Shown here: in pieces, positions 1 through 64,000 of the stretch | How positions within the stretch are numbered: position 1 is the stretch's first letter | Layout of the letters: every line of letters starts with the position of its first letter | NCBI RefSeq assembly: GCF_030164425.1 | Contig: NZ_JASNJD010000013.1 | Coordinates: 1 to 64,000, forward strand | Source: Pseudodonghicola flavimaris | Lineage (GTDB): Bacteria; Pseudomonadota; Alphaproteobacteria; Rhodobacterales; Rhodobacteraceae | Length of the DNA: 64,000 bases | Reading direction: 5' to 3' | Translations under genes and position numbers: made by a program | The notes under the pieces: generated by a model | The model's input: only the letters and a program-made list of their open reading frames with translations | What the model was told of the DNA's origin: nothing | Database searches by the model: none

Positions 1-1
1 C

Positions 2-100
2 TTCGACGCCGACGGCAGCGGCGCCGGCGCCGCCCGCCAGCTCGCCCAACTCGAACCCGGCCTCGCCCTCAGCGCCGACGACTTCCTCGTCGTCCTCTGA
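2..100 (+). CDS. RTX (hemolysin-type calcium-binding) protein, C-terminal end only
   Basis: Only the last 32 codons of a gene that begins before the window. The translation starts FDADGSGAGAARQL and ends LSADDFLVVL. The pattern of an F-D-A-D-G-S-G strand followed by a short Leu/Ala segment and a terminal D-F-L-V-V-L is that of the C-terminal secretion region of RTX proteins exported by type I secretion. The ending resembles those of the two complete RTX proteins in this window (LTAEDVLF and ITATDLLL), which supports the call. The stop codon directly abuts the stop codon of the oppositely oriented LysR gene. Number of repeats and total length cannot be known from here. Confidence 0.7.
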   Translation, partial: FDADGSGAGAARQLAQLEPGLALSADDFLVVL

Positions 101-1018
101 TCAAAACCCCGAGGATGGGCGTTCGCTTTGCTCCGGGTCCAGCGCGAAGAAGGCATTGCTGAGCGGCGTCGCGGTGCTGCGCAGGGCGAAGATATAGTCG
201 GGTCGTTCGCGGCTCATCTCGCGGCAGGGCAACTGGGTCAGCTCGGCCTGCCGGCTGGCGCCCTTGCTCCACATGAAGCCGACGCCGAGATCGTGGCTCA
301 CCGCATCCAGCACGCCGTCGCGGGTGTCCATCACGATGGAGGGGCGCGGGGCGACGCCGGCACGGCGAAAGCCGTCGTCGACCACCCGCTGGGTCGAGCT
401 GCCGGCAGTGCGGAAGATCAGCCGTTCGGCGGCCAGATCGGCGCAGCTGACCATCGGCCGTCCGGCCAGCGGGTGATCGGGATGAACGATGGCGACGACT
501 GACTGGCTCTGGATCCTGCGGCGGCGGAACCGCTCCTGCTCCGGCGGTTCGGGCAGCACGCCGACATCGACGCGGCCCTCGGCCACCGCCTCGACGATCC
601 GGCCCCAGCTGCCCATCTCGATCTTCACCTCGACTCCGGGAAACCGGCTGCGAAAGCCGCGGATCAGCGCCATCCCGGGCAGCGGCTGCCCCAGTCCCAC
701 CCGCAGTTCGCCATGTTCCATGGTGCGGTGGCGGCGCAGGAGCTCGGCGATCTTCAGGCCGTCGTCCTCGATCTCGCGGGCGATGTCATAGATCTGCTGG
801 CAGAGCGGGGTGGGGATCATGTCGTTGGCGCTGCGGCGGAACAGCTCGGCCCCCAGCGCCCGTTCCAGGTCGCGAACCTGCTGGCTGACCGTCGCCTGAG
901 AGACCGCCATGCGCCGCGCGGCCGCCGAGAAACTGCCGGTCTCGGTGACTGCGTTCAGCGCCCTGAGGCGCGAGAAGGTCAGCGCCGCGACCGGATCCTT
1001 CGGGGACAAGCTTTTCAT
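101..1018 (-). CDS. LysR-family transcriptional regulator
   Basis: A 305-residue protein of normal LysR length. Residues about 14-73 form the winged helix-turn-helix, with the typical sequence SFSAAARRMAVSQATVSQQV, and the rest is the periplasmic-binding-protein-like effector domain. The start was placed at MKSLSPKDP because the upstream in-frame extension runs through the divergent promoter and has no LysR homology. The gene diverges from the Ugp-type transporter operon with about 85 bases between starts, the classic arrangement for a LysR activator and its target. It therefore probably controls that operon; the effector is unknown but may be a phosphodiester or glycerol phosphate. Confidence 0.9.
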   Translation of the reverse strand: MKSLSPKDPVAALTFSRLRALNAVTETGSFSAAARRMAVSQATVSQQVRDLERALGAELFRRSANDMIPTPLCQQIYDIAREIEDDGLKIAELLRRHRTMEHGELRVGLGQPLPGMALIRGFRSRFPGVEVKIEMGSWGRIVEAVAEGRVDVGVLPEPPEQERFRRRRIQSQSVVAIVHPDHPLAGRPMVSCADLAAERLIFRTAGSSTQRVVDDGFRRAGVAPRPSIVMDTRDGVLDAVSHDLGVGFMWSKGASRQAELTQLPCREMSRERPDYIFALRSTATPLSNAFFALDPEQSERPSSGF

Positions 1019-1103
1019 GCGCGCATTATAGGCATCCCCTGTAACCGTAACATGACTGTCGCAGAGACTTCCTATGAGGGCCGCAGCAAATGCGAGAGGC
1101 CCC

Positions 1104-2243
1104 ATGGCGACATTAGAGTTGAGAGACATCCGGAAATCCTTCGGCGGCACAGAGGTGCTTCGCGGCGTCAGCCTCGATATCGCCGACGGGGAATTCCTGT
1201 CGCTGGTCGGGCCCTCTGGCTGTGGCAAGTCCACGCTGCTGCGCATCCTCGCGGGGCTGGAAAGCCAGACCTCCGGTTCGGTCCATATCGGTCCGGACTG
1301 TGTCGATGGCCAGCGGGCGGCGGATCGGGATCTGTCGATGGTGTTCCAGAGCTATGCGCTCTATCCGCATCTGACGGTGGCGGAGAATATCGCGGTGCCC
1401 CTGACCATGCGCCGGCTGCGCGCGCGCGACCGGCTGCCGCTGGTGGGGCCGCTGATGCCGGGGGCCGGCGCGCGGCGTGCCGATATCGCCTGCACGGTGC
1501 GCGAGGCGGCGGAGACGCTGGGCATCGCGCATCTGCTGGGGCGCAAGCCGGGGCAGCTGTCGGGCGGTCAGCGACAGCGGGTTGCGCTGGGGCGGGCGTT
1601 GGTGCGCGATCCGGCGGCCTTCCTGCTGGACGAGCCGCTGTCGAACCTCGACGCCAAGATGCGGGTGCATATGCGGGCCGAGATCGCCCAGTTGAACCGC
1701 CGGCTCGGCGCCACTTTCGTCTATGTCACCCACGACCAGGCAGAGGCGATGACCATGTCGGACCGCATCGCGGTGATGACTGACGGGGAGTTGCTGCAGG
1801 TCGGCACGCCGGACAGTCTCTATGACGATCCGGCCGATATCCGGGTGGCGCGCTTCATCGGTTCGCCGGCGATCAACCTGCTGCCGGTGGAGACGGGGAG
1901 CGGCGGGGCGATCCTCCTGGCCGGGCGCGACAGCGGGCTGCGGTCGGGGCCGCTGCCGGTGGCCCATATCGGCATCCGTCCCGAGGCGCTGATCCCCTGC
2001 GACGGGCCGGGGCTGATCGCCGGGCGGGTGACGATGATCGAAAACCTCGGCTCGGACCTCTTCGTGCAGCTGCGGGCCGAGGGGCTGGCCGAGACGGTCA
2101 CGCTGCGGTTGCCCTCCGAGGCGCGCGGCAAGGTCGCCCCCGGCGATCTGATGCATCTGCGGGCGCGGCCAGGGCGGGCGCGCGGTTTCGACAGCATGGG
2201 GCAGGCGGCGCCGCTGCGCGCGGAGGTGACCACCGATGCGTGA
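1104..2243 (+). CDS. ugpC: ABC transporter ATP-binding protein, UgpC/MsmK type
   Basis: ATPase of a carbohydrate-class importer, 379 residues. Visible are Walker A (GPSGCGKST, residues 36-44), the signature [15 protein letters not shown] (about residue 152), Walker B with [13 protein letters not shown], the H-loop VTHDQAEAM, and a C-terminal TOBE-like regulatory region. Between the Q-loop and the signature there is an insertion of roughly 20 residues rich in Arg, Gly and Pro (around [16 protein letters not shown]) that the family usually lacks. The start MATLELRD follows a GAGAGG ribosome site; an upstream ATG at 1074 adds only an unconserved leader. It is first in the operon and overlaps the next gene by 8 bases. 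The substrate class (glycerol-3-phosphate or glycerophosphodiester) is inferred from the downstream hydrolases. Confidence 0.9.
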
Positions 2244-3228
2244 CGCGTCCACCTGCCAGCCCGCTGCCATCGCCGGGCCTTCGATCTCTCCCCCCGCCAG
2301 TGCCCGGCCCGAGCGTCGGCAGGCCCGAGCCGGGGCCGTGCTGATCGCGCCGGCGCTCGTGCTGATGCTGCTGATCCTGATCCTGCCGGTGATCGTCGCC
2401 GCGGTGCTCTCCTTCACCGATTACACGCTGGGGCGTTCCGGTCTCGGCTGGGTGGGGCTGGAGAATTACGCCGATATCTTCACCCGGTCGAGCTACCGCA
2501 AGATGATCGCGGCGACGGTGCTCTATGTCGCGGTCACGGTGCCGGTCTCAGTCGGGCTCGGCCTCGGGGCGGCGCTGCTGATCCGGGCGGTGCGGGTGGG
2601 CGCCGATCTCTATCGCACCGTCTATTTCCTGCCGGTGATGGCCTCGCTCCTGGCGATGGCGATCGTCTGGGAATTCGCGCTGCACCCCTCGCTCGGGCTG
2701 GTCAACCGCACGCTGGAGCAGGGCTGCGGCACCGGGCTTGAGCTCTGGCCCTGGTATGCGCGCGGCTGCGCCGAGGGCTTTCCCCTGTGGCTGTCGGATC
2801 GAGATTACGCGCTGTGGACTCTGGCCTTCATCGGCATCTGGCAGAGCTTCGGGTTCAACATGGTGCTCTATCTCGCCGGGCTGACCTCGGTGCCGCGCGA
2901 TCTCTATGCCGCCGCCGAGATGGACGGGGTGAGAAGCGGCTGGGCGCGGTTTCGCCTGATCACCTGGCCGATGCTGGGGCCGACCACGGTCTTCGTGGTG
3001 ACGATCTCCACCATCCGGTCCTTCCAGGTCTTCGACACGGTGGAGGCGCTGACCCACGGCGGCCCGGCCAAGTCCACCTATGTGATGATCTACGCGATTT
3101 ATGAAAAGGGCATCGCCCAGAACCTCGTCGGCATGGGGGCGGCCATCACGGTGCTGTTCCTGGGCTTCGTGATGGCGATCAGCGTCGCGCAGCGCCGCTT
3201 CGTCGAACGCAAGGTACATTACGCATGA
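2236..3228 (+). CDS. ugpA: ABC transporter permease, UgpA/MalF type
   Basis: Inner-membrane permease of 330 residues. A polar N-terminal tail of about 35 residues precedes a first membrane helix ([17 protein letters not shown]). The cytoplasmic EAA loop is clear in [21 protein letters not shown] periplasmic loop after the third helix carries two cysteines (EQGCGTG and ARGCAEG) that could form a disulfide. It overlaps the ATPase gene by 8 bases and the second permease gene by 4 bases, so the three are translationally coupled. The family assignment is firm; the substrate is inferred from context. Confidence 0.9.
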
Positions 3229-4118
3229 CCCATCGTTTCTCCGCCCGCCAGAGCCTGATCCACGCCGTGCTGATCCTGGGCGCCGTGGTGGTGCTGCTGC
3301 CCTTCTACGTCATGGTGGCCACCGCGCTGAAATCCCCGGTCGAGATCACCTCCGGCACTGGCGGCCTGTTCGGCGCCCAGGCCCCCATGGTCAGCCCCGA
3401 TTGCCTGCTGCAGGGCGGCACCGAGGCCGGCTGCCTGACCCGGCCGGTGATCGACAATTTCCGCCAGGCCTTCACCAAGGCGCCGCTGTGGCGCTATATG
3501 CTGAACGGGGTGATCGTGACCGCCGCGATCTTCGCGTTGCAGACGCTGATCGCGGTGCCGGCCGCCTATGCGCTGGCCAAGCTGAGGTTCTGGGGCCGCG
3601 ATGCCGCCTTTGCGCTGGTGCTGTTCTGCCTGCTGATCCCGGTGCATGCCATCGCGCTGCCACTCTATCTGATGCTGGCGCAACTGGGGCTGACCAACAG
3701 CTATGCGGCGCTGATCCTGCCCTGGATCGTCTCGGCCTTCGGCATCTTCCTGATGCGGCAGTTCTTCATGACCGTGCCCGACGACCTGATAGATGCCGCC
3801 CGGATGGACGGCATGGGGGAATTCGCCATCATCTGGCGTGTCATGCTGCCCACTGCCATTCCGGCGCTGCTGGCCTTCGCCATCTTCTCGGTGGTGGCGC
3901 ATTGGAACGATTACTTCTGGCCGCGGATCGTCATCACCGGCGATCGCAGCCTGTTCACCCCGCCACTGGGCCTGCGCGAGTTCAAGGGCGATCTCGACGG
4001 CACCTTCTACGGCCCGATGATGGCCACGGCGCTGGTCATCGTCACCCCGCTGGTCGCCGCCTTCCTGCTGGCGCAGCGCCGCTTCATCGACGGCATCACC
4101 CTGACCGGCATGAAGTGA
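3225..4118 (+). CDS. ugpE: ABC transporter permease, UgpE/MalG type
   Basis: Second permease of the importer, 297 residues with about six membrane segments. The EAA loop reads DAARMDGMGEFAIIWRVMLP near the C-terminal third, followed by a helix and the MalG-type ending in which a short tail (GITLTGMK) closes the protein. A periplasmic insertion after helix 1 contains two cysteines (PDCLLQGG and EAGCLT). The start ATG overlaps the stop of the preceding permease (ATGA). It is followed by a 47-base gap with a ribosome site before the binding-protein gene. Confidence 0.9.
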   Translation: MTHRFSARQSLIHAVLILGAVVVLLPFYVMVATALKSPVEITSGTGGLFGAQAPMVSPDCLLQGGTEAGCLTRPVIDNFRQAFTKAPLWRYMLNGVIVTAAIFALQTLIAVPAAYALAKLRFWGRDAAFALVLFCLLIPVHAIALPLYLMLAQLGLTNSYAALILPWIVSAFGIFLMRQFFMTVPDDLIDAARMDGMGEFAIIWRVMLPTAIPALLAFAIFSVVAHWNDYFWPRIVITGDRSLFTPPLGLREFKGDLDGTFYGPMMATALVIVTPLVAAFLLAQRRFIDGITLTGMK

Positions 4119-4165
4119 TCCCTCTTCCTTTCCCTCTCCTCCTGACCTGACAAGGATCAACTCCC

Positions 4166-5404
4166 ATGAAACACCTGTTGTCCGCGGCCGCCGCCGCGAC
4201 CCTGCTGGCGCCTGCCGCCCATGCGGTCGAGATCGAGGTGGCCTATGCCTATTCCTCACTGTTCGATCCCACCTTCGCCCGGATCATGCAGGCCTTCGAG
4301 ACTGCCCACCCGGAGATCGAGGTGCGCTTCCGTGCCACCTATGAGAATTACGAGGACGCCACCAACACCATCCTGCGCGAAGCCGTCGCCGGCACCGTGC
4401 CGGATGTGTCCTTCCAGGCGCTGAACCGTCAGCGGATCCTGGTGGATCGCGGTATCGCCCAGCCGCTGGATCCGTTCATCGCTGAAGAAACGGGGTTCGA
4501 GACCGAAGGCTATCACCAGGCGATGCTGGATCTGTCGCGCTTCGACGGCCACATCTACGGGCTGCCGTTCTCGGTCTCCACCCCGATCGGCTTTTACAAC
4601 ATGGACATGCTGCGCGCGGCCGGCATCGACGAGGTGCCCGCCACCTGGCCCGAGGTGATCGCTGCCTGCAAGGCGGTCAAGGCCGCCGGGCACGAGGCGA
4701 TCTACTGGCATTGGGACATCTCCGGCAACTGGATGCTGCAGACCGAGATGTGGAGCCAGGGTGTGCCGACGATCAAGGACGGCAAGCTGAACATGGACAC
4801 CCCCGAAGGGCTGCGGGCGCTGGAGACCGCGCAGGCGATCTTCCGCGACTGCGAGATGAAGAACACCGGCGGTGGCGATGCCTCCAAGGCCTTCGCGGCG
4901 GGGGAGCTGGGCATGTTCTTCAGCTCCACCGCCTATGTCAGCTTCGTCGACCGCTCCAAGCTGGGCGACTGGGAGTTCGTGACCGCGCCCTATCCGGGGC
5001 AGGACGGCGCACCCAAGGCGCTGCCGGCGGGCGGCAATGCGGCGATGATGACCAGTGCCTCGGACGATCCGGAGGTGCGCGCGGCGGCCTGGGAGTTCAT
5101 CAAGTTCACCACCTCGGGCGAGGGCGCGGCCGCGGTGGCGCTGACCACCGGCTATGTGCCGCCGAACCAGAAGGCGAACGACCTGCTGATGGCGGATTTC
5201 TATGCCAAGAACCCCAACAAGATGACCGCCGTGGCGCAGTTGCCGCTGCTGTCCGAGTGGTTCGCCTATCCCGGTGACAACGGGCTGGCGGTGACCCAGG
5301 TGATCCACGACGGGCTGGAGGCGATCCTCGTCGGCGATGCCACCGATATGGAAGAGCTGCGCGACGAGATGGTCGAGGAGGTCAACGCGCTGCTGCCGCG
5401 CTGA
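4166..5404 (+). CDS. ugpB: Extracellular solute-binding protein, UgpB-like
   Basis: Periplasmic binding protein of 412 residues, family 1 (sugar and glycerol-phosphate binding). The signal peptide MKHLLSAAAAATLLAPAAHA has a standard Ala-x-Ala cleavage site, giving a mature start at VEIEVAYAY. The mature part has the expected SBP_bac_1 layout, with the PDVSFQALNRQR region, the LPFSVSTPIGFYN strand, and the hinge region ending in PPNQKA. It is the last transporter gene and is followed at once by a strong hairpin with a T run, so its transcript end may be set there. No lipobox is present, so it should be a soluble periplasmic protein. Confidence 0.9.
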   Translation: MKHLLSAAAAATLLAPAAHAVEIEVAYAYSSLFDPTFARIMQAFETAHPEIEVRFRATYENYEDATNTILREAVAGTVPDVSFQALNRQRILVDRGIAQPLDPFIAEETGFETEGYHQAMLDLSRFDGHIYGLPFSVSTPIGFYNMDMLRAAGIDEVPATWPEVIAACKAVKAAGHEAIYWHWDISGNWMLQTEMWSQGVPTIKDGKLNMDTPEGLRALETAQAIFRDCEMKNTGGGDASKAFAAGELGMFFSSTAYVSFVDRSKLGDWEFVTAPYPGQDGAPKALPAGGNAAMMTSASDDPEVRAAAWEFIKFTTSGEGAAAVALTTGYVPPNQKANDLLMADFYAKNPNKMTAVAQLPLLSEWFAYPGDNGLAVTQVIHDGLEAILVGDATDMEELRDEMVEEVNALLPR

Positions 5405-5422
5405 TCCCCGATCTGACACCGG

Positions 5423-5453
5423 CGCGGCGGCGAATTGGCCGCCGCGTCTTTTT
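5423..5453 (+). terminator. Intrinsic terminator or attenuator after ugpB
   Basis: Perfect 9-base stem (CGCGGCGGC at 5423-5431, GCCGCCGCG at 5438-5446) with loop GAATTG, followed by TCTTTTT. It lies between the binding-protein gene and the phosphodiesterase gene, which starts only 14 bases further on, so it probably reduces rather than abolishes expression of the two downstream hydrolases. Confidence 0.8.
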
Positions 5454-5466
5454 CAAAGGAAAACAA

Positions 5467-6321
5467 ATGACTGCACCGCTTCGCTTCGCCGTCCTGAGCG
5501 ATCTGCATTTCGTGCCCGAGGGGCAGAGCATCTATGGCTTCGACCCGCGCGCCTGTCTGGCCCGGGCGCTGGCGTTCCTGCGGGAGCTGCCGCAGCTGGA
5601 TTTTCTGCTGATCGCCGGCGATCTGGCCGACCGCGGCGAGCCGGCGGCCTATGACAGCCTGCGTCAGGCGTTGGCCGGGCTGCCGCTGCCGGTGATCTTG
5701 ATGGTGGGCAATCACGACGACCGGCGGGCGTTTCGCGCGGCCTTTCCCGCCGCGCCCCGCGATGCCAACGGCTTCGTCCAGGGGCTGCATGTCTTCGATC
5801 AGGCCAGCCTGATCACCCTCGACACGCTGGAGGATGTACCGGGCGTGCATCATGGTCGGCTCTGCGCCGCGCGGCTGGCCTTTCTGGAAACCGCGCTGCG
5901 CGATGCGCCGGTGGACCGGCCGGTGCTGCTGTTCCAGCATCATCCGCCGATGGCATTGTCGATCCCGCCGATGGATGCGATCCGGCTGCGCGATAGCGCG
6001 GCGGAACTGGCGGTCTTCGACCGCGCCGGCCGGCGCCCCGATTACTTGTTCATGGGCCATGTGCATCGCCCGATCAGCGGACTGTGGCAGGGCATTCCCT
6101 ATCACATCCAGCGGGCGCTGATGCATCAGGTCCACCATGAGTTCGACCGACCCGGCCGCATCATGGGCGCTACAGAGGCGCCCGATCTGGCCTATGTCAC
6201 CGTCGACGGCGGCGATGTGTTGATCCACGACTGTTCCTTCACCTATGCCGGCCCGGTCTTCGATCTGGAATCGCCCGAGGCCGCCGCCGTCGCCAGCCCC
6301 GCCGATCTGGTGCACCACTGA
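5467..6321 (+). CDS. GpdQ-like metallophosphoesterase (putative glycerophosphodiesterase)
   Basis: A 284-residue calcineurin-like phosphoesterase. All metal-site motifs are visible: D12-x-H14 (SDLH), GDLADRG with Asp52, GNHDD with Asn82-His83, QHHPP near residue 159, and GHVHRP near residue 198. The stretch after the first motif (GQSIYGFD) and the late MHQVHH segment resemble the glycerophosphodiesterase GpdQ more than cAMP phosphodiesterase CpdA, from memory of those sequences. The reaction would be hydrolysis of a glycerophosphodiester to sn-glycerol-3-phosphate and an alcohol. There is no signal peptide, so it acts in the cytoplasm after import by the upstream transporter. The ribosome site is AAAGGA. 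Confidence 0.8.
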   Translation: MTAPLRFAVLSDLHFVPEGQSIYGFDPRACLARALAFLRELPQLDFLLIAGDLADRGEPAAYDSLRQALAGLPLPVILMVGNHDDRRAFRAAFPAAPRDANGFVQGLHVFDQASLITLDTLEDVPGVHHGRLCAARLAFLETALRDAPVDRPVLLFQHHPPMALSIPPMDAIRLRDSAAELAVFDRAGRRPDYLFMGHVHRPISGLWQGIPYHIQRALMHQVHHEFDRPGRIMGATEAPDLAYVTVDGGDVLIHDCSFTYAGPVFDLESPEAAAVASPADLVHH

Positions 6322-7088
6322 TGCGGCTCGACGACTACGACGCGATCCTCTGCGATCTCGACGGTTGCCTGATCTCCGGCAATGTGGTGCTGCCGGGGGC
6401 GCGCGCGCTGCTGCGGCGGGCCGGTGTCCGGCTGACTATCCTCAGCAACAATTCCACCGACACCCCCGAGACGCTGAGCGCCCGGCTCGCGGAGATGGGG
6501 CTGGAGGTGCCGCCCGGCCGGATCGTGCTGGCCGGGACCGCCGCTATCGACCATCTCGCGGCGCGCCCCGGTGCCAGGGTCCGGCTGTTCGCCAGCCCGG
6601 CGCTGCGGGTCTATGCCGCAGCCGCCGGTCTGGTGGAGGAGCGCGGCGCGCCGACGCATGTGTTGCTGGCCAAGGATCTCAGCTACGGCTATGCCGAGCT
6701 GCAGGAAACCATCGCCCTGCTGTCGCGCGGTGCGCGCTTGGTGGTGGCGAACCCGGATGTCAGCTATCCTGGACCGGACGGGCTGCCGGTTCCGGAAACC
6801 GGCAGCTGTCTTGCCGCGATCCTCAGCGTGCTGCCGGGGCTGGACCACGATGTGGTGGGCAAGCCCGAACCGGGGCTCTATCGTAGCGCGCTGGCGCGCT
6901 ATCCGGTGGCGACGCGGGTGCTGGCGATCGGCGATAATCCCAGGACCGATGCCGCTGGGGCGAGGCGGCTGGGCCTCGACTTCGCGCTGGTCGGGGCAGA
7001 GGCCGCGCGCTGGCGCAGCGTTGCGGATTTCCTGGCGGCCTCTGATGCTTTGGCCGAGGGCCCGGCCGGGGCCGTTCGGCGCGGATAG
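6321..7088 (+). CDS. HAD-superfamily phosphatase, NagD-like (subclass IIA)
   Basis: A 255-residue hydrolase. HAD motif I is DLDG at residues 12-15, motif II is the Ser of LSNNST near residue 42, motif III is the Lys of VVGKPEPGLY, and motif IV is IGDNPRTDAAGA. The arrangement with a large cap between motifs II and III is that of NagD and phosphoglycolate or p-nitrophenyl phosphatases. The start codon shares its A with the stop of the phosphodiesterase (TGATG), so translation is coupled. In this position it could dephosphorylate the glycerol phosphate released by the preceding enzyme. That substrate is inferred; the family is broad. Confidence 0.8.
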   Translation: MRLDDYDAILCDLDGCLISGNVVLPGARALLRRAGVRLTILSNNSTDTPETLSARLAEMGLEVPPGRIVLAGTAAIDHLAARPGARVRLFASPALRVYAAAAGLVEERGAPTHVLLAKDLSYGYAELQETIALLSRGARLVVANPDVSYPGPDGLPVPETGSCLAAILSVLPGLDHDVVGKPEPGLYRSALARYPVATRVLAIGDNPRTDAAGARRLGLDFALVGAEAARWRSVADFLAASDALAEGPAGAVRRG

Positions 7089-7445
7089 AGCGGGCCGGTA
7101 CTACTTCGGTTGCCGAATGCGTTTCATGATGCGCGAAAACCGAAGGGCGCGGCTGGGGGTGTCCCAAGGTGCAAATATGCATCCTGCCCTGATGCGGACT
7201 ATATCGTTAAGAAGGGTGAGCCTCGGCGTAAATCTCCATGGGCCTGAATGCCGTTCGGGAAACCCAGGAGCTCGCATTTTAATGGCGCCGTGGTGAAATA
7301 AGCCTCGGGCCGATCCATCTGGGCGCCGGTTCGGAATGGCCGAAATGCTCTGGCCAGGTCAATAATCGCGGATGAGATCCAGGAACGCATTTCGACAGGA
7401 ATTCCCGGCCACATGCGGGGCCGGGAAAAGGTGACTTGACGTTAT
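7089..7445. other. Intergenic stretch of about 357 bases, no convincing gene
   Basis: Base composition is visibly less GC-rich than the flanking operons. A minus-strand open frame of 71 codons (7199-7414) exists but has no recognisable domain, no clear ribosome site and atypical codon use, so it is not called as a gene. The right end holds a hairpin that may terminate the lipoprotein gene. Confidence 0.5.
7402..7427 (-). terminator. Candidate terminator hairpin of the lipoprotein gene
   Basis: Perfect 9-base stem (TTCCCGGCC at 7402-7410 and GGCCGGGAA at 7419-7427) with an 8-base loop, 18 bases past the stop codon of the minus-strand lipoprotein gene. There is no proper T run after the stem, so it may act with Rho or only stabilise the transcript end. 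Confidence 0.4.
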
Positions 7446-7796
7446 TTAGCTCCAATCGACCGGAGCCGGGGTCATCCCACAGGTTTCCATTCTTGCGCTG
7501 AGCGCGAGGAGCTTTCCCTTGGTCGTGGAGATTTCCCCTTCCAGATCGTCGCCGGACAGGCTCGACACCGGAATGCCCAGCAGGAACACGCCAACGGCGT
7601 CGCCGGCCACAGCTTGTTTCTGTGCCTTGACGAGCGGGGGGGCCTTGGCGGCTTCTGCATTATAGAGTTGCCGGGCTTTGGAGCAAGAGACAGTGCTATA
7701 AGCATCTCCCATCGAAACTGGCGTAATGGCGGCGGGCTGTTGCGCACATCCAGCGATGAAAGTCCCAATGGCGAGGATCGCAAAATACTTCTTCAT
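7446..7796 (-). CDS. Small putative lipoprotein
   Basis: A 116-residue protein with a lipoprotein signal peptide: basic MKKYF, hydrophobic core, and lipobox FIAGC with the modified cysteine at residue 17. The mature part has two further cysteines (TVSCSKAR and METCGM) and no recognised domain; its middle (VGVFLLGIPVSSL followed by DDLEGEISTTKGKLLAL) has a mild resemblance to small lipoproteins of phage or exclusion type, which is not enough for a function. A good ribosome site (GAGGGA) precedes the ATG. It stands alone in a lower-GC region between two catabolic operons, which suggests acquisition separately from its neighbours. Confidence 0.7.
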   Translation of the reverse strand: MKKYFAILAIGTFIAGCAQQPAAITPVSMGDAYSTVSCSKARQLYNAEAAKAPPLVKAQKQAVAGDAVGVFLLGIPVSSLSGDDLEGEISTTKGKLLALSARMETCGMTPAPVDWS

Positions 7797-8156
7797 CTTT
7801 CCCTCGTTTATTGGAGTGATAATTTCTTAATCGCTCCATGTTCCTGAGGGAGCATATAGAGATGCTCTTCTGAGAATATTCAGTCGATAAAAATCAGATC
7901 ACCCCTTGGGGTATCGAATGTACGGATATTTTAGACCCGATGCGCCGTTCGGTGTGATGACTTTGCAACGCTGGACAGGTTCTGAAAGGATCGAGAGCGG
8001 AGCCGGATTGCTGAAGGTGAACGTTTTATGACGCGTTGAAAGCGCGGTATTGCTGATTGAGCCACCTTTTCAGGAAAAAGGCGAAGGGCTTCCTGAGGCT
8101 GGAGGCGTACCGGACCCGTTTTTGAACTGAGGGGGGAGGCCGAGCCCACCCACCTC
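7797..8156. other. Intergenic stretch of about 360 bases, no gene seen
   Basis: AT-richer than the surroundings, particularly 7800-7930. It carries the lipoprotein promoter region, a short palindrome ACCCCTTGGGGT (7901-7912) and several overlapping short open frames with no recognisable product. It may hold the eroded remains of a former gene or mobile element, but no transposase motif or terminal repeat could be identified. Confidence 0.4.
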
Positions 8157-8966
8157 TCAGCCGCGCGGTTCCGGGCTGTCGGGGGCAGGGGAAATGCTGT
8201 TGGCGGTGTCTTGCAGGTAGGGCAGGATTTCCTCGCGGATCCGCTCCTCGGGCCAGCTGTAGGAGGAGACCGAGCATTGCACCGCGGCGAAGGCGGTCTG
8301 GCCGGGGCTGCGCACCGGGGCGGCGATCGAGGTCTCGTTCAGGATCATCTCGTGGTGTGAGATCACATAGCCCTGTTCCACCGCCTGGGCGACCATATCG
8401 GCGATCTTGCCGCGGTCCAGCGTGGTGCGCGGGGTGTAGGGATGCAGCGGCCAGTTCTGCAGAGCCTCCTGCCGCTCCGCCTCGGGGAAGGTCGACAGCA
8501 TAACCCGCCCGGCCGAGGTGGACAGCGCCGGCAGCCGGCGTCCGGCGATGCTGGCGGCGAAATGGGTGCGCTTGCAGGGCAGGCGGCTGACATAGATGAT
8601 GTGGTCTTCGGACAGTTCCGCGAGATTAACGGTCTCGCCGATCTGCTGCGACAGTTCGATCAGCCGCGGCATCGCCCGGGCCACCAGCGTGTCGGACCAG
8701 TAATAGGCATAGGCCATCTGCAGCCAGGCATGCGACGGGCTGTAGCGGCGGGTGCGCGGGTCCTTGTCCAGCATGCCTTCGAGATGCAGGGTATTGGCGA
8801 AACGCTGCGTCGCGCTCTTGTCCAGGCCGGTGCGCTCGGACAGTTCCGACAGCGACAGCCGGGTGTGCGACTCGTCGAAGGCATGCAGCAGACGCAGGCC
8901 TTTGGCCAGCGCGCCGACATAGAGCGTGTTCTGCTTTCCTGGCGCGTGGGGGCTGTCGGATGTCAT
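8157..8966 (-). CDS. IclR-family transcriptional regulator
   Basis: A 269-residue protein with an N-terminal winged helix-turn-helix (residues about 17-75, with LSELSERTGLDKSATQRFAN) and a C-terminal IclR effector domain (from about residue 90, with LAELSEDHIIYVSRLP and the ligand-site region GRRLPALSTSAGRVML). It diverges from the dipeptide-type ABC operon across a 167-base gap that contains a 10-base perfect inverted repeat, so it very probably controls that operon and perhaps itself. The inducer is unknown; a gamma-glutamyl peptide or one of its products would fit the enzymes encoded downstream. Confidence 0.9.
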   Translation of the reverse strand: MTSDSPHAPGKQNTLYVGALAKGLRLLHAFDESHTRLSLSELSERTGLDKSATQRFANTLHLEGMLDKDPRTRRYSPSHAWLQMAYAYYWSDTLVARAMPRLIELSQQIGETVNLAELSEDHIIYVSRLPCKRTHFAASIAGRRLPALSTSAGRVMLSTFPEAERQEALQNWPLHPYTPRTTLDRGKIADMVAQAVEQGYVISHHEMILNETSIAAPVRSPGQTAFAAVQCSVSSYSWPEERIREEILPYLQDTANSISPAPDSPEPRG

Positions 8967-9038
8967 CGGTTTTGCGGTCCCGGTCCCGAAACACCCGGTC
9001 TTGGCACTTGACGCGTGACCGATGCGCTTCTTTAATGG

Positions 9039-9071
9039 ATTATATCGTAAGCGTAAGTATCACGATATAAT
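9039..9071. promoter_or_regulatory. Candidate IclR operator (perfect inverted repeat)
   Basis: ATTATATCGT (9039-9048) and ACGATATAAT (9062-9071) form a perfect 10-base inverted repeat with a 13-base spacer. It lies between the divergent IclR and binding-protein genes, about 60 bases upstream of the latter. The AT-rich arms stand out from the GC-rich genome and could also overlap a -10 region. Confidence 0.65.
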
Positions 9072-9133
9072 ACTTAGTGGGAGAGTTCGCAACCGCCATC
9101 TGTGCGGGCGCGGCATAGTCGACAGGGGAAATC

Positions 9134-10657
9134 ATGACATATTCCGGTGCATTGAAGACGACGATCGCAGCTCTGGCGCTTTCCGCCGCTGCGGGACAGG
9201 CCATGGCGGACAAGGCCAGCGGCACGCTCTATGCCGGGTTCACCAAGGAGCTGGAGAATGTCGACAGCTACTTCAACTCGTCGCGCGAAGGCGTGGTCAT
9301 GCAGCGCGCGCTGTGGGACGGGCTGATCTATCGCGACCCGATCACCAACGAATACAAGGGCAACCTGGCCGAATCCTGGACCTGGGTGGATGACACCACG
9401 CTGGAGTTCAAACTGCGCCAGGGCGTGACCTTCCACAACGGCGAGCCGTTCAACGCCGATGACGTGGTGTTCACCGTCAACTTCGTTGCCGACGAAGCCA
9501 ACGGCGTGAAGACCCAGCGTAACGTGAACTGGATGAAGTCGGCCGAGAAGATCGACGACTACACCGTGCGGATCCATCTGAAGAAGAAATTCCCGGCGGC
9601 GATCGAATTCCTCTCCGGTCCGGTGTCGATGTATCCCAACGAATATTACGCCGAAGTCGGCCCCTCGGGCATGGGGCTGAAACCGGTGGGCACCGGCCCC
9701 TACAAGGCCGTCGAGGTGGTTCCCGGCCAGCATTTCGTGCTGGTGAAGAACGAGAATTATCATGACAGCCCGAAGGGCCAGCCCAGCATCGAGAAGGTCG
9801 ATATCCGCACCATTCCCGATGTGAACACCCAGATCGCCGAGCTGTTCTCCGGCTCGCTGGATCTGATCTGGCAGGTGCCGGCGGATCAGGCGCAGAAGCT
9901 GGAGCAGATGGGCGGCTTCACCGTGGCGAATGAATCGACCATGCGGGTGGGCTATGTCTCGATGGACGCGGCCGGCCGTTCCGGCATGGATCCGAATCCC
10001 TTCACCGATGTGCGGGTGCGCAAGGCGGTGAACCACGCCATCGACCGTCAGGCCATCGTCGACAACCTGCTGAAGGGCAAATCGCAGGTGGTCAACACCC
10101 CCTGTTTCCCCAGCCAGTTCGGCTGCGCGCAGGACATCACCGTCTATGACTACGACCCGGCGAAGGCCAAGGCGCTGCTCGCCGAGGCGGGCTATCCCGA
10201 CGGGTTCGAGACCGACATCTACGCCTATCGCAACCGCGATTACGCAGAGGCGCTGGTCAGCTACCTGAGCGAGGTCGGCATCAAGGCGAACCTGAAATAC
10301 ATGCAGTATTCCGCCATCCGCGAGCTGAACATGAAGGGCGAGGTGCCGTTCAACTTCTCGACCTGGGGCAGCTATTCGATCAACGACGCCTCGGCGATGG
10401 TCAGCCAGTTCTTCAAGCTGGGCAGCCTCGACGATGCGCGCGACGAACAGGTCGCGGCAGATCTCGACATGGCCGATACCTCGACCGACCCGGCGACGCG
10501 GATCGAATATTACACCAAGGCGCTGCAGCGGATCACCGATCAGGCCTATTGGGTGCCGCTGTTCAGCTACAACACCAACTACGTGTTCAAGACCGACATC
10601 GACTACACCCCGACGCCGGATGAGGTGCTGCGCTTTACCACCATGTCGTGGAAGTAA
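9134..10657 (+). CDS. ABC transporter substrate-binding protein, peptide/DppA family
   Basis: Periplasmic family 5 binding protein of 507 residues with a cleavable signal peptide (h-region TTIAALALSAAAGQAMA). Typical SBP_bac_5 signatures follow: LAESWTWVDDTTLEFKLRQG, VTFHNGEPFNADDVVFT, the GTGPYK turn, and VRKAVNHAIDRQAIV. It should deliver a short peptide or a related compound to the DppBC permeases. The ATG at 9134 follows AGGGGAA. A 105-base gap with a strong hairpin separates it from the permease genes, consistent with higher expression of the binding protein. The nearby gamma-glutamyltransferase suggests a gamma-glutamyl peptide such as glutathione as ligand (inference). Confidence 0.9.
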   Translation: MTYSGALKTTIAALALSAAAGQAMADKASGTLYAGFTKELENVDSYFNSSREGVVMQRALWDGLIYRDPITNEYKGNLAESWTWVDDTTLEFKLRQGVTFHNGEPFNADDVVFTVNFVADEANGVKTQRNVNWMKSAEKIDDYTVRIHLKKKFPAAIEFLSGPVSMYPNEYYAEVGPSGMGLKPVGTGPYKAVEVVPGQHFVLVKNENYHDSPKGQPSIEKVDIRTIPDVNTQIAELFSGSLDLIWQVPADQAQKLEQMGGFTVANESTMRVGYVSMDAAGRSGMDPNPFTDVRVRKAVNHAIDRQAIVDNLLKGKSQVVNTPCFPSQFGCAQDITVYDYDPAKAKALLAEAGYPDGFETDIYAYRNRDYAEALVSYLSEVGIKANLKYMQYSAIRELNMKGEVPFNFSTWGSYSINDASAMVSQFFKLGSLDDARDEQVAADLDMADTSTDPATRIEYYTKALQRITDQAYWVPLFSYNTNYVFKTDIDYTPTPDEVLRFTTMSWK

Positions 10658-10673
10658 GCCTCTCTTGAACGTT

Positions 10674-10701
10674 CCTCCGGCGGCCGCGCGCGCGCCGGAG
10701 G
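10674..10701 (+). terminator. Strong intra-operon hairpin after the binding-protein gene
   Basis: Perfect 9-base stem (CCTCCGGCG at 10674-10682 and CGCCGGAGG at 10693-10701) with a 10-base GC loop and no T run. It lies between the binding-protein gene and the first permease. It most likely protects the upstream transcript from 3' decay or causes partial termination, rather than being a full terminator. Confidence 0.55.
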
Positions 10702-10762
10702 AGTCCCATGGCCGCGGCCTTTCGGGCGCTGCTGCCACAGGTTATCTAAGGGTCATCTGAAC

Positions 10763-11680
10763 GTGTTCCAATTCATCCTGAAACGGCTGGGGCTGGCCAT
10801 TCTCGTGGCCTTCACCGTGTCGTTCATCAGCTTTTCGCTGCTGTTCCTGGCGGGCGATCCCGCCGCGGCGCTGGCCGGGGAAACCGCCAGCGGCGAGGAC
10901 ATCGAGGCGCTGCGCCATCTCTACGGTTTCGACCGGCCGATGATGGTGCAATACGGCGACTGGCTGTTCTCGGCGCTGCGCGGCGATTTCGGCGAGAGCT
11001 ATTATTTCAAACTGCCGGTGGCCGGGCTGATCTTCGACCGGCTGTCGATCACCATGACGCTGGGCGTCTGCGGCATCGCCTTCGCGCTGCTGACCGCCGT
11101 GCCGCTAGGGGTTGCCGCCGCGATCCGGCCGAATTCGCTGATCGACCGGGTGGCGCTGTTTCTCTCGGTCGCGGGGCAGGCGCTGCCCAGCTTCTGGTTC
11201 GGGCTGATCCTGATCGTGGTGTTCTCGATCAAGCTGCGCTGGCTGCCGCCCTCGGGCACCGCGACCTGGCAGCATTTCATCATGCCGACCATCGTTCTGG
11301 GCTATTACGCGATGCCCGCGATCATGCGGCTGACCCGGGCCGGGATGCTGGAGGTTCTGTCCTCCGACTATATCCGCACGGCGCGGGCCAAGGGCGCCCC
11401 GGAGATGCGGGTGATGTTCAAACACGCGCTGCGCAACGCCATCATCCCGGTGGTGAGCCTCGCGGCGGTGCAGATGGGTTTCATGCTGGGCGGCTCCATC
11501 GTGGTGGAATCGATCTTCGCGTTGCATGGCGCCGGCTATCTCGCCTGGGAGAGCATCGGCCGCAACGACCTGCCGACGGTGCAGGCGCTGATCCTGATCT
11601 TCGCGATGTTCTACATCGTCTTCACCTTCCTGGCCGACGTGCTGAACGCCTGGCTCGACCCGCGGATGAGGAGCAGCTGA
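10763..11680 (+). CDS. dppB: ABC transporter permease, DppB type
   Basis: A 305-residue permease that begins with GTG, preceded by AAGGG. The N-terminal helix region (MFQFILKRLGLAILVAF) and the following periplasmic part are typical of DppB/OppB. The EAA loop appears as YIRTARAKGAPEMRVMFKHA with the family motif RNAIIPVVSL after it. It forms the inner-membrane channel with the DppC-type protein encoded next; the two genes are separated by a single base. Family assignment is secure; the exact substrate is inferred from the operon's enzymes. Confidence 0.9.
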   Translation: MFQFILKRLGLAILVAFTVSFISFSLLFLAGDPAAALAGETASGEDIEALRHLYGFDRPMMVQYGDWLFSALRGDFGESYYFKLPVAGLIFDRLSITMTLGVCGIAFALLTAVPLGVAAAIRPNSLIDRVALFLSVAGQALPSFWFGLILIVVFSIKLRWLPPSGTATWQHFIMPTIVLGYYAMPAIMRLTRAGMLEVLSSDYIRTARAKGAPEMRVMFKHALRNAIIPVVSLAAVQMGFMLGGSIVVESIFALHGAGYLAWESIGRNDLPTVQALILIFAMFYIVFTFLADVLNAWLDPRMRSS

Positions 11681-11681
11681 G

Positions 11682-12581
11682 ATGAGCGACGCTATGACCG
11701 ATCCGCTGCTGGCGGAAATCGTCGGGCCGACGCCGGGGCAGATGTTGCGCAGGCGTATCTTCGGCCACCAGGGGCTGCTGATCGGCGGCACCGTGGTGGC
11801 GCTGCTGGTGCTGGTGGCGATCTTCGCGCCGCTGCTGGCGCCGCATGATCCCTATGCCCAGAGCCTGGTGGCCCGGATGAAGCCGCCGGTCTTCCTGGGC
11901 GGCACCTGGGAACACCCGCTGGGCACCGACCATCTGGGGCGCGATTACCTGTCCCGCCTGATCTACGGCGCCCGGGTGTCGTTGCTGATCGGCCTGGTCA
12001 CCGCGGTGATCTCCGGCCTGATCGGTTCGGTCATGGGGGTCTGTGCCGGCTATTTCGGCGGCCGTGTCGATGCGGTGGTGACCTTCCTGATCAACGTCCG
12101 CCTGGCGATGCCGGTGGTGCTGGTGGCGCTGGCCGTGGTCGCGATCCTCGGCGGCTCGCTCACCGTGATGATTTCCGTTCTGGGCCTGCTGCTGTGGGAC
12201 CGGTTCGCGGTGGTGCTGCGGGCCTCCACCCGGCAGGTGCGCGAACGCGAATACGTCGCCGCCGCCCAGGCCATCGGCGCCTCGACCCCGCGGATCCTGC
12301 TGGCTGAGATCATGCCGAACATCGTCAACAACCTGATCGTCGTGGTCACGCTGGAGATGGCGCATGCGATCCTGCTGGAAGCGGCGCTGAGCTTTCTGGG
12401 TCTGGGTGTGCAACCGCCGACGCCGAGCTGGGGACTGATGGTCTCCGAGGGCAAGAACATGATGCTGTTCGAACCCTGGCTGGTGATGATCCCCGGCGCG
12501 GTGCTGTTCGTGCTGGTTCTGGGCATCAACCTGATGGGCGACGGGCTGCGCGACGTGGCCGCCCCCGAGAACAGGAGCTGA
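11682..12581 (+). CDS. dppC: ABC transporter permease, DppC type
   Basis: Second permease, 299 residues. It has the N-terminal DppC motif region (an initial helix followed by IFAPLLAPHDPYAQ), the GTDHLGRDYLSRLIYGAR box and the EAA loop REREYVAAAQAIGASTPRIL. About six membrane segments are predicted by eye. It lies between dppB (one base upstream) and the first ATPase gene (four bases downstream), so the permease and ATPase genes must be one transcript. Confidence 0.9.
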   Translation: MSDAMTDPLLAEIVGPTPGQMLRRRIFGHQGLLIGGTVVALLVLVAIFAPLLAPHDPYAQSLVARMKPPVFLGGTWEHPLGTDHLGRDYLSRLIYGARVSLLIGLVTAVISGLIGSVMGVCAGYFGGRVDAVVTFLINVRLAMPVVLVALAVVAILGGSLTVMISVLGLLLWDRFAVVLRASTRQVREREYVAAAQAIGASTPRILLAEIMPNIVNNLIVVVTLEMAHAILLEAALSFLGLGVQPPTPSWGLMVSEGKNMMLFEPWLVMIPGAVLFVLVLGINLMGDGLRDVAAPENRS

Positions 12582-12585
12582 TCCG

Positions 12586-13587
12586 ATGGCAGACAGGCTT
12601 TTGACAGTCCGCGATCTGGTGATCGACATTCCCGTCGGCGGCGGCACCCTGCACGCGGTGCGCGGTATCGACTTCGAACTCGACCGGGGCGAGGTGCTCT
12701 GCATCGTCGGCGAAAGCGGCTCGGGTAAATCGCTGACCTCGCTGGCGCTGATGGGGCTTCTGGGCAAGCGGATCAAGCCCAAGGCGACGCAGATGGACTT
12801 CGACGGCACCGCGCTGCTGAGCGCGTCGAAGAAGACCATGCGCGGCCTGCGCGGCGCCCGCATGTCGATGATCTTCCAGGAACCGATGACCTCGCTCAAC
12901 CCGGCCTATACCATCGGCGATCAGCTGATGGAGGCGATGCTGTTGCACCGTGACGTGCCGCGGTCGCAGGCCCGGGCACGCGCGGTCGAGCTTTTGGAAA
13001 AGGTCGGTATCACCGCCGCCGAAAGCCGGCTGGGGCAATATCCGCACCAGCTGTCGGGCGGGTTGCGGCAACGGGTGATGATCGCCATGGCGCTGATGTG
13101 CGGGCCGGAGCTGATCATCGCCGATGAGCCCACCACCGCGCTCGACGTGACGATCCAGGCGCAGATCCTGCGCCTGCTGGTCGATCTGGTGCGCGAGATG
13201 GGCATGGCGATGATCCTGATCACCCACGATCTGGGCGTGGTCGCCCGGGTCGCCGACAAGGTGGCGGTGATGTATGCCGGCGAGCTGGTCGAGACCGGGC
13301 CGGCAAAGCAGATCTTCGAGGCGCCGATGCACCCCTATACCCGCGGGCTGCTGCGCTGCATCCCGCTGCCGGGCAAGACCAAGCGCGGCAGTGAGCTGGG
13401 CACCATCCCGGGCATCGTGCCGTCGCTGGTGGGCAAGGTGTCGGGCTGTGTGTTCCGCACCCGCTGCGGCTTTGCCACCGAGGCCTGCCGGGGCGATATC
13501 CCGCGCCACCTGCGGGGTCCGCAGGCCTTCCGCTGCGTGCTGGACGACGGCGGGCTCTCCCAGGAAAAACAAGAGGTGCAGGCATGA
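12586..13587 (+). CDS. dppD: ABC transporter ATP-binding protein, DppD type
   Basis: A 333-residue ATPase with Walker A GESGSGKS, signature LSGGLRQRVMIAMAL, Walker B LIIADEPTTALD and H-loop LITHDLG. The C-terminal oligopeptide-transporter region carries the usual cysteine cluster (CVFRTRCGF followed by EACRG). The gene overlaps the DppF-type gene by 4 bases, indicating coupled synthesis of the ATPase pair, which energises import at the cytoplasmic face. Confidence 0.9.
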   Translation: MADRLLTVRDLVIDIPVGGGTLHAVRGIDFELDRGEVLCIVGESGSGKSLTSLALMGLLGKRIKPKATQMDFDGTALLSASKKTMRGLRGARMSMIFQEPMTSLNPAYTIGDQLMEAMLLHRDVPRSQARARAVELLEKVGITAAESRLGQYPHQLSGGLRQRVMIAMALMCGPELIIADEPTTALDVTIQAQILRLLVDLVREMGMAMILITHDLGVVARVADKVAVMYAGELVETGPAKQIFEAPMHPYTRGLLRCIPLPGKTKRGSELGTIPGIVPSLVGKVSGCVFRTRCGFATEACRGDIPRHLRGPQAFRCVLDDGGLSQEKQEVQA

Positions 13588-14564
13588 CCGCTCCGGTTCT
13601 GGAACTGCGCAACGTCGTCAAGACCTATAGCGTGAAACAGGGGCTGATGGGGCGCCCGAAGCCCCTGACCGCGGTGAAGGACGTGAGCCTGAGCCTTGGC
13701 CGCAGCGAGGTGCTGGGGCTGGTGGGGGAATCCGGCTGCGGCAAGTCGACGCTCGCCAAGATCCTGCTGGGGCTGGAGGCGCCGACCTCGGGCGAGGTGC
13801 TGGTGGATGGTGAGGCCTTGGGGGCGCAGGATCGGCTCAAGCTGGCCCGCCGCATCCAGCCGATCTTTCAGGATCCCTATTCCTCGCTCAACCCGCGCAA
13901 GAGCATTGCCGATATCATCTCGCTGCCGTTGCGGGTGCATGGCATCGGAGACGCCGCCAGCCAGAAGCAGGCCGTGCGCGAGATCCTCGATGTGGTTGGC
14001 CTGCCGTCGCGGGTGATGAACACCTATCCCAGCCAGATGTCGGGCGGTCAGCGGCAGCGCGTCGCCATCGCCCGGGCGCTGATCATGAAACCCGAGATCG
14101 TCATCTGTGACGAGCCGACCTCGGCGCTCGATGTGTCGGTGCAATCGCAGATCCTCAACCTGCTGGGAGAGCTCAGGCGCGAATTCGGGCTGACCTACCT
14201 CTTCATCTCGCACAACCTTGCCGTGGTCGAACATCTCGCCACCCGGGTGGCGGTGATGTATCTGGGGCGGATCGTGGAAGAGGCCGAAACCGGCGAGCTC
14301 TTCGACAATCCGCGCCATCCCTACAGCCGCGCGCTGCTGAAATCGGTGCTGACCCCGGAACCGGGGCTGGGCGTGCCGGATACCCAGCTGGGCATGGCCT
14401 ATCCCAACCCGATCAATCCGCCCTCGGGCTGCGCCTTCCATCCGCGCTGTCCGCTGGCGACGGAGCTTTGCAAGACCAGGGCCCCGCGCCCGGTGGCGCA
14501 GGATGGCGGCCTCGTGGAATGCCATCTCTACGACCCTGAAACCGAAATGTTCGAACAGGCCTGA
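13584..14564 (+). CDS. dppF: ABC transporter ATP-binding protein, DppF type
   Basis: A 326-residue ATPase partner of the preceding protein. Walker A is GESGCGKST, the signature [15 protein letters not shown], Walker B IVICDEPTSALD, and the H-loop ISHNLAVVEH. The C-terminus has the family's cysteine pattern (CAFHPRCPLATELC). It starts inside the end of dppD and ends four bases before the gamma-glutamyltransferase gene, tying the transporter and the enzyme into one operon. Confidence 0.9.
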   Translation: MTAPVLELRNVVKTYSVKQGLMGRPKPLTAVKDVSLSLGRSEVLGLVGESGCGKSTLAKILLGLEAPTSGEVLVDGEALGAQDRLKLARRIQPIFQDPYSSLNPRKSIADIISLPLRVHGIGDAASQKQAVREILDVVGLPSRVMNTYPSQMSGGQRQRVAIARALIMKPEIVICDEPTSALDVSVQSQILNLLGELRREFGLTYLFISHNLAVVEHLATRVAVMYLGRIVEEAETGELFDNPRHPYSRALLKSVLTPEPGLGVPDTQLGMAYPNPINPPSGCAFHPRCPLATELCKTRAPRPVAQDGGLVECHLYDPETEMFEQA

Positions 14565-14568
14565 CCCT

Positions 14569-16155
14569 ATGAAAACCTCGCTCTCGCGCACCCAGACCGT
14601 CACCAAGACCGTGATCCAAACCAAGGGGGGCGTGGTGGCGTCCCAGCACAGCCTCGCGGCGCAGGCCGGGGCCGCCGTGCTTGCCGCCGGGGGCGACGCG
14701 GTGGATGCGGCGGTGGCCGCCTCCTTCGTGCTGGGGGTTCTCGAACCCTGGATGAGCGGCCCGGCCGGCGGCGGTGCCATGATGCTGTGGCGGGCCGACC
14801 CGGGCGAGGCGATCGCGCTGAACTATGGCATGCGCTCGCCCAAGGGGCTCAAGGTTTCCGATTATCCGCTGTCGGGCAAGGGCAAGGCCGGCGATCTCTT
14901 CCCCTGGGAGGAGGTGGTCGACAACCGCAACGTTCAGGGCGCCACCGCCGTGGCGGTGCCGGGCGTGGTCGACGGGCTGGGCCAGGCGCATGCGCGCTGG
15001 GGCAGGATGCCCTGGGCCGATCTGCTGGCGCCGGCCATCGCCCATGCCAGGGCCGGCATGGAGGTCGACTGGTACGCGGCGCTGATCATCGCCTCCACCA
15101 CCCGCGAACTGGCGAAGGACCCGGACGCGGCGGCGATGTTCCTGGAGGACGGTCAATGGCCGACCATTGGCGCCTGGACGGCGCTGGCGGAGAAGCGGAT
15201 CGACCAGTCGAAGATGGCCGCGACGCTGGAAGAGATCGCCCGCAGCGGCGCCCGCGCGCTGTACGACGGCGATCTGGGCGCGGCGCTGGCGCAGGACGTG
15301 CAGGACAAGGGCGGCAGCCTCAGCCATGAGGATCTGCGCGACTATCGCGCGACCTTCCACCCGGCGCTGAGCTTTGCCTATCGTGACGCGATGATCCACG
15401 CGGTGCCCGGGCTGACCGCGGGCCCGACGCTGCAACAGGCGCTGAGCCTGGCGGCGGAGACGCCGCTGTCGGGCAGCAGCACCCCGGATGGTGAGGCCTA
15501 TGCCGCCTGGGCGCGGGGGCTGAAATCGGCCTATGTCAGCCGGCTCTCCGGCATGGGCGACACTGGCGAAAGCACCAGCGCACCGGGGTGCACCACCCAT
15601 TTCTCGGTGGTCGACAAGGACGGCAACATGGTGGCGATGACCCAGACGCTGCTGTCGATCTTCGGCAGCCGGGTGGTGTCGCCCTCGACCGGGCTGCTCT
15701 TGAACAACGGTATCATGTGGTTCGACCCGGAGCAGGGCAAGCCCAACTCGCTCGGTCCTGACAAGGCCTGTCTGATGAACGTCTGCCCGGTGCTGGGCGA
15801 GAGCGGCGAGACCCGCTTCGCCTTCGGCGCCAGTGGCGGGCGCAAGATCGTCTCGGCCGTGGCGCAGTTGGCTGGCTTCGTCACCGATTACGGCATGGAT
15901 GTCGGCCAGGCCTTCCACAGCCCGCGGATCGACGTTTCGGGCGGTGAGACGCTGGTGGCGGATGAGACGCTTTCGTCGGACATCCTCGCCCGGCTGGCCG
16001 AGGAGAACGAGGTGCAGACCACCAAGCGCACCGTCTTCCCCTATGCCTTCGCCTGCCCGGCGGGGGTGATGCGGCGCGGCGGTCTGAACTCCGGCTGTAC
16101 CGAGATCATGTCGCCCTGGGGCGATGCGATCACCGAAGAGGAGATGGCCCAATGA
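14569..16155 (+). CDS. ggt: Gamma-glutamyltransferase family protein, apparently cytoplasmic
   Basis: A 528-residue Ntn-hydrolase precursor. The autoprocessing and catalytic site is GCTTHFSVVDKDGN; the first Thr (residue 342) would become the N-terminus of a small subunit of 187 residues. Further family marks are the GDAVDAAVAASF box near the N-terminus, LLLNNGIMWF, and FGASGGRKI near the C-terminus. It would remove the gamma-glutamyl group from glutathione-like compounds. The start is MKTSLSRT at 14569. Unlike the usual periplasmic enzymes there is no signal peptide or leading hydrophobic segment, which fits hydrolysis after import by the DppABCDF-type transporter encoded upstream. Its stop overlaps the M20 gene by 4 bases. 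Confidence 0.88.
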   Translation: MKTSLSRTQTVTKTVIQTKGGVVASQHSLAAQAGAAVLAAGGDAVDAAVAASFVLGVLEPWMSGPAGGGAMMLWRADPGEAIALNYGMRSPKGLKVSDYPLSGKGKAGDLFPWEEVVDNRNVQGATAVAVPGVVDGLGQAHARWGRMPWADLLAPAIAHARAGMEVDWYAALIIASTTRELAKDPDAAAMFLEDGQWPTIGAWTALAEKRIDQSKMAATLEEIARSGARALYDGDLGAALAQDVQDKGGSLSHEDLRDYRATFHPALSFAYRDAMIHAVPGLTAGPTLQQALSLAAETPLSGSSTPDGEAYAAWARGLKSAYVSRLSGMGDTGESTSAPGCTTHFSVVDKDGNMVAMTQTLLSIFGSRVVSPSTGLLLNNGIMWFDPEQGKPNSLGPDKACLMNVCPVLGESGETRFAFGASGGRKIVSAVAQLAGFVTDYGMDVGQAFHSPRIDVSGGETLVADETLSSDILARLAEENEVQTTKRTVFPYAFACPAGVMRRGGLNSGCTEIMSPWGDAITEEEMAQ

Positions 16156-17537
16156 CCCGCAACGACGCGATCGGCACCATTCACGCCTATTTCGACGAAG
16201 GCCGGTTCCAGACCGAGCTGGCCGAACTCGTCGCCTATCCCACCGAAAGCCAGAATCCGGAGGCGGCGCCGGAACTCGGCCGCTATCTGGAAGCGGCGAT
16301 GAAGCCGCGCCTGACGGCGATGGGCTTTGATTGCGAGACCTTCGACAACCCGGTCGAGGGCGCCGGCCCCTTCCTGATCGCCGAACGGCACGAGGGCGAC
16401 GATCTGCCCACCGTGCTGATCTACGGTCATGGCGATGTGATCCGCGCGCAGGAGGGCATGTGGCGCGAAGGGCTCGCCCCCTTCACCCTGGTGGAGGAGG
16501 GCGACCGGCTCTATGGCCGGGGCACCGCCGACAACAAGGGCCAGCATCTGATCAATATCGCCGCTCTCGACGCGGTGCTGGAGGTGCGTGGCAAGCTCGG
16601 CTTCAACACCCGCATCTTGATCGAGACGGGGGAGGAGACCGGATCCCCCGGCCTGCGCGAGTTCTTTGCCGCGCAGAAACCACGGCTTGTGGCCGATGTT
16701 CTGATCGCCTCGGACGGGCCGCGCCTGCAGCCCGATACCCCGACCATGTTCATGGGCGCCCGCGGCGGTTCCACCTTCGATCTGGTGGTCCATCTGCGGC
16801 AGGGCGCGCATCACTCGGGCAACTGGGGTGGGCTTTTGGCCGATCCGGCGATGATCCTGGCGCAGGCGCTGTCGGTGATCACCGACGCGCGCGGCCAGAT
16901 CCAGGTGCCGGAATGGCGCCCCGACAGCCTGACGCCGAAGATCCGCGCCGCCCTCAGCGACCTGCCGCTGAAAATGGACGATGGCCCCACCATCGACGAG
17001 GACTGGGGCGAGGAAAGCCTGAGCCCTGCCGAACGTGTCTTCGGCTGGAACAGCTTTGCGGTCCTGGCGATGAAAAGCGGTGTGCCCGAGGCACCGGTGA
17101 ACGCGATCTCTGATTACGCCAAGGCCACCTGCCAGCTGCGGTTCGTGGTGGGCACCGATCCCGATCAGATCGTGCCGGCGCTGCGCCGCCACCTCGACGC
17201 CCATGGGTTTGGTCAGGTGCAGATCGTGCCGCACAAGCGTGGGTCGTTCCCGGCGACGCGGCTCGACCCCGATCACCCCTGGGCCGCCTTTGTGCGGGGG
17301 TCGCTGGAGCAGACCGCCGGCAAGCCGCCGCATGTGTTGCCGAACCTGGCAGGATCGCTGCCGAACGATTGCTTCACCGATATCCTCGGCCTGCCGACGG
17401 TCTGGGTGCCGCATTCCTATCGCGCCTGTTCCCAGCACGCGCCGAACGAACATGTGCTGAAGCCGATCTGCCGCGACGCGCTCGGTTGCATGGCGGGGCT
17501 GTTCTGGGACATCGGCGATACCGGCGGCCCGGTCTGA
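16152..17537 (+). CDS. M20-family metallopeptidase (dipeptidase-like)
   Basis: A 461-residue zinc peptidase of the M20/ArgE/DapE class. Metal-site residues are visible in YGHGDV (His), GTADNKG (bridging Asp), ETGEETGS (catalytic Glu followed by a ligand Glu), ASDGP (Asp) and QHAPNEH (His). The dimerisation domain occupies the middle third, beginning near GGSTFDLVVHL. Its gene overlaps that of the gamma-glutamyltransferase (ATGA), so a dipeptide left after gamma-glutamyl removal, such as Cys-Gly, is a likely substrate (inference). It has no signal peptide. It is the last gene of the operon, with hairpins beyond its stop. Confidence 0.87.
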   Translation: MTRNDAIGTIHAYFDEGRFQTELAELVAYPTESQNPEAAPELGRYLEAAMKPRLTAMGFDCETFDNPVEGAGPFLIAERHEGDDLPTVLIYGHGDVIRAQEGMWREGLAPFTLVEEGDRLYGRGTADNKGQHLINIAALDAVLEVRGKLGFNTRILIETGEETGSPGLREFFAAQKPRLVADVLIASDGPRLQPDTPTMFMGARGGSTFDLVVHLRQGAHHSGNWGGLLADPAMILAQALSVITDARGQIQVPEWRPDSLTPKIRAALSDLPLKMDDGPTIDEDWGEESLSPAERVFGWNSFAVLAMKSGVPEAPVNAISDYAKATCQLRFVVGTDPDQIVPALRRHLDAHGFGQVQIVPHKRGSFPATRLDPDHPWAAFVRGSLEQTAGKPPHVLPNLAGSLPNDCFTDILGLPTVWVPHSYRACSQHAPNEHVLKPICRDALGCMAGLFWDIGDTGGPV

Positions 17538-17591
17538 TTTTCGATCGGATTGCCCCGGAGGTGTCCGGGGCAGGCCGTGGTTCGATTGATC

Positions 17592-17630
17592 CGGGCCCGT
17601 TCCGCGCAGGCGGGGCGGGCCCGTTCCTTT
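17592..17630 (+). terminator. Candidate terminator of the peptide-uptake operon
   Basis: CGGGCCCG occurs at 17592-17599 and 17616-17623; it is self-complementary, so the copies form a stem, followed by TTCCTTT. A second hairpin (GCCCCGGA and TCCGGGGC, 17552-17571) precedes it directly after the M20 stop codon. Confidence 0.45.
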
Positions 17631-17751
17631 GCGCCCCGGGAACGCTCTGCGCGGTCGCCCGGCACTGTCCCGGGATCGACGATGCTCACGAATCGTCAGT
17701 ATTATGTTATGTTGCGAGCGCAGGCTAAGCGTTTTTCATAAGGAGAGTGGC

Positions 17752-18390
17752 ATGACACCCTGGGAAATTCACGGCTTCGAACTCGCGAACTGCAACTGCA
17801 ACACGGGCTGCCCCTGTCAGTTCATGTCGCTTCCGACCAAGGGCTCCTGCGAAGCTGCGGTCGCCTTCGTCATCGAGAAGGGCCGCTACGGCGATGTCGA
17901 TCTGTCCGGCACCAAGATCGCCCAGGTCTACAAATGGCCGGGCGCGGTGCATGAGGGCAATGGCACCATGCAGACCATCATCGACGAGAGCGCGACACCC
18001 GAACAGCGCGCGGCGCTTGAGAAGATCGCCACCGGTCAGGACACTGAGGAAATGGCGACCTTCTGGTGGGTCTATTCGGCAATGAGCCCGAACAAGCTCG
18101 AAACCCTCTACAAGCCGATCGACATCGACATGAATTTCGAGGGCCGCAGCGGATCGGCCCGGGTGTCGGATGTCTTCGAGACCAGGTTCGAGCCGCTGGT
18201 GAATCCGGTCAGCGGGGCGGAACACCGTGCCCGGATCGATCTGCCGCACGGTTTCGAATATCGCGTGGCCGAGGTCGGCAAGGCGACGACGAAGACCTCG
18301 GGCGAGATCGAGATTGCCGACAATATCGGCAGCCACGCGCATTTCTGCGAGCTGCACCTGAACAACGCCGGTGTGCTCGACGCCGCCTGA
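17752..18390 (+). CDS. DUF1326 family protein
   Basis: A 212-residue soluble protein with no signal peptide. The N-terminus holds the family's cysteine motif, CNCNTGCPCQF, followed by another Cys in KGSC, which suggests binding of a metal. The start at 17752 has a strong ribosome site (AAGGAGAG); upstream in-frame codons are not conserved in character. It is followed 21 bases later by a DUF2182 membrane protein, a pairing known in proteobacteria whose function has not been settled as far as I know. A role in metal handling is a guess from the cysteines. Confidence 0.85.
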   Translation: MTPWEIHGFELANCNCNTGCPCQFMSLPTKGSCEAAVAFVIEKGRYGDVDLSGTKIAQVYKWPGAVHEGNGTMQTIIDESATPEQRAALEKIATGQDTEEMATFWWVYSAMSPNKLETLYKPIDIDMNFEGRSGSARVSDVFETRFEPLVNPVSGAEHRARIDLPHGFEYRVAEVGKATTKTSGEIEIADNIGSHAHFCELHLNNAGVLDAA

Positions 18391-18411
18391 TCCGGTGGAC
18401 CGGGGACGGAG

Positions 18412-19221
18412 ATGGGCGATGCGGTTCTGATGGAGCGGGTGCTGCGGCGCGACAGGCTGTTGCTGGTGGCGCTGCTCGCCCTGCTGGTCGTGCTGGCCGG
18501 CTTCTACACCGTGTTCGGTGTGGGGATGCGGATGTCGGCGATGGAGATGACCGCCATGCGCGGCATGCGCGACATGCCGGGCGGGGCGGTTCCGGGGGAT
18601 TGGCGCCCGGGCTATGCCCTTCTCGTCTTCCTGATGTGGTGGGTGATGATGATCGCCATGATGGTGCCGAGCGTGGCACCGACGGTGTTGTTGAACGCGG
18701 CACTGCTGCGTCATGCGGGGCGGGCCGGGGCGGTGCCGGCGATCTCCGCCGCCTTCCTGGCCGGCTATCTTGCCGTCTGGGCCGGGTTCAGCGCCGTTGC
18801 CACTGCCACCCAGTGGGGGCTGGAGGCGGCCGGCCTGGTCTCGGCCACGATGATGACGCTCACCGATACCGCCGCCGGTGCGGTGGTATTGATCGCGGCG
18901 GGGGTCTTTCAGTTCACGCCGCTGAAGGCGGCCTGCCTCATCCAATGCCGCTCTCCGATCCGGTTCCTGACCGAACGGCGGCGCCCGGGACGGGCAGGGG
19001 CCTTCCGGATGGGGCTGGAGCACGGGGCCTATTGCCTCGGCTGCTGCTGGTTTCTGATGGCGCTGCTCTTCGTCGGTGGCATCAGAAACCTCTATTGGAT
19101 CGTGGGCCTTGCCCTCTTCGTGGCGGTCGAAAAGCTGACACCCTTCGGCGCGGCGCTCGCCCGGTTCGCGGGGGCGGGGCTGATCGCCTGGGGCGCGGTG
19201 CTGCTGTTGCAGGCCGTCTGA
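18412..19221 (+). CDS. DUF2182 family integral membrane protein
   Basis: A 269-residue inner-membrane protein with about six or seven helices. Family motifs include the Met/Trp-rich segment LMWWVMMIAMMVPS, a CLIQCRSP pair of cysteines, and GLEHGAYCLGCCW. The Met, His and Cys density in and near the membrane is what led to its label as a predicted metal-binding membrane protein. The gene is co-directional with the DUF1326 gene, so the two probably act together. No close functional assignment is possible from sequence alone. Confidence 0.82.
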   Translation: MGDAVLMERVLRRDRLLLVALLALLVVLAGFYTVFGVGMRMSAMEMTAMRGMRDMPGGAVPGDWRPGYALLVFLMWWVMMIAMMVPSVAPTVLLNAALLRHAGRAGAVPAISAAFLAGYLAVWAGFSAVATATQWGLEAAGLVSATMMTLTDTAAGAVVLIAAGVFQFTPLKAACLIQCRSPIRFLTERRRPGRAGAFRMGLEHGAYCLGCCWFLMALLFVGGIRNLYWIVGLALFVAVEKLTPFGAALARFAGAGLIAWGAVLLLQAV

Positions 19222-19260
19222 GGCTTTCCGCCCCGAACCGGCGCCGGCGAAAGGCGGGGC

Positions 19261-20061
19261 TCAGACCGTCGCGACCGCGAAGATCGCCGGCGCCTCGAAG
19301 GACACCGTGCCATCCGCGTTGCAGTATTTTCCCAGCCGCTCCGCTGCGGCGGCCTTGAGATCTGCCATGATCCGCGGCGTCGCCGCCCCGGCGAGCGTCC
19401 AGCCGCCGATCTCGGTCTCGAGCCAGCCGTCAAGCGACGCATGGCGGATCTGCCCGGTCTTGGGGCTGAGGGTTGCGGTGTCGAGCCCGGCCGCCGCCAG
19501 CAGGCTTTCCAGCGCGCCGGCGCCGCCCAGGCAGAACGGTGCCTTCAGCGCCTCCGCCGCCTCCGGCCCCATGATATCGGCCAGCATCGGGATGAGATCG
19601 CAATAGCCCGGCGAGTCCTCCCAGGGGGCGAACACCGAAACCGCGACATGGCCGCCCGGATGGCAGACGCGCGCCATTTCGCGCAGGGCCTGGACCCGGT
19701 CGGCGAAGAACATCAGCGCGAACTGGCAGGTCACCGCGTCGAAAGCCTGGTCTTCGAAGGGGAGCGTCTCGGCCGGGGCCTGTTCGAAATGCACCTGCGG
19801 CGCCAGTTCCCGCGCGACGGAGAGCATACCGTCGTTGAGGTCCACCGCCGTGACGCTGGCACCGCGTTTGAGAGCGGCCCGCGCCACCACGCCGGTGCCG
19901 GTGGCCACGTCCAGAACCCGGCCGCCGCCCCGGATGCCGGCGGCCTCCACCAGCCAGGGGGCGAATTGCCCGAACAGCGCGGGGACGAAGAACGCCTCAT
20001 AGACCCGTGCCGCATCCGCCGTGATCTGGCCGGCGGCGGCCTCTTCCTGTTGCAAGCTCAT
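19261..20061 (-). CDS. Class I SAM-dependent methyltransferase
   Basis: A 266-residue protein of the UbiE/Methyltransf_11 type. SAM-binding motif I is VLDVATGTGVVAR near residue 50, motif II includes the acidic VTAVDLNDGML, and the motif around AFDAVTCQFALMFF follows. The C-terminal third is variable and should hold the acceptor site. There is no evidence of the substrate. The gene stands alone, converging on the DUF2182 gene and pointing away from the Rrf2 regulator. Confidence 0.85.
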   Translation of the reverse strand: MSLQQEEAAAGQITADAARVYEAFFVPALFGQFAPWLVEAAGIRGGGRVLDVATGTGVVARAALKRGASVTAVDLNDGMLSVARELAPQVHFEQAPAETLPFEDQAFDAVTCQFALMFFADRVQALREMARVCHPGGHVAVSVFAPWEDSPGYCDLIPMLADIMGPEAAEALKAPFCLGGAGALESLLAAAGLDTATLSPKTGQIRHASLDGWLETEIGGWTLAGAATPRIMADLKAAAAERLGKYCNADGTVSFEAPAIFAVATV

Positions 20062-20214
20062 GACCTCCTCCTGTCTTCAGAGCCGTGTCGGGGCAGTATA
20101 GCACAGATGCGGACGCCGCCGGTCGCAACATCGGGGGCCATGCTGAAACCTGGAGGCGGCGGGAAACGAGCGTTTCCCTTTTCGCCCCCGATCCTGCTAA
20201 TGTTGATCGGACCA

Positions 20215-20222
20215 GTCGTAAT
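20215..20222. promoter_or_regulatory. Possible Rrf2 half-site upstream of its own gene
   Basis: GTCGTAAT lies 21 bases before the Rrf2-family start codon. The same 8 bases recur at 20771-20778 upstream of the sulfate operon, which suggests shared control and autoregulation. Confidence 0.35.
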
Positions 20223-20242
20223 ACCCGGGCGGCCAGCTGCAG

Positions 20243-20710
20243 ATGATCACGCAAAAGACGAAATACGCGCTCAAGGCGCTCATGGTGCTGGCGGATGAGA
20301 AGGCGGGGGAGGGCACCGCCCTGCGGATCGAGGAGATCGCCGACCGCTCTGGGGCGCCCAAGCGGTTTCTGGAACACATCCTGCTGGATCTCAAACGCGC
20401 AGGGCTGATCGGCAGCCGGCGCGGCCGCAATGGCGGTTATGAGCTGATCAAGGATCCAAAGCGCGTGTCGCTGGCCGAGGTGCTGCGCCTGATCGACGGC
20501 CCGATGGCGCCGCTGCCTTGCCTGTCGCGCATCGCCTACCAGCGCTGCGACGATTGCAAGGACGAGGAAACGTGCCGGGTGCGCGCCGTCTTCGGTGGAT
20601 TTTACGCCGCCTATATCGTGATGATCGAATCCCTGACGCTGGCCGATCTGATGTCGGATTCGCGACCTCTGGAGCGGTTTTCGCTGTCGGGACCGGGCCT
20701 CGGAGAATAA
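20243..20710 (+). CDS. Rrf2-family transcriptional regulator
   Basis: A 155-residue regulator. Residues 1-70 are the Rrf2 winged helix (TKYALKALMVLA at the start, recognition region GAPKRFLEHILLDLKRAG, wing GRNGGYEL). Four cysteines (93, 102, 105, 111) sit where IscR carries its iron-sulfur ligands, though the spacing differs, so it may sense an Fe-S cluster or thiol state. It lies 188 bases upstream of, and co-directional with, the sulfate ABC transporter genes and is a strong candidate for their regulator in response to cysteine or sulfur supply. Repeated GTCGT/ACGAC elements occur before both transcription units. Confidence 0.88.
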   Translation: MITQKTKYALKALMVLADEKAGEGTALRIEEIADRSGAPKRFLEHILLDLKRAGLIGSRRGRNGGYELIKDPKRVSLAEVLRLIDGPMAPLPCLSRIAYQRCDDCKDEETCRVRAVFGGFYAAYIVMIESLTLADLMSDSRPLERFSLSGPGLGE

Positions 20711-20720
20711 TTCCCTATAA

Positions 20721-20779
20721 TCACGACTGAATAAGACGTGATTTTTCCTTTGCAATACACGACTATCTCTGTCGTAATT
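20721..20779. promoter_or_regulatory. Candidate Rrf2 operators before the sulfate operon
   Basis: AT-rich promoter region with ACGAC (20759-20763) and GTCGT (20771-20775) as an inverted repeat, spacer 7, extended by flanking AT bases. A further ATAATCACGAC (20718-20728) is the complement of GTCGTAATTAT (20771-20781) with one mismatch. The repeated half-sites make this the likely control region of sbp-cysTWA. Confidence 0.5.
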
Positions 20780-20898
20780 ATGTGGTCAGGTCGTGCCGGC
20801 GATCGTCTCCCGCAGTGCGGGGGCGGCCGCAGGGGCGAAACGGGCCTTGCCGACGCTCCTGACACCGGGGCGGGGCCGGTTCAGCAGAGGAAGTCACA

Positions 20899-22095
20899 AT
20901 GTTTCAGACCATCACGATCGGGGCGCATGCGCTTGCGCAGGGCGAGGTGATCCGAAGTCTCGGCGACGGACGTATCGAGATCGACGCCGGCGGCCTCCGT
21001 CTTGTCGGCGCACCGGTGACCGGCGGCGGGGCGGCCGCGCGGCCGGTCACGGGCCTGCGCCGGTTCCTGCCGGGGCGGCGCTGGCGGCAGGGGGGTCTTG
21101 CGGCGCTCTGCGCGCTGGCGCTCAGCTTCGGGCCCGGCGCGGCGGTGGAGGCGAAGGAAACGCTTGATCTGCTCAACGTCTCCTACGATCCGACCCGGGA
21201 ATTCTATCGCCAGTACAACGCGCTCTTCGCCGAGTGGTGGACCGGCCAGGGGCATCCGCCGGTCACGCTGCGGCAATCGCACGGCGGCTCCGGCGGCCAG
21301 GCGCGGGCGGTGATAGACGGGCTCGGGGCGCAGGTGGTGACCTTGGCGCTGGCCGCCGATATCTCTGCCATCGCCGAGCGCAGCGGCAGGATCCCGGCGG
21401 ACTGGCAGGCGCGGCTGCCGCATAACTCTGCCCCCTATACCTCGACCATCGTGTTTCTGGTCCGTGCCGGCAATCCCAAGGGGATCACCGATTGGGATGA
21501 CCTGATCCGCGACGATATCGAGGTGATCACCCCGAACCCGAAGACCTCGGGCGGGGCGCGCTGGAACTTCATGGCGGCCTGGGCCTGGGCGCTGACCGCC
21601 TTCGATCAGGACGAGGCCCGCGCCCGCGACTACATGCGCGCGCTTTATCACAATGTTCCGGTGCTCGACACCGGGGCGCGCGGCGCCACCAACACCTTCA
21701 CCCGGCGCGGCATCGGCGACGTGCTGCTGGCCTGGGAGAACGAGGCCTTCCTGGCGATGATCGAGGCGGGTGCGGGCGGCTTCGACATCGTTGTACCCTC
21801 GGTCTCGATGCTGGCCGAACCCCCCGTGGCGCTGGTCGAGGGCAATATCGCCACGCCCGAGCAGCATGCCCTGGCCGAGGCCTATCTGCAGCATCTCTAC
21901 AGCCCCGAGGCGCAGGCGCTCGCGTTGAAGAACTTCTACCGCGCCTGGGATGTCTCTGCCGCATCGGCGGAGGACATCGCCCGCTTCCCCGATGTCGAGC
22001 GGCTGTCGATCGACAGTTTCGGCGGCTGGGACGCGGTGCAGCCGGCCTTTTTCGGCGACGGCGGCCTGTTCGACCAGATTTTCGAGGAGCGCTGA
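20899..22095 (+). CDS. sbp: Sulfate ABC transporter substrate-binding protein with N-terminal extension
   Basis: A 398-residue protein. From about residue 88 it is a standard sulfate/thiosulfate-binding protein (LLNVSYDPTREFY, SHGGSGGQARAV, and NPKTSGGARWN with the anion-binding region). The signal peptide hydrophobic core (GGLAALCALALSFGPG) does not begin until about residue 66. Before it lies an extension of about 50 residues, starting MFQTITIGAHALAQG, that reads like a small beta-rich domain. No in-frame ATG or GTG start fits directly before the signal peptide, and the ATG at 20899 has a good ribosome site (GAGGAA), so the extension appears to be translated. It is first in the operon. Confidence 0.85.
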   Translation: MFQTITIGAHALAQGEVIRSLGDGRIEIDAGGLRLVGAPVTGGGAAARPVTGLRRFLPGRRWRQGGLAALCALALSFGPGAAVEAKETLDLLNVSYDPTREFYRQYNALFAEWWTGQGHPPVTLRQSHGGSGGQARAVIDGLGAQVVTLALAADISAIAERSGRIPADWQARLPHNSAPYTSTIVFLVRAGNPKGITDWDDLIRDDIEVITPNPKTSGGARWNFMAAWAWALTAFDQDEARARDYMRALYHNVPVLDTGARGATNTFTRRGIGDVLLAWENEAFLAMIEAGAGGFDIVVPSVSMLAEPPVALVEGNIATPEQHALAEAYLQHLYSPEAQALALKNFYRAWDVSAASAEDIARFPDVERLSIDSFGGWDAVQPAFFGDGGLFDQIFEER

Positions 22096-22098
22096 GCG

Positions 22099-22938
22099 AT
22101 GCGGGCTTTCCGTCTTCTCGCTCCGTCGCCGCTGCCGGGCGCCGGGCTGAGCTTCGGCATCATGATCGCGATGCTCTCCGCCGTCGTGCTGTTGCCGATC
22201 ATGGCGCTGATCGGCCAAGGGCTGATCACCGGGCCGGCGGCGCTCTGGCAGGTGGTCGGCACCCCCCGGGTGCTGAGCGCGCTGGCGCTGTCCTTTCGTG
22301 CCGCGCTGATCGCCTCGGTCTTCAATCTGATCTTCGGGCTGCTGCTGGCCTGGGGGCTGGTGCGCTACCGGTTCTGGGGGCGCCGGGTGATCGATGCCGC
22401 CATCGATCTGCCCTTCGCGCTGCCGACGGCGGTGGCGGGGATCGCGCTGACCGCGCTTTATGCGCCGAACGGAGCGTTCGGGCAGTGGCTGGCGCCGCTG
22501 GGGCTGAAGATCGCCTATGCCGAACCGGGCATCTGGCTGGCGCTGATCTTCATCGGGCTGCCCTTCGTGGTGCGCACGGTCCAGCCGGTGATGGAAGAGA
22601 TCGACCGCGAGGTCGAGGAGGCCAGCGCCACCCTCGGGGCAGGCCGTTTCTACACCCTTCGCCGGGTGGTTCTGCCGATGCTGAGCCCGGCGCTGCTGAC
22701 CGGCTTCGCTCTCGCGCTGGCGCGGTCGGTGGGAGAATACGGATCGGTGATCTTCATCGCCGGCAACCTGCCGTTCAAGACCGAGATCGCGCCGCTGCTG
22801 ATCGTGATCCGGCTGGAGGAATTCAACTATGGCGCGGCCACCGCGATCGGGCTGGCGATGCTGCTGATCTCTTTCGCGATGCTGCTGCTGATTAACGCGC
22901 TCCAGGTCTGGAGCAGACGGAGGATCGGAAATGTCTGA
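22099..22938 (+). CDS. cysT: Sulfate ABC transporter permease CysT (CysU)
   Basis: A 279-residue permease with six membrane segments. It shows the family marks DLPFALPTAVAGIALTALY, the EAA loop (EIDREVEEASATLGAGRFYT) followed by RRVVLPMLSPAL, and ARSVGEYGSVIFIAGN. It pairs with CysW to form the sulfate channel. It starts three bases after the binding-protein stop codon and overlaps cysW by 8 bases, so the operon is tightly coupled. Confidence 0.93.
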   Translation: MRAFRLLAPSPLPGAGLSFGIMIAMLSAVVLLPIMALIGQGLITGPAALWQVVGTPRVLSALALSFRAALIASVFNLIFGLLLAWGLVRYRFWGRRVIDAAIDLPFALPTAVAGIALTALYAPNGAFGQWLAPLGLKIAYAEPGIWLALIFIGLPFVVRTVQPVMEEIDREVEEASATLGAGRFYTLRRVVLPMLSPALLTGFALALARSVGEYGSVIFIAGNLPFKTEIAPLLIVIRLEEFNYGAATAIGLAMLLISFAMLLLINALQVWSRRRIGNV

Positions 22939-23800
22939 TATCCAACACGCATCCGCCGGGGCCGTTTCGGTCACGACCGAGCCGCCGCTGGCGCGCGGCC
23001 TGGTGATCGGGGCGATCCTGCTGCTGGTCTCGGTGCTGCTCTTCGCGCCGCTGATCGCGGTCTTCGCCGAGGCGCTGAGCAAGGGCTGGGCTGCCGCCTG
23101 GGACGGCATCTCCACTCCCGATGCCCGCGCCGCGATCCGGCTGACGTTGATCGTCGCGGCCATCGCGGTGCCGCTGAACGCGATCTTCGGCATCGCCGCG
23201 GCCTGGGCGATCACCAAATTCGACTTTCGCGGCAAGGCGGTGCTGATCACCCTGATCGATCTGCCGTTCTCGGTGTCGCCGGTGGTTGCGGGGCTGGCGC
23301 TGATGCTGCTCTTCGGGGCGGGATCGGGGCTGGGCGGCTGGCTGATCGCGCAGGATCTGCAGATCGTCTTCGCCTTTCCCGGCATTGTCCTCGCCACGAT
23401 GTTCGTGACCTTCCCCTTCGTCGCGCGTGAACTGATCCCGGTGATGGCCGAACAGGGACGGGCGGAGGAAGAGGCGGCGCTGACGTTGGGCGCTTCCGGT
23501 CTGCGGCTGTTTCGGACCGTCACGCTGCCCAATATCCGCTGGGCGCTGCTTTACGGTCTGCTGCTCAGCACGGCGCGGGCGATGGGCGAATTCGGCGCGG
23601 TGGCGGTTGTTTCCGGCAAGATCCGGGGGGAGACCACCACGATGCCGATCATGATCGAGATGCTCTACAACGAATATCTTTCCGTCGCGGCCTTTTCCCT
23701 CGCCGCCACGCTGGCGCTGCTGGCGCTGCTCACGCTGTTTCTGAAATCCCTGCTCGAATGGCGCTATGCCGATGTGCTCTCCGCCACGCGGCGCGTCTGA
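22931..23800 (+). CDS. cysW: Sulfate ABC transporter permease CysW
   Basis: A 289-residue permease partner of CysT. Recognisable segments are [20 protein letters not shown], the EAA loop ([20 protein letters not shown]) and [19 protein letters not shown], all characteristic of CysW. A cytoplasmic N-terminal tail of about 25 residues precedes the first helix. The gene overlaps cysT and is followed 11 bases later by cysA. Confidence 0.93.
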
Positions 23801-23811
23801 AAGGACCGGAC

Positions 23812-24531
23812 ATGTTTATCGAAATCGAAGAAATCGCCAAGGCCTTCGGCACCGAACACGCCCTGCATCCGGTGTCGCTGGCGATCCCGTCGGGGGCGCT
23901 GGTGGCGCTGCTGGGGCCGTCGGGCTCGGGCAAGACGACGCTGCTGCGCATTCTTGCCGGGCTGGAGTATCCGACCTCGGGCCGGGTGCGGTTCGATGGA
24001 CGGGAGGCCACCGGGCTCAGCGTGCAGGACCGCCGCGCCGGCTTCGTGTTCCAGCATTATGCGCTGTTCCGCCATATGACCGTGTTCGAGAACATCGCCT
24101 ATGGGCTGCGGGCGCGCAAACGCCGTGATCGCCCGACCGAGGCGGAGATCCGGCGCCGGGTAACCCGGCTGCTCGATCTGATCCAGCTGCCGCAGATCGG
24201 TGGCCGCTATCCCGGCCAGCTCTCCGGCGGTCAGCGCCAGCGGGTGGCGTTGGCGCGGGCGCTGGCGATCGAACCTCGCATGCTGCTGCTGGACGAACCC
24301 TTCGGTGCGCTTGACGCCAAGGTCCGCAAGGAACTGCGTCAGGGCCTGCGCGAGATCCACGATACCACCGGGCTCACCACCGTCTTCGTGACCCACGATC
24401 AGGAAGAGGCGATGGAGCTGGCCGATCTCGTGGTGGTGATGTCGATGGGCCGGATCGAACAGGTGGGACGGCCGGTCGATATCCGCACCCGCCCGGCCAG
24501 CGCCTTCGTCCGCGCCTTCACCGCGGCCTAA
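23812..24531 (+). CDS. cysA: Sulfate ABC transporter ATP-binding protein CysA, short form
   Basis: A 239-residue ATPase with Walker [10 protein letters not shown], signature [15 protein letters not shown], Walker [15 protein letters not shown] and H-loop VTHDQEEAM. Most CysA proteins run to about 350 residues with a C-terminal TOBE regulatory domain; this one ends shortly after the nucleotide-binding domain ([13 protein letters not shown]), so that regulation is absent. The start [12 protein letters not shown] has a good AAAGGA site. It completes the sulfate uptake operon. Confidence 0.9.
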
Positions 24532-24622
24532 TGGCGGCGCGAGTGGTGGCAAGAGGGCGAGGTTCCGCGCTCCGCCGTACCGGTCGGTGCGGCGGAGCAG
24601 GGCTGGAGACAGGGCCAGGACT

Positions 24623-25114
24623 ATGAGCTCAGACACGACCGACATTCGTCTCGACCGGATCGACCGCCGGATCCTGCAGCAGCTGATGCGGGACGCCAGC
24701 CTGCCCGTTGCCCGGCTGGCCGAACGGGTGGGGCTGTCGCAGACCCCCTGCTGGAAGCGGGTGCAGAAGCTGGAGGCGGCCGGGATTATCCTCGGCCGGG
24801 TGGCGCGGGTGGCGCCGAAGCCGGTCGGCATCGGCCTGATCGCCTTTGTCGAGATCGAGGCACAGGACCACAGCGACAGCTGGCGCGCTGCGTTCCGCGA
24901 GACCGTGGCACGCTTCGACGCGATCGTCGAAAGCTATCGGATGGTCGGGCGGACCGACTATCTGTTGAAGGTCGCGGTGGCCGATACCGATGCCTTCGAC
25001 GCCTTTTACCTGCAGTTCACCCGGGCGCTCCCCTGCCGCAATGTGACCTCCAAATTCGCGATGGAGACGTTGCACGCCACCACCGCCTGGCCGATTGATG
25101 TCGAGACCCCTTGA
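24623..25114 (+). CDS. Lrp/AsnC-family transcriptional regulator
   Basis: A 163-residue protein. The N-terminal helix-turn-helix (DRIDRRILQQLMRDASLPVA, then LAERVGLSQTPCWKRVQKLE) is followed by the AsnC ligand-binding (RAM) domain with the VESYRMVGRTDYLLKVAV strand. Lrp-type proteins usually bind amino acids and form octamers. It follows cysA on the same strand after about 90 bases and may be read from the same transcript, which would link it to sulfur or amino-acid supply; its own targets are not evident. Confidence 0.88.
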   Translation: MSSDTTDIRLDRIDRRILQQLMRDASLPVARLAERVGLSQTPCWKRVQKLEAAGIILGRVARVAPKPVGIGLIAFVEIEAQDHSDSWRAAFRETVARFDAIVESYRMVGRTDYLLKVAVADTDAFDAFYLQFTRALPCRNVTSKFAMETLHATTAWPIDVETP

Positions 25115-25141
25115 GCGGCTGCGGCAACCGGTGCCGGCGGC

Positions 25142-26449
25142 TTAGCCGCACTCGGGGAAGAAGACGTAATCGGTCACCCGGCCGAACAGGACATCCTCCG
25201 CCGTCAGATCCGCCGCCGCGATGTCGTGCACCAGCACCGAGACGTTGCCGGCGGAGATGCGGGCGCCGCCGGCCTCATCCACGATGGTGAGATCGTCAAA
25301 GGCGTAGGCGACCTCACCGAACTGCAGCAGGTCGATGCCGTCCTCGAAATCCAGAACCTCGTCGTTGGCGCCGTGGCCCCGGTTGAAGGCGAAGACATCG
25401 GCGCCGCGCCCCCCGGTCAGCATGTCCTGGCCGCGTCCGCCGATCAGCACATCGGCGCCGTTGCCGCCGAACAGGTGATCGCGGCCGTCCTGACCGTGCA
25501 GCGTGTCGCCGTGACGCCCGCCGAACAGCCGGTCGGCGCCGTCGCCGCCCGCCAGCACATCGGCGCCGTTGCCGCCAAAGAACTTCTCGTCGATCAGCCC
25601 GCCCTGGATACCGTCATCGCCGGCGCCGGCCTTGACCGTCTGGGCGAAGCCGTTGACATAGAGGCAATCGGAAAACGCCGTGCCCAGAACGATCTCCATG
25701 CCGGAGATCTCCTGCAGCGTGCCCCAGACCCGCATCTCGAAATAGGGCAGGAACCCATGGGTTCCGGTCAGGGTGACGCCGGCGTCATAGGTCTCGAACG
25801 ACAAGGTATCGCGGCCCGGGCCGCCCTCGATGACGTAATCGTCGTCGTCGATGAAGAACGTGTCGCGACCGAAGCCGCCGTAGAACACATCGCGACCGGT
25901 TCCGCCGATCAGGATATCGTCCCCCTTGTTCCCGGTCAGCATGTCGTCGTTCTCACCGCCCTGCAGCCTGTCGTTGCCACGGCCGCCGTAGAGGTGATCG
26001 TTGCCGAGACCGCCGAAGCCGACATCGTTGCCGCCGTCGCCCGAGATGTAATCGTCCCCGGCCTTGCCGGACACCCGATCGGCGCCGGCGCCGCCCCGGA
26101 ACACGTCGAAGAACTCCGACCCGATGGCGACATCGTTTTCTGCGGTGACCAGATCGATCAGCGGCTGGGCGCCGCCACCGGTGACCGCCGTGGTCAGCGC
26201 ACTGAAGTAGCTGGCCGCATCCCAGGATGCGCCGGAAAACACCACCTGCCGCGTCTCGCCCGAGAACAGCCGCAGACCTTCGATCACGCCGGTGGTGATG
26301 CCACCGGAATGGGTAAACGCACCGTCATAGATCGCCTTGCGGCCGGCGATCTCGCCCTCCACCACGATCCGCGTCGCGGTCCTCTCGGTGACGGTGCCCT
26401 GAAAAAACAGATTTTCGACCTGAAATGGCACATAGGAAACAACACGCAT
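25142..26449 (-). CDS. RTX calcium-binding protein, 435 residues
   Basis: A secreted protein without a signal peptide. Residues about 1-100 form a unique N-terminal region. From about residue 118 come blocks of the nonapeptide GGxGxDxhx (GGAGADRVSG, GGLGNDHLYG, GGRGNDRLQG, GGTGRDVFYG and a second block including GGNGADVLAG and GGRGQDMLTG), which fold into calcium-loaded beta rolls. The block is split by a segment of about 60 residues (near FETYDAGVTLTG). The last part ends with LTAEDVLF plus an unusual tail (GRVTDYVFFPECG) that includes a cysteine. Export by type I secretion is expected; no such system is in the window. Function of the N-terminal part is unknown. Confidence 0.85.
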   Translation of the reverse strand: MRVVSYVPFQVENLFFQGTVTERTATRIVVEGEIAGRKAIYDGAFTHSGGITTGVIEGLRLFSGETRQVVFSGASWDAASYFSALTTAVTGGGAQPLIDLVTAENDVAIGSEFFDVFRGGAGADRVSGKAGDDYISGDGGNDVGFGGLGNDHLYGGRGNDRLQGGENDDMLTGNKGDDILIGGTGRDVFYGGFGRDTFFIDDDDYVIEGGPGRDTLSFETYDAGVTLTGTHGFLPYFEMRVWGTLQEISGMEIVLGTAFSDCLYVNGFAQTVKAGAGDDGIQGGLIDEKFFGGNGADVLAGGDGADRLFGGRHGDTLHGQDGRDHLFGGNGADVLIGGRGQDMLTGGRGADVFAFNRGHGANDEVLDFEDGIDLLQFGEVAYAFDDLTIVDEAGGARISAGNVSVLVHDIAAADLTAEDVLFGRVTDYVFFPECG

Positions 26450-26608
26450 CGCTCGCCTCCTCCGTTGCGATTCCGGTGCGCGGCAGCCGGGCCTCCTCCC
26501 GTGCGTCCTGACCCCGGTCCGCTTTTCTACAGGTCTGGCGCGGAGGCGTCCTTGATATCAGTCAAGGCGGGGCGGGCGACGATCCGCGCGACCGGTTACC
26601 GGTGCGGT

Positions 26609-27226
26609 TCAGGACCCGGGCGCGCGCGGCAGTTGCCAGCCGAAGCGGACGCTGGCGATGCGCAGGGCGACGGCAAGCAGCACCCCGGCGCTGGCCGCGA
26701 TCGTTTCCGTCAGCCCCAGCCTGAGGGCGATGACATAGATCGCTGCCCCGGCCAGCGCCGCCAGGGCATAGACCTCTTCGCGCAGCACCCGCGGCACTTC
26801 CGTGGCCATCATGTCGCGCAGCATGCCGCCGCCAATGGCGGTGATCACCCCCAGCAGGATCGCGCCGGGCGCCGCCAGCCCGTGCGCCAGTGCCTTTTCG
26901 CAGCCCGCAACCGCGAAGACGCCGAGGCCGATGGCATCGAACAGCATGACGGGCCGTTTCAGCCGGTCGATCAGCGCGCCGAAGAAAAACGCGCAGACGG
27001 CGGCGGCGCAGACCGCGCTCAGCGGACGGAGGGTACTGAAGACCGCCGGCGGCGTGTCGCCCAGAAGCAGGTCGCGGACGATCCCCCCGGCCACCCCGGT
27101 CGCGGCGGCGAGCACGAGGATCCCGAAGATGTCGAGCTGCCGGCGGATGGCCACCATCGCACCGCTGAGCCCGAAGACGAATGTGCCGAGCACATCGAGA
27201 ATACCGAAGAGCGTGATGGCGGACAT
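26609..27226 (-). CDS. TRIC/YadS (UPF0126) family cation channel protein
   Basis: A 205-residue membrane protein with about seven helices arranged as two related halves. The paired Gly-rich motifs VAGGIVRDLLLGDTP and IGGGMLRDMMATEVP mark the bacterial TRIC family, whose characterised members are homotrimeric monovalent cation channels. The start MSAITLF was chosen because the first membrane helix begins there; an upstream in-frame Met adds a polar, Pro-rich leader. It stands alone on the minus strand, divergent from a small SH3-domain protein. Confidence 0.85.
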   Translation of the reverse strand: MSAITLFGILDVLGTFVFGLSGAMVAIRRQLDIFGILVLAAATGVAGGIVRDLLLGDTPPAVFSTLRPLSAVCAAAVCAFFFGALIDRLKRPVMLFDAIGLGVFAVAGCEKALAHGLAAPGAILLGVITAIGGGMLRDMMATEVPRVLREEVYALAALAGAAIYVIALRLGLTETIAASAGVLLAVALRIASVRFGWQLPRAPGS

Positions 27227-27401
27227 GGCTCTCTGCCTCTTGCTGTCGGGGGTTGGTGTCGGGGGGCAGTCTATCAGCTGCCGCGGGGCCGCCAAGGTGG
27301 CGAAGGCGGGCGGCGGCATCGGCGCGGGAGCGAGAACGGCATTTGCGCCGGGTCGAGAACCGGGTAAACCGGCCGGGCAAAGCGGTCAGAGGGAGAGAAC
27401 G

Positions 27402-27704
27402 ATGCGCGGAACCATCCTGATGTCCCTGGCGGCGGCGGGGCTGGCCCTGACCCTCGGGGCGCAACCGGCGGCGGCGGCTTGGCGCGACCGCTACGAGGTC
27501 TTTGGCGTCGAAGAGGGCGACATGCTGAAGATGCGGGCCGGGCCCGGCACCGGCTTTGTCGTCATCGTCGGCCTGCCGAACGGCACCGGGCTGCGGGTTC
27601 ACAGCTGCGAACAGACCGGCGGCACCCGCTGGTGCAAAGTGTCGCTGGAGCGCGCGCACGGGCTGCAGGGCTATGTCTCCTGGGCCTATCTGCGCAAGAA
27701 GTGA
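27402..27704 (+). CDS. Small secreted SH3-domain protein
   Basis: A 100-residue protein with a signal peptide (MRGTILMSLAAAGLALTLG, cleavage likely after PAAAA). The rest is one bacterial SH3 (SH3_3) domain: DMLKMRAGPGTGF is the conserved first part, followed by GLPNGTGLRV, TRWCKV and GYVSWAYL. Two cysteines (HSCEQ and RWCKV) could form a disulfide in the periplasm. Such domains bind cell wall or proteins. The ribosome site GGGAGAG is 6 bases before the ATG. Confidence 0.82.
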   Translation: MRGTILMSLAAAGLALTLGAQPAAAAWRDRYEVFGVEEGDMLKMRAGPGTGFVVIVGLPNGTGLRVHSCEQTGGTRWCKVSLERAHGLQGYVSWAYLRKK

Positions 27705-27746
27705 GGGGGCTGGGTGGGTCGTCCGCCCGTCGTGGTCCGCCCGGGA

Positions 27747-28613
27747 TCAGAAGATGCCGATCCGATGCGCCAGCCGCTTCCAGTCTCGCATCCTGCGGTC
27801 CAGATCCGTGCCCGCCGCGTTGGCGGTGGCGTGGGCCAGGAGGCTGGTGGCGGCGTTGAGCCCGAGGATCGATTCCAGGAACAGCCCGGTCTTTGACGGC
27901 GTGTTGATCACCGCGTCGGTCACGTCATGGGCCCAGTGGCAATATTCATCGGTCACCACCACGACCGAACGCCCCTGATCGCGCGCCAGCCGGGCCAGCG
28001 TTTCACATTCGGCGGCATAGGGGATGACGTCGATGATCAGCAGGCAGCTGCCGCCCGCGGCCGGTGGGTCGAGCCATTCCGACAACATGCTGTCGTGCCC
28101 GGACAGGAAGCGGACCCGGGGCCGGGCGAGGGCGAGCCGGCGCGCGGTATCCTCGGCCAGGCCGCGCACGGTCTGGAACCCGGTCACATAGACATCCGTT
28201 GCCTCGCGCAGATACCGTTCGGCGGCCTGGAACGCCGGGGTGTTGATCTTGGCATAGACGGTGCGGACCGCCAGCAGTTCCGCATTCATCTGCTCCTGCC
28301 AGTCCTCGGGCAGTTCGGCACCGGCATCGGCCAGGCTTTCGCCGCTGACGGAGTAGCGGTGGCGCAACATCGCCTTGAACTCCTTCATGCCGGCACAGCC
28401 GAAGCGGCGCAGCATCCGTCCCACGGTGATCTCGGCCACGCCGGCCTTCTGGGCGATAGACTTGCCGGTTTCGAAGGAAATCGAGGTCAGGTTGAGCAGG
28501 AAATACTGCGCCACCTTCGCCTCCTGCTTGGGCAGGGACGCCATGCCCGCTTCCATTCTGCTCACAAATTCATCAAGCGGCGCTTCGGCGTAGGAGGCAA
28601 AGCCCTGTGACAT
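27747..28613 (-). CDS. MurR/RpiR-family transcriptional regulator
   Basis: A 288-residue regulator with an N-terminal HTH_6 domain (residues about 15-90, with SIAQKAGVAEITVGRMLRRF) and a C-terminal SIS domain (from about 130, with DVYVTGFQTVRGLAEDTA and LLIIDVIPYAAECETLA). RpiR proteins usually sense phosphosugars, but those next to polyamine-type transporters may sense other ligands. It diverges from the PotD-type binding-protein gene with 112 AT-richer bases between them and is the probable regulator of that operon. Confidence 0.88.
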   Translation of the reverse strand: MSQGFASYAEAPLDEFVSRMEAGMASLPKQEAKVAQYFLLNLTSISFETGKSIAQKAGVAEITVGRMLRRFGCAGMKEFKAMLRHRYSVSGESLADAGAELPEDWQEQMNAELLAVRTVYAKINTPAFQAAERYLREATDVYVTGFQTVRGLAEDTARRLALARPRVRFLSGHDSMLSEWLDPPAAGGSCLLIIDVIPYAAECETLARLARDQGRSVVVVTDEYCHWAHDVTDAVINTPSKTGLFLESILGLNAATSLLAHATANAAGTDLDRRMRDWKRLAHRIGIF

Positions 28614-28725
28614 GTCGGATCTCCGTGTGACAGAAAACTATCATTTGACGAAAAAGACAGTACGACATCATTTTCTCGACTCAAGGAAAAACCACAAACT
28701 GACCTGACAGGGAGAAATCCACGCT

Positions 28726-29751
28726 ATGAAACCGACCTCTCTCGCCCTGACCACAGCGCTGGTCCTGGCCCCGCTGGCGGTTGCCGCCGAAGGCAAGCTG
28801 TCGATCTACAACTGGGGCGATTACATCAATCCGGCAGTGCTCGAAGCCTTCACCGCTGAGACCGGGATCGAGATCACGCTCGACACCTACGGCTCCAACG
28901 AGGAGATGCTGGCAAAGATTCAGGCGGGCGCCACGGGCTATGACATCGTCTTCCCGTCGGTGCATATGCACGACATCATGTATCAGCTCGGCCTGTTGGC
29001 GAAGACCGATATCGGTTCGGCGCCCGGCTTCGCCAATATCGATCCGCAGTTCATCCGCGCAAAGACCGATCCCAAGGCGGAATACTGTCTGCCCTATGCC
29101 TGGGGCAATGTCGGCATCGTCTACAACAAGGCGCTGGCCGGCGACATCAAGGGCTGGGAGGATTTCTTTGCGCTCGGCGCCGAGGGCAAGAAGATCACCC
29201 TGCTGGACGACCTGCGCGAGACCATCGGTATTGGCCTGATCATGAACGGCAATTCGGTGAATTCCACCGATCCGGCCGAGGTCGAGGCGGCGGCGGACTA
29301 TATCGTCGACCATCTCGATGGGGTCACCGCCTTTACCTACGATTCCGTGCCGCAGGTGATCTCCGGCGATGTCGCGGCGGCGCATTGGTATGTGGGGGCG
29401 AACCTCTTCGTCTCCGAGAACCCGGAGACGATCGGCTATATCATCCCGGAAGAGGGCGCGACGATGTATCAGGAGGACATCTGCGTGCTGGCCTCGGCGC
29501 CGAACAAGGAGAACGCCAAGGCGTTCCTGGAATTCTACCTGAAACCGGAGATCGCGGCGCTGAACGTCGCCCAGCAGATGAACGGCACGCCGAACGTTCC
29601 GGCGCAGAAGCTGATCCCGGAGGCGATCGCCACGAACCCGACGATCTATCCGCCGCAGGAGGTCATGGACAAGCTGCAGATCTTCGAGGACTTGGGCCGC
29701 GACCTGCAGCTCTACAACTCCGAATGGACGCGGATCAAGACCGCGCAATGA
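28726..29751 (+). CDS. ABC transporter substrate-binding protein, PotD/PotF type
   Basis: A 341-residue periplasmic protein. The signal peptide is MKPTSLALTTALVLAPLAVAA, and the mature start EGKLSIYNWGDYINP is typical of spermidine/putrescine-binding proteins. The family pattern continues with GSNEEMLAKIQAG, GYDIVFPS, LPYAWGNVGIVYNK and AAHWYVG. Whether the ligand is a polyamine is open: some members bind other cationic or peptide-like compounds, and the operon ends with an aminopeptidase. The ribosome site is GGGAGAAA. Confidence 0.88.
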   Translation: MKPTSLALTTALVLAPLAVAAEGKLSIYNWGDYINPAVLEAFTAETGIEITLDTYGSNEEMLAKIQAGATGYDIVFPSVHMHDIMYQLGLLAKTDIGSAPGFANIDPQFIRAKTDPKAEYCLPYAWGNVGIVYNKALAGDIKGWEDFFALGAEGKKITLLDDLRETIGIGLIMNGNSVNSTDPAEVEAAADYIVDHLDGVTAFTYDSVPQVISGDVAAAHWYVGANLFVSENPETIGYIIPEEGATMYQEDICVLASAPNKENAKAFLEFYLKPEIAALNVAQQMNGTPNVPAQKLIPEAIATNPTIYPPQEVMDKLQIFEDLGRDLQLYNSEWTRIKTAQ

Positions 29752-29778
29752 CATCGAAATGACAACGCAATGACAACG

Positions 29779-29805
29779 GCCCGGCGGCGCGATCCCGCCG
29801 GGCCC
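29779..29805 (+). terminator. Strong intra-operon hairpin after the PotD-type gene
   Basis: Perfect 10-base stem (GGCCCGGCGG at 29779-29788, CCGCCGGGCC at 29796-29805), loop CGCGATC, no T run. It sits between the binding-protein and ATPase genes, the same place as the hairpins at 5423 and 10674 in two other ABC operons. Confidence 0.55.
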
Positions 29806-29820
29806 CGGGACCGGACGACC

Positions 29821-30882
29821 ATGCCTGCACCTCTTGAAATCATCGACGCTCACAAGACCTTCCGCACGCCGGAGGGTGGCACGCTCACCGCGCTTGACGG
29901 GGTGTCGCTCAAACTCGCGGCGGCGGAATTCGTCACCCTGCTGGGGCCGTCAGGCTGCGGCAAGACCACGCTGCTGCGCACCATCAGCGGATTCGAGACG
30001 CTGGATGCCGGCGACATCGTGATCGACGGCGCCGCCGTCACCCAGCTTCCGGCGCACCGGCGCCCGGTGAACACGGTGTTCCAGCGCTACGCGCTCTTCG
30101 GTCACATGAGCGTGGCGCGCAACGTCGGCTATGCGCTTGAGATCGCCGGGCGCGACAAACGTGAGATCCGCACCCGGGTGGGCGAGATGCTGGAGCTGGT
30201 CGGGCTCGCCGGGCTGGGAAAACGCATGGTCTCCCAACTGTCCGGCGGCCAGCAGCAGAGGGTGGCGCTGGCCCGGGCGCTGGCCGGCAAGCCGAAGCTT
30301 CTGCTGCTGGACGAGCCGCTGTCGGCGCTGGACAAGAACCTGCGCCAGAAGATGCAGCAGGAACTGAAGGCGCTGCAGCGCGAGCTGGGCATCGGTTTCA
30401 TCTTCGTGACCCACGATCAGGAAGAGGCGCTGACCATGTCCGACCGCATCGCGGTGCTTGCACATGGCCGGATCCAGCAGATCGGCGCGCCATCGGCGCT
30501 CTATCAGACGCCGGTCAATCTGTTCACCGCCGACTTCCTCGGCGAAAGCAACCTGTTGCCTGTGACGCTGGACGGGCAGGTCGCGCGGCTCGCCGACGGG
30601 CAGGGCTTCGCCTGCGACCGGCCGGCGGGGCAGGCGACGCTGCTCCTGCGGCCGGAGGCGCTGGGGCTGGCGCGGCCGGAGGGGCCGGCGCTGCGGTTTT
30701 CCGGGACAATCGGCGAGGTATACTATACCGGCAAGGACCACCAGGTGACGCTGCAGGCGGAGGCACTGGGCACGCTGCGGGCGCTGCTGCGCACCGGCAG
30801 CCCGCTGCCCGAACCTGGGGCGGGGCTGGAGCTCTTTGCACCGGCGACCGGACTGCATCTGATCGACGAGGTGGCGTCATGA
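29821..30882 (+). CDS. ABC transporter ATP-binding protein, PotA type
   Basis: A 353-residue ATPase of the spermidine/putrescine class. Walker A is GPSGCGKTT, the signature [15 protein letters not shown], Walker B LLLLDEPLSALDK, and the H-loop VTHDQEEAL. The C-terminal TOBE domain (with GTIGEVYYTGKDHQV) is present. The start at 29821 (MPAPLEII) was chosen over an ATG at 29770 because the latter would place the strong hairpin at 29779-29805 inside the coding region and adds unconserved residues. It overlaps the first permease by 4 bases. Confidence 0.9.
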   Translation: MPAPLEIIDAHKTFRTPEGGTLTALDGVSLKLAAAEFVTLLGPSGCGKTTLLRTISGFETLDAGDIVIDGAAVTQLPAHRRPVNTVFQRYALFGHMSVARNVGYALEIAGRDKREIRTRVGEMLELVGLAGLGKRMVSQLSGGQQQRVALARALAGKPKLLLLDEPLSALDKNLRQKMQQELKALQRELGIGFIFVTHDQEEALTMSDRIAVLAHGRIQQIGAPSALYQTPVNLFTADFLGESNLLPVTLDGQVARLADGQGFACDRPAGQATLLLRPEALGLARPEGPALRFSGTIGEVYYTGKDHQVTLQAEALGTLRALLRTGSPLPEPGAGLELFAPATGLHLIDEVAS

Positions 30883-31763
30883 GCCTCGCCCGCCGCAAGC
30901 TGATGCAGCTGATCGGCCTGCTTGGGGCGCCGACGGTCTTTCTGCTGGTATTCTTCTTCTGCCCGCTGATCATCATGCTGGTCTACAGCTTCCTTACCCC
31001 CGGTCTCTATGGCGGGGTGGAATGGCAGTTTTCCCATCTGAACTACGGCCGCATCCTGGGCTGGGCCGATACCCGGTACGAGAAATTCGATCCGGTGTTT
31101 CTGGCGATCTTCCTGCGGTCGCTGCGGCTGGCGGCGATGACGGTGGTGACCAGCCTGATCGTCAGCTATCCGGCGGCCTTCTGGATCAGCCGCATGCGCC
31201 CGGGCCGGCGCGATTTCGCCATCTTCCTGGTGACGCTGCCCTTCTTCGTCAGCCTGATCGTGCGGCTGTTCGCCTGGGTGCTGATCCTGCGCCCGACCGG
31301 TTTTCTGAACCAGGGGCTGATGGCGGTGGGGCTGACCTCGGCGCCGGTCGAGTTTCTCTATACCGATTTCGCCGTCATCCTCGGGATGACCTATGTGTTC
31401 ATCCCCTTCATGTTCCTGCCGCTCTACAGCGCCATCGAAAAGCTCGACCTGGCGCAGCTTGAGGCCTCGGCCGATCTGGGCGCGACCCGGCTGCAGACCT
31501 TTCGCAAGGTGGTGCTGCCGGCCACCATGCCGGGGATCGTTGCCGGCTCGATTATCACCTTCATCCCGGCCCTGGGCAATTTCATCGTGCCCTCGGTGCT
31601 GGGCGGGGCCAAGGTGCTGATGATCGGCAATCTGATCGAACAGCAATTCCTGTCGGCGCGGAACTGGCCCTTCGGCTCGGCGCTGGCGATGCTGGTGATG
31701 ACCGTGGTTCTGGTGCTTCTGCTGCTGCAGCTGCGCCTGGCCCGGCGGGAGGCGCAATCATGA
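30879..31763 (+). CDS. ABC transporter permease, PotB type
   Basis: A 294-residue permease of the polyamine group. The first helix (LLGAPTVFLLVFFFCPLIIM) is followed by a periplasmic loop and five more helices; the EAA loop reads DLAQLEASADLGATRLQT followed by FRKVVLPATMPGI. It overlaps both neighbouring genes by 4 bases. It forms the channel with the PotC-type protein. Confidence 0.9.
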   Translation: MSLARRKLMQLIGLLGAPTVFLLVFFFCPLIIMLVYSFLTPGLYGGVEWQFSHLNYGRILGWADTRYEKFDPVFLAIFLRSLRLAAMTVVTSLIVSYPAAFWISRMRPGRRDFAIFLVTLPFFVSLIVRLFAWVLILRPTGFLNQGLMAVGLTSAPVEFLYTDFAVILGMTYVFIPFMFLPLYSAIEKLDLAQLEASADLGATRLQTFRKVVLPATMPGIVAGSIITFIPALGNFIVPSVLGGAKVLMIGNLIEQQFLSARNWPFGSALAMLVMTVVLVLLLLQLRLARREAQS

Positions 31764-32578
31764 TCCTGCGTCGTCTGCTCAGCCTTTATGGGCTGCTGTT
31801 CTTCGTCTTCATCTACGCGCCGATCCTGTTGGTGGTGATCTATTCCTTCAACGCCAACACGCTGAACATGATGATCTGGAACGGGTTCACGTTGGACTGG
31901 TATCGCCAGATCTTCGGCTTCGAGACCACGATCACCGACAGCGCCACCTATGTCGACAGCTCCGCCCAGCTCTATGCCGCGGTGCGGACCAGCCTGACCG
32001 TGGCGCTCTCCACCTCGGTCTTTTCCACCGTCTGCGGCACCGCGCTGGCGCTTGCCGTGGCGCGCTACCGGTTCCGTCTGGCGGGCTTTTACCGCACGCT
32101 GATGATGGTGCCGATGATCATGCCGGATATCGTTCTGGGCATTGCGCTGCTGATCTTCTTCATCACCATCGGCATGAACCTGTCACTGATGACCATCATC
32201 GTCGGTCAGTCTACCTTTCTGATCTCCTATGTCTTCGTCACCGTCTCGGCCCGGCTGGCGGAATTCGACACCAGCCTCGAGGAAGCCTCGGCCGATCTGG
32301 GGGCGACACCGGCGCAGACCTTCCGCAAGGTGACGCTGCCGGGGATCGCCCCGGGGATCCTGGGGGGCTGGCTACTGTCCTTCATCATCTCGATGGACGA
32401 TCTGGTGATCACCTATTTCATCGCCGGCACCGGGAACACGACCCTGCCGATCCACATCTGGGGGATGCTGCGCCGTGGCATCAAGCCCGAGATCAACGCC
32501 ATCGCCACGCTGATGCTGCTGTTCACCCTGGTGATCGCGGCGGTCGGCCTCTACTTCAGATCGAGACGACAGAAATGA
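31760..32578 (+). CDS. ABC transporter permease, PotC type
   Basis: A 272-residue permease. The first helix region (LYGLLFFVFIYAPILLVVIY) followed by SFNANT, then WNGFTLDWYR, is characteristic of PotC. The EAA loop is SLEEASADLGATPAQTFRKV, followed by LPGIAPGILGG and the typical SMDDLVITYF. The stop overlaps the start of the P1 aminopeptidase gene by 4 bases, so transporter and peptidase are one unit. Confidence 0.9.
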   Translation: MILRRLLSLYGLLFFVFIYAPILLVVIYSFNANTLNMMIWNGFTLDWYRQIFGFETTITDSATYVDSSAQLYAAVRTSLTVALSTSVFSTVCGTALALAVARYRFRLAGFYRTLMMVPMIMPDIVLGIALLIFFITIGMNLSLMTIIVGQSTFLISYVFVTVSARLAEFDTSLEEASADLGATPAQTFRKVTLPGIAPGILGGWLLSFIISMDDLVITYFIAGTGNTTLPIHIWGMLRRGIKPEINAIATLMLLFTLVIAAVGLYFRSRRQK

Positions 32579-33681
32579 CCGAACCTGCGAAACCGCGCGC
32601 CCGCGAATTGGGCGTGCCGCTGCCCGGCACCCCGGGCGGGCTGAATGCGATCACCGATGTGCCGGGGGTCGAGGTCGGCACGGTGGAGCTGTTGTCGTCG
32701 CGCGACCCGGCGTTGGCCACCCGCGGCATACAGGTGCAGACCGGGGTCACCGCGATCCTGCCGCGCGGCCGCGATCCGCAGCCGAAGCCGGTCTGGGCCG
32801 GGCAGTTCAGCCTGAACGGCAACGGCGAGATGACCGGCGCGCATTGGGTCCGGGACGGCGGCTGGCTGGCCGGGCCGATCATGATCTCGAACTCCCATGC
32901 GATCGGACCCTGCCACACGGCGGCGGTGCGCTGGATGATCGAGACCTATGGCGCCACCTGGGAGGATAACCACCTCTGGGCGATGCCGGTGGTGGCGGAG
33001 ACCTATGACGGGGTGCTCAACGACATCAACGGGCTGCATGTGACCGAGGCCTGCGCCCGTGCGGCGCTGGAGGCGGCGCGGCCGGGCCCGGTGGCTGAGG
33101 GTAACAGCGGCGGCGGCGCCGGGATGATCTGTTACGAGTTCAAGGGCGGCACCGGCACCGCTTCGCGCCGGATCGGGATCGACGGCACGGCATTCACCCT
33201 CGGGGCGCTGGTCCAGGCCAACCATGGTTTGCGACCCTGGCTGACGGTCGCCGGCCAGCCGGTGGGCCGCGAGATGCCGGAGCACCGGATCGCCGACATG
33301 ATGACCGAGCGCGGCTCGATCATCGTGATCCTGGCCACCGATCTGCCGCTGTCGCCTGGCCAGCTCGAACGGCTGGCGCGCCGCGCCGCGATCGGCATCG
33401 GCCGCGGCGGCACTCCGGGCGGCAACAACTCCGGCGATATCTTCCTGGCGTTCTCCACCGCCAACGAAATGGCGTTGCCGCAGCTGTCGGGCCCGTGGCG
33501 GCAGATGACCTGCCTGAACGACGAATTGCTCGATCCGGTCTATCTGGCGGCGGTGGAGGCGGTGGAAGAGGCGGTTCTGAACGCGCTCTGCGCCGCCGAG
33601 GACGTGCCGATGGCGCGGCCGGCCACCGGCATCTGCCGGGCGATGGACACCGGACGGCTGATGGAGCTGCTGCGGCGCTAG
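32575..33681 (+). CDS. P1-family (DmpA/BapA-like) aminopeptidase
   Basis: A 368-residue autoprocessing Ntn-type hydrolase. The processing and catalytic site is GGNNSGDIFLAFSTAN, with the nucleophile Ser286 preceded by Asn; self-cleavage there would give subunits of 285 and 83 residues. Other family marks are GLNAITDVPGVEVGTV near the N-terminus, ISNSHAIGPCHTAA and AEGNSGGGAGM. Known members release N-terminal D-, L- or beta-amino acids from peptides and amides. It has no signal peptide and is co-translated with the PotC-type permease, so it should act on imported substrate in the cytoplasm. Which residues it prefers cannot be told from sequence. Confidence 0.9.
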   Translation: MTEPAKPRARELGVPLPGTPGGLNAITDVPGVEVGTVELLSSRDPALATRGIQVQTGVTAILPRGRDPQPKPVWAGQFSLNGNGEMTGAHWVRDGGWLAGPIMISNSHAIGPCHTAAVRWMIETYGATWEDNHLWAMPVVAETYDGVLNDINGLHVTEACARAALEAARPGPVAEGNSGGGAGMICYEFKGGTGTASRRIGIDGTAFTLGALVQANHGLRPWLTVAGQPVGREMPEHRIADMMTERGSIIVILATDLPLSPGQLERLARRAAIGIGRGGTPGGNNSGDIFLAFSTANEMALPQLSGPWRQMTCLNDELLDPVYLAAVEAVEEAVLNALCAAEDVPMARPATGICRAMDTGRLMELLRR

Positions 33682-33710
33682 GCCGGCAAGGATCACCAGC
33701 CCCCCGCCGG

Positions 33711-33741
33711 AAAAAAGCCGGGCCGCCGAAACGACGGCCCG
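33711..33741 (-). terminator. Terminator between convergent operons (minus-strand T run)
   Basis: Stem CGGGCCG (33719-33725) and CGGCCCG (33735-33741), with AAAAAA at 33711-33716 that reads as TTTTTT on the minus strand. It should end the transcript of the TRAP/deacylase operon. Confidence 0.65.
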
Positions 33742-33768
33742 CAGGTGGGGGAGGGGAATGGGCAGGGG

Positions 33769-35220
33769 TCAGACCACCTGCACCGGCGCGGTCTGGGTCA
33801 GCGGCCGGCCCGGGCGGGCGCCGGTGGGTTTGCCGCCGGCAAAGACCTCGCGGCCGTTGACGAAGACCCGGTCGATGCCATGCGCCGGCTGGATCGGATT
33901 TTCGAACGTGGCGCCCTCGGCGATGGTCGCGGGGTCGAAGATCACCAGATCGGCGAAGGCGCCGACCGCGATGCGACCGCGACCGCCGAGGCCGAAGCGG
34001 TCCGCCGGCATCGAGGTCATCCGCCGAACCCCCTCTTCCAGCGAGAAGAGGCCGACATCGCGCACGTAATGGCCCAGCACCCGCGGGAAGGTGCCCCAGA
34101 CGCGGGGATGCGGGTGCTTGCCGGTGGGCATGCCGTCGGAACAGATGATCGTGTGTTCATAGGAGAGGATGCGCTGCACATCCTCCTCCGCCATGATGAA
34201 GAAGATCCCGGTGGCCGGTAGCAGCCGCTCCATCGCGTCGTCGAGGTCGGTGTTCCACTCCCGCGCGATATCGGCCAGGTCGCGGCCGGCCATGTCGGGA
34301 TAGGGCTCGCTTTCGGCCACGATCACCCGGGTCGCCTGCTTGTGCCGGCCCGAGTTCAGGATGGTAGAGGAGGCGATCCAGGGCGTGGTGTCGAGACCGA
34401 CATCGCGCTGCTGCATCTCGTCGTCGATCATCTTCAGCGTGGTGGTGGAGAGCCCGTGGTTGGCGAGGCCCGCGCACTTGTGGTGCGAGACATGGACGCC
34501 GCAGCAGCTTTCGCGGCCGACGGCAAAGGTCTCCTCCAGCGCCTCGATCACCCGGTCGCCCTCGTCGCGCATATGGGTGACATAGAGCTTGCCGTGCCGA
34601 TGGGCGATCTTGCCCAGCTCGATCAGCTCCTCGGTGGTGGAGGCGCGCGAGGGCGGATAGAACGGCCCGGTGGAGACGCCGATCGCGCCCTCGGCCAGCG
34701 CCCCGTCGAGCAGGCGGCACATCTCGGCCAGTTCGGATTTGGTGGCGGCCTTGGTCAGATCGTCCATCGCATTGGCGCGCAGGGTCGACTGGCCGATCAG
34801 GCAGGCGGCATTCACCGCTGGCGGTTCCGCCGCGATCCGGTCGCGATAGGCGGCATAGGTCGCAAAGATCAGATCGGGGCGGCCGGCGATCGCCGCCAGC
34901 TGGCCGGGCAGGTTCTCCGGCCGGGTCACCGGGGCGATGGAAAAGCCGCAGTTGCCGTTGATCACCGTGGTGACGCCCTGATTGGTCATGAATTCCATGT
35001 CCGGACGCATGAACAGCGCGGCGTCGTGGTGCACATGCGGGTCGATGAACCCGGGCGAGACGACACGTCCCGCGGCCTCGATCTCGCGGCCGGCGGTCCA
35101 GTGGCTCAGATCCCCGGTCGCCACGATCCGGTCGTCGCTGACGGCCACATCGCCCCTGCGGCGCGGCGCGCCGGTGCCATCAATGATCTCGGCACCGCGG
35201 ATGATGAAATCAGCGTGCAT
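33769..35220 (-). CDS. N-acyl-D-amino-acid deacylase family amidohydrolase
   Basis: A 483-residue metal-dependent amidohydrolase. The metal site begins with IDPHVHHD; later motifs are NGNCGFS, THMRDEGD, VSHHKC and SDGMPTGKHPHP, as in D-aminoacylases. The N-terminal beta-sandwich (FIIRGAEIIDGTG) and its C-terminal partner (ADLVIFDPATI) are complete. The expected reaction is removal of an acyl group from an N-acyl-D-amino acid or related amide in the cytoplasm. It is last in the TRAP operon (26 bases after the DctQ gene), so the TRAP carrier probably imports its substrate. Confidence 0.88.
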   Translation of the reverse strand: MHADFIIRGAEIIDGTGAPRRRGDVAVSDDRIVATGDLSHWTAGREIEAAGRVVSPGFIDPHVHHDAALFMRPDMEFMTNQGVTTVINGNCGFSIAPVTRPENLPGQLAAIAGRPDLIFATYAAYRDRIAAEPPAVNAACLIGQSTLRANAMDDLTKAATKSELAEMCRLLDGALAEGAIGVSTGPFYPPSRASTTEELIELGKIAHRHGKLYVTHMRDEGDRVIEALEETFAVGRESCCGVHVSHHKCAGLANHGLSTTTLKMIDDEMQQRDVGLDTTPWIASSTILNSGRHKQATRVIVAESEPYPDMAGRDLADIAREWNTDLDDAMERLLPATGIFFIMAEEDVQRILSYEHTIICSDGMPTGKHPHPRVWGTFPRVLGHYVRDVGLFSLEEGVRRMTSMPADRFGLGGRGRIAVGAFADLVIFDPATIAEGATFENPIQPAHGIDRVFVNGREVFAGGKPTGARPGRPLTQTAPVQVV

Positions 35221-35246
35221 GGTAGTCTCCTGACTTGGTTCGGAAA

Positions 35247-35777
35247 TTATGTGGCGTCGTTATCGGGCTGCGCCGGCCCGTCGTCGCCGCACCAGCGCGC
35301 GACGAGATGGAGCAGGATGAAGACGATCATCAGCGGCACCGCCACCGCGATCCAGACGGTCGAGAACGGCAGCGCCTCGGCCATGCTGCGGCTGTGGCGC
35401 AGCAGGAAGCCGCGCGCCGGGTTCATGCCGGGGCCGTAGAAGACATAGAACAGGATCGGCAGCAGATAGGTGAGAACGACGATGGATTTCATCGCCTCGG
35501 CGGCGATCCCGATCAGCCCGCGGGCGCTGGAGCCGTTGAACAGCGCCGGGTCGAAGCGGCGCTTGAAGCTCATGGTGGCGCCGGTCAGCCCGGCCCAGAT
35601 CATCGCGTAGCGGGCAAGTTCCTCGGTCCAGGCGGGGGGCTGCTGGAAGATGTAGCGCGCCACCACCTGCAGCATGACGGCCCCCACCAGCACCGCGATG
35701 GCGGTGCCCGCGACCACCGTGGCCACCCGGTCGAGCCCGTTCGACAGGCCGATCATCATCTTGGCTGTACGTTGCAT
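35247..35777 (-). CDS. dctQ: TRAP transporter small permease (DctQ)
   Basis: A 176-residue membrane protein with four helices. The typical DctQ segment is QQPPAWTEELARYAMIWAGLTGA. It forms the membrane complex with the DctM subunit. The gene lies 22 bases after the DctP gene and before the deacylase gene. The C-terminus is hydrophilic and acidic. It is longer than many DctQ proteins because of a loop between the third and fourth helices (GPGMNPARGFLLRHS). Confidence 0.85.
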   Translation of the reverse strand: MQRTAKMMIGLSNGLDRVATVVAGTAIAVLVGAVMLQVVARYIFQQPPAWTEELARYAMIWAGLTGATMSFKRRFDPALFNGSSARGLIGIAAEAMKSIVVLTYLLPILFYVFYGPGMNPARGFLLRHSRSMAEALPFSTVWIAVAVPLMIVFILLHLVARWCGDDGPAQPDNDAT

Positions 35778-35799
35778 GGGGACCGTCCTCGGGTTCGGA

Positions 35800-36786
35800 T
35801 TACTGCGCCACCGCCGCGCGGGCGTCGGTCCAGGCCTGCAGGTCCTCGGGGCTCAGCGTCTTGGCCCAGACCTGTTTCGACAGCTCGGCCATCTTGTCGC
35901 GCTCGCCCGGGGCCAGTTCGGTGTAGGTCACGCCCAGGCTCTCGTGCTTGGCGCGCACCTTCGGCAGCCAGTCGGCGACCCAGGCGCGGTTGGCGGCGAC
36001 GCCGGCGGCGATGGCGGCATCGATCTGCGCCTTCTCGGCCTCCGTGAGCAGCGCGTACCAGTCCTCCGAGATCAGAACCACCCGGGTCGAGGGCGAGATC
36101 GCGGCGGGGGTGTAATACTTGAGAAAGTCGGTATGCCCGGTCCGGATGGCGGAGTTCGGCGCGTTGAAATAACCCTCGGCGACGCCGGTCTGGATCGCAT
36201 TGGCGACCTCGGCCCAGGCGACGATGGTGCCGGTCGCCCCCAGTGTCTGGATGAAGTCGAGCTGTTCGGCGTTCAGCGCCCGGAACCGCATGCCCTTCAT
36301 GTCATCGAGAGAGGCGATGGGGCGGGTGGCATTGTGGATGCCGATCGACCCGCCGATGTAGTTGAAGCCGACCAGCCGCACGCCGTTTTCGATCAACGGC
36401 GCGTTCATCTCGGCCAGGATATCGGTGTCCCCGATGATGGCGTCGAATTCCTCGGTCGAGGCGAAGAAGAACGGCAGCGCCACGCCCTTGACCAGGGGCG
36501 ACATGCCATAGGTGGTCGAAGCAGTGGCAAGGTCGACTTCGACCAGCCCCTGGGCGACCTGGTCATAGCGCTCCTTTTCCGATCCGAGCGTCCCGGAAGG
36601 GAAAATCGAGACCTCGAAATCGGTGCCTTTCAGCGCGTCGGCGAAGCCGTGGGCAAAGGCGGCCTCGGCATTAGTGACGGGATCGTCGACGCCATTCATG
36701 GCGATCTTGACCTCGGCGGCCTGAACGGCGGCGCCGGCGATCAGGGCCACAGCGGTGGCGGCGAGGGTACGGGACAGAAAACTCAT
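35800..36786 (-). CDS. dctP: TRAP transporter substrate-binding protein (DctP)
   Basis: A 328-residue periplasmic protein with signal peptide MSFLSRTLAATAVALIAG ending near QAAE. DctP features include the GSEKERYDQVAQGLVEVD segment, DDMKGMRFRALN with the arginine that usually pairs with a substrate carboxylate, and AEGYFNAPNSAIRTGH. The substrate should be an organic acid, plausibly an N-acyl amino acid given the downstream deacylase. It is preceded by the DctM gene (29-base gap), an order that is less usual than P-Q-M. Confidence 0.88.
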   Translation of the reverse strand: MSFLSRTLAATAVALIAGAAVQAAEVKIAMNGVDDPVTNAEAAFAHGFADALKGTDFEVSIFPSGTLGSEKERYDQVAQGLVEVDLATASTTYGMSPLVKGVALPFFFASTEEFDAIIGDTDILAEMNAPLIENGVRLVGFNYIGGSIGIHNATRPIASLDDMKGMRFRALNAEQLDFIQTLGATGTIVAWAEVANAIQTGVAEGYFNAPNSAIRTGHTDFLKYYTPAAISPSTRVVLISEDWYALLTEAEKAQIDAAIAAGVAANRAWVADWLPKVRAKHESLGVTYTELAPGERDKMAELSKQVWAKTLSPEDLQAWTDARAAVAQ

Positions 36787-36815
36787 GGCATGCTCCACTG
36801 TTGGGTTTTGGTGGG

Positions 36816-38102
36816 TTATTTGGCCAGCCCCAGAAGCCGGGGCAGGGCGAGTGTGATGTCGGGAAAGAAGGTCAGGACCAGAAGCAGAACGACCTCGGCC
36901 AGAAAGAACGGGAAGGTCGCGCGCATCAGCCGCCAGTAGTCCATCTTGACCGTGGTGGCGAGGATCAGCAGCACGCCCCCAAGCGGCGGCGACAGCAGGC
37001 CGATGGTGATGTTGAAGCAGATGACGATGCCCAGGTGCACCGGGTCGATTCCCATCGCCAGCGCCACCGGAACGAAGATCGGCGCGAAGAGCGCGACGGC
37101 GGCCTTGACGTCCATCACCATGCCGGCGCCGAGGAAGATCACGTTGATCAGCATGAGATATTGCAGCGGCCCCAGGCCCCAGCCCTCGATCACCGCCTTG
37201 ATCGCCTGCGGCCATTGCAGCAGGGCGGCGAGATAGCTGAAGGTGGAGATCGCGCAGAGGATGATGAACAGCCCGCCCAGCATCACCGCAGTGCGCTGCA
37301 GGCTGGCACCGATATCGCCGAGCGACAGCTTGCCATAGCCGATGCCGATCGCCAGCGCCGCGACCACCGCCATCGCCGCCGCCTCGGCCGGGGTCATGAA
37401 GCCGAAGAGTGTGCCGCCGAGGATGATCACCGGCAGCGCCATCGCCGGCAGCGCCCGCAGCAGCGAGGGGAAGAACGGCGGCACCTCGACATCGCGGCCG
37501 CCCGGGTGATTGTCGCGATGGGCGTAGAAGGCGTTCATCGCCATCAGCACCGCCGCCAGCAGCAGGCCGGGCAGGATGCCAGCGGCAAACAGCGTGGTCA
37601 CATTGGTTTCCATCAGCGCGCCGTAGAAGATCAGGATCGACGAGGGCGGGATGATCGGCCCGATGATCGAGGAGGCGCCGGTGATCGCGGCGGCGTAATC
37701 GAGCGTGTAGCCGCGCCGCTGCATCTCCGGCACCAGCGAGTTGCCGAGCGCGGCGGCATCGGACACCGCCGAGCCGGAGACGCCGGCGAAGAACACCGAG
37801 GTGGCGACGTTCACATGCCCCAGCCCGCCCTTGAGCCGGCCCAGAAAGGACATGGTGAAATCGATCAGCGCCGAGGCCAGCCCGCCCCGGTTCATCAGGT
37901 CGCCGGCGAAGATGAACAGCGGCATCGCCAGAAAGGCGAAACTGTCGAGCTGGCTGAACAGCCGCTGCGGCAGCACCGCCATGAAGTTTTCGCGCCCGGC
38001 GGCAACGAAGGTCAGGATGGCGGAGGCGCCGATCACATAGGCGATGGCAGAGCCGGCCAGGAGGCCGAGAACGGCAAAACCGAGAATGAATGGCGCGGGC
38101 AT
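36816..38102 (-). CDS. dctM: TRAP transporter large permease (DctM)
   Basis: A 428-residue permease with about twelve helices. Family motifs include SFAFLAMPLFIFAGDLMNRGG, GVSGSAVSDAAALG, SSIIGPIIPPSS and GLLSPPLGGVL. The start MPAPFILGF at 38102 has an AGGGA site; an upstream in-frame Met would add 29 unconserved residues through the operator region. It is the first gene of the TRAP operon and diverges from a LysR regulator. Confidence 0.9.
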   Translation of the reverse strand: MPAPFILGFAVLGLLAGSAIAYVIGASAILTFVAAGRENFMAVLPQRLFSQLDSFAFLAMPLFIFAGDLMNRGGLASALIDFTMSFLGRLKGGLGHVNVATSVFFAGVSGSAVSDAAALGNSLVPEMQRRGYTLDYAAAITGASSIIGPIIPPSSILIFYGALMETNVTTLFAAGILPGLLLAAVLMAMNAFYAHRDNHPGGRDVEVPPFFPSLLRALPAMALPVIILGGTLFGFMTPAEAAAMAVVAALAIGIGYGKLSLGDIGASLQRTAVMLGGLFIILCAISTFSYLAALLQWPQAIKAVIEGWGLGPLQYLMLINVIFLGAGMVMDVKAAVALFAPIFVPVALAMGIDPVHLGIVICFNITIGLLSPPLGGVLLILATTVKMDYWRLMRATFPFFLAEVVLLLVLTFFPDITLALPRLLGLAK

Positions 38103-38165
38103 ACCCGGATCGTCCCTGTCGTTGTTGCTTTGCGCCCACCTTGGGCAGGGGAGGGCGATGGGGAA

Positions 38166-38202
38166 ATAGAAAACATTTGGCTTTCCCATAGTGTTTTTCT
38201 AT
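38166..38202. promoter_or_regulatory. Candidate LysR operator between TRAP operon and regulator
   Basis: ATAGAAAACA (38166-38175) faces TGTTTTTCTAT (38192-38202), an inverted repeat with one extra T. A smaller palindrome (CATAG then CTATG) overlaps its right half. It is the only AT-rich patch in the 132-base divergent region. Confidence 0.55.
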
Positions 38203-38234
38203 GCCTTGCCCATCGAACCCTGCGGAGCCCGAGA

Positions 38235-39164
38235 ATGCGCCCTATCACCCTTCAGCGTCTGCAGGTCTTCTGCGCTGTCTACGAGCAGGATTCGATCACC
38301 GCGGCGGCACGGCAGCTGCGGTTGTCGCAGCCCACCGTGTCGCGCCACCTGCGCGATTTCGAAGCCGCGCTCGGCCTGTCGCTCTTCGTGCTGGACAAGG
38401 GCCGGGTGATGCCGACGGCGGAGGCGGATGCGATCTATCGCGAAAGCCGGTTTCTGTTCGAAGGCGTCAACCGGCTGGAGAACCGGATCGAGGCGTTGCA
38501 GAAGGGCGTCGGCCAGACCCTGTCGGTGATGACGGTCAACATGCTGTCGGTGCATTTCGTGCCGCAGGCGGTGCGCCACCTGCTGGGACAGCTGCCGGGG
38601 CTGAGCCTGACGCTGGACATCGGCACGCTGGCCCAGCAGATGCATGCGCTGAAGGCGGGGCAGGTCGATCTCTGCCTGGTCGCGGGCAAGGTGCAGGCCG
38701 AAGGGGTGCAACTGGAACGGATCGGCCAAGGCCGGCTGTTGCTGTTGACGCCGCCGGATGGGCCGCTGGCCGGCGACGGGCCGTTGCCGATGCGCGATCT
38801 CAAGGCCAGCCCGCTGCTGGGCTCCACCCTGCGGGGGCCGGTCGGCAAGGTGCTGGGCGAGGCGCTGGTCGGGCAGGACATCGATTTCAGCTCACAGGTG
38901 ACGGTGAATTCCCTCAGCCTGGTGCCGCCCCTGGCACAAACGCTCGGGGTGGCCTCGCTCGCCGATGAGTTTACCGCGTATTTCCAGAATGATACCGGAT
39001 TCGCCATCCGCGATCTGGAGCCGGACCTGAGCTTCGATATCTATGCCATGACGGTGGGGCCGGTCAGCCATCGTTCGGCCGCCCGTCTGCTGATCCAGCG
39101 GCTGCGCGCCCTGCTGAGCGACTGGAGCGCGGGCAGCCGGCCGCCGCGTGGCCCCTCGGCCTGA
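38235..39164 (+). CDS. LysR-family transcriptional regulator of the TRAP operon
   Basis: A 309-residue LysR protein with helix-turn-helix SITAAARQLRLSQPTVSRHL in the first 60 residues and a standard effector domain after a linker helix. The start at 38235 gives the family length and alignment. It diverges from dctM, and the inverted repeat between them is a likely binding site. The inducer is presumably the TRAP substrate or a product of the deacylase. Confidence 0.9.
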   Translation: MRPITLQRLQVFCAVYEQDSITAAARQLRLSQPTVSRHLRDFEAALGLSLFVLDKGRVMPTAEADAIYRESRFLFEGVNRLENRIEALQKGVGQTLSVMTVNMLSVHFVPQAVRHLLGQLPGLSLTLDIGTLAQQMHALKAGQVDLCLVAGKVQAEGVQLERIGQGRLLLLTPPDGPLAGDGPLPMRDLKASPLLGSTLRGPVGKVLGEALVGQDIDFSSQVTVNSLSLVPPLAQTLGVASLADEFTAYFQNDTGFAIRDLEPDLSFDIYAMTVGPVSHRSAARLLIQRLRALLSDWSAGSRPPRGPSA

Positions 39165-39307
39165 GCCGCCCAGGACGGGCCATCCGGCACAACCGGCGCA
39201 GGATTTTCCATATTGATCGGTGGGGGTGTTTTGCTACTATCCCCCTTATTCTTATGCAGACCCGCCGTTTTTTTCTGGGTCGACATGCTTTTATTGAGGA
39301 TTTTTCG

Positions 39308-42300
39308 ATGGCGCTTGACAGCTCTTCGCCAGCCGTTGTGCCCGTTGCGGCTGTGGCTGATCGTATCGACAGCCTGCTGGACGGCTACCGCTCCCGTATC
39401 GAAACCGCAGTGTTCCGCTCCGACATCCCGCTTCTGGGCCAGAGCTTCGCTGACACGGCAGATCAGGTTCTGGGCTTTGTCGACACTCTGAAGACCGGGG
39501 TGCGCACGGCGCTGGAGGGGATCGGCACCGCCACGGCCACACTGGAAGAGATCGCCGCGGCGGTCGGCCTGGCGGGCCCGGAGCTGGGCGCGACGATCCG
39601 CGCCGACGGGACGCTGGCGCTGGAGTTCGACCATGATGCGGTGATCTCGCTGGCGGCGGAAACGGCGGCGGCGGCGCTTGGCGGTCTGGGAACCGGCATC
39701 GCCTTCGACGGGACGCTGGATCTCGATGCCACGGTCGAGGCCGGGCTGGTCCTGGTGCTCGATGCCGAGACCGGGTCGGTGCGGGTGGATACATCGCCCG
39801 GTCAGGAATTCGGGCTCGATCTCTTCGGGCGACTGTTGCCCGAGGGCGGGGTGGAGCTCGGCTTTCTCGACAGCCTGCTGGGCGGCTGGTCGGCAGCGGA
39901 CGGCATCGATCTGTCCTTCGATGTCGATCTGGACGGCAGCGCGGTCCATGCCACGCTCTCCGGCGGGGCGACCTTCGGCCGGGGGTTCGAGACCACCGCC
40001 GCCTCCGACATCCTGCCGGTGATCTCCGGCGATCTGAACCTCGGTTTCGATTTCGCTGCCCTTGCCCTCGAGGACGGTGTGGCGATCGACGTCGCCGGCC
40101 GCATCGGGCTGGAGAACCTGACGCTCGACATGGGCGGGCTGGTCGATTTCCTGAACGCGGTGCTGGGCCAGATCACCGCGATCACCGACAGTTTTCCCTT
40201 CGGCACCGTGCTGGATATCCTGACCACGCCGATCCCGGTGATCGACGCCATCGCGCCGGGATCGCTGGACAAGACCGGCGACGGCTCGATCACCGCGGCG
40301 GATTTCATCCTCGCCTTCGGGTCGGACAGCGACAACATGGGGTTCGTCACCGCGATCGAGGCGCTGGTCGACGCGCTGGAGACGATCGACGACCTGCGCG
40401 ATCTGGCCTATCGGGTCGATCTGGGCGATCTGGTCCTGTCGGCGGAGGCGACGACGGAGGCACGGTTCGATCTGGACGGCGACGGTGTCAGCGCCACGGC
40501 CGAGACCGACCTGCTGGACCTGATCGCCGGCAGCGGTCTGGACGGGCTTCTCACCGGCTCGCTCGGCGCCGGGATCGAGGCTTCTGACCGGCTCGACATC
40601 CCGCTGCTCTCCGATCCTCTGGGCACGCTGGGTGCGCTGCTGCTGAACGGCTATTACGGTGCGCCGGTGACGCTGGTGTCCTACGATCTGCCGCCGCTGG
40701 GGTTCTCGGTGGCGCCGCGAATTCCCTTCGACGTCGGGCCCTTGTCCTTCTTCATCGGCGGCAGTTTCGCGGCGGAGACCGACTTCGGAATCGGCTATGA
40801 CACTGCCGGATTCACCCTGGGCGGCGTGGAATTCGGCGCCGGTTTCTACGTCACCACCGTCGATGGCACCCGGGTCGATCCCTTCCTGACGCTCTCCTTC
40901 GGGATGGAGGCAGGCGGCGGTGTCGGCGCCGGGGTTGCCAAGGTCTCCATCGTCGGCGGCGTCGGCGGTGTGGTCGATCTGTTCCTCGCCGGTGGCGGAG
41001 AGAAAACCCGGCTGGCCGATCTCGGCGGCTGCCTGTTCAACCCGATCACCGGTCGGATCGAGGCGAGCCTGGAGGTCGAGGTCAGGATCGGCATCGGCAA
41101 GCTGTCGGTGACTGACCGGGTGACCATCGGCGAAACCGTGCTGGCGCAATTCGGCTTCGATCCCTGCGACAGCGATTTCGACCCCGCCACGCTCAGGTTT
41201 TCCGATACAGAACTGGCCCGCAAGGTCGCGGGGGGCGAACTGGCGCTGAATGTCGGCGCCGCCTCCGGCCGCCGCGATGTGCCCGGGCGGATCGACCTCG
41301 ATCCCGCGTTTGATGCCGCCAGCGATGCCGAGCTGGAGACGCTGGAGGCCGCCGGGGTCAACACCCGCGCGCGCGACGAGGTGGTCTATGTCGGTCGCGC
41401 GCCGGAGGGCAGCGGCGACACGGCCGCGGCGCTGGCGGTCTCGGCCTTCGGGATCTACGAGGTCTATGACCGCACCGCAGGCTTTTCCCTGATCAGCGGC
41501 GATGGCGGCAGCGGCGACGACCGGCTGACGGTGGCGGCCGATCTGGATGTGGCGGTGGCCTTTGCCGGTGGCAGCGGCCATGACACGCTGACGGGCGGCG
41601 CCGCGGCGGACGTGCTGTCGGGCAATGGCGGTCGCGATGTGCTGACCGGGCATGACGGCGATGACGTGCTGAAGGGGATGAACGGCGACGATATCCTCAT
41701 CGGCGGCGCCGGGGCCGATGTGCTGAACGGCGGCGCGGGGATCGACGAGGCGGATTACTCCGGCGCGGCAGAGGGCATCCGCATCGTCAATGTCACAACC
41801 GCCGGCGTCACCACCCGGGTCGGGCGCGGCGGCGAGGCCAGGGGTGATCTGCTGACCTCGATCGAATATGTGAAGGGCACCGACTACGACGACCGGATCG
41901 AGGCGGACCCGGTCGCCGACTCCACGCTTGACGGGCGCGGCGGCGACGATGTGCTGATCGGTGGGGTGGGCGACGATCTCCTGTCGGGCGGCGCCGGGGC
42001 GGATCGTCTCGATGGCGGCGATGGCGAGGACGCGGTGTCCTATGCTTTCTCCACCGCCGGGGTGCTGATCGATCTCGAACACGGGGTGATCTGGGGCGGC
42101 GATGCCAGCGGCGACACGCTGGAGAATATCGAGATCTATCAGCTTACCTGGCAGGCGGACAGTTTCTTCGGTGCCACCACCGGGCGGGTGGGCGATGTGG
42201 TCTACGGGTTCGAGGGCAACGACCTGCTCGACGGCGGCGCGGGGCGCGACCGCATCTTCGCCGGTGGCGGTGACGATACCGTGGTGGGGGGCGCCGATGG

Positions 42301-45300
42301 TGACCGGCTCGACGGTGGCACGGGTCGCGACCTGCTGACCTTCGAACATCATTTCGACGCCACCCTGGGCAGCAAGGACGGGGTGGAGATCGACCTCGCC
42401 GCCGGCACCGCGACGGAGATCGCCGGCGGCCGCAGCGATACCCTGCTGGAGGATGACGCCGGTAACAGCAGTTTCGAGGATGTGACCGGATCGCGGCTCT
42501 ATGATGTGATCAGCGGCGACGGCAAGGCCAATGTGCTGCGCGGTCTGGCCGGGCAGGATGTGCTGTCGGGGGCGGGGGGCGACGATACCCTGATCGGCGG
42601 TGCCGATGCCGATGAGCTGACCGGCGGCGCCGGCTTCGACACCGCCGACTACAGCGCAAGCGGCGCCGGCGTGACCGTCGATCTGGCGGCCGGCACCGGC
42701 GCCGGCGGCGATGCCGAGGGCGACAGCCTGACGGGCATCGAGGCGGTGCGCGGCAGCGGCGGCGACGACGTGCTGCTGGGCAACCTGCGTGGCAACGATC
42801 TGGATATCGGCGTCTGGACCGGGTTTTCCTATGACGAGGTCGACGGCAATGGCGGCATCGACCGGGTGATCGTCAGCTGGTCCGACGCGGAGGAGGATAT
42901 CTCCGTCGTCAAGCTCTCGACGACCTGGGCGCGGATCTATTCCGGCGCTATCGAGGATCGTGACCTGCGGGCGGAGATCTGGGACACCGAGGATGCCACC
43001 ATCCTAACCGGTGCCGGTGACGATCTGATCGCCTCCGTCGTCGATAACGAGACCGAGGATCTGCCGGGCATCGACCATTTTGCCGGTGACGATTACATCG
43101 CGACCGGCGCCGGGGCGGACCGCATCGCCGCCGGATCGGGTGCCGATCAGGTCTTTGCCGGGCTGGGCGACGATACCGTCTGGCGTGACAAGGCGACCAA
43201 GGCCGAGACCTTCGTGATGGATGGCGGGCAGGGGATCGACCGGCTGATCGCGGATCTCTCCTATGACACCGCAGGGGTGGTGCTGGCCTCCTATTCGCCG
43301 CTCAGCGAAAGCGGGCTGGCCTTCAGCGTTGCTGGTGGCGGCGTCTTCGCCGGTTTCGAGATCCTGGAGAAGATCACCACCGGCAGCGGCGAGGACCAGT
43401 TGACCCAGCTGGGGGCTGTGGACAGCGAATTCCACACCGGCGACGGCGCCGATACGGTGACGCTCGATTACGGCGACAACCTGGTCTGGGCCGGCAGCGA
43501 CGGGGCGGTGGACACGCTGATCCTGGACTACTCCGGCGAGAGGCTGATGTGGGTCGACGCGGCGCTGGAAACGCCGGCCGTCATCGGCGATCCCGCCGGG
43601 CTGAACGTTCGGCTGAAACAGGGCTCCGGCCCGATTTTCGTCCTCAAGGGCAATTCGACCTACTACGAATTCGAACGGCTGGTCCTGACTGGCAGTCGCA
43701 ACGACGACGTGATCGCCGGGCTCGACGGGCGCAACAGCGACGATGTGCTGGACGGGCAGGCGGGCGACGATGTGATCAGCGGCGGGCGCGGCAACGATGT
43801 GATCGTCGGCGGCGCCGGCACCGACCTTCTGGAGGGCGGCATCGGCGACGATACGCTGATTGGCGGCCTGGCCGGCGTGATCGACGGGCGCGACGGGCTG
43901 ACCGGCGGCGCCGGCAGCGATCTCTTCGTTCTGGGGGATGAGACCGGAAGCCATTACGGCGCCGCGGCCGAGGATGTGGCGCGGATCGAGGATTTCGATA
44001 TCGCCGAGGACCGGCTGCAGCTGGCTGGCAGCGCCGCGGATTACAGCGTCTCCGTCTCTGCCGCCGGCCATGGCCGCATCACCCTGACCGAAACCGGGGA
44101 ACTGGTCGCGGTGCTGATGGGGGCGGGGGCGGTTTCGCTCTCCGATCCGGCGGTGAGCTTTGTTGCGGTGACCGATCCGGTGGCATCGTCGGGCAGTGGG
44201 CGCAGCGGTGGCGCGGCGACGCTGACCGGGCCGGTGCCGCTGCCGGAGCCTTTCGAGATCCACGATTATGGCGTCATCGACCCGTTCGAGGAGGTGCTGC
44301 GCGACGGGCTGGCCGATCTCGGGGCGCGGTCGATCACCACGGTCTCGGCATCTCTGGCCGGCAACCCGGGCAGCGCCAAGGCGTTTTCCGACGCGCCCTT
44401 CGGTCTGGAAGAGGGGGTCGTGCTTTCGACCGGGGTGGCGCGGGATCTGGCGGCGGAGAACCGCGCCGACGGCAGCGACAGCCGGGGCATCCTGGCGGGA
44501 TCGGAGGCCGATCTGGTCTTCGAGAAGCTCGGCGTCACCGCCGGTGGCTCTGCCATCTTCCGCGCCGATGTCTCCGGGCTGGCCGGCGGGTTGAAGACGC
44601 TGACGCTGACCGACAGTTTGAACCTGGAAGGCGCCGACAGCCTGTTTTCCGGCTTCGACCTCGACGGGATCTTCCTGTCGCCCGACCGGATCGACGCGGT
44701 GGGCGGGGTGGTCGATCTGACCGGTGTCGCCACGCTCGATGTCTTCGACTACAGCCCGATAGGCACCCGGCTGGAGGCCGGCACCATGCGCAACCCGGGA
44801 CTCTTCACCGCCCTGGGCGGGACGGTGAACGGGATGATCGACGAGAGCGTCGCGCGGCTCGGGGCGGTCGATTACACCGGCTCGGCGCTGGATGGTGGCG
44901 CGGTGTCGCTGGGCGATGGCGGGTCAGCGACCTTCGAGCTGACCGAAACGGTGGCGACCGACGGGCCGCTCTACCTCTATGTCGGGGAGGCCTATGACGC
45001 GGGAGAGGCGCTGTCGGGTCGGGTGCAGGTCAGCGACGGCGACAGCAGCGCCGGGGCCGATGCCTCCACCGATATCGGCACCCCGGGGGCGGCGGACGAT
45101 TGGGTCACGCTGTCGGCCGAGCTCGACGTGGATCTGCGCGGCGGGGCCGACTGGGCGGTCGCCGATCTCTTCAACGTGGTGATCGTGACCGAGGCGTTTC
45201 CCGAATTCGCCGGCACCGCCTGGCAGGATATCGTCGATGTGAAGGTCAACGGGTTGAGCGCGCTGGTGCTGGGCGACGGGCGGCAGGCGACGCTGCAGAA

Positions 45301-46408
45301 CCTTGCCGCGGCGCCCGATGGTGCCTTCGCCGAGGAACTGCTGTTCAACCTGGTGGGCGAGGGCGCCCATGCCGCTGTTCTCTCCGCCGATGCCTATACC
45401 ACCATCCTGCGGGTCAGCGCGCCGATCCTCGACGGGCTGAACAGTTTTGCCTTCTCGGTCGCCGATGGCGGCGATGGTCTGGGCGATACCGCGATCTTCG
45501 TGTCGGCGCTGATCGCGGACACGGTTCGCGGCGACAGCGGCAACAACCGGCTGTTCGGTTCCTCCGCCGACGATCTGATGCTGGGGCGCGAAGGCTCTGA
45601 CACGATGTGGGGCGGGCATGGCTGGGACACTTATCGGTTCAAACCCGCGCATATCGCCGAGGATGTGATCGATGAGACCACCGGCAGCGGCTTCGACCGG
45701 ATCGAGTTGGACGTCTATGTCGAGGAGGTGAGCTTTACCCGCGACGGCGACGATCTGCTGCTGCACTACGGCGGCACCGGTTCGGGGCAGAGCATTCGGG
45801 TCGCCGGCCAGTATGCCGACGATCTGCCAGTGCCGATGGTGGAAGAGGCGGTCTTCTCCGACGCCACGCGCGACCTCACCGGGGTGCTGGAGTTCACCGG
45901 CTCCACCGGCAACGACCGGGGGCTGCGCGGCACCGATCTGGGCGAGACGATCGACGGGCTGCGGGGCAACGACCGGATCGCGGGTCTCGGTGGCGACGAC
46001 CGGCTGCGCGGCGGTGCCGGGCGCGACCGGATCGACGGCGGCACGGGCGATGACCGCATCTCCGGCGACGGTGGCAATGACATCCTGATCGGCGGTCTGG
46101 GCAGCGACCGGCTGAGCGGCCGGGCCGGGCGGGACAGTTTCGTCTTCACCTCGGTGGCGGAGAGCGCGACCGGCGCCGAGGATGTGATCACCGATTTCAC
46201 CCGCGGCAAGGATCTGCTCGATTTCACCGGCTTCGACCGAGCGCTCTATTTCCTCGGCGGCCGGGATTTTTATGGCGAGGGCAATGAGCTGCGGTTTGAC
46301 GCCGATCTGAACCGGATCGAGCTAGACTATGACGGCGATCGCGAAGCCGATTTCGCGGTGGTGCTGGAGGGGATCGGGCGGATTACGGCGACGGATCTGC
46401 TGCTGTAG
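39308..46408 (+). CDS. Giant RTX calcium-binding protein, 2,366 residues
   Basis: Residues 1-720 are repeat-poor, predicted mostly beta, with two EF-hand-like loops (DKTGDGSITAADF near 320 and DLDGDGVSATAETD near 389). From about 735 come several blocks of GGxGxDxhx repeats separated by non-repeat beta segments (for example DYSASGAGVTVDLAAGTG). About 1656-1926 resembles the choice-of-anchor-L domain (AGNPGSAKAF then GVVLSTGVARDL). A last repeat block (GGDDRLRGGAGRDRIDGG) and the C-terminal export region ending ITATDLLL follow. There is no signal peptide, so type I secretion is expected. The start MALDSSS has a GAGG site; an ATG at 39254 adds 18 residues. Likely a surface or biofilm adhesin (inference). 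Confidence 0.85.
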   Translation: MALDSSSPAVVPVAAVADRIDSLLDGYRSRIETAVFRSDIPLLGQSFADTADQVLGFVDTLKTGVRTALEGIGTATATLEEIAAAVGLAGPELGATIRADGTLALEFDHDAVISLAAETAAAALGGLGTGIAFDGTLDLDATVEAGLVLVLDAETGSVRVDTSPGQEFGLDLFGRLLPEGGVELGFLDSLLGGWSAADGIDLSFDVDLDGSAVHATLSGGATFGRGFETTAASDILPVISGDLNLGFDFAALALEDGVAIDVAGRIGLENLTLDMGGLVDFLNAVLGQITAITDSFPFGTVLDILTTPIPVIDAIAPGSLDKTGDGSITAADFILAFGSDSDNMGFVTAIEALVDALETIDDLRDLAYRVDLGDLVLSAEATTEARFDLDGDGVSATAETDLLDLIAGSGLDGLLTGSLGAGIEASDRLDIPLLSDPLGTLGALLLNGYYGAPVTLVSYDLPPLGFSVAPRIPFDVGPLSFFIGGSFAAETDFGIGYDTAGFTLGGVEFGAGFYVTTVDGTRVDPFLTLSFGMEAGGGVGAGVAKVSIVGGVGGVVDLFLAGGGEKTRLADLGGCLFNPITGRIEASLEVEVRIGIGKLSVTDRVTIGETVLAQFGFDPCDSDFDPATLRFSDTELARKVAGGELALNVGAASGRRDVPGRIDLDPAFDAASDAELETLEAAGVNTRARDEVVYVGRAPEGSGDTAAALAVSAFGIYEVYDRTAGFSLISGDGGSGDDRLTVAADLDVAVAFAGGSGHDTLTGGAAADVLSGNGGRDVLTGHDGDDVLKGMNGDDILIGGAGADVLNGGAGIDEADYSGAAEGIRIVNVTTAGVTTRVGRGGEARGDLLTSIEYVKGTDYDDRIEADPVADSTLDGRGGDDVLIGGVGDDLLSGGAGADRLDGGDGEDAVSYAFSTAGVLIDLEHGVIWGGDASGDTLENIEIYQLTWQADSFFGATTGRVGDVVYGFEGNDLLDGGAGRDRIFAGGGDDTVVGGADGDRLDGGTGRDLLTFEHHFDATLGSKDGVEIDLAAGTATEIAGGRSDTLLEDDAGNSSFEDVTGSRLYDVISGDGKANVLRGLAGQDVLSGAGGDDTLIGGADADELTGGAGFDTADYSASGAGVTVDLAAGTGAGGDAEGDSLTGIEAVRGSGGDDVLLGNLRGNDLDIGVWTGFSYDEVDGNGGIDRVIVSWSDAEEDISVVKLSTTWARIYSGAIEDRDLRAEIWDTEDATILTGAGDDLIASVVDNETEDLPGIDHFAGDDYIATGAGADRIAAGSGADQVFAGLGDDTVWRDKATKAETFVMDGGQGIDRLIADLSYDTAGVVLASYSPLSESGLAFSVAGGGVFAGFEILEKITTGSGEDQLTQLGAVDSEFHTGDGADTVTLDYGDNLVWAGSDGAVDTLILDYSGERLMWVDAALETPAVIGDPAGLNVRLKQGSGPIFVLKGNSTYYEFERLVLTGSRNDDVIAGLDGRNSDDVLDGQAGDDVISGGRGNDVIVGGAGTDLLEGGIGDDTLIGGLAGVIDGRDGLTGGAGSDLFVLGDETGSHYGAAAEDVARIEDFDIAEDRLQLAGSAADYSVSVSAAGHGRITLTETGELVAVLMGAGAVSLSDPAVSFVAVTDPVASSGSGRSGGAATLTGPVPLPEPFEIHDYGVIDPFEEVLRDGLADLGARSITTVSASLAGNPGSAKAFSDAPFGLEEGVVLSTGVARDLAAENRADGSDSRGILAGSEADLVFEKLGVTAGGSAIFRADVSGLAGGLKTLTLTDSLNLEGADSLFSGFDLDGIFLSPDRIDAVGGVVDLTGVATLDVFDYSPIGTRLEAGTMRNPGLFTALGGTVNGMIDESVARLGAVDYTGSALDGGAVSLGDGGSATFELTETVATDGPLYLYVGEAYDAGEALSGRVQVSDGDSSAGADASTDIGTPGAADDWVTLSAELDVDLRGGADWAVADLFNVVIVTEAFPEFAGTAWQDIVDVKVNGLSALVLGDGRQATLQNLAAAPDGAFAEELLFNLVGEGAHAAVLSADAYTTILRVSAPILDGLNSFAFSVADGGDGLGDTAIFVSALIADTVRGDSGNNRLFGSSADDLMLGREGSDTMWGGHGWDTYRFKPAHIAEDVIDETTGSGFDRIELDVYVEEVSFTRDGDDLLLHYGGTGSGQSIRVAGQYADDLPVPMVEEAVFSDATRDLTGVLEFTGSTGNDRGLRGTDLGETIDGLRGNDRIAGLGGDDRLRGGAGRDRIDGGTGDDRISGDGGNDILIGGLGSDRLSGRAGRDSFVFTSVAESATGAEDVITDFTRGKDLLDFTGFDRALYFLGGRDFYGEGNELRFDADLNRIELDYDGDREADFAVVLEGIGRITATDLLL

Positions 46409-46412
46409 CGGC

Positions 46413-46433
46413 GGCGCGGCAGGTGGCCGCGCC
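46413..46433. terminator. Candidate hairpin between convergent genes
   Basis: Perfect 8-base stem GGCGCGGC (46413-46420) and GCCGCGCC (46426-46433), loop AGGTG, 5 bases after the giant RTX stop. The following bases GGTCTTG are only weakly T-rich. Confidence 0.45.
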
Positions 46434-46451
46434 GGTCTTGTCGAAGCCGCG

Positions 46452-48074
46452 TCAGATCCGCATGCGCGGCACGTCGTTGGGATCGAGCCGCAGGTCGATC
46501 AGTACCGGCCGGTCGCGGGTCTCCAACGCGGCCAGCGCCGCCTCCAGATCGTCCTCGGTCCGGACCTCGATGCCCTGACCGCCCAGCGAGGTCGCCACCT
46601 CGGCGAAGGAGGGCCAGTCGAACTGGGTCAGGCTGGGGTCCATCTTGCGGTCGATGAACTGGATATGCTCGGCGCCATAGGCGGAGTCATTGGCGACGAT
46701 CACGATCAGGTCCAGCCCCAGCCGGACGGCGGTGTTGAATTCGGTCAGCCCGCCCATCATGAAGCCGCCGTCGCCGGTGAACAGCACCACCGGCCGCCCC
46801 GGTGCCGCCAGACCGGCGCCGATCGCCTCCTGCACGCCCAGACCGATGGAGCCGAAATTGGCGGTGACCACGAAGCTCTTCGGATCGGGGGCGGAGACGC
46901 GGCACCAGACCTCGGTCATGAAGCGGCCGCCATCGGTGACCAGGATGCGATCCTGCGGCAGCGCCTGCTCCAGCCGCTCCAGCGTCGGTACATAGCCGAT
47001 ATAGCCCTCGGCGGCGCGCACCGGCGGGGTCGGATGGGCGGTCAGCGTTTCGGTGTCCAGCTCTTTTGTGAAGCCGCTCGGTGCGATCTCGGCCTCGTCC
47101 AGCCAATAGACGATGGTGTCCGCCGTCAGCCCGGCATCGGCGACCAGGGCGGCGTCGGGATGGGTGCCGCCGCCAATGGCGGTGGGCTCGATATCCACCT
47201 GCACGATCCGCTTGTCCTTCATCAGCTTGCCCTGATCGGTGGTGAAGTCATGCAGCCCGGTGCCGAAGCAAATCACGCAGTCGGCCTTGGCGATCAGGTC
47301 ATAGGCGGCGGGCGTCGACAGCGTGCCGAAGATATCCATGTTATAGGGGTGATCGCGGAACAGCCCCTTGGCCTTCAGCGTGGTGGCCAGCGGCGCCTCC
47401 AGCCGGTCGGCCAGGCGGATCAGCTTGTCGCGGGCGGCGATGGCCCCGGCACCGGCCAGGATCAGCGGTCGACGGGCCGAGGCGATCATGCCGATAGCCT
47501 CGTCCAGCATGTCGCCCTCCGCCACGCCGCCGGGGGCGGTGAAGACATCCAGCACGCGGCAGTCGTGGGCCACCTCGATCCACATATAATCGGCCGGCAT
47601 GTTCAGCACGATGGGCCGGCGTTCGACCTGGGCCCGATAGAAGGCGCGGGCGACGTCGCGGCCGGCGGTCTCGGGCGCGCGGATCTGTTCGAAGCCGGCG
47701 CCGGCGGCCTTGACCACCTCGCGCTGGTCGATGCTTTGCAGGTGGCGCGGGTTCGACACCGGCGTATCCCCCGCCAGCAGCACCATCGGGGTATGGGCGC
47801 GCACGCCTTCGGTCAGTGCCGTCATGCAGTTGGTCAGCGCCGGGCCATGGGTGACCGTCGCCACCCCGACCTTGCCGGAGACGGAGGCATAGGCCAGCGC
47901 CATCAGCACCGAGCTGCCCTCATGCGCGACCGGCACGAAGCGGCCGCCGCAATCGCGCACGAAACGGTCGACCATGAACAGGTTGGCGTCCCCCATCAGC
48001 CCGAACATGGTTTCGACCCCGTGGTCGCAGAGGGCACGGGCGATGGACTGGTGGAAATACATCTTGTCACTCAT
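46452..48074 (-). CDS. Thiamine diphosphate-dependent enzyme, acetolactate synthase-like
   Basis: A 540-residue three-domain ThDP enzyme. The N-terminal PYR domain has the cofactor-activating Glu in VAHEGSSVLMALAYA, the middle domain has the Rossmann-like RPLILAGAGAIAARDKL, and the C-terminal PP domain has the cofactor motif starting GDGGFMMGG and ending in Asn of VANDSAYG. It resembles acetolactate synthase large subunits and related decarboxylases or ligases, but no small subunit gene is adjacent, so a catabolic role is likely. The start MSDKMYFH follows CAGGAGAG; upstream in-frame codons are unconserved. Confidence 0.83.
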   Translation of the reverse strand: MSDKMYFHQSIARALCDHGVETMFGLMGDANLFMVDRFVRDCGGRFVPVAHEGSSVLMALAYASVSGKVGVATVTHGPALTNCMTALTEGVRAHTPMVLLAGDTPVSNPRHLQSIDQREVVKAAGAGFEQIRAPETAGRDVARAFYRAQVERRPIVLNMPADYMWIEVAHDCRVLDVFTAPGGVAEGDMLDEAIGMIASARRPLILAGAGAIAARDKLIRLADRLEAPLATTLKAKGLFRDHPYNMDIFGTLSTPAAYDLIAKADCVICFGTGLHDFTTDQGKLMKDKRIVQVDIEPTAIGGGTHPDAALVADAGLTADTIVYWLDEAEIAPSGFTKELDTETLTAHPTPPVRAAEGYIGYVPTLERLEQALPQDRILVTDGGRFMTEVWCRVSAPDPKSFVVTANFGSIGLGVQEAIGAGLAAPGRPVVLFTGDGGFMMGGLTEFNTAVRLGLDLIVIVANDSAYGAEHIQFIDRKMDPSLTQFDWPSFAEVATSLGGQGIEVRTEDDLEAALAALETRDRPVLIDLRLDPNDVPRMRI

Positions 48075-48120
48075 GGGGGCTCTCCTGTTCGCGCTTTTCT
48101 CCTTGATAGCGGATGCTGCG

Positions 48121-48135
48121 TGCGCGAAATGCGCA
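48121..48135. promoter_or_regulatory. Small palindrome upstream of the ThDP enzyme gene
   Basis: TGCGC (48121-48125) and GCGCA (48131-48135) with a 5-base spacer, about 47 bases before the start codon. It may be an operator, but no regulator gene is adjacent. Confidence 0.25.
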
Positions 48136-48364
48136 AAGTTTCCCTCAGTGGAGGTGACCCGTGCGGGGTTTGACCTCGGATGAGCAGGAAGTCGTGAAAA
48201 CCGCGCATTCATCCCCGCTCTCGGGGTGAATCGCCGCCGCAGGACGCATCGGCCCGCCCGCACCGGCCAGCCCTAGCCGAAGCGCCATGCTGCAATTGCA
48301 CGGGCCGCCGGCGATCTTATATCTGCAGGGTTCGCCACAGTGGGTGAAACCGGGAGACTGAGAC

Positions 48365-49357
48365 ATGGGGTATTTCAAGACCGCTTTGCTGATGGCCGCG
48401 ATGACGGCGCTGTTCATGGGGCTCGGTTATCTGATGGCCGGGACCGGCGGTATGGTGATCGCGCTGGTGGTCGCCGGGGCGATGAACGTCTTTACCTGGT
48501 GGAATTCCGACAAGATGGTGCTGCGGATGCACAATGCGCAGCCGGTGCCGCCGAACGACCGGGCCGGGCTGACCCAGCTGGTCGCCGGGCTGGCCCGCAA
48601 CGCCGGGCTGCCGATGCCGGCGGTCTATGTGATCGAGACACCGCAGCCCAATGCCTTCGCCACCGGGCGCAACCCGCAGAACGCCGCCGTGGCGGTGACC
48701 CGCGGCCTGATGCAGAGCCTGTCGCGCGAAGAGCTGTCCGGCGTGATCGCTCATGAGCTGGCGCATATCAGGAACCACGACACCGCCATCATGACGGTGA
48801 CCGCCACCTTTGCCGGGGCAATCTCGATGCTGGCGAATTTCGCGTTGTTCTTCGGCGGCTCGCGTGAGCGGATGGGGATCGTCGGCACCCTGGCGATGAT
48901 GATCGTGGCGCCGATGGCGGCGGCGCTGGTGCAGATGGCGATCTCGCGCACCCGGGAATATGCCGCCGACCGCGCGGGGGCGGAGATTTGCGGCAACCCG
49001 CTGTGGCTGGCCTCGGCACTGGAACGGATCCAGGCGGGTGCGGCGCGGGTCGACAATGTCGCCGCCGAACAGCACCCGGCCACCGCGCATATGTTCATCA
49101 TCAACCCGTTGCACGGGCAGGGGCGCGACAATCTCTTCGCCACCCACCCCTCGACCGAGAACCGCGTCGCAGCATTGCGGCAGCTGGCCGGTGCCGGCGC
49201 CCGGATGCCGCAGCGGGCGGCCCGGCCGCAGCCGGCACCCGTCCGGGATGCGGGGGGCGTCTATGAGACCCCGGCGCGCGGTCTTGGCGCCGTGCCGAAA
49301 GCCGGCAAACGCCGGACGCGGCAAGACGGCGGGGACAACAGCGGACCCTGGGGCTGA
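48365..49357 (+). CDS. htpX: HtpX-like M48 membrane metalloprotease
   Basis: A 330-residue inner-membrane zinc protease. Two N-terminal helices ([19 protein letters not shown] and [16 protein letters not shown]) precede the catalytic domain. The zinc motif is HELAH, followed later by [12 protein letters not shown] with the third ligand Glu, and two more membrane segments in between. The C-terminal tail of about 50 residues (rich in Pro, Arg, Gly) is longer than in typical HtpX. It should degrade damaged membrane proteins. It converges on ilvD. Confidence 0.9.
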
Positions 49358-49420
49358 ACGCAGAGGGCTGCGGTTTACGATGTGAGGAGAGGGCGCCCGG
49401 ATCGCCGGGCGGGGGAGAGA

Positions 49421-49448
49421 CGCTCCGGGAGGTATTCCCCCCGGAGCG
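49421..49448. terminator. Candidate bidirectional hairpin between htpX and ilvD
   Basis: Perfect 9-base stem CGCTCCGGG (49421-49429) and CCCGGAGCG (49440-49448) with a 10-base loop in the gap between the convergent genes. No long T run follows on either strand. Confidence 0.5.
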
Positions 49449-49454
49449 AGAGGC

Positions 49455-51305
49455 TTATTTCTTGCCCTGGATCTGGCGCACGTCGCGCACCGCGCCGCGG
49501 GCGGCAGAGGTGGTCAGCGCGGCATAGGCCTGCAGCGCGCTCGACACCTTGCGCTGGCGTTTCTCGTCCGGCTGCCAGCCCTTTTCCTCGCGTTTGGCGC
49601 GGCGTTCGGCCAGCACTGCGTCGTCCACCGCCAGGTGGATCCTGCGGTTGGGGATGTCGATTTCGATGATATCGCCTTCCTCGACCAGACCGATGGCGCC
49701 GCCCTCGGCCGCTTCGGGCGAGACATGGCCGATCGACAGACCCGAGGAGCCGCCGGAGAACCGTCCGTCGGTGACCAGCGCACAGCTTTTGCCCAGACCT
49801 TTCGACTTCAGGTAGGAGGTCGGGTAGAGCATTTCCTGCATGCCGGGGCCGCCGCGCGGGCCTTCATAGCGGATCAGCACCACGTCGCCCGGGTTGATCT
49901 TGCCGGTGAGGATGCCGTTCACCGCCGAATCCTGGCTTTCGAAGATGCGTGCGGGGCCGGAGAAAGTCAGGATCGACTCGTCCACGCCGGCTGTTTTCAC
50001 GATGCAGCCGTCCTCGGCGATATTGCCGTAGAGTACCGCCAGGCCGCCATCCTTGGAAAACGCATGATCGGCATCGCGGATCACGCCCTGTTCACGGTCG
50101 AGATCCAGCGTGTCGAAGCGGCGCGACTGCGAAAAGGCGGTCTGGCTGCGCACGCCGCCGGGGGCGGCGCGGAAGAACTCATGCACGCTTTCCGAATTGG
50201 TGCGGGTGATGTCCCAACGGTCCAGCGCATGGGCCAGGCTTTCGGCATGGACCGAATTGACGCTGGTATCCAGAAGCCCGGCGCGGTCCAGCTCGCCCAG
50301 GATCGACATGATGCCGCCGGCGCGGTGGACGTCCTCCATATGCACGTCGTTCTTGGCCGGGGCCACCTTGCACAGCACCGGCACCTGACGGCTGAGCGCG
50401 TCGATATCGGACATGTCGAAATCGACCTCGCCCTCATTCGCGGCGGCCAGCAGGTGCAGCACGGTATTGGTCGAGCCGCCCATGGCGATATCCAGCGACA
50501 TGGCGTTCTTGAAGGCGGGCACCGTGGCGATGTTGCGCGGCAGGACGCTGGCGTCCTCCTGTTCATAGTAGCGCCGTGCCAGATCGACGATCAGGTGGCC
50601 GGCCTCGACAAACAGCCGTTCGCGGTCGGCGTGGGTGGCCAGAGTGGAGCCGTTGCCCGGCAGCGACAGACCCAGTGCCTCGGTCAGGCAGTTCATCGAG
50701 TTGGCGGTGAACATGCCCGAGCACGAGCCGCAGGTGGGGCAGGCGGCCTGTTCGATGGCGGCGACCTGTTCGTCGGAATAGCTGTCGTCGGCGGCGGCGA
50801 CCATCGCATCGACCAGATCGAGCGCGGTTTCCTTGCCCTCCCAGACAACCTTCCCGGCCTCCATCGGGCCGCCGGAGACGAAGACGGCGGGGATGTTCAG
50901 CCGCATCGCCGCCATCAGCATGCCGGGGGTGATCTTGTCGCAGTTGGAGATGCAGACCATCGCGTCGGCACAATGGGCGTTGACCATGTATTCCACGCTG
51001 TCGGCGATGATTTCGCGCGAGGGCAGGGAATAGAGCATGCCGTCATGGCCCATGGCGATGCCGTCATCGACCGCGATGGTGTTGAATTCCTTCGCCACGC
51101 CGCCGGCCTTTTCGACCTCGCGTGCGACCAGCTGGCCCAGGTCCTTCAGGTGGACGTGGCCGGGCACGAACTGGGTGAAGGAGTTGACGATGGCGATGAT
51201 CGGCTTGCCGAAATCGCCGTCGGTCATCCCGGTTGCACGCCACAGACCGCGGGCACCTGCCATGTTGCGGCCATGGGTACTGGTTCTTGAACGATAGCGG
51301 GGCAT
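49455..51305 (-). CDS. ilvD: Dihydroxy-acid dehydratase
   Basis: A 616-residue enzyme of valine, isoleucine and pantothenate synthesis that converts 2,3-dihydroxy-acids to 2-oxo acids. Signatures are [11 protein letters not shown] with the first cluster ligand, and [18 protein letters not shown] with the second and third region, followed by [12 protein letters not shown]; the C-terminal [19 protein letters not shown] is also intact. Length and motifs match the family, so it should be functional. It diverges from a LysR regulator that may control it. Confidence 0.95.
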
Positions 51306-51407
51306 CGAACCCTCCCTGGTAAATGAGTCGGCGCACCCTATACGCCTCGCTTCTGCGAGTGAAATATATTATTGTGCGTCGATTGGGTCTTTGGAGATAT
51401 AAGTGGA

Positions 51408-52319
51408 ATGGATGTCCGGCAGCTCAGGCATTTTGTTGCCGTCGCCGATACGCTGCACTTCGGCCGGGCGGCGGAACGGCTGGGGATGACGCAACCGCCG
51501 CTGAGCCAGTCGATCCAGACGCTGGAGCGGGAGCTGGGGGCGCCCCTGTTCGACCGCACCCGCCGCAGCGTCGCGCTCAGTCCCTTCGGGGCCGCCTGGT
51601 TGCCGCATGTGCGCGAGGCGCTCGACGGGCTGGGGGCGCTGCCGGAGATCGCCGAGCGGCTGCGCCGTGGCCGCTCCGGCCGGCTGGAACTCTCCTTCGT
51701 CTCCACCGCCGATTACAGCATCCTGCCGCGGCTGGTGCACGGCTTTCGACAGCTCTATCCCGATGTCGATCTGGCGCTGACCGAGGCGACCAGCGACATG
51801 CAGATCGCCGCCTTGCGCGAGGGGCACGGCCAGGCCGGTATCATCATCCCCGATGCGGAGGCGCCGGTGCCGGAGGGGTTCGCCTATCGCCGGTTGGTGG
51901 CGGAGCCGCTGATCGCGGCGGTGCCGGAAAGCTGGCTGGCGGAGGGGCGGTTGCGGCTGGCGGGGCCCGCGCTGCCGCCGGAGGCGGTGATCTCCTCGCC
52001 GCTGGTGGTGTTTCCGCGCCCGGCGGCCCCCTCCTTCTACGATCTGGTGACCGGTTACTACGCCGCCTGTGGCGGCACCGCCCATGTGGTGCAGAACGCG
52101 ATCCAGATGCAGACCATCATCAGCCTGGTCTCTGCCGGCATGGGGATTGCGCTGGTGCCGGCCTCGCTGCGGCATCTGGCGCGCTCCGGGGTGCGCTATC
52201 TCGATCTTTCCGGGCCGGCGCCGGAGCTGGAGACCGGGCTGATCTGGCGCCGTGACGACCGGACCCCGACGCTGGCGAATTTCCTCGCCATGGTGGAGGC
52301 GGAACTGGCCGCCGCCTGA
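51408..52319 (+). CDS. LysR-family transcriptional regulator next to ilvD
   Basis: A 303-residue LysR protein starting MDVRQLRHFVAVADTLHFG, with the helix-turn-helix region AAERLGMTQPPLSQSIQTLE. The effector domain is of the subclass with short, aromatic-acid-type regulators (SFVSTADYSILPRLV). It diverges from ilvD across about 100 AT-richer bases, so branched-chain amino-acid related control is a reasonable inference. Start chosen by family alignment; an earlier in-frame Met is possible. Confidence 0.88.
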   Translation: MDVRQLRHFVAVADTLHFGRAAERLGMTQPPLSQSIQTLERELGAPLFDRTRRSVALSPFGAAWLPHVREALDGLGALPEIAERLRRGRSGRLELSFVSTADYSILPRLVHGFRQLYPDVDLALTEATSDMQIAALREGHGQAGIIIPDAEAPVPEGFAYRRLVAEPLIAAVPESWLAEGRLRLAGPALPPEAVISSPLVVFPRPAAPSFYDLVTGYYAACGGTAHVVQNAIQMQTIISLVSAGMGIALVPASLRHLARSGVRYLDLSGPAPELETGLIWRRDDRTPTLANFLAMVEAELAAA

Positions 52320-52336
52320 GCAGCGGCGGCGGCGGC

Positions 52337-53734
52337 TCAGCCGTTGCGCGCGGCGGGCGTGTCTGCCGCAGGTGCGGCCGGCTCCGGGACGGGGCGCAGT
52401 GCACCGGCGCCGGCACCGATGGCGATCCTAAGCGTCGCCCAGGCCTTGGCGGCGTCATTCGCGGCGGAGGCGGCGGAGATCCGGGCCGAGGCGGCGGAGC
52501 GGTCGGTGTCGAGCAGATCGAGGAGCGTGATCGCCCCGTCGCGATAGTTCTGCTGCGCCAGCTGCAGCGCCCGGTCATAGGCCTCGGCGGCCCGCCGCAG
52601 GGCCACGGCGCGCTGGCGGTATTGCGTCAGCTGCGCCTGTGCCACCTGCACATCCTCCACCGCCGTCAGCACTGCGGCCTGCCAGTCGATCGCCGCCTGG
52701 CGGGCGGCGGAGACGGCGGCATCGCGATTGGCGGCCAGCGCCCCCTGGTTGAAGACCGGCAGCGACAGCACCGGCCCGAAGGACCAGCTGTCGGTGCTGC
52801 TCACGCGCGCGACCGAGCCGCTGAGGGTGAGCGCCGGGTAGAGCTCTGCTTCGCTCACCCCGGCCTCGGCCACGGCGGCGGCCAGGGCGGCCTCGGCGCT
52901 GCGGATGTCGGGGCGGTTGCGCAGCAGGTCCGCCGGCACCCCGCTGCCACGGGGGGCCGGGATGCGCAGCTGTGGTGCGCCCCGCTGCATGCGCGCCAGG
53001 ATCGGGCCCGACTGGGTGTTCAGAAGCGTGCCGATGGCGAAGACGTTGGTACTGAAGGCGGCGTTATATTGCGGCAGCGCCGCCCGGGCGGAGGCGAGCG
53101 AGGCTTCGGCCTCGGCCACCTCGTATTCGGTGGCGGCACCGGCGTCGTATTTCTGCCGGGTGATCTCCAGCGTCTGTTCCCGGGTCCGGATGGTCTCGCG
53201 GGTCAGCGCCAGCGCCTCCTGATTGTAGCGCGCATCGGCATAGGCGGCGATCAGTTCGGCGACCCAGGCCAGCGCAGTGGTGTCCAGATCGGCCTGCGCC
53301 CCGGCGAGCCCGGCGAGGGCGCTGTCGCGGCCGCGCCGGATGCCGCCGAAGAGGTCGATCACGAAGCTGGCGCTGAGGCCGGAGGAGGTGGCGGTGCCGG
53401 TGGTGGTGGCATCGCCGCCGCTGCGGCTGCGCCCGGTCTCGAGCGCGCCGTCCATCGCCGCATTGACCCCGGTGGCGCGCAGCCTGGCCTGCGCCTCGCG
53501 GATGCGTTCCATCGCCGCCAGGCTGTCGAGGTTCTGCTGCAGCCCGGTGCCGATCAGCGCGCTGAGCTCGCGGTCGCGATACTCCTCCCACCAGCGTTGC
53601 TGCGCCACCGCCCCCACCGTCGCGGCGTCGCCGCCGATGAAGCGCTGCTGAACGGTGGCCTGCGGTACCTGGTGACGGGGGCCGACGGTACAGGCGGTCA
53701 GCAGCACGAGAACGGAAAGTGAGGCGTATTTCAC
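52337..53734 (-). CDS. RND efflux outer-membrane lipoprotein, NodT/OprM family
   Basis: A 465-residue TolC-like channel subunit. The lipoprotein signal ends in LTAC (Cys15). Two outer-membrane efflux repeats (residues about 55-250 and 270-440) contain the long coiled-coil helices (QNLDSLAAMERIREAQARL and VAEAEASLASARAALPQY). It overlaps the pump gene by 4 bases and is last in the operon. It should complete a tripartite pump that spans both membranes. Confidence 0.9.
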   Translation of the reverse strand: MKYASLSVLVLLTACTVGPRHQVPQATVQQRFIGGDAATVGAVAQQRWWEEYRDRELSALIGTGLQQNLDSLAAMERIREAQARLRATGVNAAMDGALETGRSRSGGDATTTGTATSSGLSASFVIDLFGGIRRGRDSALAGLAGAQADLDTTALAWVAELIAAYADARYNQEALALTRETIRTREQTLEITRQKYDAGAATEYEVAEAEASLASARAALPQYNAAFSTNVFAIGTLLNTQSGPILARMQRGAPQLRIPAPRGSGVPADLLRNRPDIRSAEAALAAAVAEAGVSEAELYPALTLSGSVARVSSTDSWSFGPVLSLPVFNQGALAANRDAAVSAARQAAIDWQAAVLTAVEDVQVAQAQLTQYRQRAVALRRAAEAYDRALQLAQQNYRDGAITLLDLLDTDRSAASARISAASAANDAAKAWATLRIAIGAGAGALRPVPEPAAPAADTPAARNG

Positions 53735-56700
53735 GACGCGGCCTCCTTGCGGCGGGAGAAGAGAGCGACGGCGCGCAGCACCGCGACATAGAGCACCGGC
53801 ACCATCAGGATGCCGAAGAGCGAGGAGAAGACTATGCCTCCCAACATGCCGATGCCGATGGACTTCTGTGCCGCCGCGCCGGCGCCGCTGGCCAGGGCCA
53901 GGGGCATGATGCCGAAGCCGAAGGCGAGCGAGGTCATCAGGATCGGCCGCAGCCGCTGACGGGCGGCGGTGACGGTCGCCTCGATCAGGGCGGTGCCCTG
54001 GGCGCGCAGCGCTTCGGCGAATTCGACGATCAGGATGGCGTTGCGGGCGGCGAGGCCGATGGTGGTCAGCAGGCCGACCTTGAAATAGACGTCATTGGTC
54101 TGATCGAACAGCAGCGTGGCGACCAGCGCCCCCAGCACCCCCACCGGCACCGAGAGCATGACCGAGAAGGGCACGGTCCAGCTTTCGTAGAGGGCGGCGA
54201 GGCAGAGGAAGACCACCAGCGCCGACAGCGAATAGAGCAGCGGCTCCTGATTGCCCGACAGCCGTTCCTGATAGGACAGGCCGGTCCAGGCGGCGCCGTA
54301 GCCGCCGTCGAGGTCGGCCACCAGCTCCTCCATCACGGTCATCGCATTGCCGGAGCTGGTGCCCTGGGCGGCGGAACCGGAGATCTCCAGGGCGCGGGTG
54401 CCGCCATAGCGTGCCAGCTTGGGCGAAATCTCGGTCCAGTCGCTGGTCACCACGGCCGAGAGCGGCACCATCTCGCCGGCGCTGTTGCGCACGAACCAGG
54501 CCTGCACGTCTTCGGGTTGCATGCGCCAGGGCGCATCGCCCTGGACGATCACCTCGCGCAGGTCGTTGCCCAGGGTGAAATCGTTGACATAGGTGCTGGC
54601 GAAGACGGTGGAGAGCGTGGTGTTGATATCGGAGATCGTCAGTCCGAAGGATTCCGCCTTTTCCGGATCGATTGTCAGCTGCAGCGAGGGTTTGGTGGCA
54701 TCGTCGTTGCCGCGCAGGCTGGTGACGCGGCCGTCGGCCTGGGCGGCGGCGACCAGCGCATCGGCGGCCTCGGCCAGCGCGGCGCTGCCGTTGCCGGCCT
54801 GATCGACCAGATACATGGTGAAGCCGGAGGAGGTGCCGAGCCCGGGGATCGCCGGGGGCTGCATGAAGATGATCTGCCCCATCCGGTTGCCCCAGAAGGC
54901 CCCGTTCGCCCGCCCGGCGAGTGCCGCCGCGTCGAAGCCTTCGCGGTCGGCGAAGTCCTTCAGCTTGACGAAGAGCATGGCGGCATTCTGACCACTGCCG
55001 CCGAAGCTGAAGCCGACCGCACCGAAGACGGAATCGACGGTGTCGGTCTCCTCGGTCAGCAGGTAATGCTCGATCGCGGCGACGGCCTCTTCGGTCTGCG
55101 GCGTGGTGGCGCCCTCGGGCAGGGTGACCATGGCCATCAGCACGCCCTGATCCTCGGTCGGCAGGAAGGCGGAGGGCAGGCGGCTGTAGACGCCCCAGGC
55201 GCCGATGCCGATGGCGACCAGCACGACCAGCATGCGGAAGGGCCGGCGCGACAGCCGGCCGGCGCCCTGGCCGTAGCCTAGGGTCAGCCGGTCGAGGCCT
55301 CGGTTGAACCAGTTGAGCGGCGCGAGGCGGGTTTCCCCATGCGACGGCTTCAGCAGCTGGGCGCACATCGCCGGTGTCAGGATCAGCGCGACGGCGAGCG
55401 ACAGCACCATGGCGGTGATGATGGTGACCGAGAACTGGCGATAGATCACCCCGGTCGATCCGCTCATGAAGGCCATCGGCAGGAACACTGCCGAGAGCAC
55501 CAGGACGATCCCGACCAGCGCGCTGGAGATCTCGCCCATGCTTTTCTCCGTCGCCTCCACCGGGCCGAGCCCGTCTTCCTTCATCACCCGCTCGACGTTT
55601 TCCACCACGACGATTGCGTCGTCGACGAGCAGCCCGATGGCGAGGACGAGGGCGAACATGGTCAGCGTGTTGATCGACATCCCCAGCGCCGCGAGCACAC
55701 CGAAGGTGCCCAGAAGAACCACCGGCACGGCGATGGTGGGGATCAGGGTCGCTCGCCAGCTCTGCAGGAAGAGCAGGATCACCAGGAAGACCAGTACGAT
55801 GGCCTCACCCAGGGTGTGATAGACCTGATTGATCGATTCCTCGACAAAGGGCGAGGTGTCATAGGGGTACTGGATGCTCACCCCCTCGGGCAGGGCGGCG
55901 GACAGCGTGTCCATGGTCGCGCGCACCCGGGCGGCGGTTTCCACCGCGTTGGCGCCGGTGGCGAGGTTGATGCCGAAGCCGGCCGCCGGCTTACCGTTGA
56001 AGCGGCTGTAGGCGCTGTAATCCTCTTCCGCCAGTTCGATCCGCGACACATCGCCGAGATAGACGGTGGAGCCGTCGGAATTGGTCTTCAGCAGGATGCG
56101 TTCGAAATCCTCCACGGTGGAGAGCTGCGACTGGGCGCTGAGCGAGACGGTGAATTGCTGGCCCTTGACCGTCGGCTGATTGCCGAGCGCGCCGACGGTG
56201 ACATTGGTGTTCTGCTCCGACACCGCCGAGGTCACATCGGAGGGGGTGAGCTGATATTGATAGAGCTTCCAGGGATCGAGCCAGATGCGCATGGCATATT
56301 GCGATCCGAAGGAACGGATCGAACCGACGCCTTCGGTGCGCTTGACCGGGTCCTCGATGGTGGAGCTGAGGATATCGCCGAGCTCGACCGAGGTCTTGCT
56401 GCCGTCGTCGGAAACCACGGCGGCCACCATCAGGATCGAGCTGGTGGAGCGGGTCACGCTGATGCCGCGGTTGGTGACCGAGGTCGGCAGGCCCGATTGC
56501 ACCAGCTGCAGCTTGTTCTGCACCTGCACCTGCGCCATGTCGGGATCGACGCTGTCGTCGAACACCAGCGAGATGCTGGAAGACCCCTCGGTCGAGGAAG
56601 AGGTCATGTAGATCAGACCGTCGAGCCCGGTCATGCCGTCCTCGATCACCGTGGTGACGGAGTTTTCGACGGTCTCGGCGGAGGCGCCGGTGTAGGTGGC

Positions 56701-56838
56701 CGAAATCCGCACCGTGGTGGGGGCGATCTCGGGGTACTGCGAGATCGGCAGCGATGTCAGGCCGAAGACGCCGGCCAGCATGATGACGATGGCGATCACC
56801 CAGGCGAAGACCGGGCGGTGAATGAAGAAGGAGGCCAT
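53731..56838 (-). CDS. RND multidrug efflux pump, AcrB/MexB (HAE1) family
   Basis: A 1,035-residue inner-membrane proton/drug antiporter starting MASFFIHRPVFAWVIAIV. Helix 4 carries the two proton-relay Asp residues in GLLVDDAIVVVENV. At the position of the AcrB Lys940 relay residue, this protein has Arg932 (GLAARNAILIVEF), a conservative but notable change. Two large periplasmic loops hold the porter domain. It lies 2 bases after the adaptor gene and overlaps the outer-membrane gene. Substrates are unknown; the divergent TetR gene is the probable repressor. Confidence 0.93.
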   Translation of the reverse strand: MASFFIHRPVFAWVIAIVIMLAGVFGLTSLPISQYPEIAPTTVRISATYTGASAETVENSVTTVIEDGMTGLDGLIYMTSSSTEGSSSISLVFDDSVDPDMAQVQVQNKLQLVQSGLPTSVTNRGISVTRSTSSILMVAAVVSDDGSKTSVELGDILSSTIEDPVKRTEGVGSIRSFGSQYAMRIWLDPWKLYQYQLTPSDVTSAVSEQNTNVTVGALGNQPTVKGQQFTVSLSAQSQLSTVEDFERILLKTNSDGSTVYLGDVSRIELAEEDYSAYSRFNGKPAAGFGINLATGANAVETAARVRATMDTLSAALPEGVSIQYPYDTSPFVEESINQVYHTLGEAIVLVFLVILLFLQSWRATLIPTIAVPVVLLGTFGVLAALGMSINTLTMFALVLAIGLLVDDAIVVVENVERVMKEDGLGPVEATEKSMGEISSALVGIVLVLSAVFLPMAFMSGSTGVIYRQFSVTIITAMVLSLAVALILTPAMCAQLLKPSHGETRLAPLNWFNRGLDRLTLGYGQGAGRLSRRPFRMLVVLVAIGIGAWGVYSRLPSAFLPTEDQGVLMAMVTLPEGATTPQTEEAVAAIEHYLLTEETDTVDSVFGAVGFSFGGSGQNAAMLFVKLKDFADREGFDAAALAGRANGAFWGNRMGQIIFMQPPAIPGLGTSSGFTMYLVDQAGNGSAALAEAADALVAAAQADGRVTSLRGNDDATKPSLQLTIDPEKAESFGLTISDINTTLSTVFASTYVNDFTLGNDLREVIVQGDAPWRMQPEDVQAWFVRNSAGEMVPLSAVVTSDWTEISPKLARYGGTRALEISGSAAQGTSSGNAMTVMEELVADLDGGYGAAWTGLSYQERLSGNQEPLLYSLSALVVFLCLAALYESWTVPFSVMLSVPVGVLGALVATLLFDQTNDVYFKVGLLTTIGLAARNAILIVEFAEALRAQGTALIEATVTAARQRLRPILMTSLAFGFGIMPLALASGAGAAAQKSIGIGMLGGIVFSSLFGILMVPVLYVAVLRAVALFSRRKEAAS

Positions 56839-56840
56839 GA

Positions 56841-58031
56841 TCAGTCCTGCGTGCTGGTGGGGGCGTCGCGCACCAGGCCGGTCCCGGTGATCTCGACCTC
56901 GGTTGCGGTCACCTCCGCGCCGGCGCGCAGCGATTTCAGCCCGTCGACGATGATCCGGTCGCCGTCCGACAGCCCCTCGGTCACCACCCAGCTGTTCTGC
57001 CAGCTGCCGATATCCTTCAGCGCCAGCTGCCGGGCGGTGCCACCGGCATCGGCGGCGAAGACGACCAGATTGCCAGCGCTGTCATGGCTGCCGGCCCGTT
57101 GCGGCACCAGATAGGCCTGAATGGTGCCCAGCGTCACCTCGCCGCGCAGGAACATGCCGGGCAGGATCAGATGGTCGGGGTTTTCGAAGCGGAAGCGGAT
57201 CGAAATCGTACCGGTGGTGGTGGCCACCGTGCTGCCGGGCGCCACCAGCGTGCCGGAGCCTTGATAGATCTGGCCGTTCTCCAGTGTCAGCGTCGCATCC
57301 AGCTTGTCGGCGAGCGTCATCGTGCCGCTGTCGATCTGGTTGCGGATCGACAGGACGCGGGCGCTGGCCTCCAGCATGTCCACCTCGATCGGGTCGAGCC
57401 GGGTGACCGTGGTCAGCGCATCGGACTGGCCGCTGGTGACCAATGCGCCGACAGACACATCGGCGACCTCTGCAACGCCCTGGATCGGGCTGCGGATGGT
57501 GGTCCAGGACAGCTGCGTACGGGCGAAATCCAGCGCCGCCCGGGCGGCATCGACGGCGGCCTGGGCCTCGGCCAGGGTGGCGCGGGCGGCCTCGACCTCG
57601 GCGACGGTATAGCCGGACCCCTTAAGCCGCTGCGCCCGGTCGTAGGAGGTCTGCGCCAGCGTCAGGCTGGCCTGGGCGGAGGCCAGCTCGGCCTCATCGC
57701 CGGCGACGGTGGCGCGGTAGCTGGCGTCATCCAGTTTGAACAGCGGGTCGCCGACGGAAAGCGTGGCGCCGGGCGTATAAAGGATCTCTTGGACCACACC
57801 GTCGACGCGGGGGCGGATATCGACCTGCTCATAGGCGACGGCGCGGCCGGGCAGGGTGTAGCTGCGGGGAACCGCCTGCTTTTGCATCGTCACCACGCCC
57901 ACCGCGGTCGGGCCGGCGGCCCCGGGCATCGTCTGGGCGCTGGCGAGATCCGGGCCGGTCAGGCCCAGGAGGAGTGTCAGGGCAAGGGGCCAGCGGCCCT
58001 GACCGAACCGCTTGAACCGCTGGGAAATCAT
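56841..58031 (-). CDS. RND efflux periplasmic adaptor, AcrA/MexA family
   Basis: About 396 residues from MISQRFKRF. A hydrophobic segment (PLALTLLLGLTGPDLASAQ) serves as signal peptide; no lipobox Cys follows it, so it is not lipidated. Then come the lipoyl half-motifs (IRPRVDGVVQEILYTPGATL and RSPIQGVAEVADVSVGAL) around a coiled-coil hairpin (SAQASLTLAQTSYDRAQRL), and the beta-barrel and membrane-proximal domains. Two adjacent Met codons (58034 and 58031) and one further upstream (58058) are possible starts. It is the first gene of the pump operon. Confidence 0.9.
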   Translation of the reverse strand: MISQRFKRFGQGRWPLALTLLLGLTGPDLASAQTMPGAAGPTAVGVVTMQKQAVPRSYTLPGRAVAYEQVDIRPRVDGVVQEILYTPGATLSVGDPLFKLDDASYRATVAGDEAELASAQASLTLAQTSYDRAQRLKGSGYTVAEVEAARATLAEAQAAVDAARAALDFARTQLSWTTIRSPIQGVAEVADVSVGALVTSGQSDALTTVTRLDPIEVDMLEASARVLSIRNQIDSGTMTLADKLDATLTLENGQIYQGSGTLVAPGSTVATTTGTISIRFRFENPDHLILPGMFLRGEVTLGTIQAYLVPQRAGSHDSAGNLVVFAADAGGTARQLALKDIGSWQNSWVVTEGLSDGDRIIVDGLKSLRAGAEVTATEVEITGTGLVRDAPTSTQD

Positions 58032-58052
58032 CATCTGTCTGCCATTTGTCAC

Positions 58053-58096
58053 TTGCATAAATTGCGTAGTATGCAATAAATGCGGACTATGCAATA
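58053..58096. promoter_or_regulatory. Candidate TetR operators between pump and regulator
   Basis: TTGCATA (58053-58059) faces TATGCAA (58070-58076) as a perfect 7-base inverted repeat, with ATTGC (58061-58065) and GCAAT (58073-58077) making a second overlapping palindrome. TATGCAATA occurs twice (58070-58078 and 58088-58096), the second copy inside the first codons of the TetR gene. The cluster would let the repressor block both transcripts. Confidence 0.65.
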
Positions 58097-58688
58097 TCCA
58101 GAAGTCACTTTATCCCTGCGAGAGCGCCGTCGGCGGGAAACCGCGCGCGATATCCAGCGCGCGGCGATCGGTCTGGCGCTGGATCAGGGGCTCGATCGGG
58201 TCACCACCGAGATGATCGCGCGCGCCGCCGGGGTGAGCCCGCGCACCTTCTTCAACTTCTTTCCCAACAAGGAGGCGGCGATCATCGGCGAGGCGCCGGA
58301 ATTGCCGGCGGCGGCGGTGGCGGCCTTTCGCACCGGCACCGGGCCGCTGATGGCCGATCTGTGCCAGTTGTTTTGCAGCCATGCGGAGCTGATCGAGCAG
58401 GACCCTGAGGTGGTGCTGGCGGTGGCGCAGCTGGCGCGGGAGTATCTGAAGGTGCATCTGTTGTTCGATGCCGCCATGGCGGAGCTGCGCGCCGATCTGG
58501 TGGCGCTGGTCGAGGAGCGGGTCTCGGCCTCGCCCGAGACCATCGGGCTGCTGGTCGATATCGCGCTGGTCGGCGGGCGCCGGGCGGTCGATCTCTGGGC
58601 CGAAGGGCAGTGCGACAGCCTTCCCGCCGCGGTGGCGCGGGTGTGGGACGGGTTGAGCGCGGCCGGGGCGCTGATCAGCGCCGGCTGA
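58080..58688 (+). CDS. TetR-family transcriptional regulator of the efflux pump
   Basis: A 202-residue regulator. The N-terminal helix-turn-helix (residues about 12-58) has RRETARDIQRAAIGLALDQG and MIARAAGVSPRTFFNFFPNK, the usual TetR pattern; the C-terminal ligand domain is AcrR-like. It diverges from the RND operon, starting within the repeat cluster listed here, and is the likely repressor of the pump and of itself. An alternative start lies 9 bases downstream (58089). The start region has no strong ribosome site. Confidence 0.9.
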   Translation: MRTMQYPEVTLSLRERRRRETARDIQRAAIGLALDQGLDRVTTEMIARAAGVSPRTFFNFFPNKEAAIIGEAPELPAAAVAAFRTGTGPLMADLCQLFCSHAELIEQDPEVVLAVAQLAREYLKVHLLFDAAMAELRADLVALVEERVSASPETIGLLVDIALVGGRRAVDLWAEGQCDSLPAAVARVWDGLSAAGALISAG

Positions 58689-58692
58689 TCCC

Positions 58693-59430
58693 TCAGCCGC
58701 GGCGCGAGAGCTTGTCGAAGGGCAGGCCGGTGACCGCTTCGGCGCGCAGCACCACGAGCGCGGCGGCGCGGGCGTCCTCTCCGGCGTGGTGATGGGTGAA
58801 CTCCAGCCCCAGATGGGTTTTCAGATTGGCGAGTCCATGGCCGCCCCGGTTCCGCAGCTCCGGCCAGGCGCGGCGGGCGATGGCGAGGCTGTCGTGCCAG
58901 GCGAAATGCGGCGTCGGCAGGCCATAGCGGCGGCAGGCGGCGGCGATTGCCCGCTGATCGAAACCGCTGTGCTGGATCAGCGAATGACGCGCCAGCAGCG
59001 GCCGCAGCGGCGGCAGGACCAAGGCGAAGCCCGGGCAATCCTCGACCGTGGCGGCGGAGATCCCGTGCAGCGCGGTGTTGAAACTGTCGAAATACATCTC
59101 CGGGTCGATCAGCAGATCCAGTGTGTCGATGGCCCCGTCCGGCCGGACGAATGCCAACCCGAACTGACAGATCGAGGAGGTGTCGGCATTGGCGGTTTCC
59201 ACGTCGACGGCGATGAACCTGTAGTCCCCGGAGAGGACGGGCGCGAGCCGCGCGAGAAGGTCGGGGGAGGCCGCCGGCGGTGCCTCCGGAGCGGGTGATT
59301 TCACATTGATGTGATCCCTGGATCGCAGGGGCGGCGCTTGAACTTCCGGTGTCGCAACGTCAAGTAGTGGCCCGCGATGATTTTGCCCTGGGGTGTCCTG
59401 GCGACTCCTCGGGAAACTGATAAATTTCAT
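58693..59430 (-). CDS. DEDDh 3'-5' exonuclease (DNA polymerase III epsilon-like)
   Basis: A 245-residue protein. Exonuclease motif I is AVDVETANADTSSICQFG (Asp and Glu), motif II HSGFDQRAI (Asp), and motif III HHAGEDARA (His and Asp), so all catalytic residues are present. The first 50 or so residues are low-complexity, Pro-rich and lack family similarity, so the true start is uncertain; MKFISF at 59430 was chosen, but a shorter version could begin at a non-ATG codon. It probably trims DNA or RNA ends rather than proofreading, as it stands outside any polymerase locus. It converges on the TetR gene (4-base gap). Confidence 0.8.
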   Translation of the reverse strand: MKFISFPRSRQDTPGQNHRGPLLDVATPEVQAPPLRSRDHINVKSPAPEAPPAASPDLLARLAPVLSGDYRFIAVDVETANADTSSICQFGLAFVRPDGAIDTLDLLIDPEMYFDSFNTALHGISAATVEDCPGFALVLPPLRPLLARHSLIQHSGFDQRAIAAACRRYGLPTPHFAWHDSLAIARRAWPELRNRGGHGLANLKTHLGLEFTHHHAGEDARAAALVVLRAEAVTGLPFDKLSRRG

Positions 59431-59589
59431 ACTATTACCATAAGAACCTAAGAAAAGACGCGTTTCAAAACTCTGCCTGAGGGGCCCGGATGAGGCAATC
59501 TTTAGGTGAATATGATTTTCGAAAATCACCTTTTGAGTGCAATTGTGTCGCGATGTCACTGGCGGCTATGCGGTTTCGAGGTTGCTAAA

Positions 59590-59607
59590 CTGAACGAACT
59601 AGTTCAG
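59590..59607. promoter_or_regulatory. Inverted repeat upstream of the porin gene
   Basis: CTGAAC (59590-59595) and GTTCAG (59602-59607), spacer 6, about 60 bases before the porin start in an AT-richer region. It may be an operator or lie in the untranslated leader. Confidence 0.35.
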
Positions 59608-59668
59608 CAGGGCGTTGGGGACATGACGTCATGATTCAGGTCCTGAAAACGAACAGGAGATTTAGCAG

Positions 59669-60778
59669 ATGAGCGTTTCCTTCCGCTCCGGTCTGTCTGC
59701 CGTTGCTCTGGCTGCCTGCGCCGCAGGCCCCGCACTGGCTGGCCCGACCTACACCTCCGCTTCCGGCGGCACCTTCACCTATTACGGGCAGCTCAGCCCG
59801 TCCTACCTGTCGGTTGACGACGGCGTCGACACCCAGGGCGACCTGGTGGACAACGTCCATTCCAACAGCCGGGTGGGTTTTTATCTGCGCCAGCCCTTCG
59901 GCGCCAACACCTTCCAGTTCCGGTTTGAAACCGCGCTGGGGCTGAAAGCGTCGAACAAGGTCGGTCAGACCAGCGACCCCAGCAACCTCGACTGGGATCG
60001 CACCAATCTGCGGCACGTCGACTTCAGCCTGTCCGGCGCCTTCGGTACGGTTTCGGCCGGTCAGGGCAGCATGGCCAGCGACAATATCGCCACCATGGAC
60101 CTGTCGGGTACCACGCTGGTCATGGGCCAGTCGGTGACGGACGCCGCCGGCGCCTATCAGTTCACCACCAGCGGCGGTGCGCTGTCGGGCATCAAGCTGA
60201 GCGACGCCTTCGCAAGCTATGACGGCGGCCGCAAGGGTCGTATCCGCTACGATACGCCGTCGCTGAACGGGTTCGTGCTCTCGGCCTCCTACGGCACCGA
60301 AATCCTGGCCTCCGGCAATGATGACGAATATTACGACATCACCGTGCGGTACGAGAAGGAATTCGGCGAGTACACCGTCAACGGCGGGCTGGGCGTGGCC
60401 TGGACCGATAAGCAGACCGGCACCGACACCCGCGACACCGTGGCCTCCGTCTCGCTGGAGCACAGCTCGGGCCTGAACGGGACCCTGTCCTATGGCGACC
60501 GCGACACCTCGGGCGACTACATCTACGGTAAAGTCGGCTACAAGATGAAGGTCTTCGCCATCGGCTCCACCGCGATGTCGCTGGACTATTACAGCGGCAA
60601 CGATCTGGTTTCGACCGGCTCCGAGTCCGAAGCCTGGGGCGTCGGCGTGGTGCAGAAGGTCGACGCCTATAACGTCGAACTCTACGCCAGCTATCGCAAC
60701 TACAGCTTGGACGACAACAGCGGCACGGATTACAACGATCTGAGCGCCGTTCTGGTCGGTGCCCGCTGGAAATTCTGA
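59669..60778 (+). CDS. Outer-membrane porin
   Basis: A 369-residue general porin. The signal peptide is MSVSFRSGLSAVALAACAAG with cleavage after PALA. The mature protein begins GPTYTSASGGTFTYYGQLSP and consists of alternating polar and aromatic beta strands (FTYYGQL, VGFYLRQPFG, RFETALG, VDFSLSGAFG) with turn-rich loops, and ends with Trp-Lys-Phe as the assembly signal. The ribosome site AGGAGA and a strong terminator suggest high expression. Its codon use is more biased toward C-ending codons than neighbouring genes, in line with abundance. Confidence 0.9.
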   Translation: MSVSFRSGLSAVALAACAAGPALAGPTYTSASGGTFTYYGQLSPSYLSVDDGVDTQGDLVDNVHSNSRVGFYLRQPFGANTFQFRFETALGLKASNKVGQTSDPSNLDWDRTNLRHVDFSLSGAFGTVSAGQGSMASDNIATMDLSGTTLVMGQSVTDAAGAYQFTTSGGALSGIKLSDAFASYDGGRKGRIRYDTPSLNGFVLSASYGTEILASGNDDEYYDITVRYEKEFGEYTVNGGLGVAWTDKQTGTDTRDTVASVSLEHSSGLNGTLSYGDRDTSGDYIYGKVGYKMKVFAIGSTAMSLDYYSGNDLVSTGSESEAWGVGVVQKVDAYNVELYASYRNYSLDDNSGTDYNDLSAVLVGARWKF

Positions 60779-60802
60779 GACCGGACGCCTTCGGTCTTAC
60801 CG

Positions 60803-60836
60803 GACCCGCCGCATCGCGCGGCGGGTCTCTTTGTTT
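60803..60836 (+). terminator. Intrinsic terminator of the porin gene
   Basis: Perfect 10-base stem GACCCGCCGC (60803-60812) and GCGGCGGGTC (60818-60827), loop ATCGC, followed by TCTTTGTTT. Confidence 0.85.
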
Positions 60837-60967
60837 CGGCTTTCCGGTGCCGGTTTTGCACGCCGTGCCTGCAATCGCCCTTGCACAGCGGGGCTGAGAC
60901 ACATAGAAGGCGACAAATTTGCTGTGCGCGCGGGTATCGCGCGCTTTCGACTCTATGGGGAATACGG

Positions 60968-62302
60968 ATGCAGGTCACCGAAACGCTGAACGAAGGGCTC
61001 AAGCGCGCTTATGAACTGATGGTCACGGCGCAGGAGCTGGACGATAAGGTGAACGAGAAGCTGCTCGAGGCCCAGCCGGAAATCGAGATGAAGGGCTTCC
61101 GCAAGGGCAAGGTGCCGATGGCGCTGCTGAAGAAGCAGTTCGGCCAGCGTCTGCTCGGCGAAGCCATGCAGGAAACCATCGACGCGGCGATGAACTCGCA
61201 TTTCGAAGAGAGCGGCGATCGTCCGGCCATGCAGCCCGAGGTCAAGATGACCAACGAGGACTGGAAAGAAGGCGACGACGTCAATGTCGAGATGAGCTAT
61301 GAGCGTCTGCCCGACATCCCCGAAGTCGATCTGGCCTCGATCAGCCTGGAGCGCATGGTCGTCAAGGCGGACGACGCCTCCGTCGACGAAGCCCTGACGA
61401 GCCTGGCCGAAAACGCCAAGGACTTCAAAGCCCGCGAAGAAGGCGCCGCCGCCGAGGATGGCGATCAGGTGGTGTTCGACTTCGTCGGCAAGGTCGATGG
61501 CGAAGCCTTCGACGGCGGGTCCGCCGAAGATTACCCGCTGGTTCTGGGGTCCGGTCAGTTCATCCCTGGCTTCGAAGAGCAGCTGGTGGGCGCGAAGGCC
61601 GGTGAAGAAAAAGACGTCACCGTCACCTTCCCCGAAGAGTATCAGGCCGAACATCTGGCCGGCAAGGAAGCTGTCTTCACCTGCACCGTCAAAGAGGTGA
61701 AACAACCGGTCGCTGCCGAACTGGACGATGAGCTGGCGAAGAAATTCGGCTCGGAAGACCTGGAATCCCTGAAAGGTCAGATCCGGGAGCGTCTGGAAGC
61801 CGAATATGCCGGCGCCGCCCGTGCGGTTCTGAAGCGCGGCCTGCTGGACAAGCTGGACGAGCTGGTGAGCTTCGACCTGCCGCCGAGCCTGGTGGACGCC
61901 GAAGCCAAGCAGATCGCGCATCAGCTGTGGCATGACGAGCACCCCGAGGTGCACGACCACAACCACGAAGGCATCGAGCCCACCGAAGAGCACACCAAGC
62001 TGGCAGAGCGCCGCGTGCGTCTGGGCCTGCTGCTGGCCGAACTGGGCCAGAAGGCCGAGGTCGAGGTCACCGACGCCGAGATGACTCAGGCGATCATGAA
62101 CCAGGCCCGTCAGTATCCGGGTCAGGAGCGCCAGTTCTTCGAATTCGTGCAGCAGAACGCCCAGATGCAGCAGCAGCTGCGCGCGCCGATCTTCGAAGAC
62201 AAAGTCATCGACTATGTCTGCGAACTCGCCAAGGTCGAGGAAAAGGAAGTCAGCAAGGACGAGCTGGAAAAGGCCGTCGAAGCGCTGGACGACGACGCGT
62301 AA
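60968..62302 (+). CDS. tig: Trigger factor
   Basis: A 444-residue ribosome-bound chaperone and peptidyl-prolyl isomerase. The N-terminal ribosome-binding domain carries the signature GFRKGKVP (residues 43-50). The FKBP-type domain spans about 160-245 ([32 protein letters not shown]), and the C-terminal helical arms follow, with an acidic end (EALDDDA). The start [11 protein letters not shown] is preceded by GGGGAATACGG. It has its own terminator and is followed by the convergent luxI gene; the usual tig-clpPX neighbourhood is not seen here. Confidence 0.95.
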
Positions 62303-62329
62303 GCCTCGGTCGATCGGATTTTTCGGATC

Positions 62330-62356
62330 GGGCCGCCCTCTGGGGCGGCCCTTTTC
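62330..62356 (+). terminator. Intrinsic terminator of tig
   Basis: Perfect 9-base stem GGGCCGCCC (62330-62338) and GGGCGGCCC (62343-62351), loop TCTG, followed by TTTTC. Confidence 0.85.
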
Positions 62357-62394
62357 ATGTCCGGAGGCGGGCAGGGCGCAGCGATGACCCTGAC

Positions 62395-62428
62395 GAAAAA
62401 GGGCCGCTCAAGCGAGCGGCCCTTTTTC
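62395..62428. terminator. Bidirectional terminator between tig and luxI
   Basis: Perfect 15-base stem GAAAAAGGGCCGCTC (62395-62409) and GAGCGGCCCTTTTTC (62414-62428), loop AAGC. It has a T run on both strands, so it can stop luxI transcription on the minus strand and read-through from tig on the plus strand. Confidence 0.9.
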
Positions 62429-62447
62429 AGCTGTGGCGCACTGTCCT

Positions 62448-63401
62448 TCAGTCGAAAGAGGTCATCGCGCGCTGCATCCCGTCCGGTTTTCCCGAAGAGG
62501 CGGTGGCGGGAAGATCGATCGTGGTCTCCTCCTCTTCCTCCGCCTCGCCAGCGGCCGCTTCGAAACGGTCGCGCAGGGCTTCCATCAACGCCATGGCGGC
62601 GTCGACTTCTTTCGGCGTGGTGGCGTTCATCACCTGCTCATAGCAATATTGCTTGAGCGCTTCGGCGTATTTCTGCTTGTCGGCGGTGATGTCCTCGCCG
62701 TCCATGTCGGGGAACAGCTCGGCCATGCTTTTGCTCGCCATCGCCGGGGTGCGGTTCTTGTAGAACAGCTTCAGCGCGTCCTCGTCGGAGAGGAAGACAT
62801 CGTGGCGGATGCCGGCGAACTCTCGGATCCCCTCGATCCGCTCGTCGGAGCAATCCATCAGCGCAGCCATGGCGGTGACCACACCCATCGGTTTCGGCGA
62901 GCCGATGTAATCGTAGGGTGCATTGCGCGACCGCTTCATCACCCGGTTCATCACCGGATCGATCACCGCGACGGCATCCAGAACGCCGGCCTCTTGTGCG
63001 TATTCGAAGGCACCTACCATCACCTCGCTCGTCACATAAGAGATCGAATTGCGTTTTTTCGTGCCGGTCAGCTTCCGGGTGTCGACACAGAACCGGGTGG
63101 CTTCCCAGATCCGGGAGCTGCGCAGCGGCGGTTCGCCGTCGAGAAGTTCATAGAACACGTCCGCCAGCATGTGCGGGCCGGTGGTCTGCAGCAGACGCAT
63201 GCAGCCGACAACATCCCCGTCCTCATCCAGGCAGACGACATGCGCAGGATCGAGCGAGTCGAACTCGTCGATCTCCTTGCCGTCCTTGACTTTGACGTCC
63301 CAACCCAGTCGCCCTTCGAACACTCTCGCTCTGAGGCGGTACATTTCGTCCAGCAACTCGCCGAACTTATGCCTGTTGAGACCATCGATTACGATAATCA
63401 T
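62448..63401 (-). CDS. luxI: Acyl-homoserine-lactone synthase with long C-terminal extension
   Basis: A 317-residue LuxI-family enzyme that makes N-acyl-homoserine lactone from S-adenosylmethionine and an acyl carrier protein thioester. The family's invariant residues are all present: Arg24, Phe28, Trp34, Asp45, Asp48, Arg69, Phe83, Glu100 and Arg103. The conserved catalytic domain ends near residue 215; another 100 or so residues follow, including a helical part (AALKQYCYEQVMNATTPKE is close to this) and an acidic run (GEAEEEEETT). Most LuxI proteins stop at 190-230 residues. A good AGGGGAAA ribosome site precedes the ATG. It lies downstream of luxR on the same strand. Confidence 0.92.
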   Translation of the reverse strand: MIIVIDGLNRHKFGELLDEMYRLRARVFEGRLGWDVKVKDGKEIDEFDSLDPAHVVCLDEDGDVVGCMRLLQTTGPHMLADVFYELLDGEPPLRSSRIWEATRFCVDTRKLTGTKKRNSISYVTSEVMVGAFEYAQEAGVLDAVAVIDPVMNRVMKRSRNAPYDYIGSPKPMGVVTAMAALMDCSDERIEGIREFAGIRHDVFLSDEDALKLFYKNRTPAMASKSMAELFPDMDGEDITADKQKYAEALKQYCYEQVMNATTPKEVDAAMALMEALRDRFEAAAGEAEEEEETTIDLPATASSGKPDGMQRAMTSFD

Positions 63402-63519
63402 GGTTTTCCCCTACCGCTATACGTGTTTACCGGACGTTAGCCATGTTATGCAATTTCTCCATTAGGGGTTTCCCGTATGTGTCAAACAATACTAAATGTT
63501 TATGAAATTGAGTCCAGCC

Positions 63520-63537
63520 TGTTGCTGAAAGGCAACA
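63520..63537 (-). promoter_or_regulatory. Candidate lux box upstream of luxI
   Basis: TGTTGC (63520-63525) and GCAACA (63532-63537) form an 18-base perfect inverted repeat with a 6-base spacer, about 119 bases before luxI, after the luxR terminator. Size and dyad shape match LuxR-binding sites, though the bases differ from the Vibrio consensus. Confidence 0.5.
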
Positions 63538-63556
63538 TATTTCCTATCGTTTTGAG

Positions 63557-63593
63557 CAAAAACGACAAACTCCCCCGGGATTTCCCGGAGGAG
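63557..63593 (-). terminator. Terminator of luxR
   Basis: On the minus strand CTCCTCCGGG pairs with CCCGGGGGAG (one mismatch; plus-strand arms 63570-63579 and 63584-63593), followed by TTTGTCGTTTTT. It lies about 35 bases after the luxR stop codon. Confidence 0.7.
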
Positions 63594-63627
63594 GCGACTC
63601 AGTCAGAGTGGTTCTGAGGGGGAGGCG

Positions 63628-64000
63628 TCAGGCGGGGTAAATCAGGCCCAGCCCGATGGCGCGACCGACCGCTTGTGCCGTGGTTAACGCGCTGAGTTTT
63701 TCACGCCCCGATCGCAGGTGAACTTCAACCGTACGATGAGAGATCGACAGGATATCGCCGATGTCCTGCTGGCTTTTCCCGGCGGCGGCCCATTGCAGGA
63801 TCTGCAGTTCCCGGGTCGAAAGCGCTGGCCGCTGCAGGGCGGTGTGCAGCACACCCGAGCGCATCACGTTGTCATGCATGTGGACGGCGGCGAACTGCAG
63901 CTCGCCGATGACCGCGCGTTTCAGCTTGTGCCAGTCGTCCTCGCCGCAGTCGCGGGTGACGCTGAGCAGACCGCATTCGCCATAGGGGCCACGCACCGGC
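63628..64000 (-). CDS. luxR: LuxR-family quorum-sensing regulator, N-terminus beyond the window
   Basis: The last 124 or so codons of a gene that continues past the right edge. The visible part starts within the autoinducer-binding domain (RGPYGECGLLSVTRD, typical of its final strand) and holds the GerE-type DNA-binding domain: LSTRELQILQWAAAGKSQQD followed by ISHRTVEVHLRSGREKL and a short end (GLIYPA). An open frame runs to the window edge, so the apparent start codon near 63996 is only an internal GTG. It is upstream of luxI on the same strand, so the pair forms a standard quorum-sensing unit. Confidence 0.9.
   Translation of the reverse strand, partial: PVRGPYGECGLLSVTRDCGEDDWHKLKRAVIGELQFAAVHMHDNVMRSGVLHTALQRPALSTRELQILQWAAAGKSQQDIGDILSISHRTVEVHLRSGREKLSALTTAQAVGRAIGLGLIYPA

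Follow-up and report, generated by a model that had tools for sequence, protein, structure and literature searches.

A LuxI-type AHL synthase of Pseudodonghicola flavimaris has a conserved, predicted helical hairpin that looks like a fused partner module

LuxI enzymes are commonly viewed as synthases with a single domain that stand on their own. Near the end of the window, by which we mean the whole stretch of 64,000 nucleotides of Pseudodonghicola flavimaris DNA that was analysed, there is a luxI-type gene whose product of 317 aa runs on for 113 residues beyond the synthase core (after residue 204). An earlier note on this DNA had pointed to a C-terminal extension of about 100 residues at 62448-62760, which corresponds approximately to residues 214-317, and the reading frame bears this out. 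What is this extension, and what may it do for the synthase? The features of the locus are as follows.

60968..62302, plus strand: trigger factor gene tig, convergent with luxI; it marks the published 'topology A' luxRI locus
62448..63401, minus strand: luxI-type AHL synthase with a C-terminal module (ORF, 317 aa)
62790..63401, minus strand: synthase core, residues 1-204, LasI-like fold (Pfam, AlphaFold2 model, Foldseek)
62670..62789, minus strand: variable-length linker, residues 205-244, including the start of helix 238-258 (alignment; pLDDT 55-61 at 221-240)
62562..62669, minus strand: conserved helical hairpin, residues 245-280, L..Y[CF].EQ...A....E..A...L...L (alignment, profile, AlphaFold2)
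62451..62561, minus strand: non-conserved tail, residues 281-317, with the end of helix 2 and then low-confidence sequence (alignment, AlphaFold2)
62526..62540, minus strand: acidic run EEEEE, residues 288-292, the only run of this kind in 74 distinct fused proteins
63628..64000, minus strand: luxR partner, 3' part, the rest lying past the window end (GerE and Autoind_bind)

Pfam Autoind_synth (PF00765) was detected on residues 17-190 of the window LuxI with E=1.6e-63 and 214 bits, against a cut-off of 24. The invariant residues of LuxI were taken from the relevant part of PMC3907830, whose numbering is higher by one for five of the eight. All eight (R24, F28, W34, D45, D48, R69, E100 and R103) were found, in agreement with the earlier claim that every catalytic residue is present, and the core is complete. 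In a Foldseek search with the whole model, the best match was LasI (1ro5, E=2.8e-15), and AHL synthases and acetyltransferases predominated among the 50 matches listed; the aligned ranges are not given, so this search is silent on the hairpin. The LasI, MesI, RpaI, BjaI and TofI structures share the core fold (Foldseek) and the core sequence (phmmer) with the window LuxI, whereas their chains are about 200-221 aa and no counterpart of the module is apparent in them. No second LuxI was found in the genome of the window (next match E=0.25), and the closest named relative is from Pseudodonghicola xiamenensis DSM 18339 (71% in the best segment). Judged from its sequence, the window protein is a LuxI-type AHL synthase. 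AHL synthesis in E. coli has been reported for SsaI, which is of the same type (PMC3907830).

luxR is located directly upstream of luxI on the same strand, and tig is located downstream. We take the gene at 60968..62302 to be the trigger factor gene. The same order, luxR-luxI and then trigger factor, characterizes the topology A luxRI loci with I-alpha and R-alpha (Cude and Buchan, PMC3824088), while an extra synthase domain is unmentioned in section 5 of that paper. SsaI (Ruegeria sp. KLH11, 284 aa) and SilI1 (R. pomeroyi DSS-3, 286 aa) have been described as having 'an extra long C-terminus' (PMC3907830). They are likened to the window LuxI by this description and not by their sequences: their size class and genus are those of the 24 hairpin-bearing Ruegeria proteins. 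The part of PMC3907830 on which we draw describes length alone, with no domain, motif or split gene, and the window LuxI differs in being longer and in having a private acidic tail. From the locus layout and the core identity, and with the core set apart from those of other Rhodobacteraceae LuxI, the window LuxI is assigned to the SsaI/SilI1-type (I-alpha, topology A) subfamily, SsaI and SilI1 being known here by description. TraI-At2 of Agrobacterium 15955 is also a LuxI-type protein with a C-terminal extension (PMC7856919, in the part cited). In contrast to that of the window, it is of 25 aa, and the 288 other genomes of a class-wide scan, in which the TraI-At2 plasmid is not contained, were hairpin-free at E<=0.001.

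Two further observations concern the surroundings of luxI. Between the convergent tig and luxI, two inverted repeats with runs of T or A are present at 62330-62427 and resemble intrinsic terminators by eye. Just past the window, ahead of luxR, there is a small HTH gene, Xre-like by eye (contig 64358-64759; L044:8359-8760, minus strand), and the order HTH-luxR-luxI is also annotated on a Ponticoccus alexandrii plasmid.

The structure of the window LuxI was predicted by AlphaFold2 from a 43-sequence alignment (mean pLDDT 85, pTM 0.72). The extension was modelled with two helices, 238-258 and 263-292, which upholds the helical pair proposed earlier. The block means of pLDDT were 82-94 for residues 241-280, 70 for 281-290 and 50 for 291-300, and the values fell below 50 at residues 294-305 and 308-317. 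The EEEEE run is thereby placed at the low-confidence end.

To see the extension among relatives, as the earlier note had proposed, we used 394 Rhodobacteraceae genomes from 393 genera. LuxI of the window type was detected in 42 of them at E<=3.3e-77, well apart from the match that follows at 3.3e-37. Thirty of the 42 proteins are long (267-317 aa), and all of these possess the same 36-residue hairpin on a variable linker. A further eleven, the short ones, have 210-223 aa, and the last protein (L034) has 237 aa and no hairpin. The long form was also found in 50 of 62 GTDB loci; eight of the 62 GTDB proteins are identical to proteins of the 394-genome set. In the hairpin, Y252, Q256, A260 and L272 are at least 90% conserved across the 30 proteins, and the flanking linker and tail differ between the aligned proteins in both length and sequence. 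The extension is therefore conserved in Rhodobacteraceae LuxI of the window's type, in 30 of 42 genomes.

The pN/pS ratios in 24 Ruegeria genes were 0.091 for the core, 0.403 for the linker, 0.205 for the hairpin and 0.283 for the tail; since pS is near saturation in this comparison, the tail excepted, the ranking alone is meaningful, and in it the hairpin lies between the core and the linker.

The acidity of the extension is a different matter. Among the 74 distinct fused proteins, the part after residue 204 has 62-113 aa and a median net charge of -0.05 per residue. No other extension in this set is as long as that of the window (113 aa), which has a net charge of -13 and the sole run of five acidic residues. 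The acidic run noted earlier is thus present, at residues 288-292, but it is found in one of the 74 proteins and is not conserved. We reject it as a functional part, since it is unique to the window's protein, and the earlier argument from acidity has little support. What stands of that interpretation is the complete core and a pair of helices as a possible binding site for a partner.

Profile A2, made from 30 rows of fused hairpins only, was run on 16 chosen genomes, 12 of which have no fused hairpin. In four of the 12, the best match was a distinct ORF just after luxI (G030, 6.5e-10; G267, 1.4e-8; G168, 3.0e-6; G143, 2.8e-3). No match was listed beside luxI in the remaining eight, and in G216 an unrelated partial match (2.1e-3) was found within a frame of 1183 aa, luxI being located on a different contig. 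The G143 match is no better than that of G216, and its assignment rests on its position and on the tests with the A5 profile (see below) and with the downstream DNA. In the latter test, a control, the DNA downstream of 22 distinct hairpin-less luxI genes, L034 included, was scanned with the profile. On the coding strand, five of them reached 17-38 bits. The highest of the other real scores was 3.6, and 628 shuffled scores went up to 8.1; L094, for which the DNA after luxI spans 37 nt, was left without a score.

The five distinct separate ORFs encode 67 aa (L012, identical to L086), 68 aa (L022), 75 aa (L028), 78 aa (L087, Alkalilacustris brevis) and about 84 aa (L043). An ATGA stop/start overlap with luxI was observed in L012, L022, L028 and L087, and the L043 ORF starts one base past the luxI stop. 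In the stand-alone AlphaFold2 model of the L087 protein, three helices were predicted (28-39, 44-56 and 60-77), with block-mean pLDDT of 82-93 from residue 31. Helices 44-56 and 60-77 correspond to the fused hairpin; the alignment for this model contained fused extensions, so it is not independent of them. When the separate ORF of L022 was searched against plasmids, one match was obtained, with E=0.7. By homology, the separate hairpin proteins are predicted ORFs related by descent to the fused hairpin.

Taken over the 42 clade genomes, the hairpin is fused in 30 and a separate ORF in four; a small ORF of another kind (type B, see below) is present in two, neither was seen in the scanned DNA of five, and the 237-aa LuxI without hairpin makes up the last one. 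The hairpin is hence dispensable in some lineages, namely the five in which it is neither fused nor adjacent, the two with another small ORF and L034.

Is the hairpin found anywhere else? Profile A5 was made from 26 fused and five separate hairpins. In the 394 family genomes it matched 34 at E<=1.3e-7, as 30 fused proteins and four separate ORFs, most of which are already in the profile. Each of these matches is in or directly beside a window-type luxI, and the sequence comparison thus marks the extension as more than chance. In another 44 of the 394 genomes, weak, partial matches alone were obtained (2.4e-4 to 0.05). Among 289 genomes across the class, a few of them from the same family, none but the window's own matched at E<=0.001, and no second hairpin copy was found in the window's genome (next match E=0.3). 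Across the 394 family and 289 class-wide genomes, strong hairpin matches as defined by these profiles occur solely in or beside window-type luxI. The plasmid search returned one record with the long form, from Ponticoccus alexandrii.

Comparison with known families gave no name for the hairpin. No Pfam or NCBIfam family was above the cut-off for the hairpin or the separate proteins; below it, the matches were AAA_3 for the extension (E=0.16) and DnaB_bind for the L022 hairpin ORF (E=0.014, the best among the separate proteins). In PHROGs, there was no match at E<=0.1 for the hairpin or the small ORFs. The PDB profile search gave no credible match to the hairpin, its hits being short or weak (CagY over 12 positions, E=0.0027; Lem22, E=0.066). 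In Foldseek, the stand-alone model had no match at E<=0.001, and the best rows were Nipah and Hendra phosphoprotein domains with E of 0.2-1. TraM and NepR, small regulators and possible candidates for the hairpin, were set aside, as no family above the cut-off was obtained in Pfam or NCBIfam.

Other sequences came to light in these searches. A contig of a viral collection (L181:3001-3858) encodes a long-form LuxI of the clade, flanked by carB-like and histidine-kinase-like genes as judged by eye. We do not regard it as viral; with such genes beside luxRI, it is probably bacterial chromosomal DNA filed as viral. A second family of small proteins, type B (H.WI...L.D...Y....GL...), follows a short luxI in L016, L033, L090, L091, L097 and L099, and in four of these six its start abuts or overlaps the luxI stop. 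Weaker members are present at L171:2006-2216 and L169:2019-2235 (plus strand) and, in reverse orientation, in L175 and L174; they are located about 0.7-0.8 kb upstream of another, SsbI-like luxI, and the size of the gap would fit luxR. Type B had no Pfam match above the cut-off. It was rejected as a homologue of the hairpin, since hhalign gave no similarity.

To ask whether the long form arose by fusion or the separate form by fission, trees were made from 80 clade cores and 12 outgroup LuxI. The clade was split from the 12 outgroup rows with SH-aLRT of 96 in the quick tree and 91/93 in the careful tree. In the quick tree, 57 fused proteins and L034 formed one branch (SH-aLRT 97), with the short forms at the base. 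The fused 305-aa LuxI of Roseivivax isoporae (L095:4001-4918) has a core that falls among the separate-gene rows in this tree. It is possibly a second, independent fusion; one fused clade is also compatible with the data. In the careful tree there were three changes of the fused label, and 0% of 200 bootstrap trees gave one. Neither constraint was rejected, with p-AU of 0.623 when all fused rows and L034 were held together and 0.664 when all short rows were held together, and both constrained trees outscored the free search. Because all 12 outgroup LuxI have 200-215 aa, we prefer the fusion of a pre-existing partner gene; fission would also be compatible with the trees. tig was found downstream in 60 of 104 loci, all 60 with fused forms and none with the 24 shorter ones, many of the 104 loci reaching only about 1.4 kb downstream of luxI.

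Genes that overlap in one species and form a single fused gene in another usually have products that work together. Since the hairpin is also found as a separate ORF next to luxI, the reading of the extension changes from an acidic tail to a fused helical partner module with a split-gene counterpart, the function of which we infer. The long LuxI looks like a Rosetta-stone fusion of a synthase and a small helical partner, and from the overlap in some species and the fusion in others the synthase and the small protein would be expected to work together, presumably with 1:1 stoichiometry. The separate form would be co-translated with luxI, and the fused form would be covalently tethered. The hairpin would then be a protein-binding module in cis, which may tie the synthase to a partner or modulate its output, and would not be part of catalysis. 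No catalytic family is recognised in it, its tether is variable and it is absent in some lineages, all of which agrees better with a module for binding or regulation than with an element of the active site. As a whole, we consider it reasonably probable that the extension consists of a linker and a conserved hairpin homologous to a separate small protein, and that it acts as a cis-acting protein-binding module on SsaI/SilI1-type LuxI.

Three other explanations were weighed against this one. The first, that the extension is read-through sequence which drifts and has no function, would suit the part past the hairpin, in which neither the tail nor the acidic run is conserved, but it is very improbable for the hairpin itself: the four residues conserved to at least 90% in the 30 proteins, a pN/pS half that of the linker, and the existence of separate ORFs that overlap luxI all argue against it. 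Somewhat less remote, though still unlikely, is a structural or stability element that packs on the core, or aids dimerisation or solubility, with no separate partner. It agrees with the strong matches being always tied to window-type luxI and with the occurrence of short linkers (the whole extension having 62 aa at minimum). However, the linker varies widely in length and sequence and is partly of low confidence in the model, and thus a tether fits better than a packed subdomain; moreover, the cores of the short, hairpin-less forms are close relatives of the window core, with 59-74% identity in the first set.

The remaining explanation is that the hairpin gives SsaI a second output apart from its AHL, by binding a regulator such as one of the CckA-ChpT-CtrA relay or another LuxI or LuxR, so that the protein itself is needed in addition to its signal. 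It is a special case of the binding module preferred above, and the odds of the two overlap; by itself we hold it to be doubtful, about on a par with the structural element. In Ruegeria sp. KLH11, plasmid-borne ssaI restored chromosomal ctrA, chpT and cckA fusions, and added 3-oxo-C16:1-HSL did not (PMC3692519). On plasmid fusions, according to the same part of that paper, PctrA-lacZ stood at 2.9 and rose to 7.1 with the AHL, against 182.6 in the wild type; the corresponding values of PcckA-lacZ were 1.6, 8 and 48. Loss of ssaI abolished detectable AHLs, those of the other two synthases included, with transcription not significantly changed (PMC3907830). The KLH11 SsaI has 284 aa, and the hairpin was present in 24 of 24 Ruegeria proteins examined, KLH11 SsaI not being among them. 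Against this explanation, the authors of the KLH11 work give simpler reasons in the sections cited, namely poor uptake of long-chain AHL, an indirect link or missing feedback, and added AHL partly restored motility besides weakly raising the plasmid fusions. As a pointer to the role of the hairpin, the KLH11 results are suggestive only.

That some roseobacter LuxI are extra long (PMC3907830) and that luxRI is followed by the trigger factor gene (PMC3824088) was known, as the cited parts of these papers state; the same parts are silent on the conserved hairpin and on a separate gene for it. In the open-licence PMC literature, which leaves out most subscription papers, we found no description of the hairpin domain or its split form. 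A passing remark on an 'extra long' LuxI thereby becomes a concrete hypothesis. With a conserved second module and a split-gene counterpart in view, the synthases of a large group of marine bacteria are likely to have a protein partner of their own. The hypothesis also offers a way to test the KLH11 result, in which ssaI in trans, and not its AHL, restores the genes of the CtrA relay. A bolder proposal, which we regard as unlikely, is that the hairpin represents a previously undescribed family of small, helical proteins in quorum sensing, whose members would serve the AHL synthase as a dedicated protein partner. Their gene would overlap luxI in some Rhodobacteraceae and be joined to it in most of the clade, and the synthase itself would then be a regulator as well as the maker of the signal. 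If this were true, such a family of small partners would explain why in KLH11 the ssaI gene, and not its AHL, restores downstream control.
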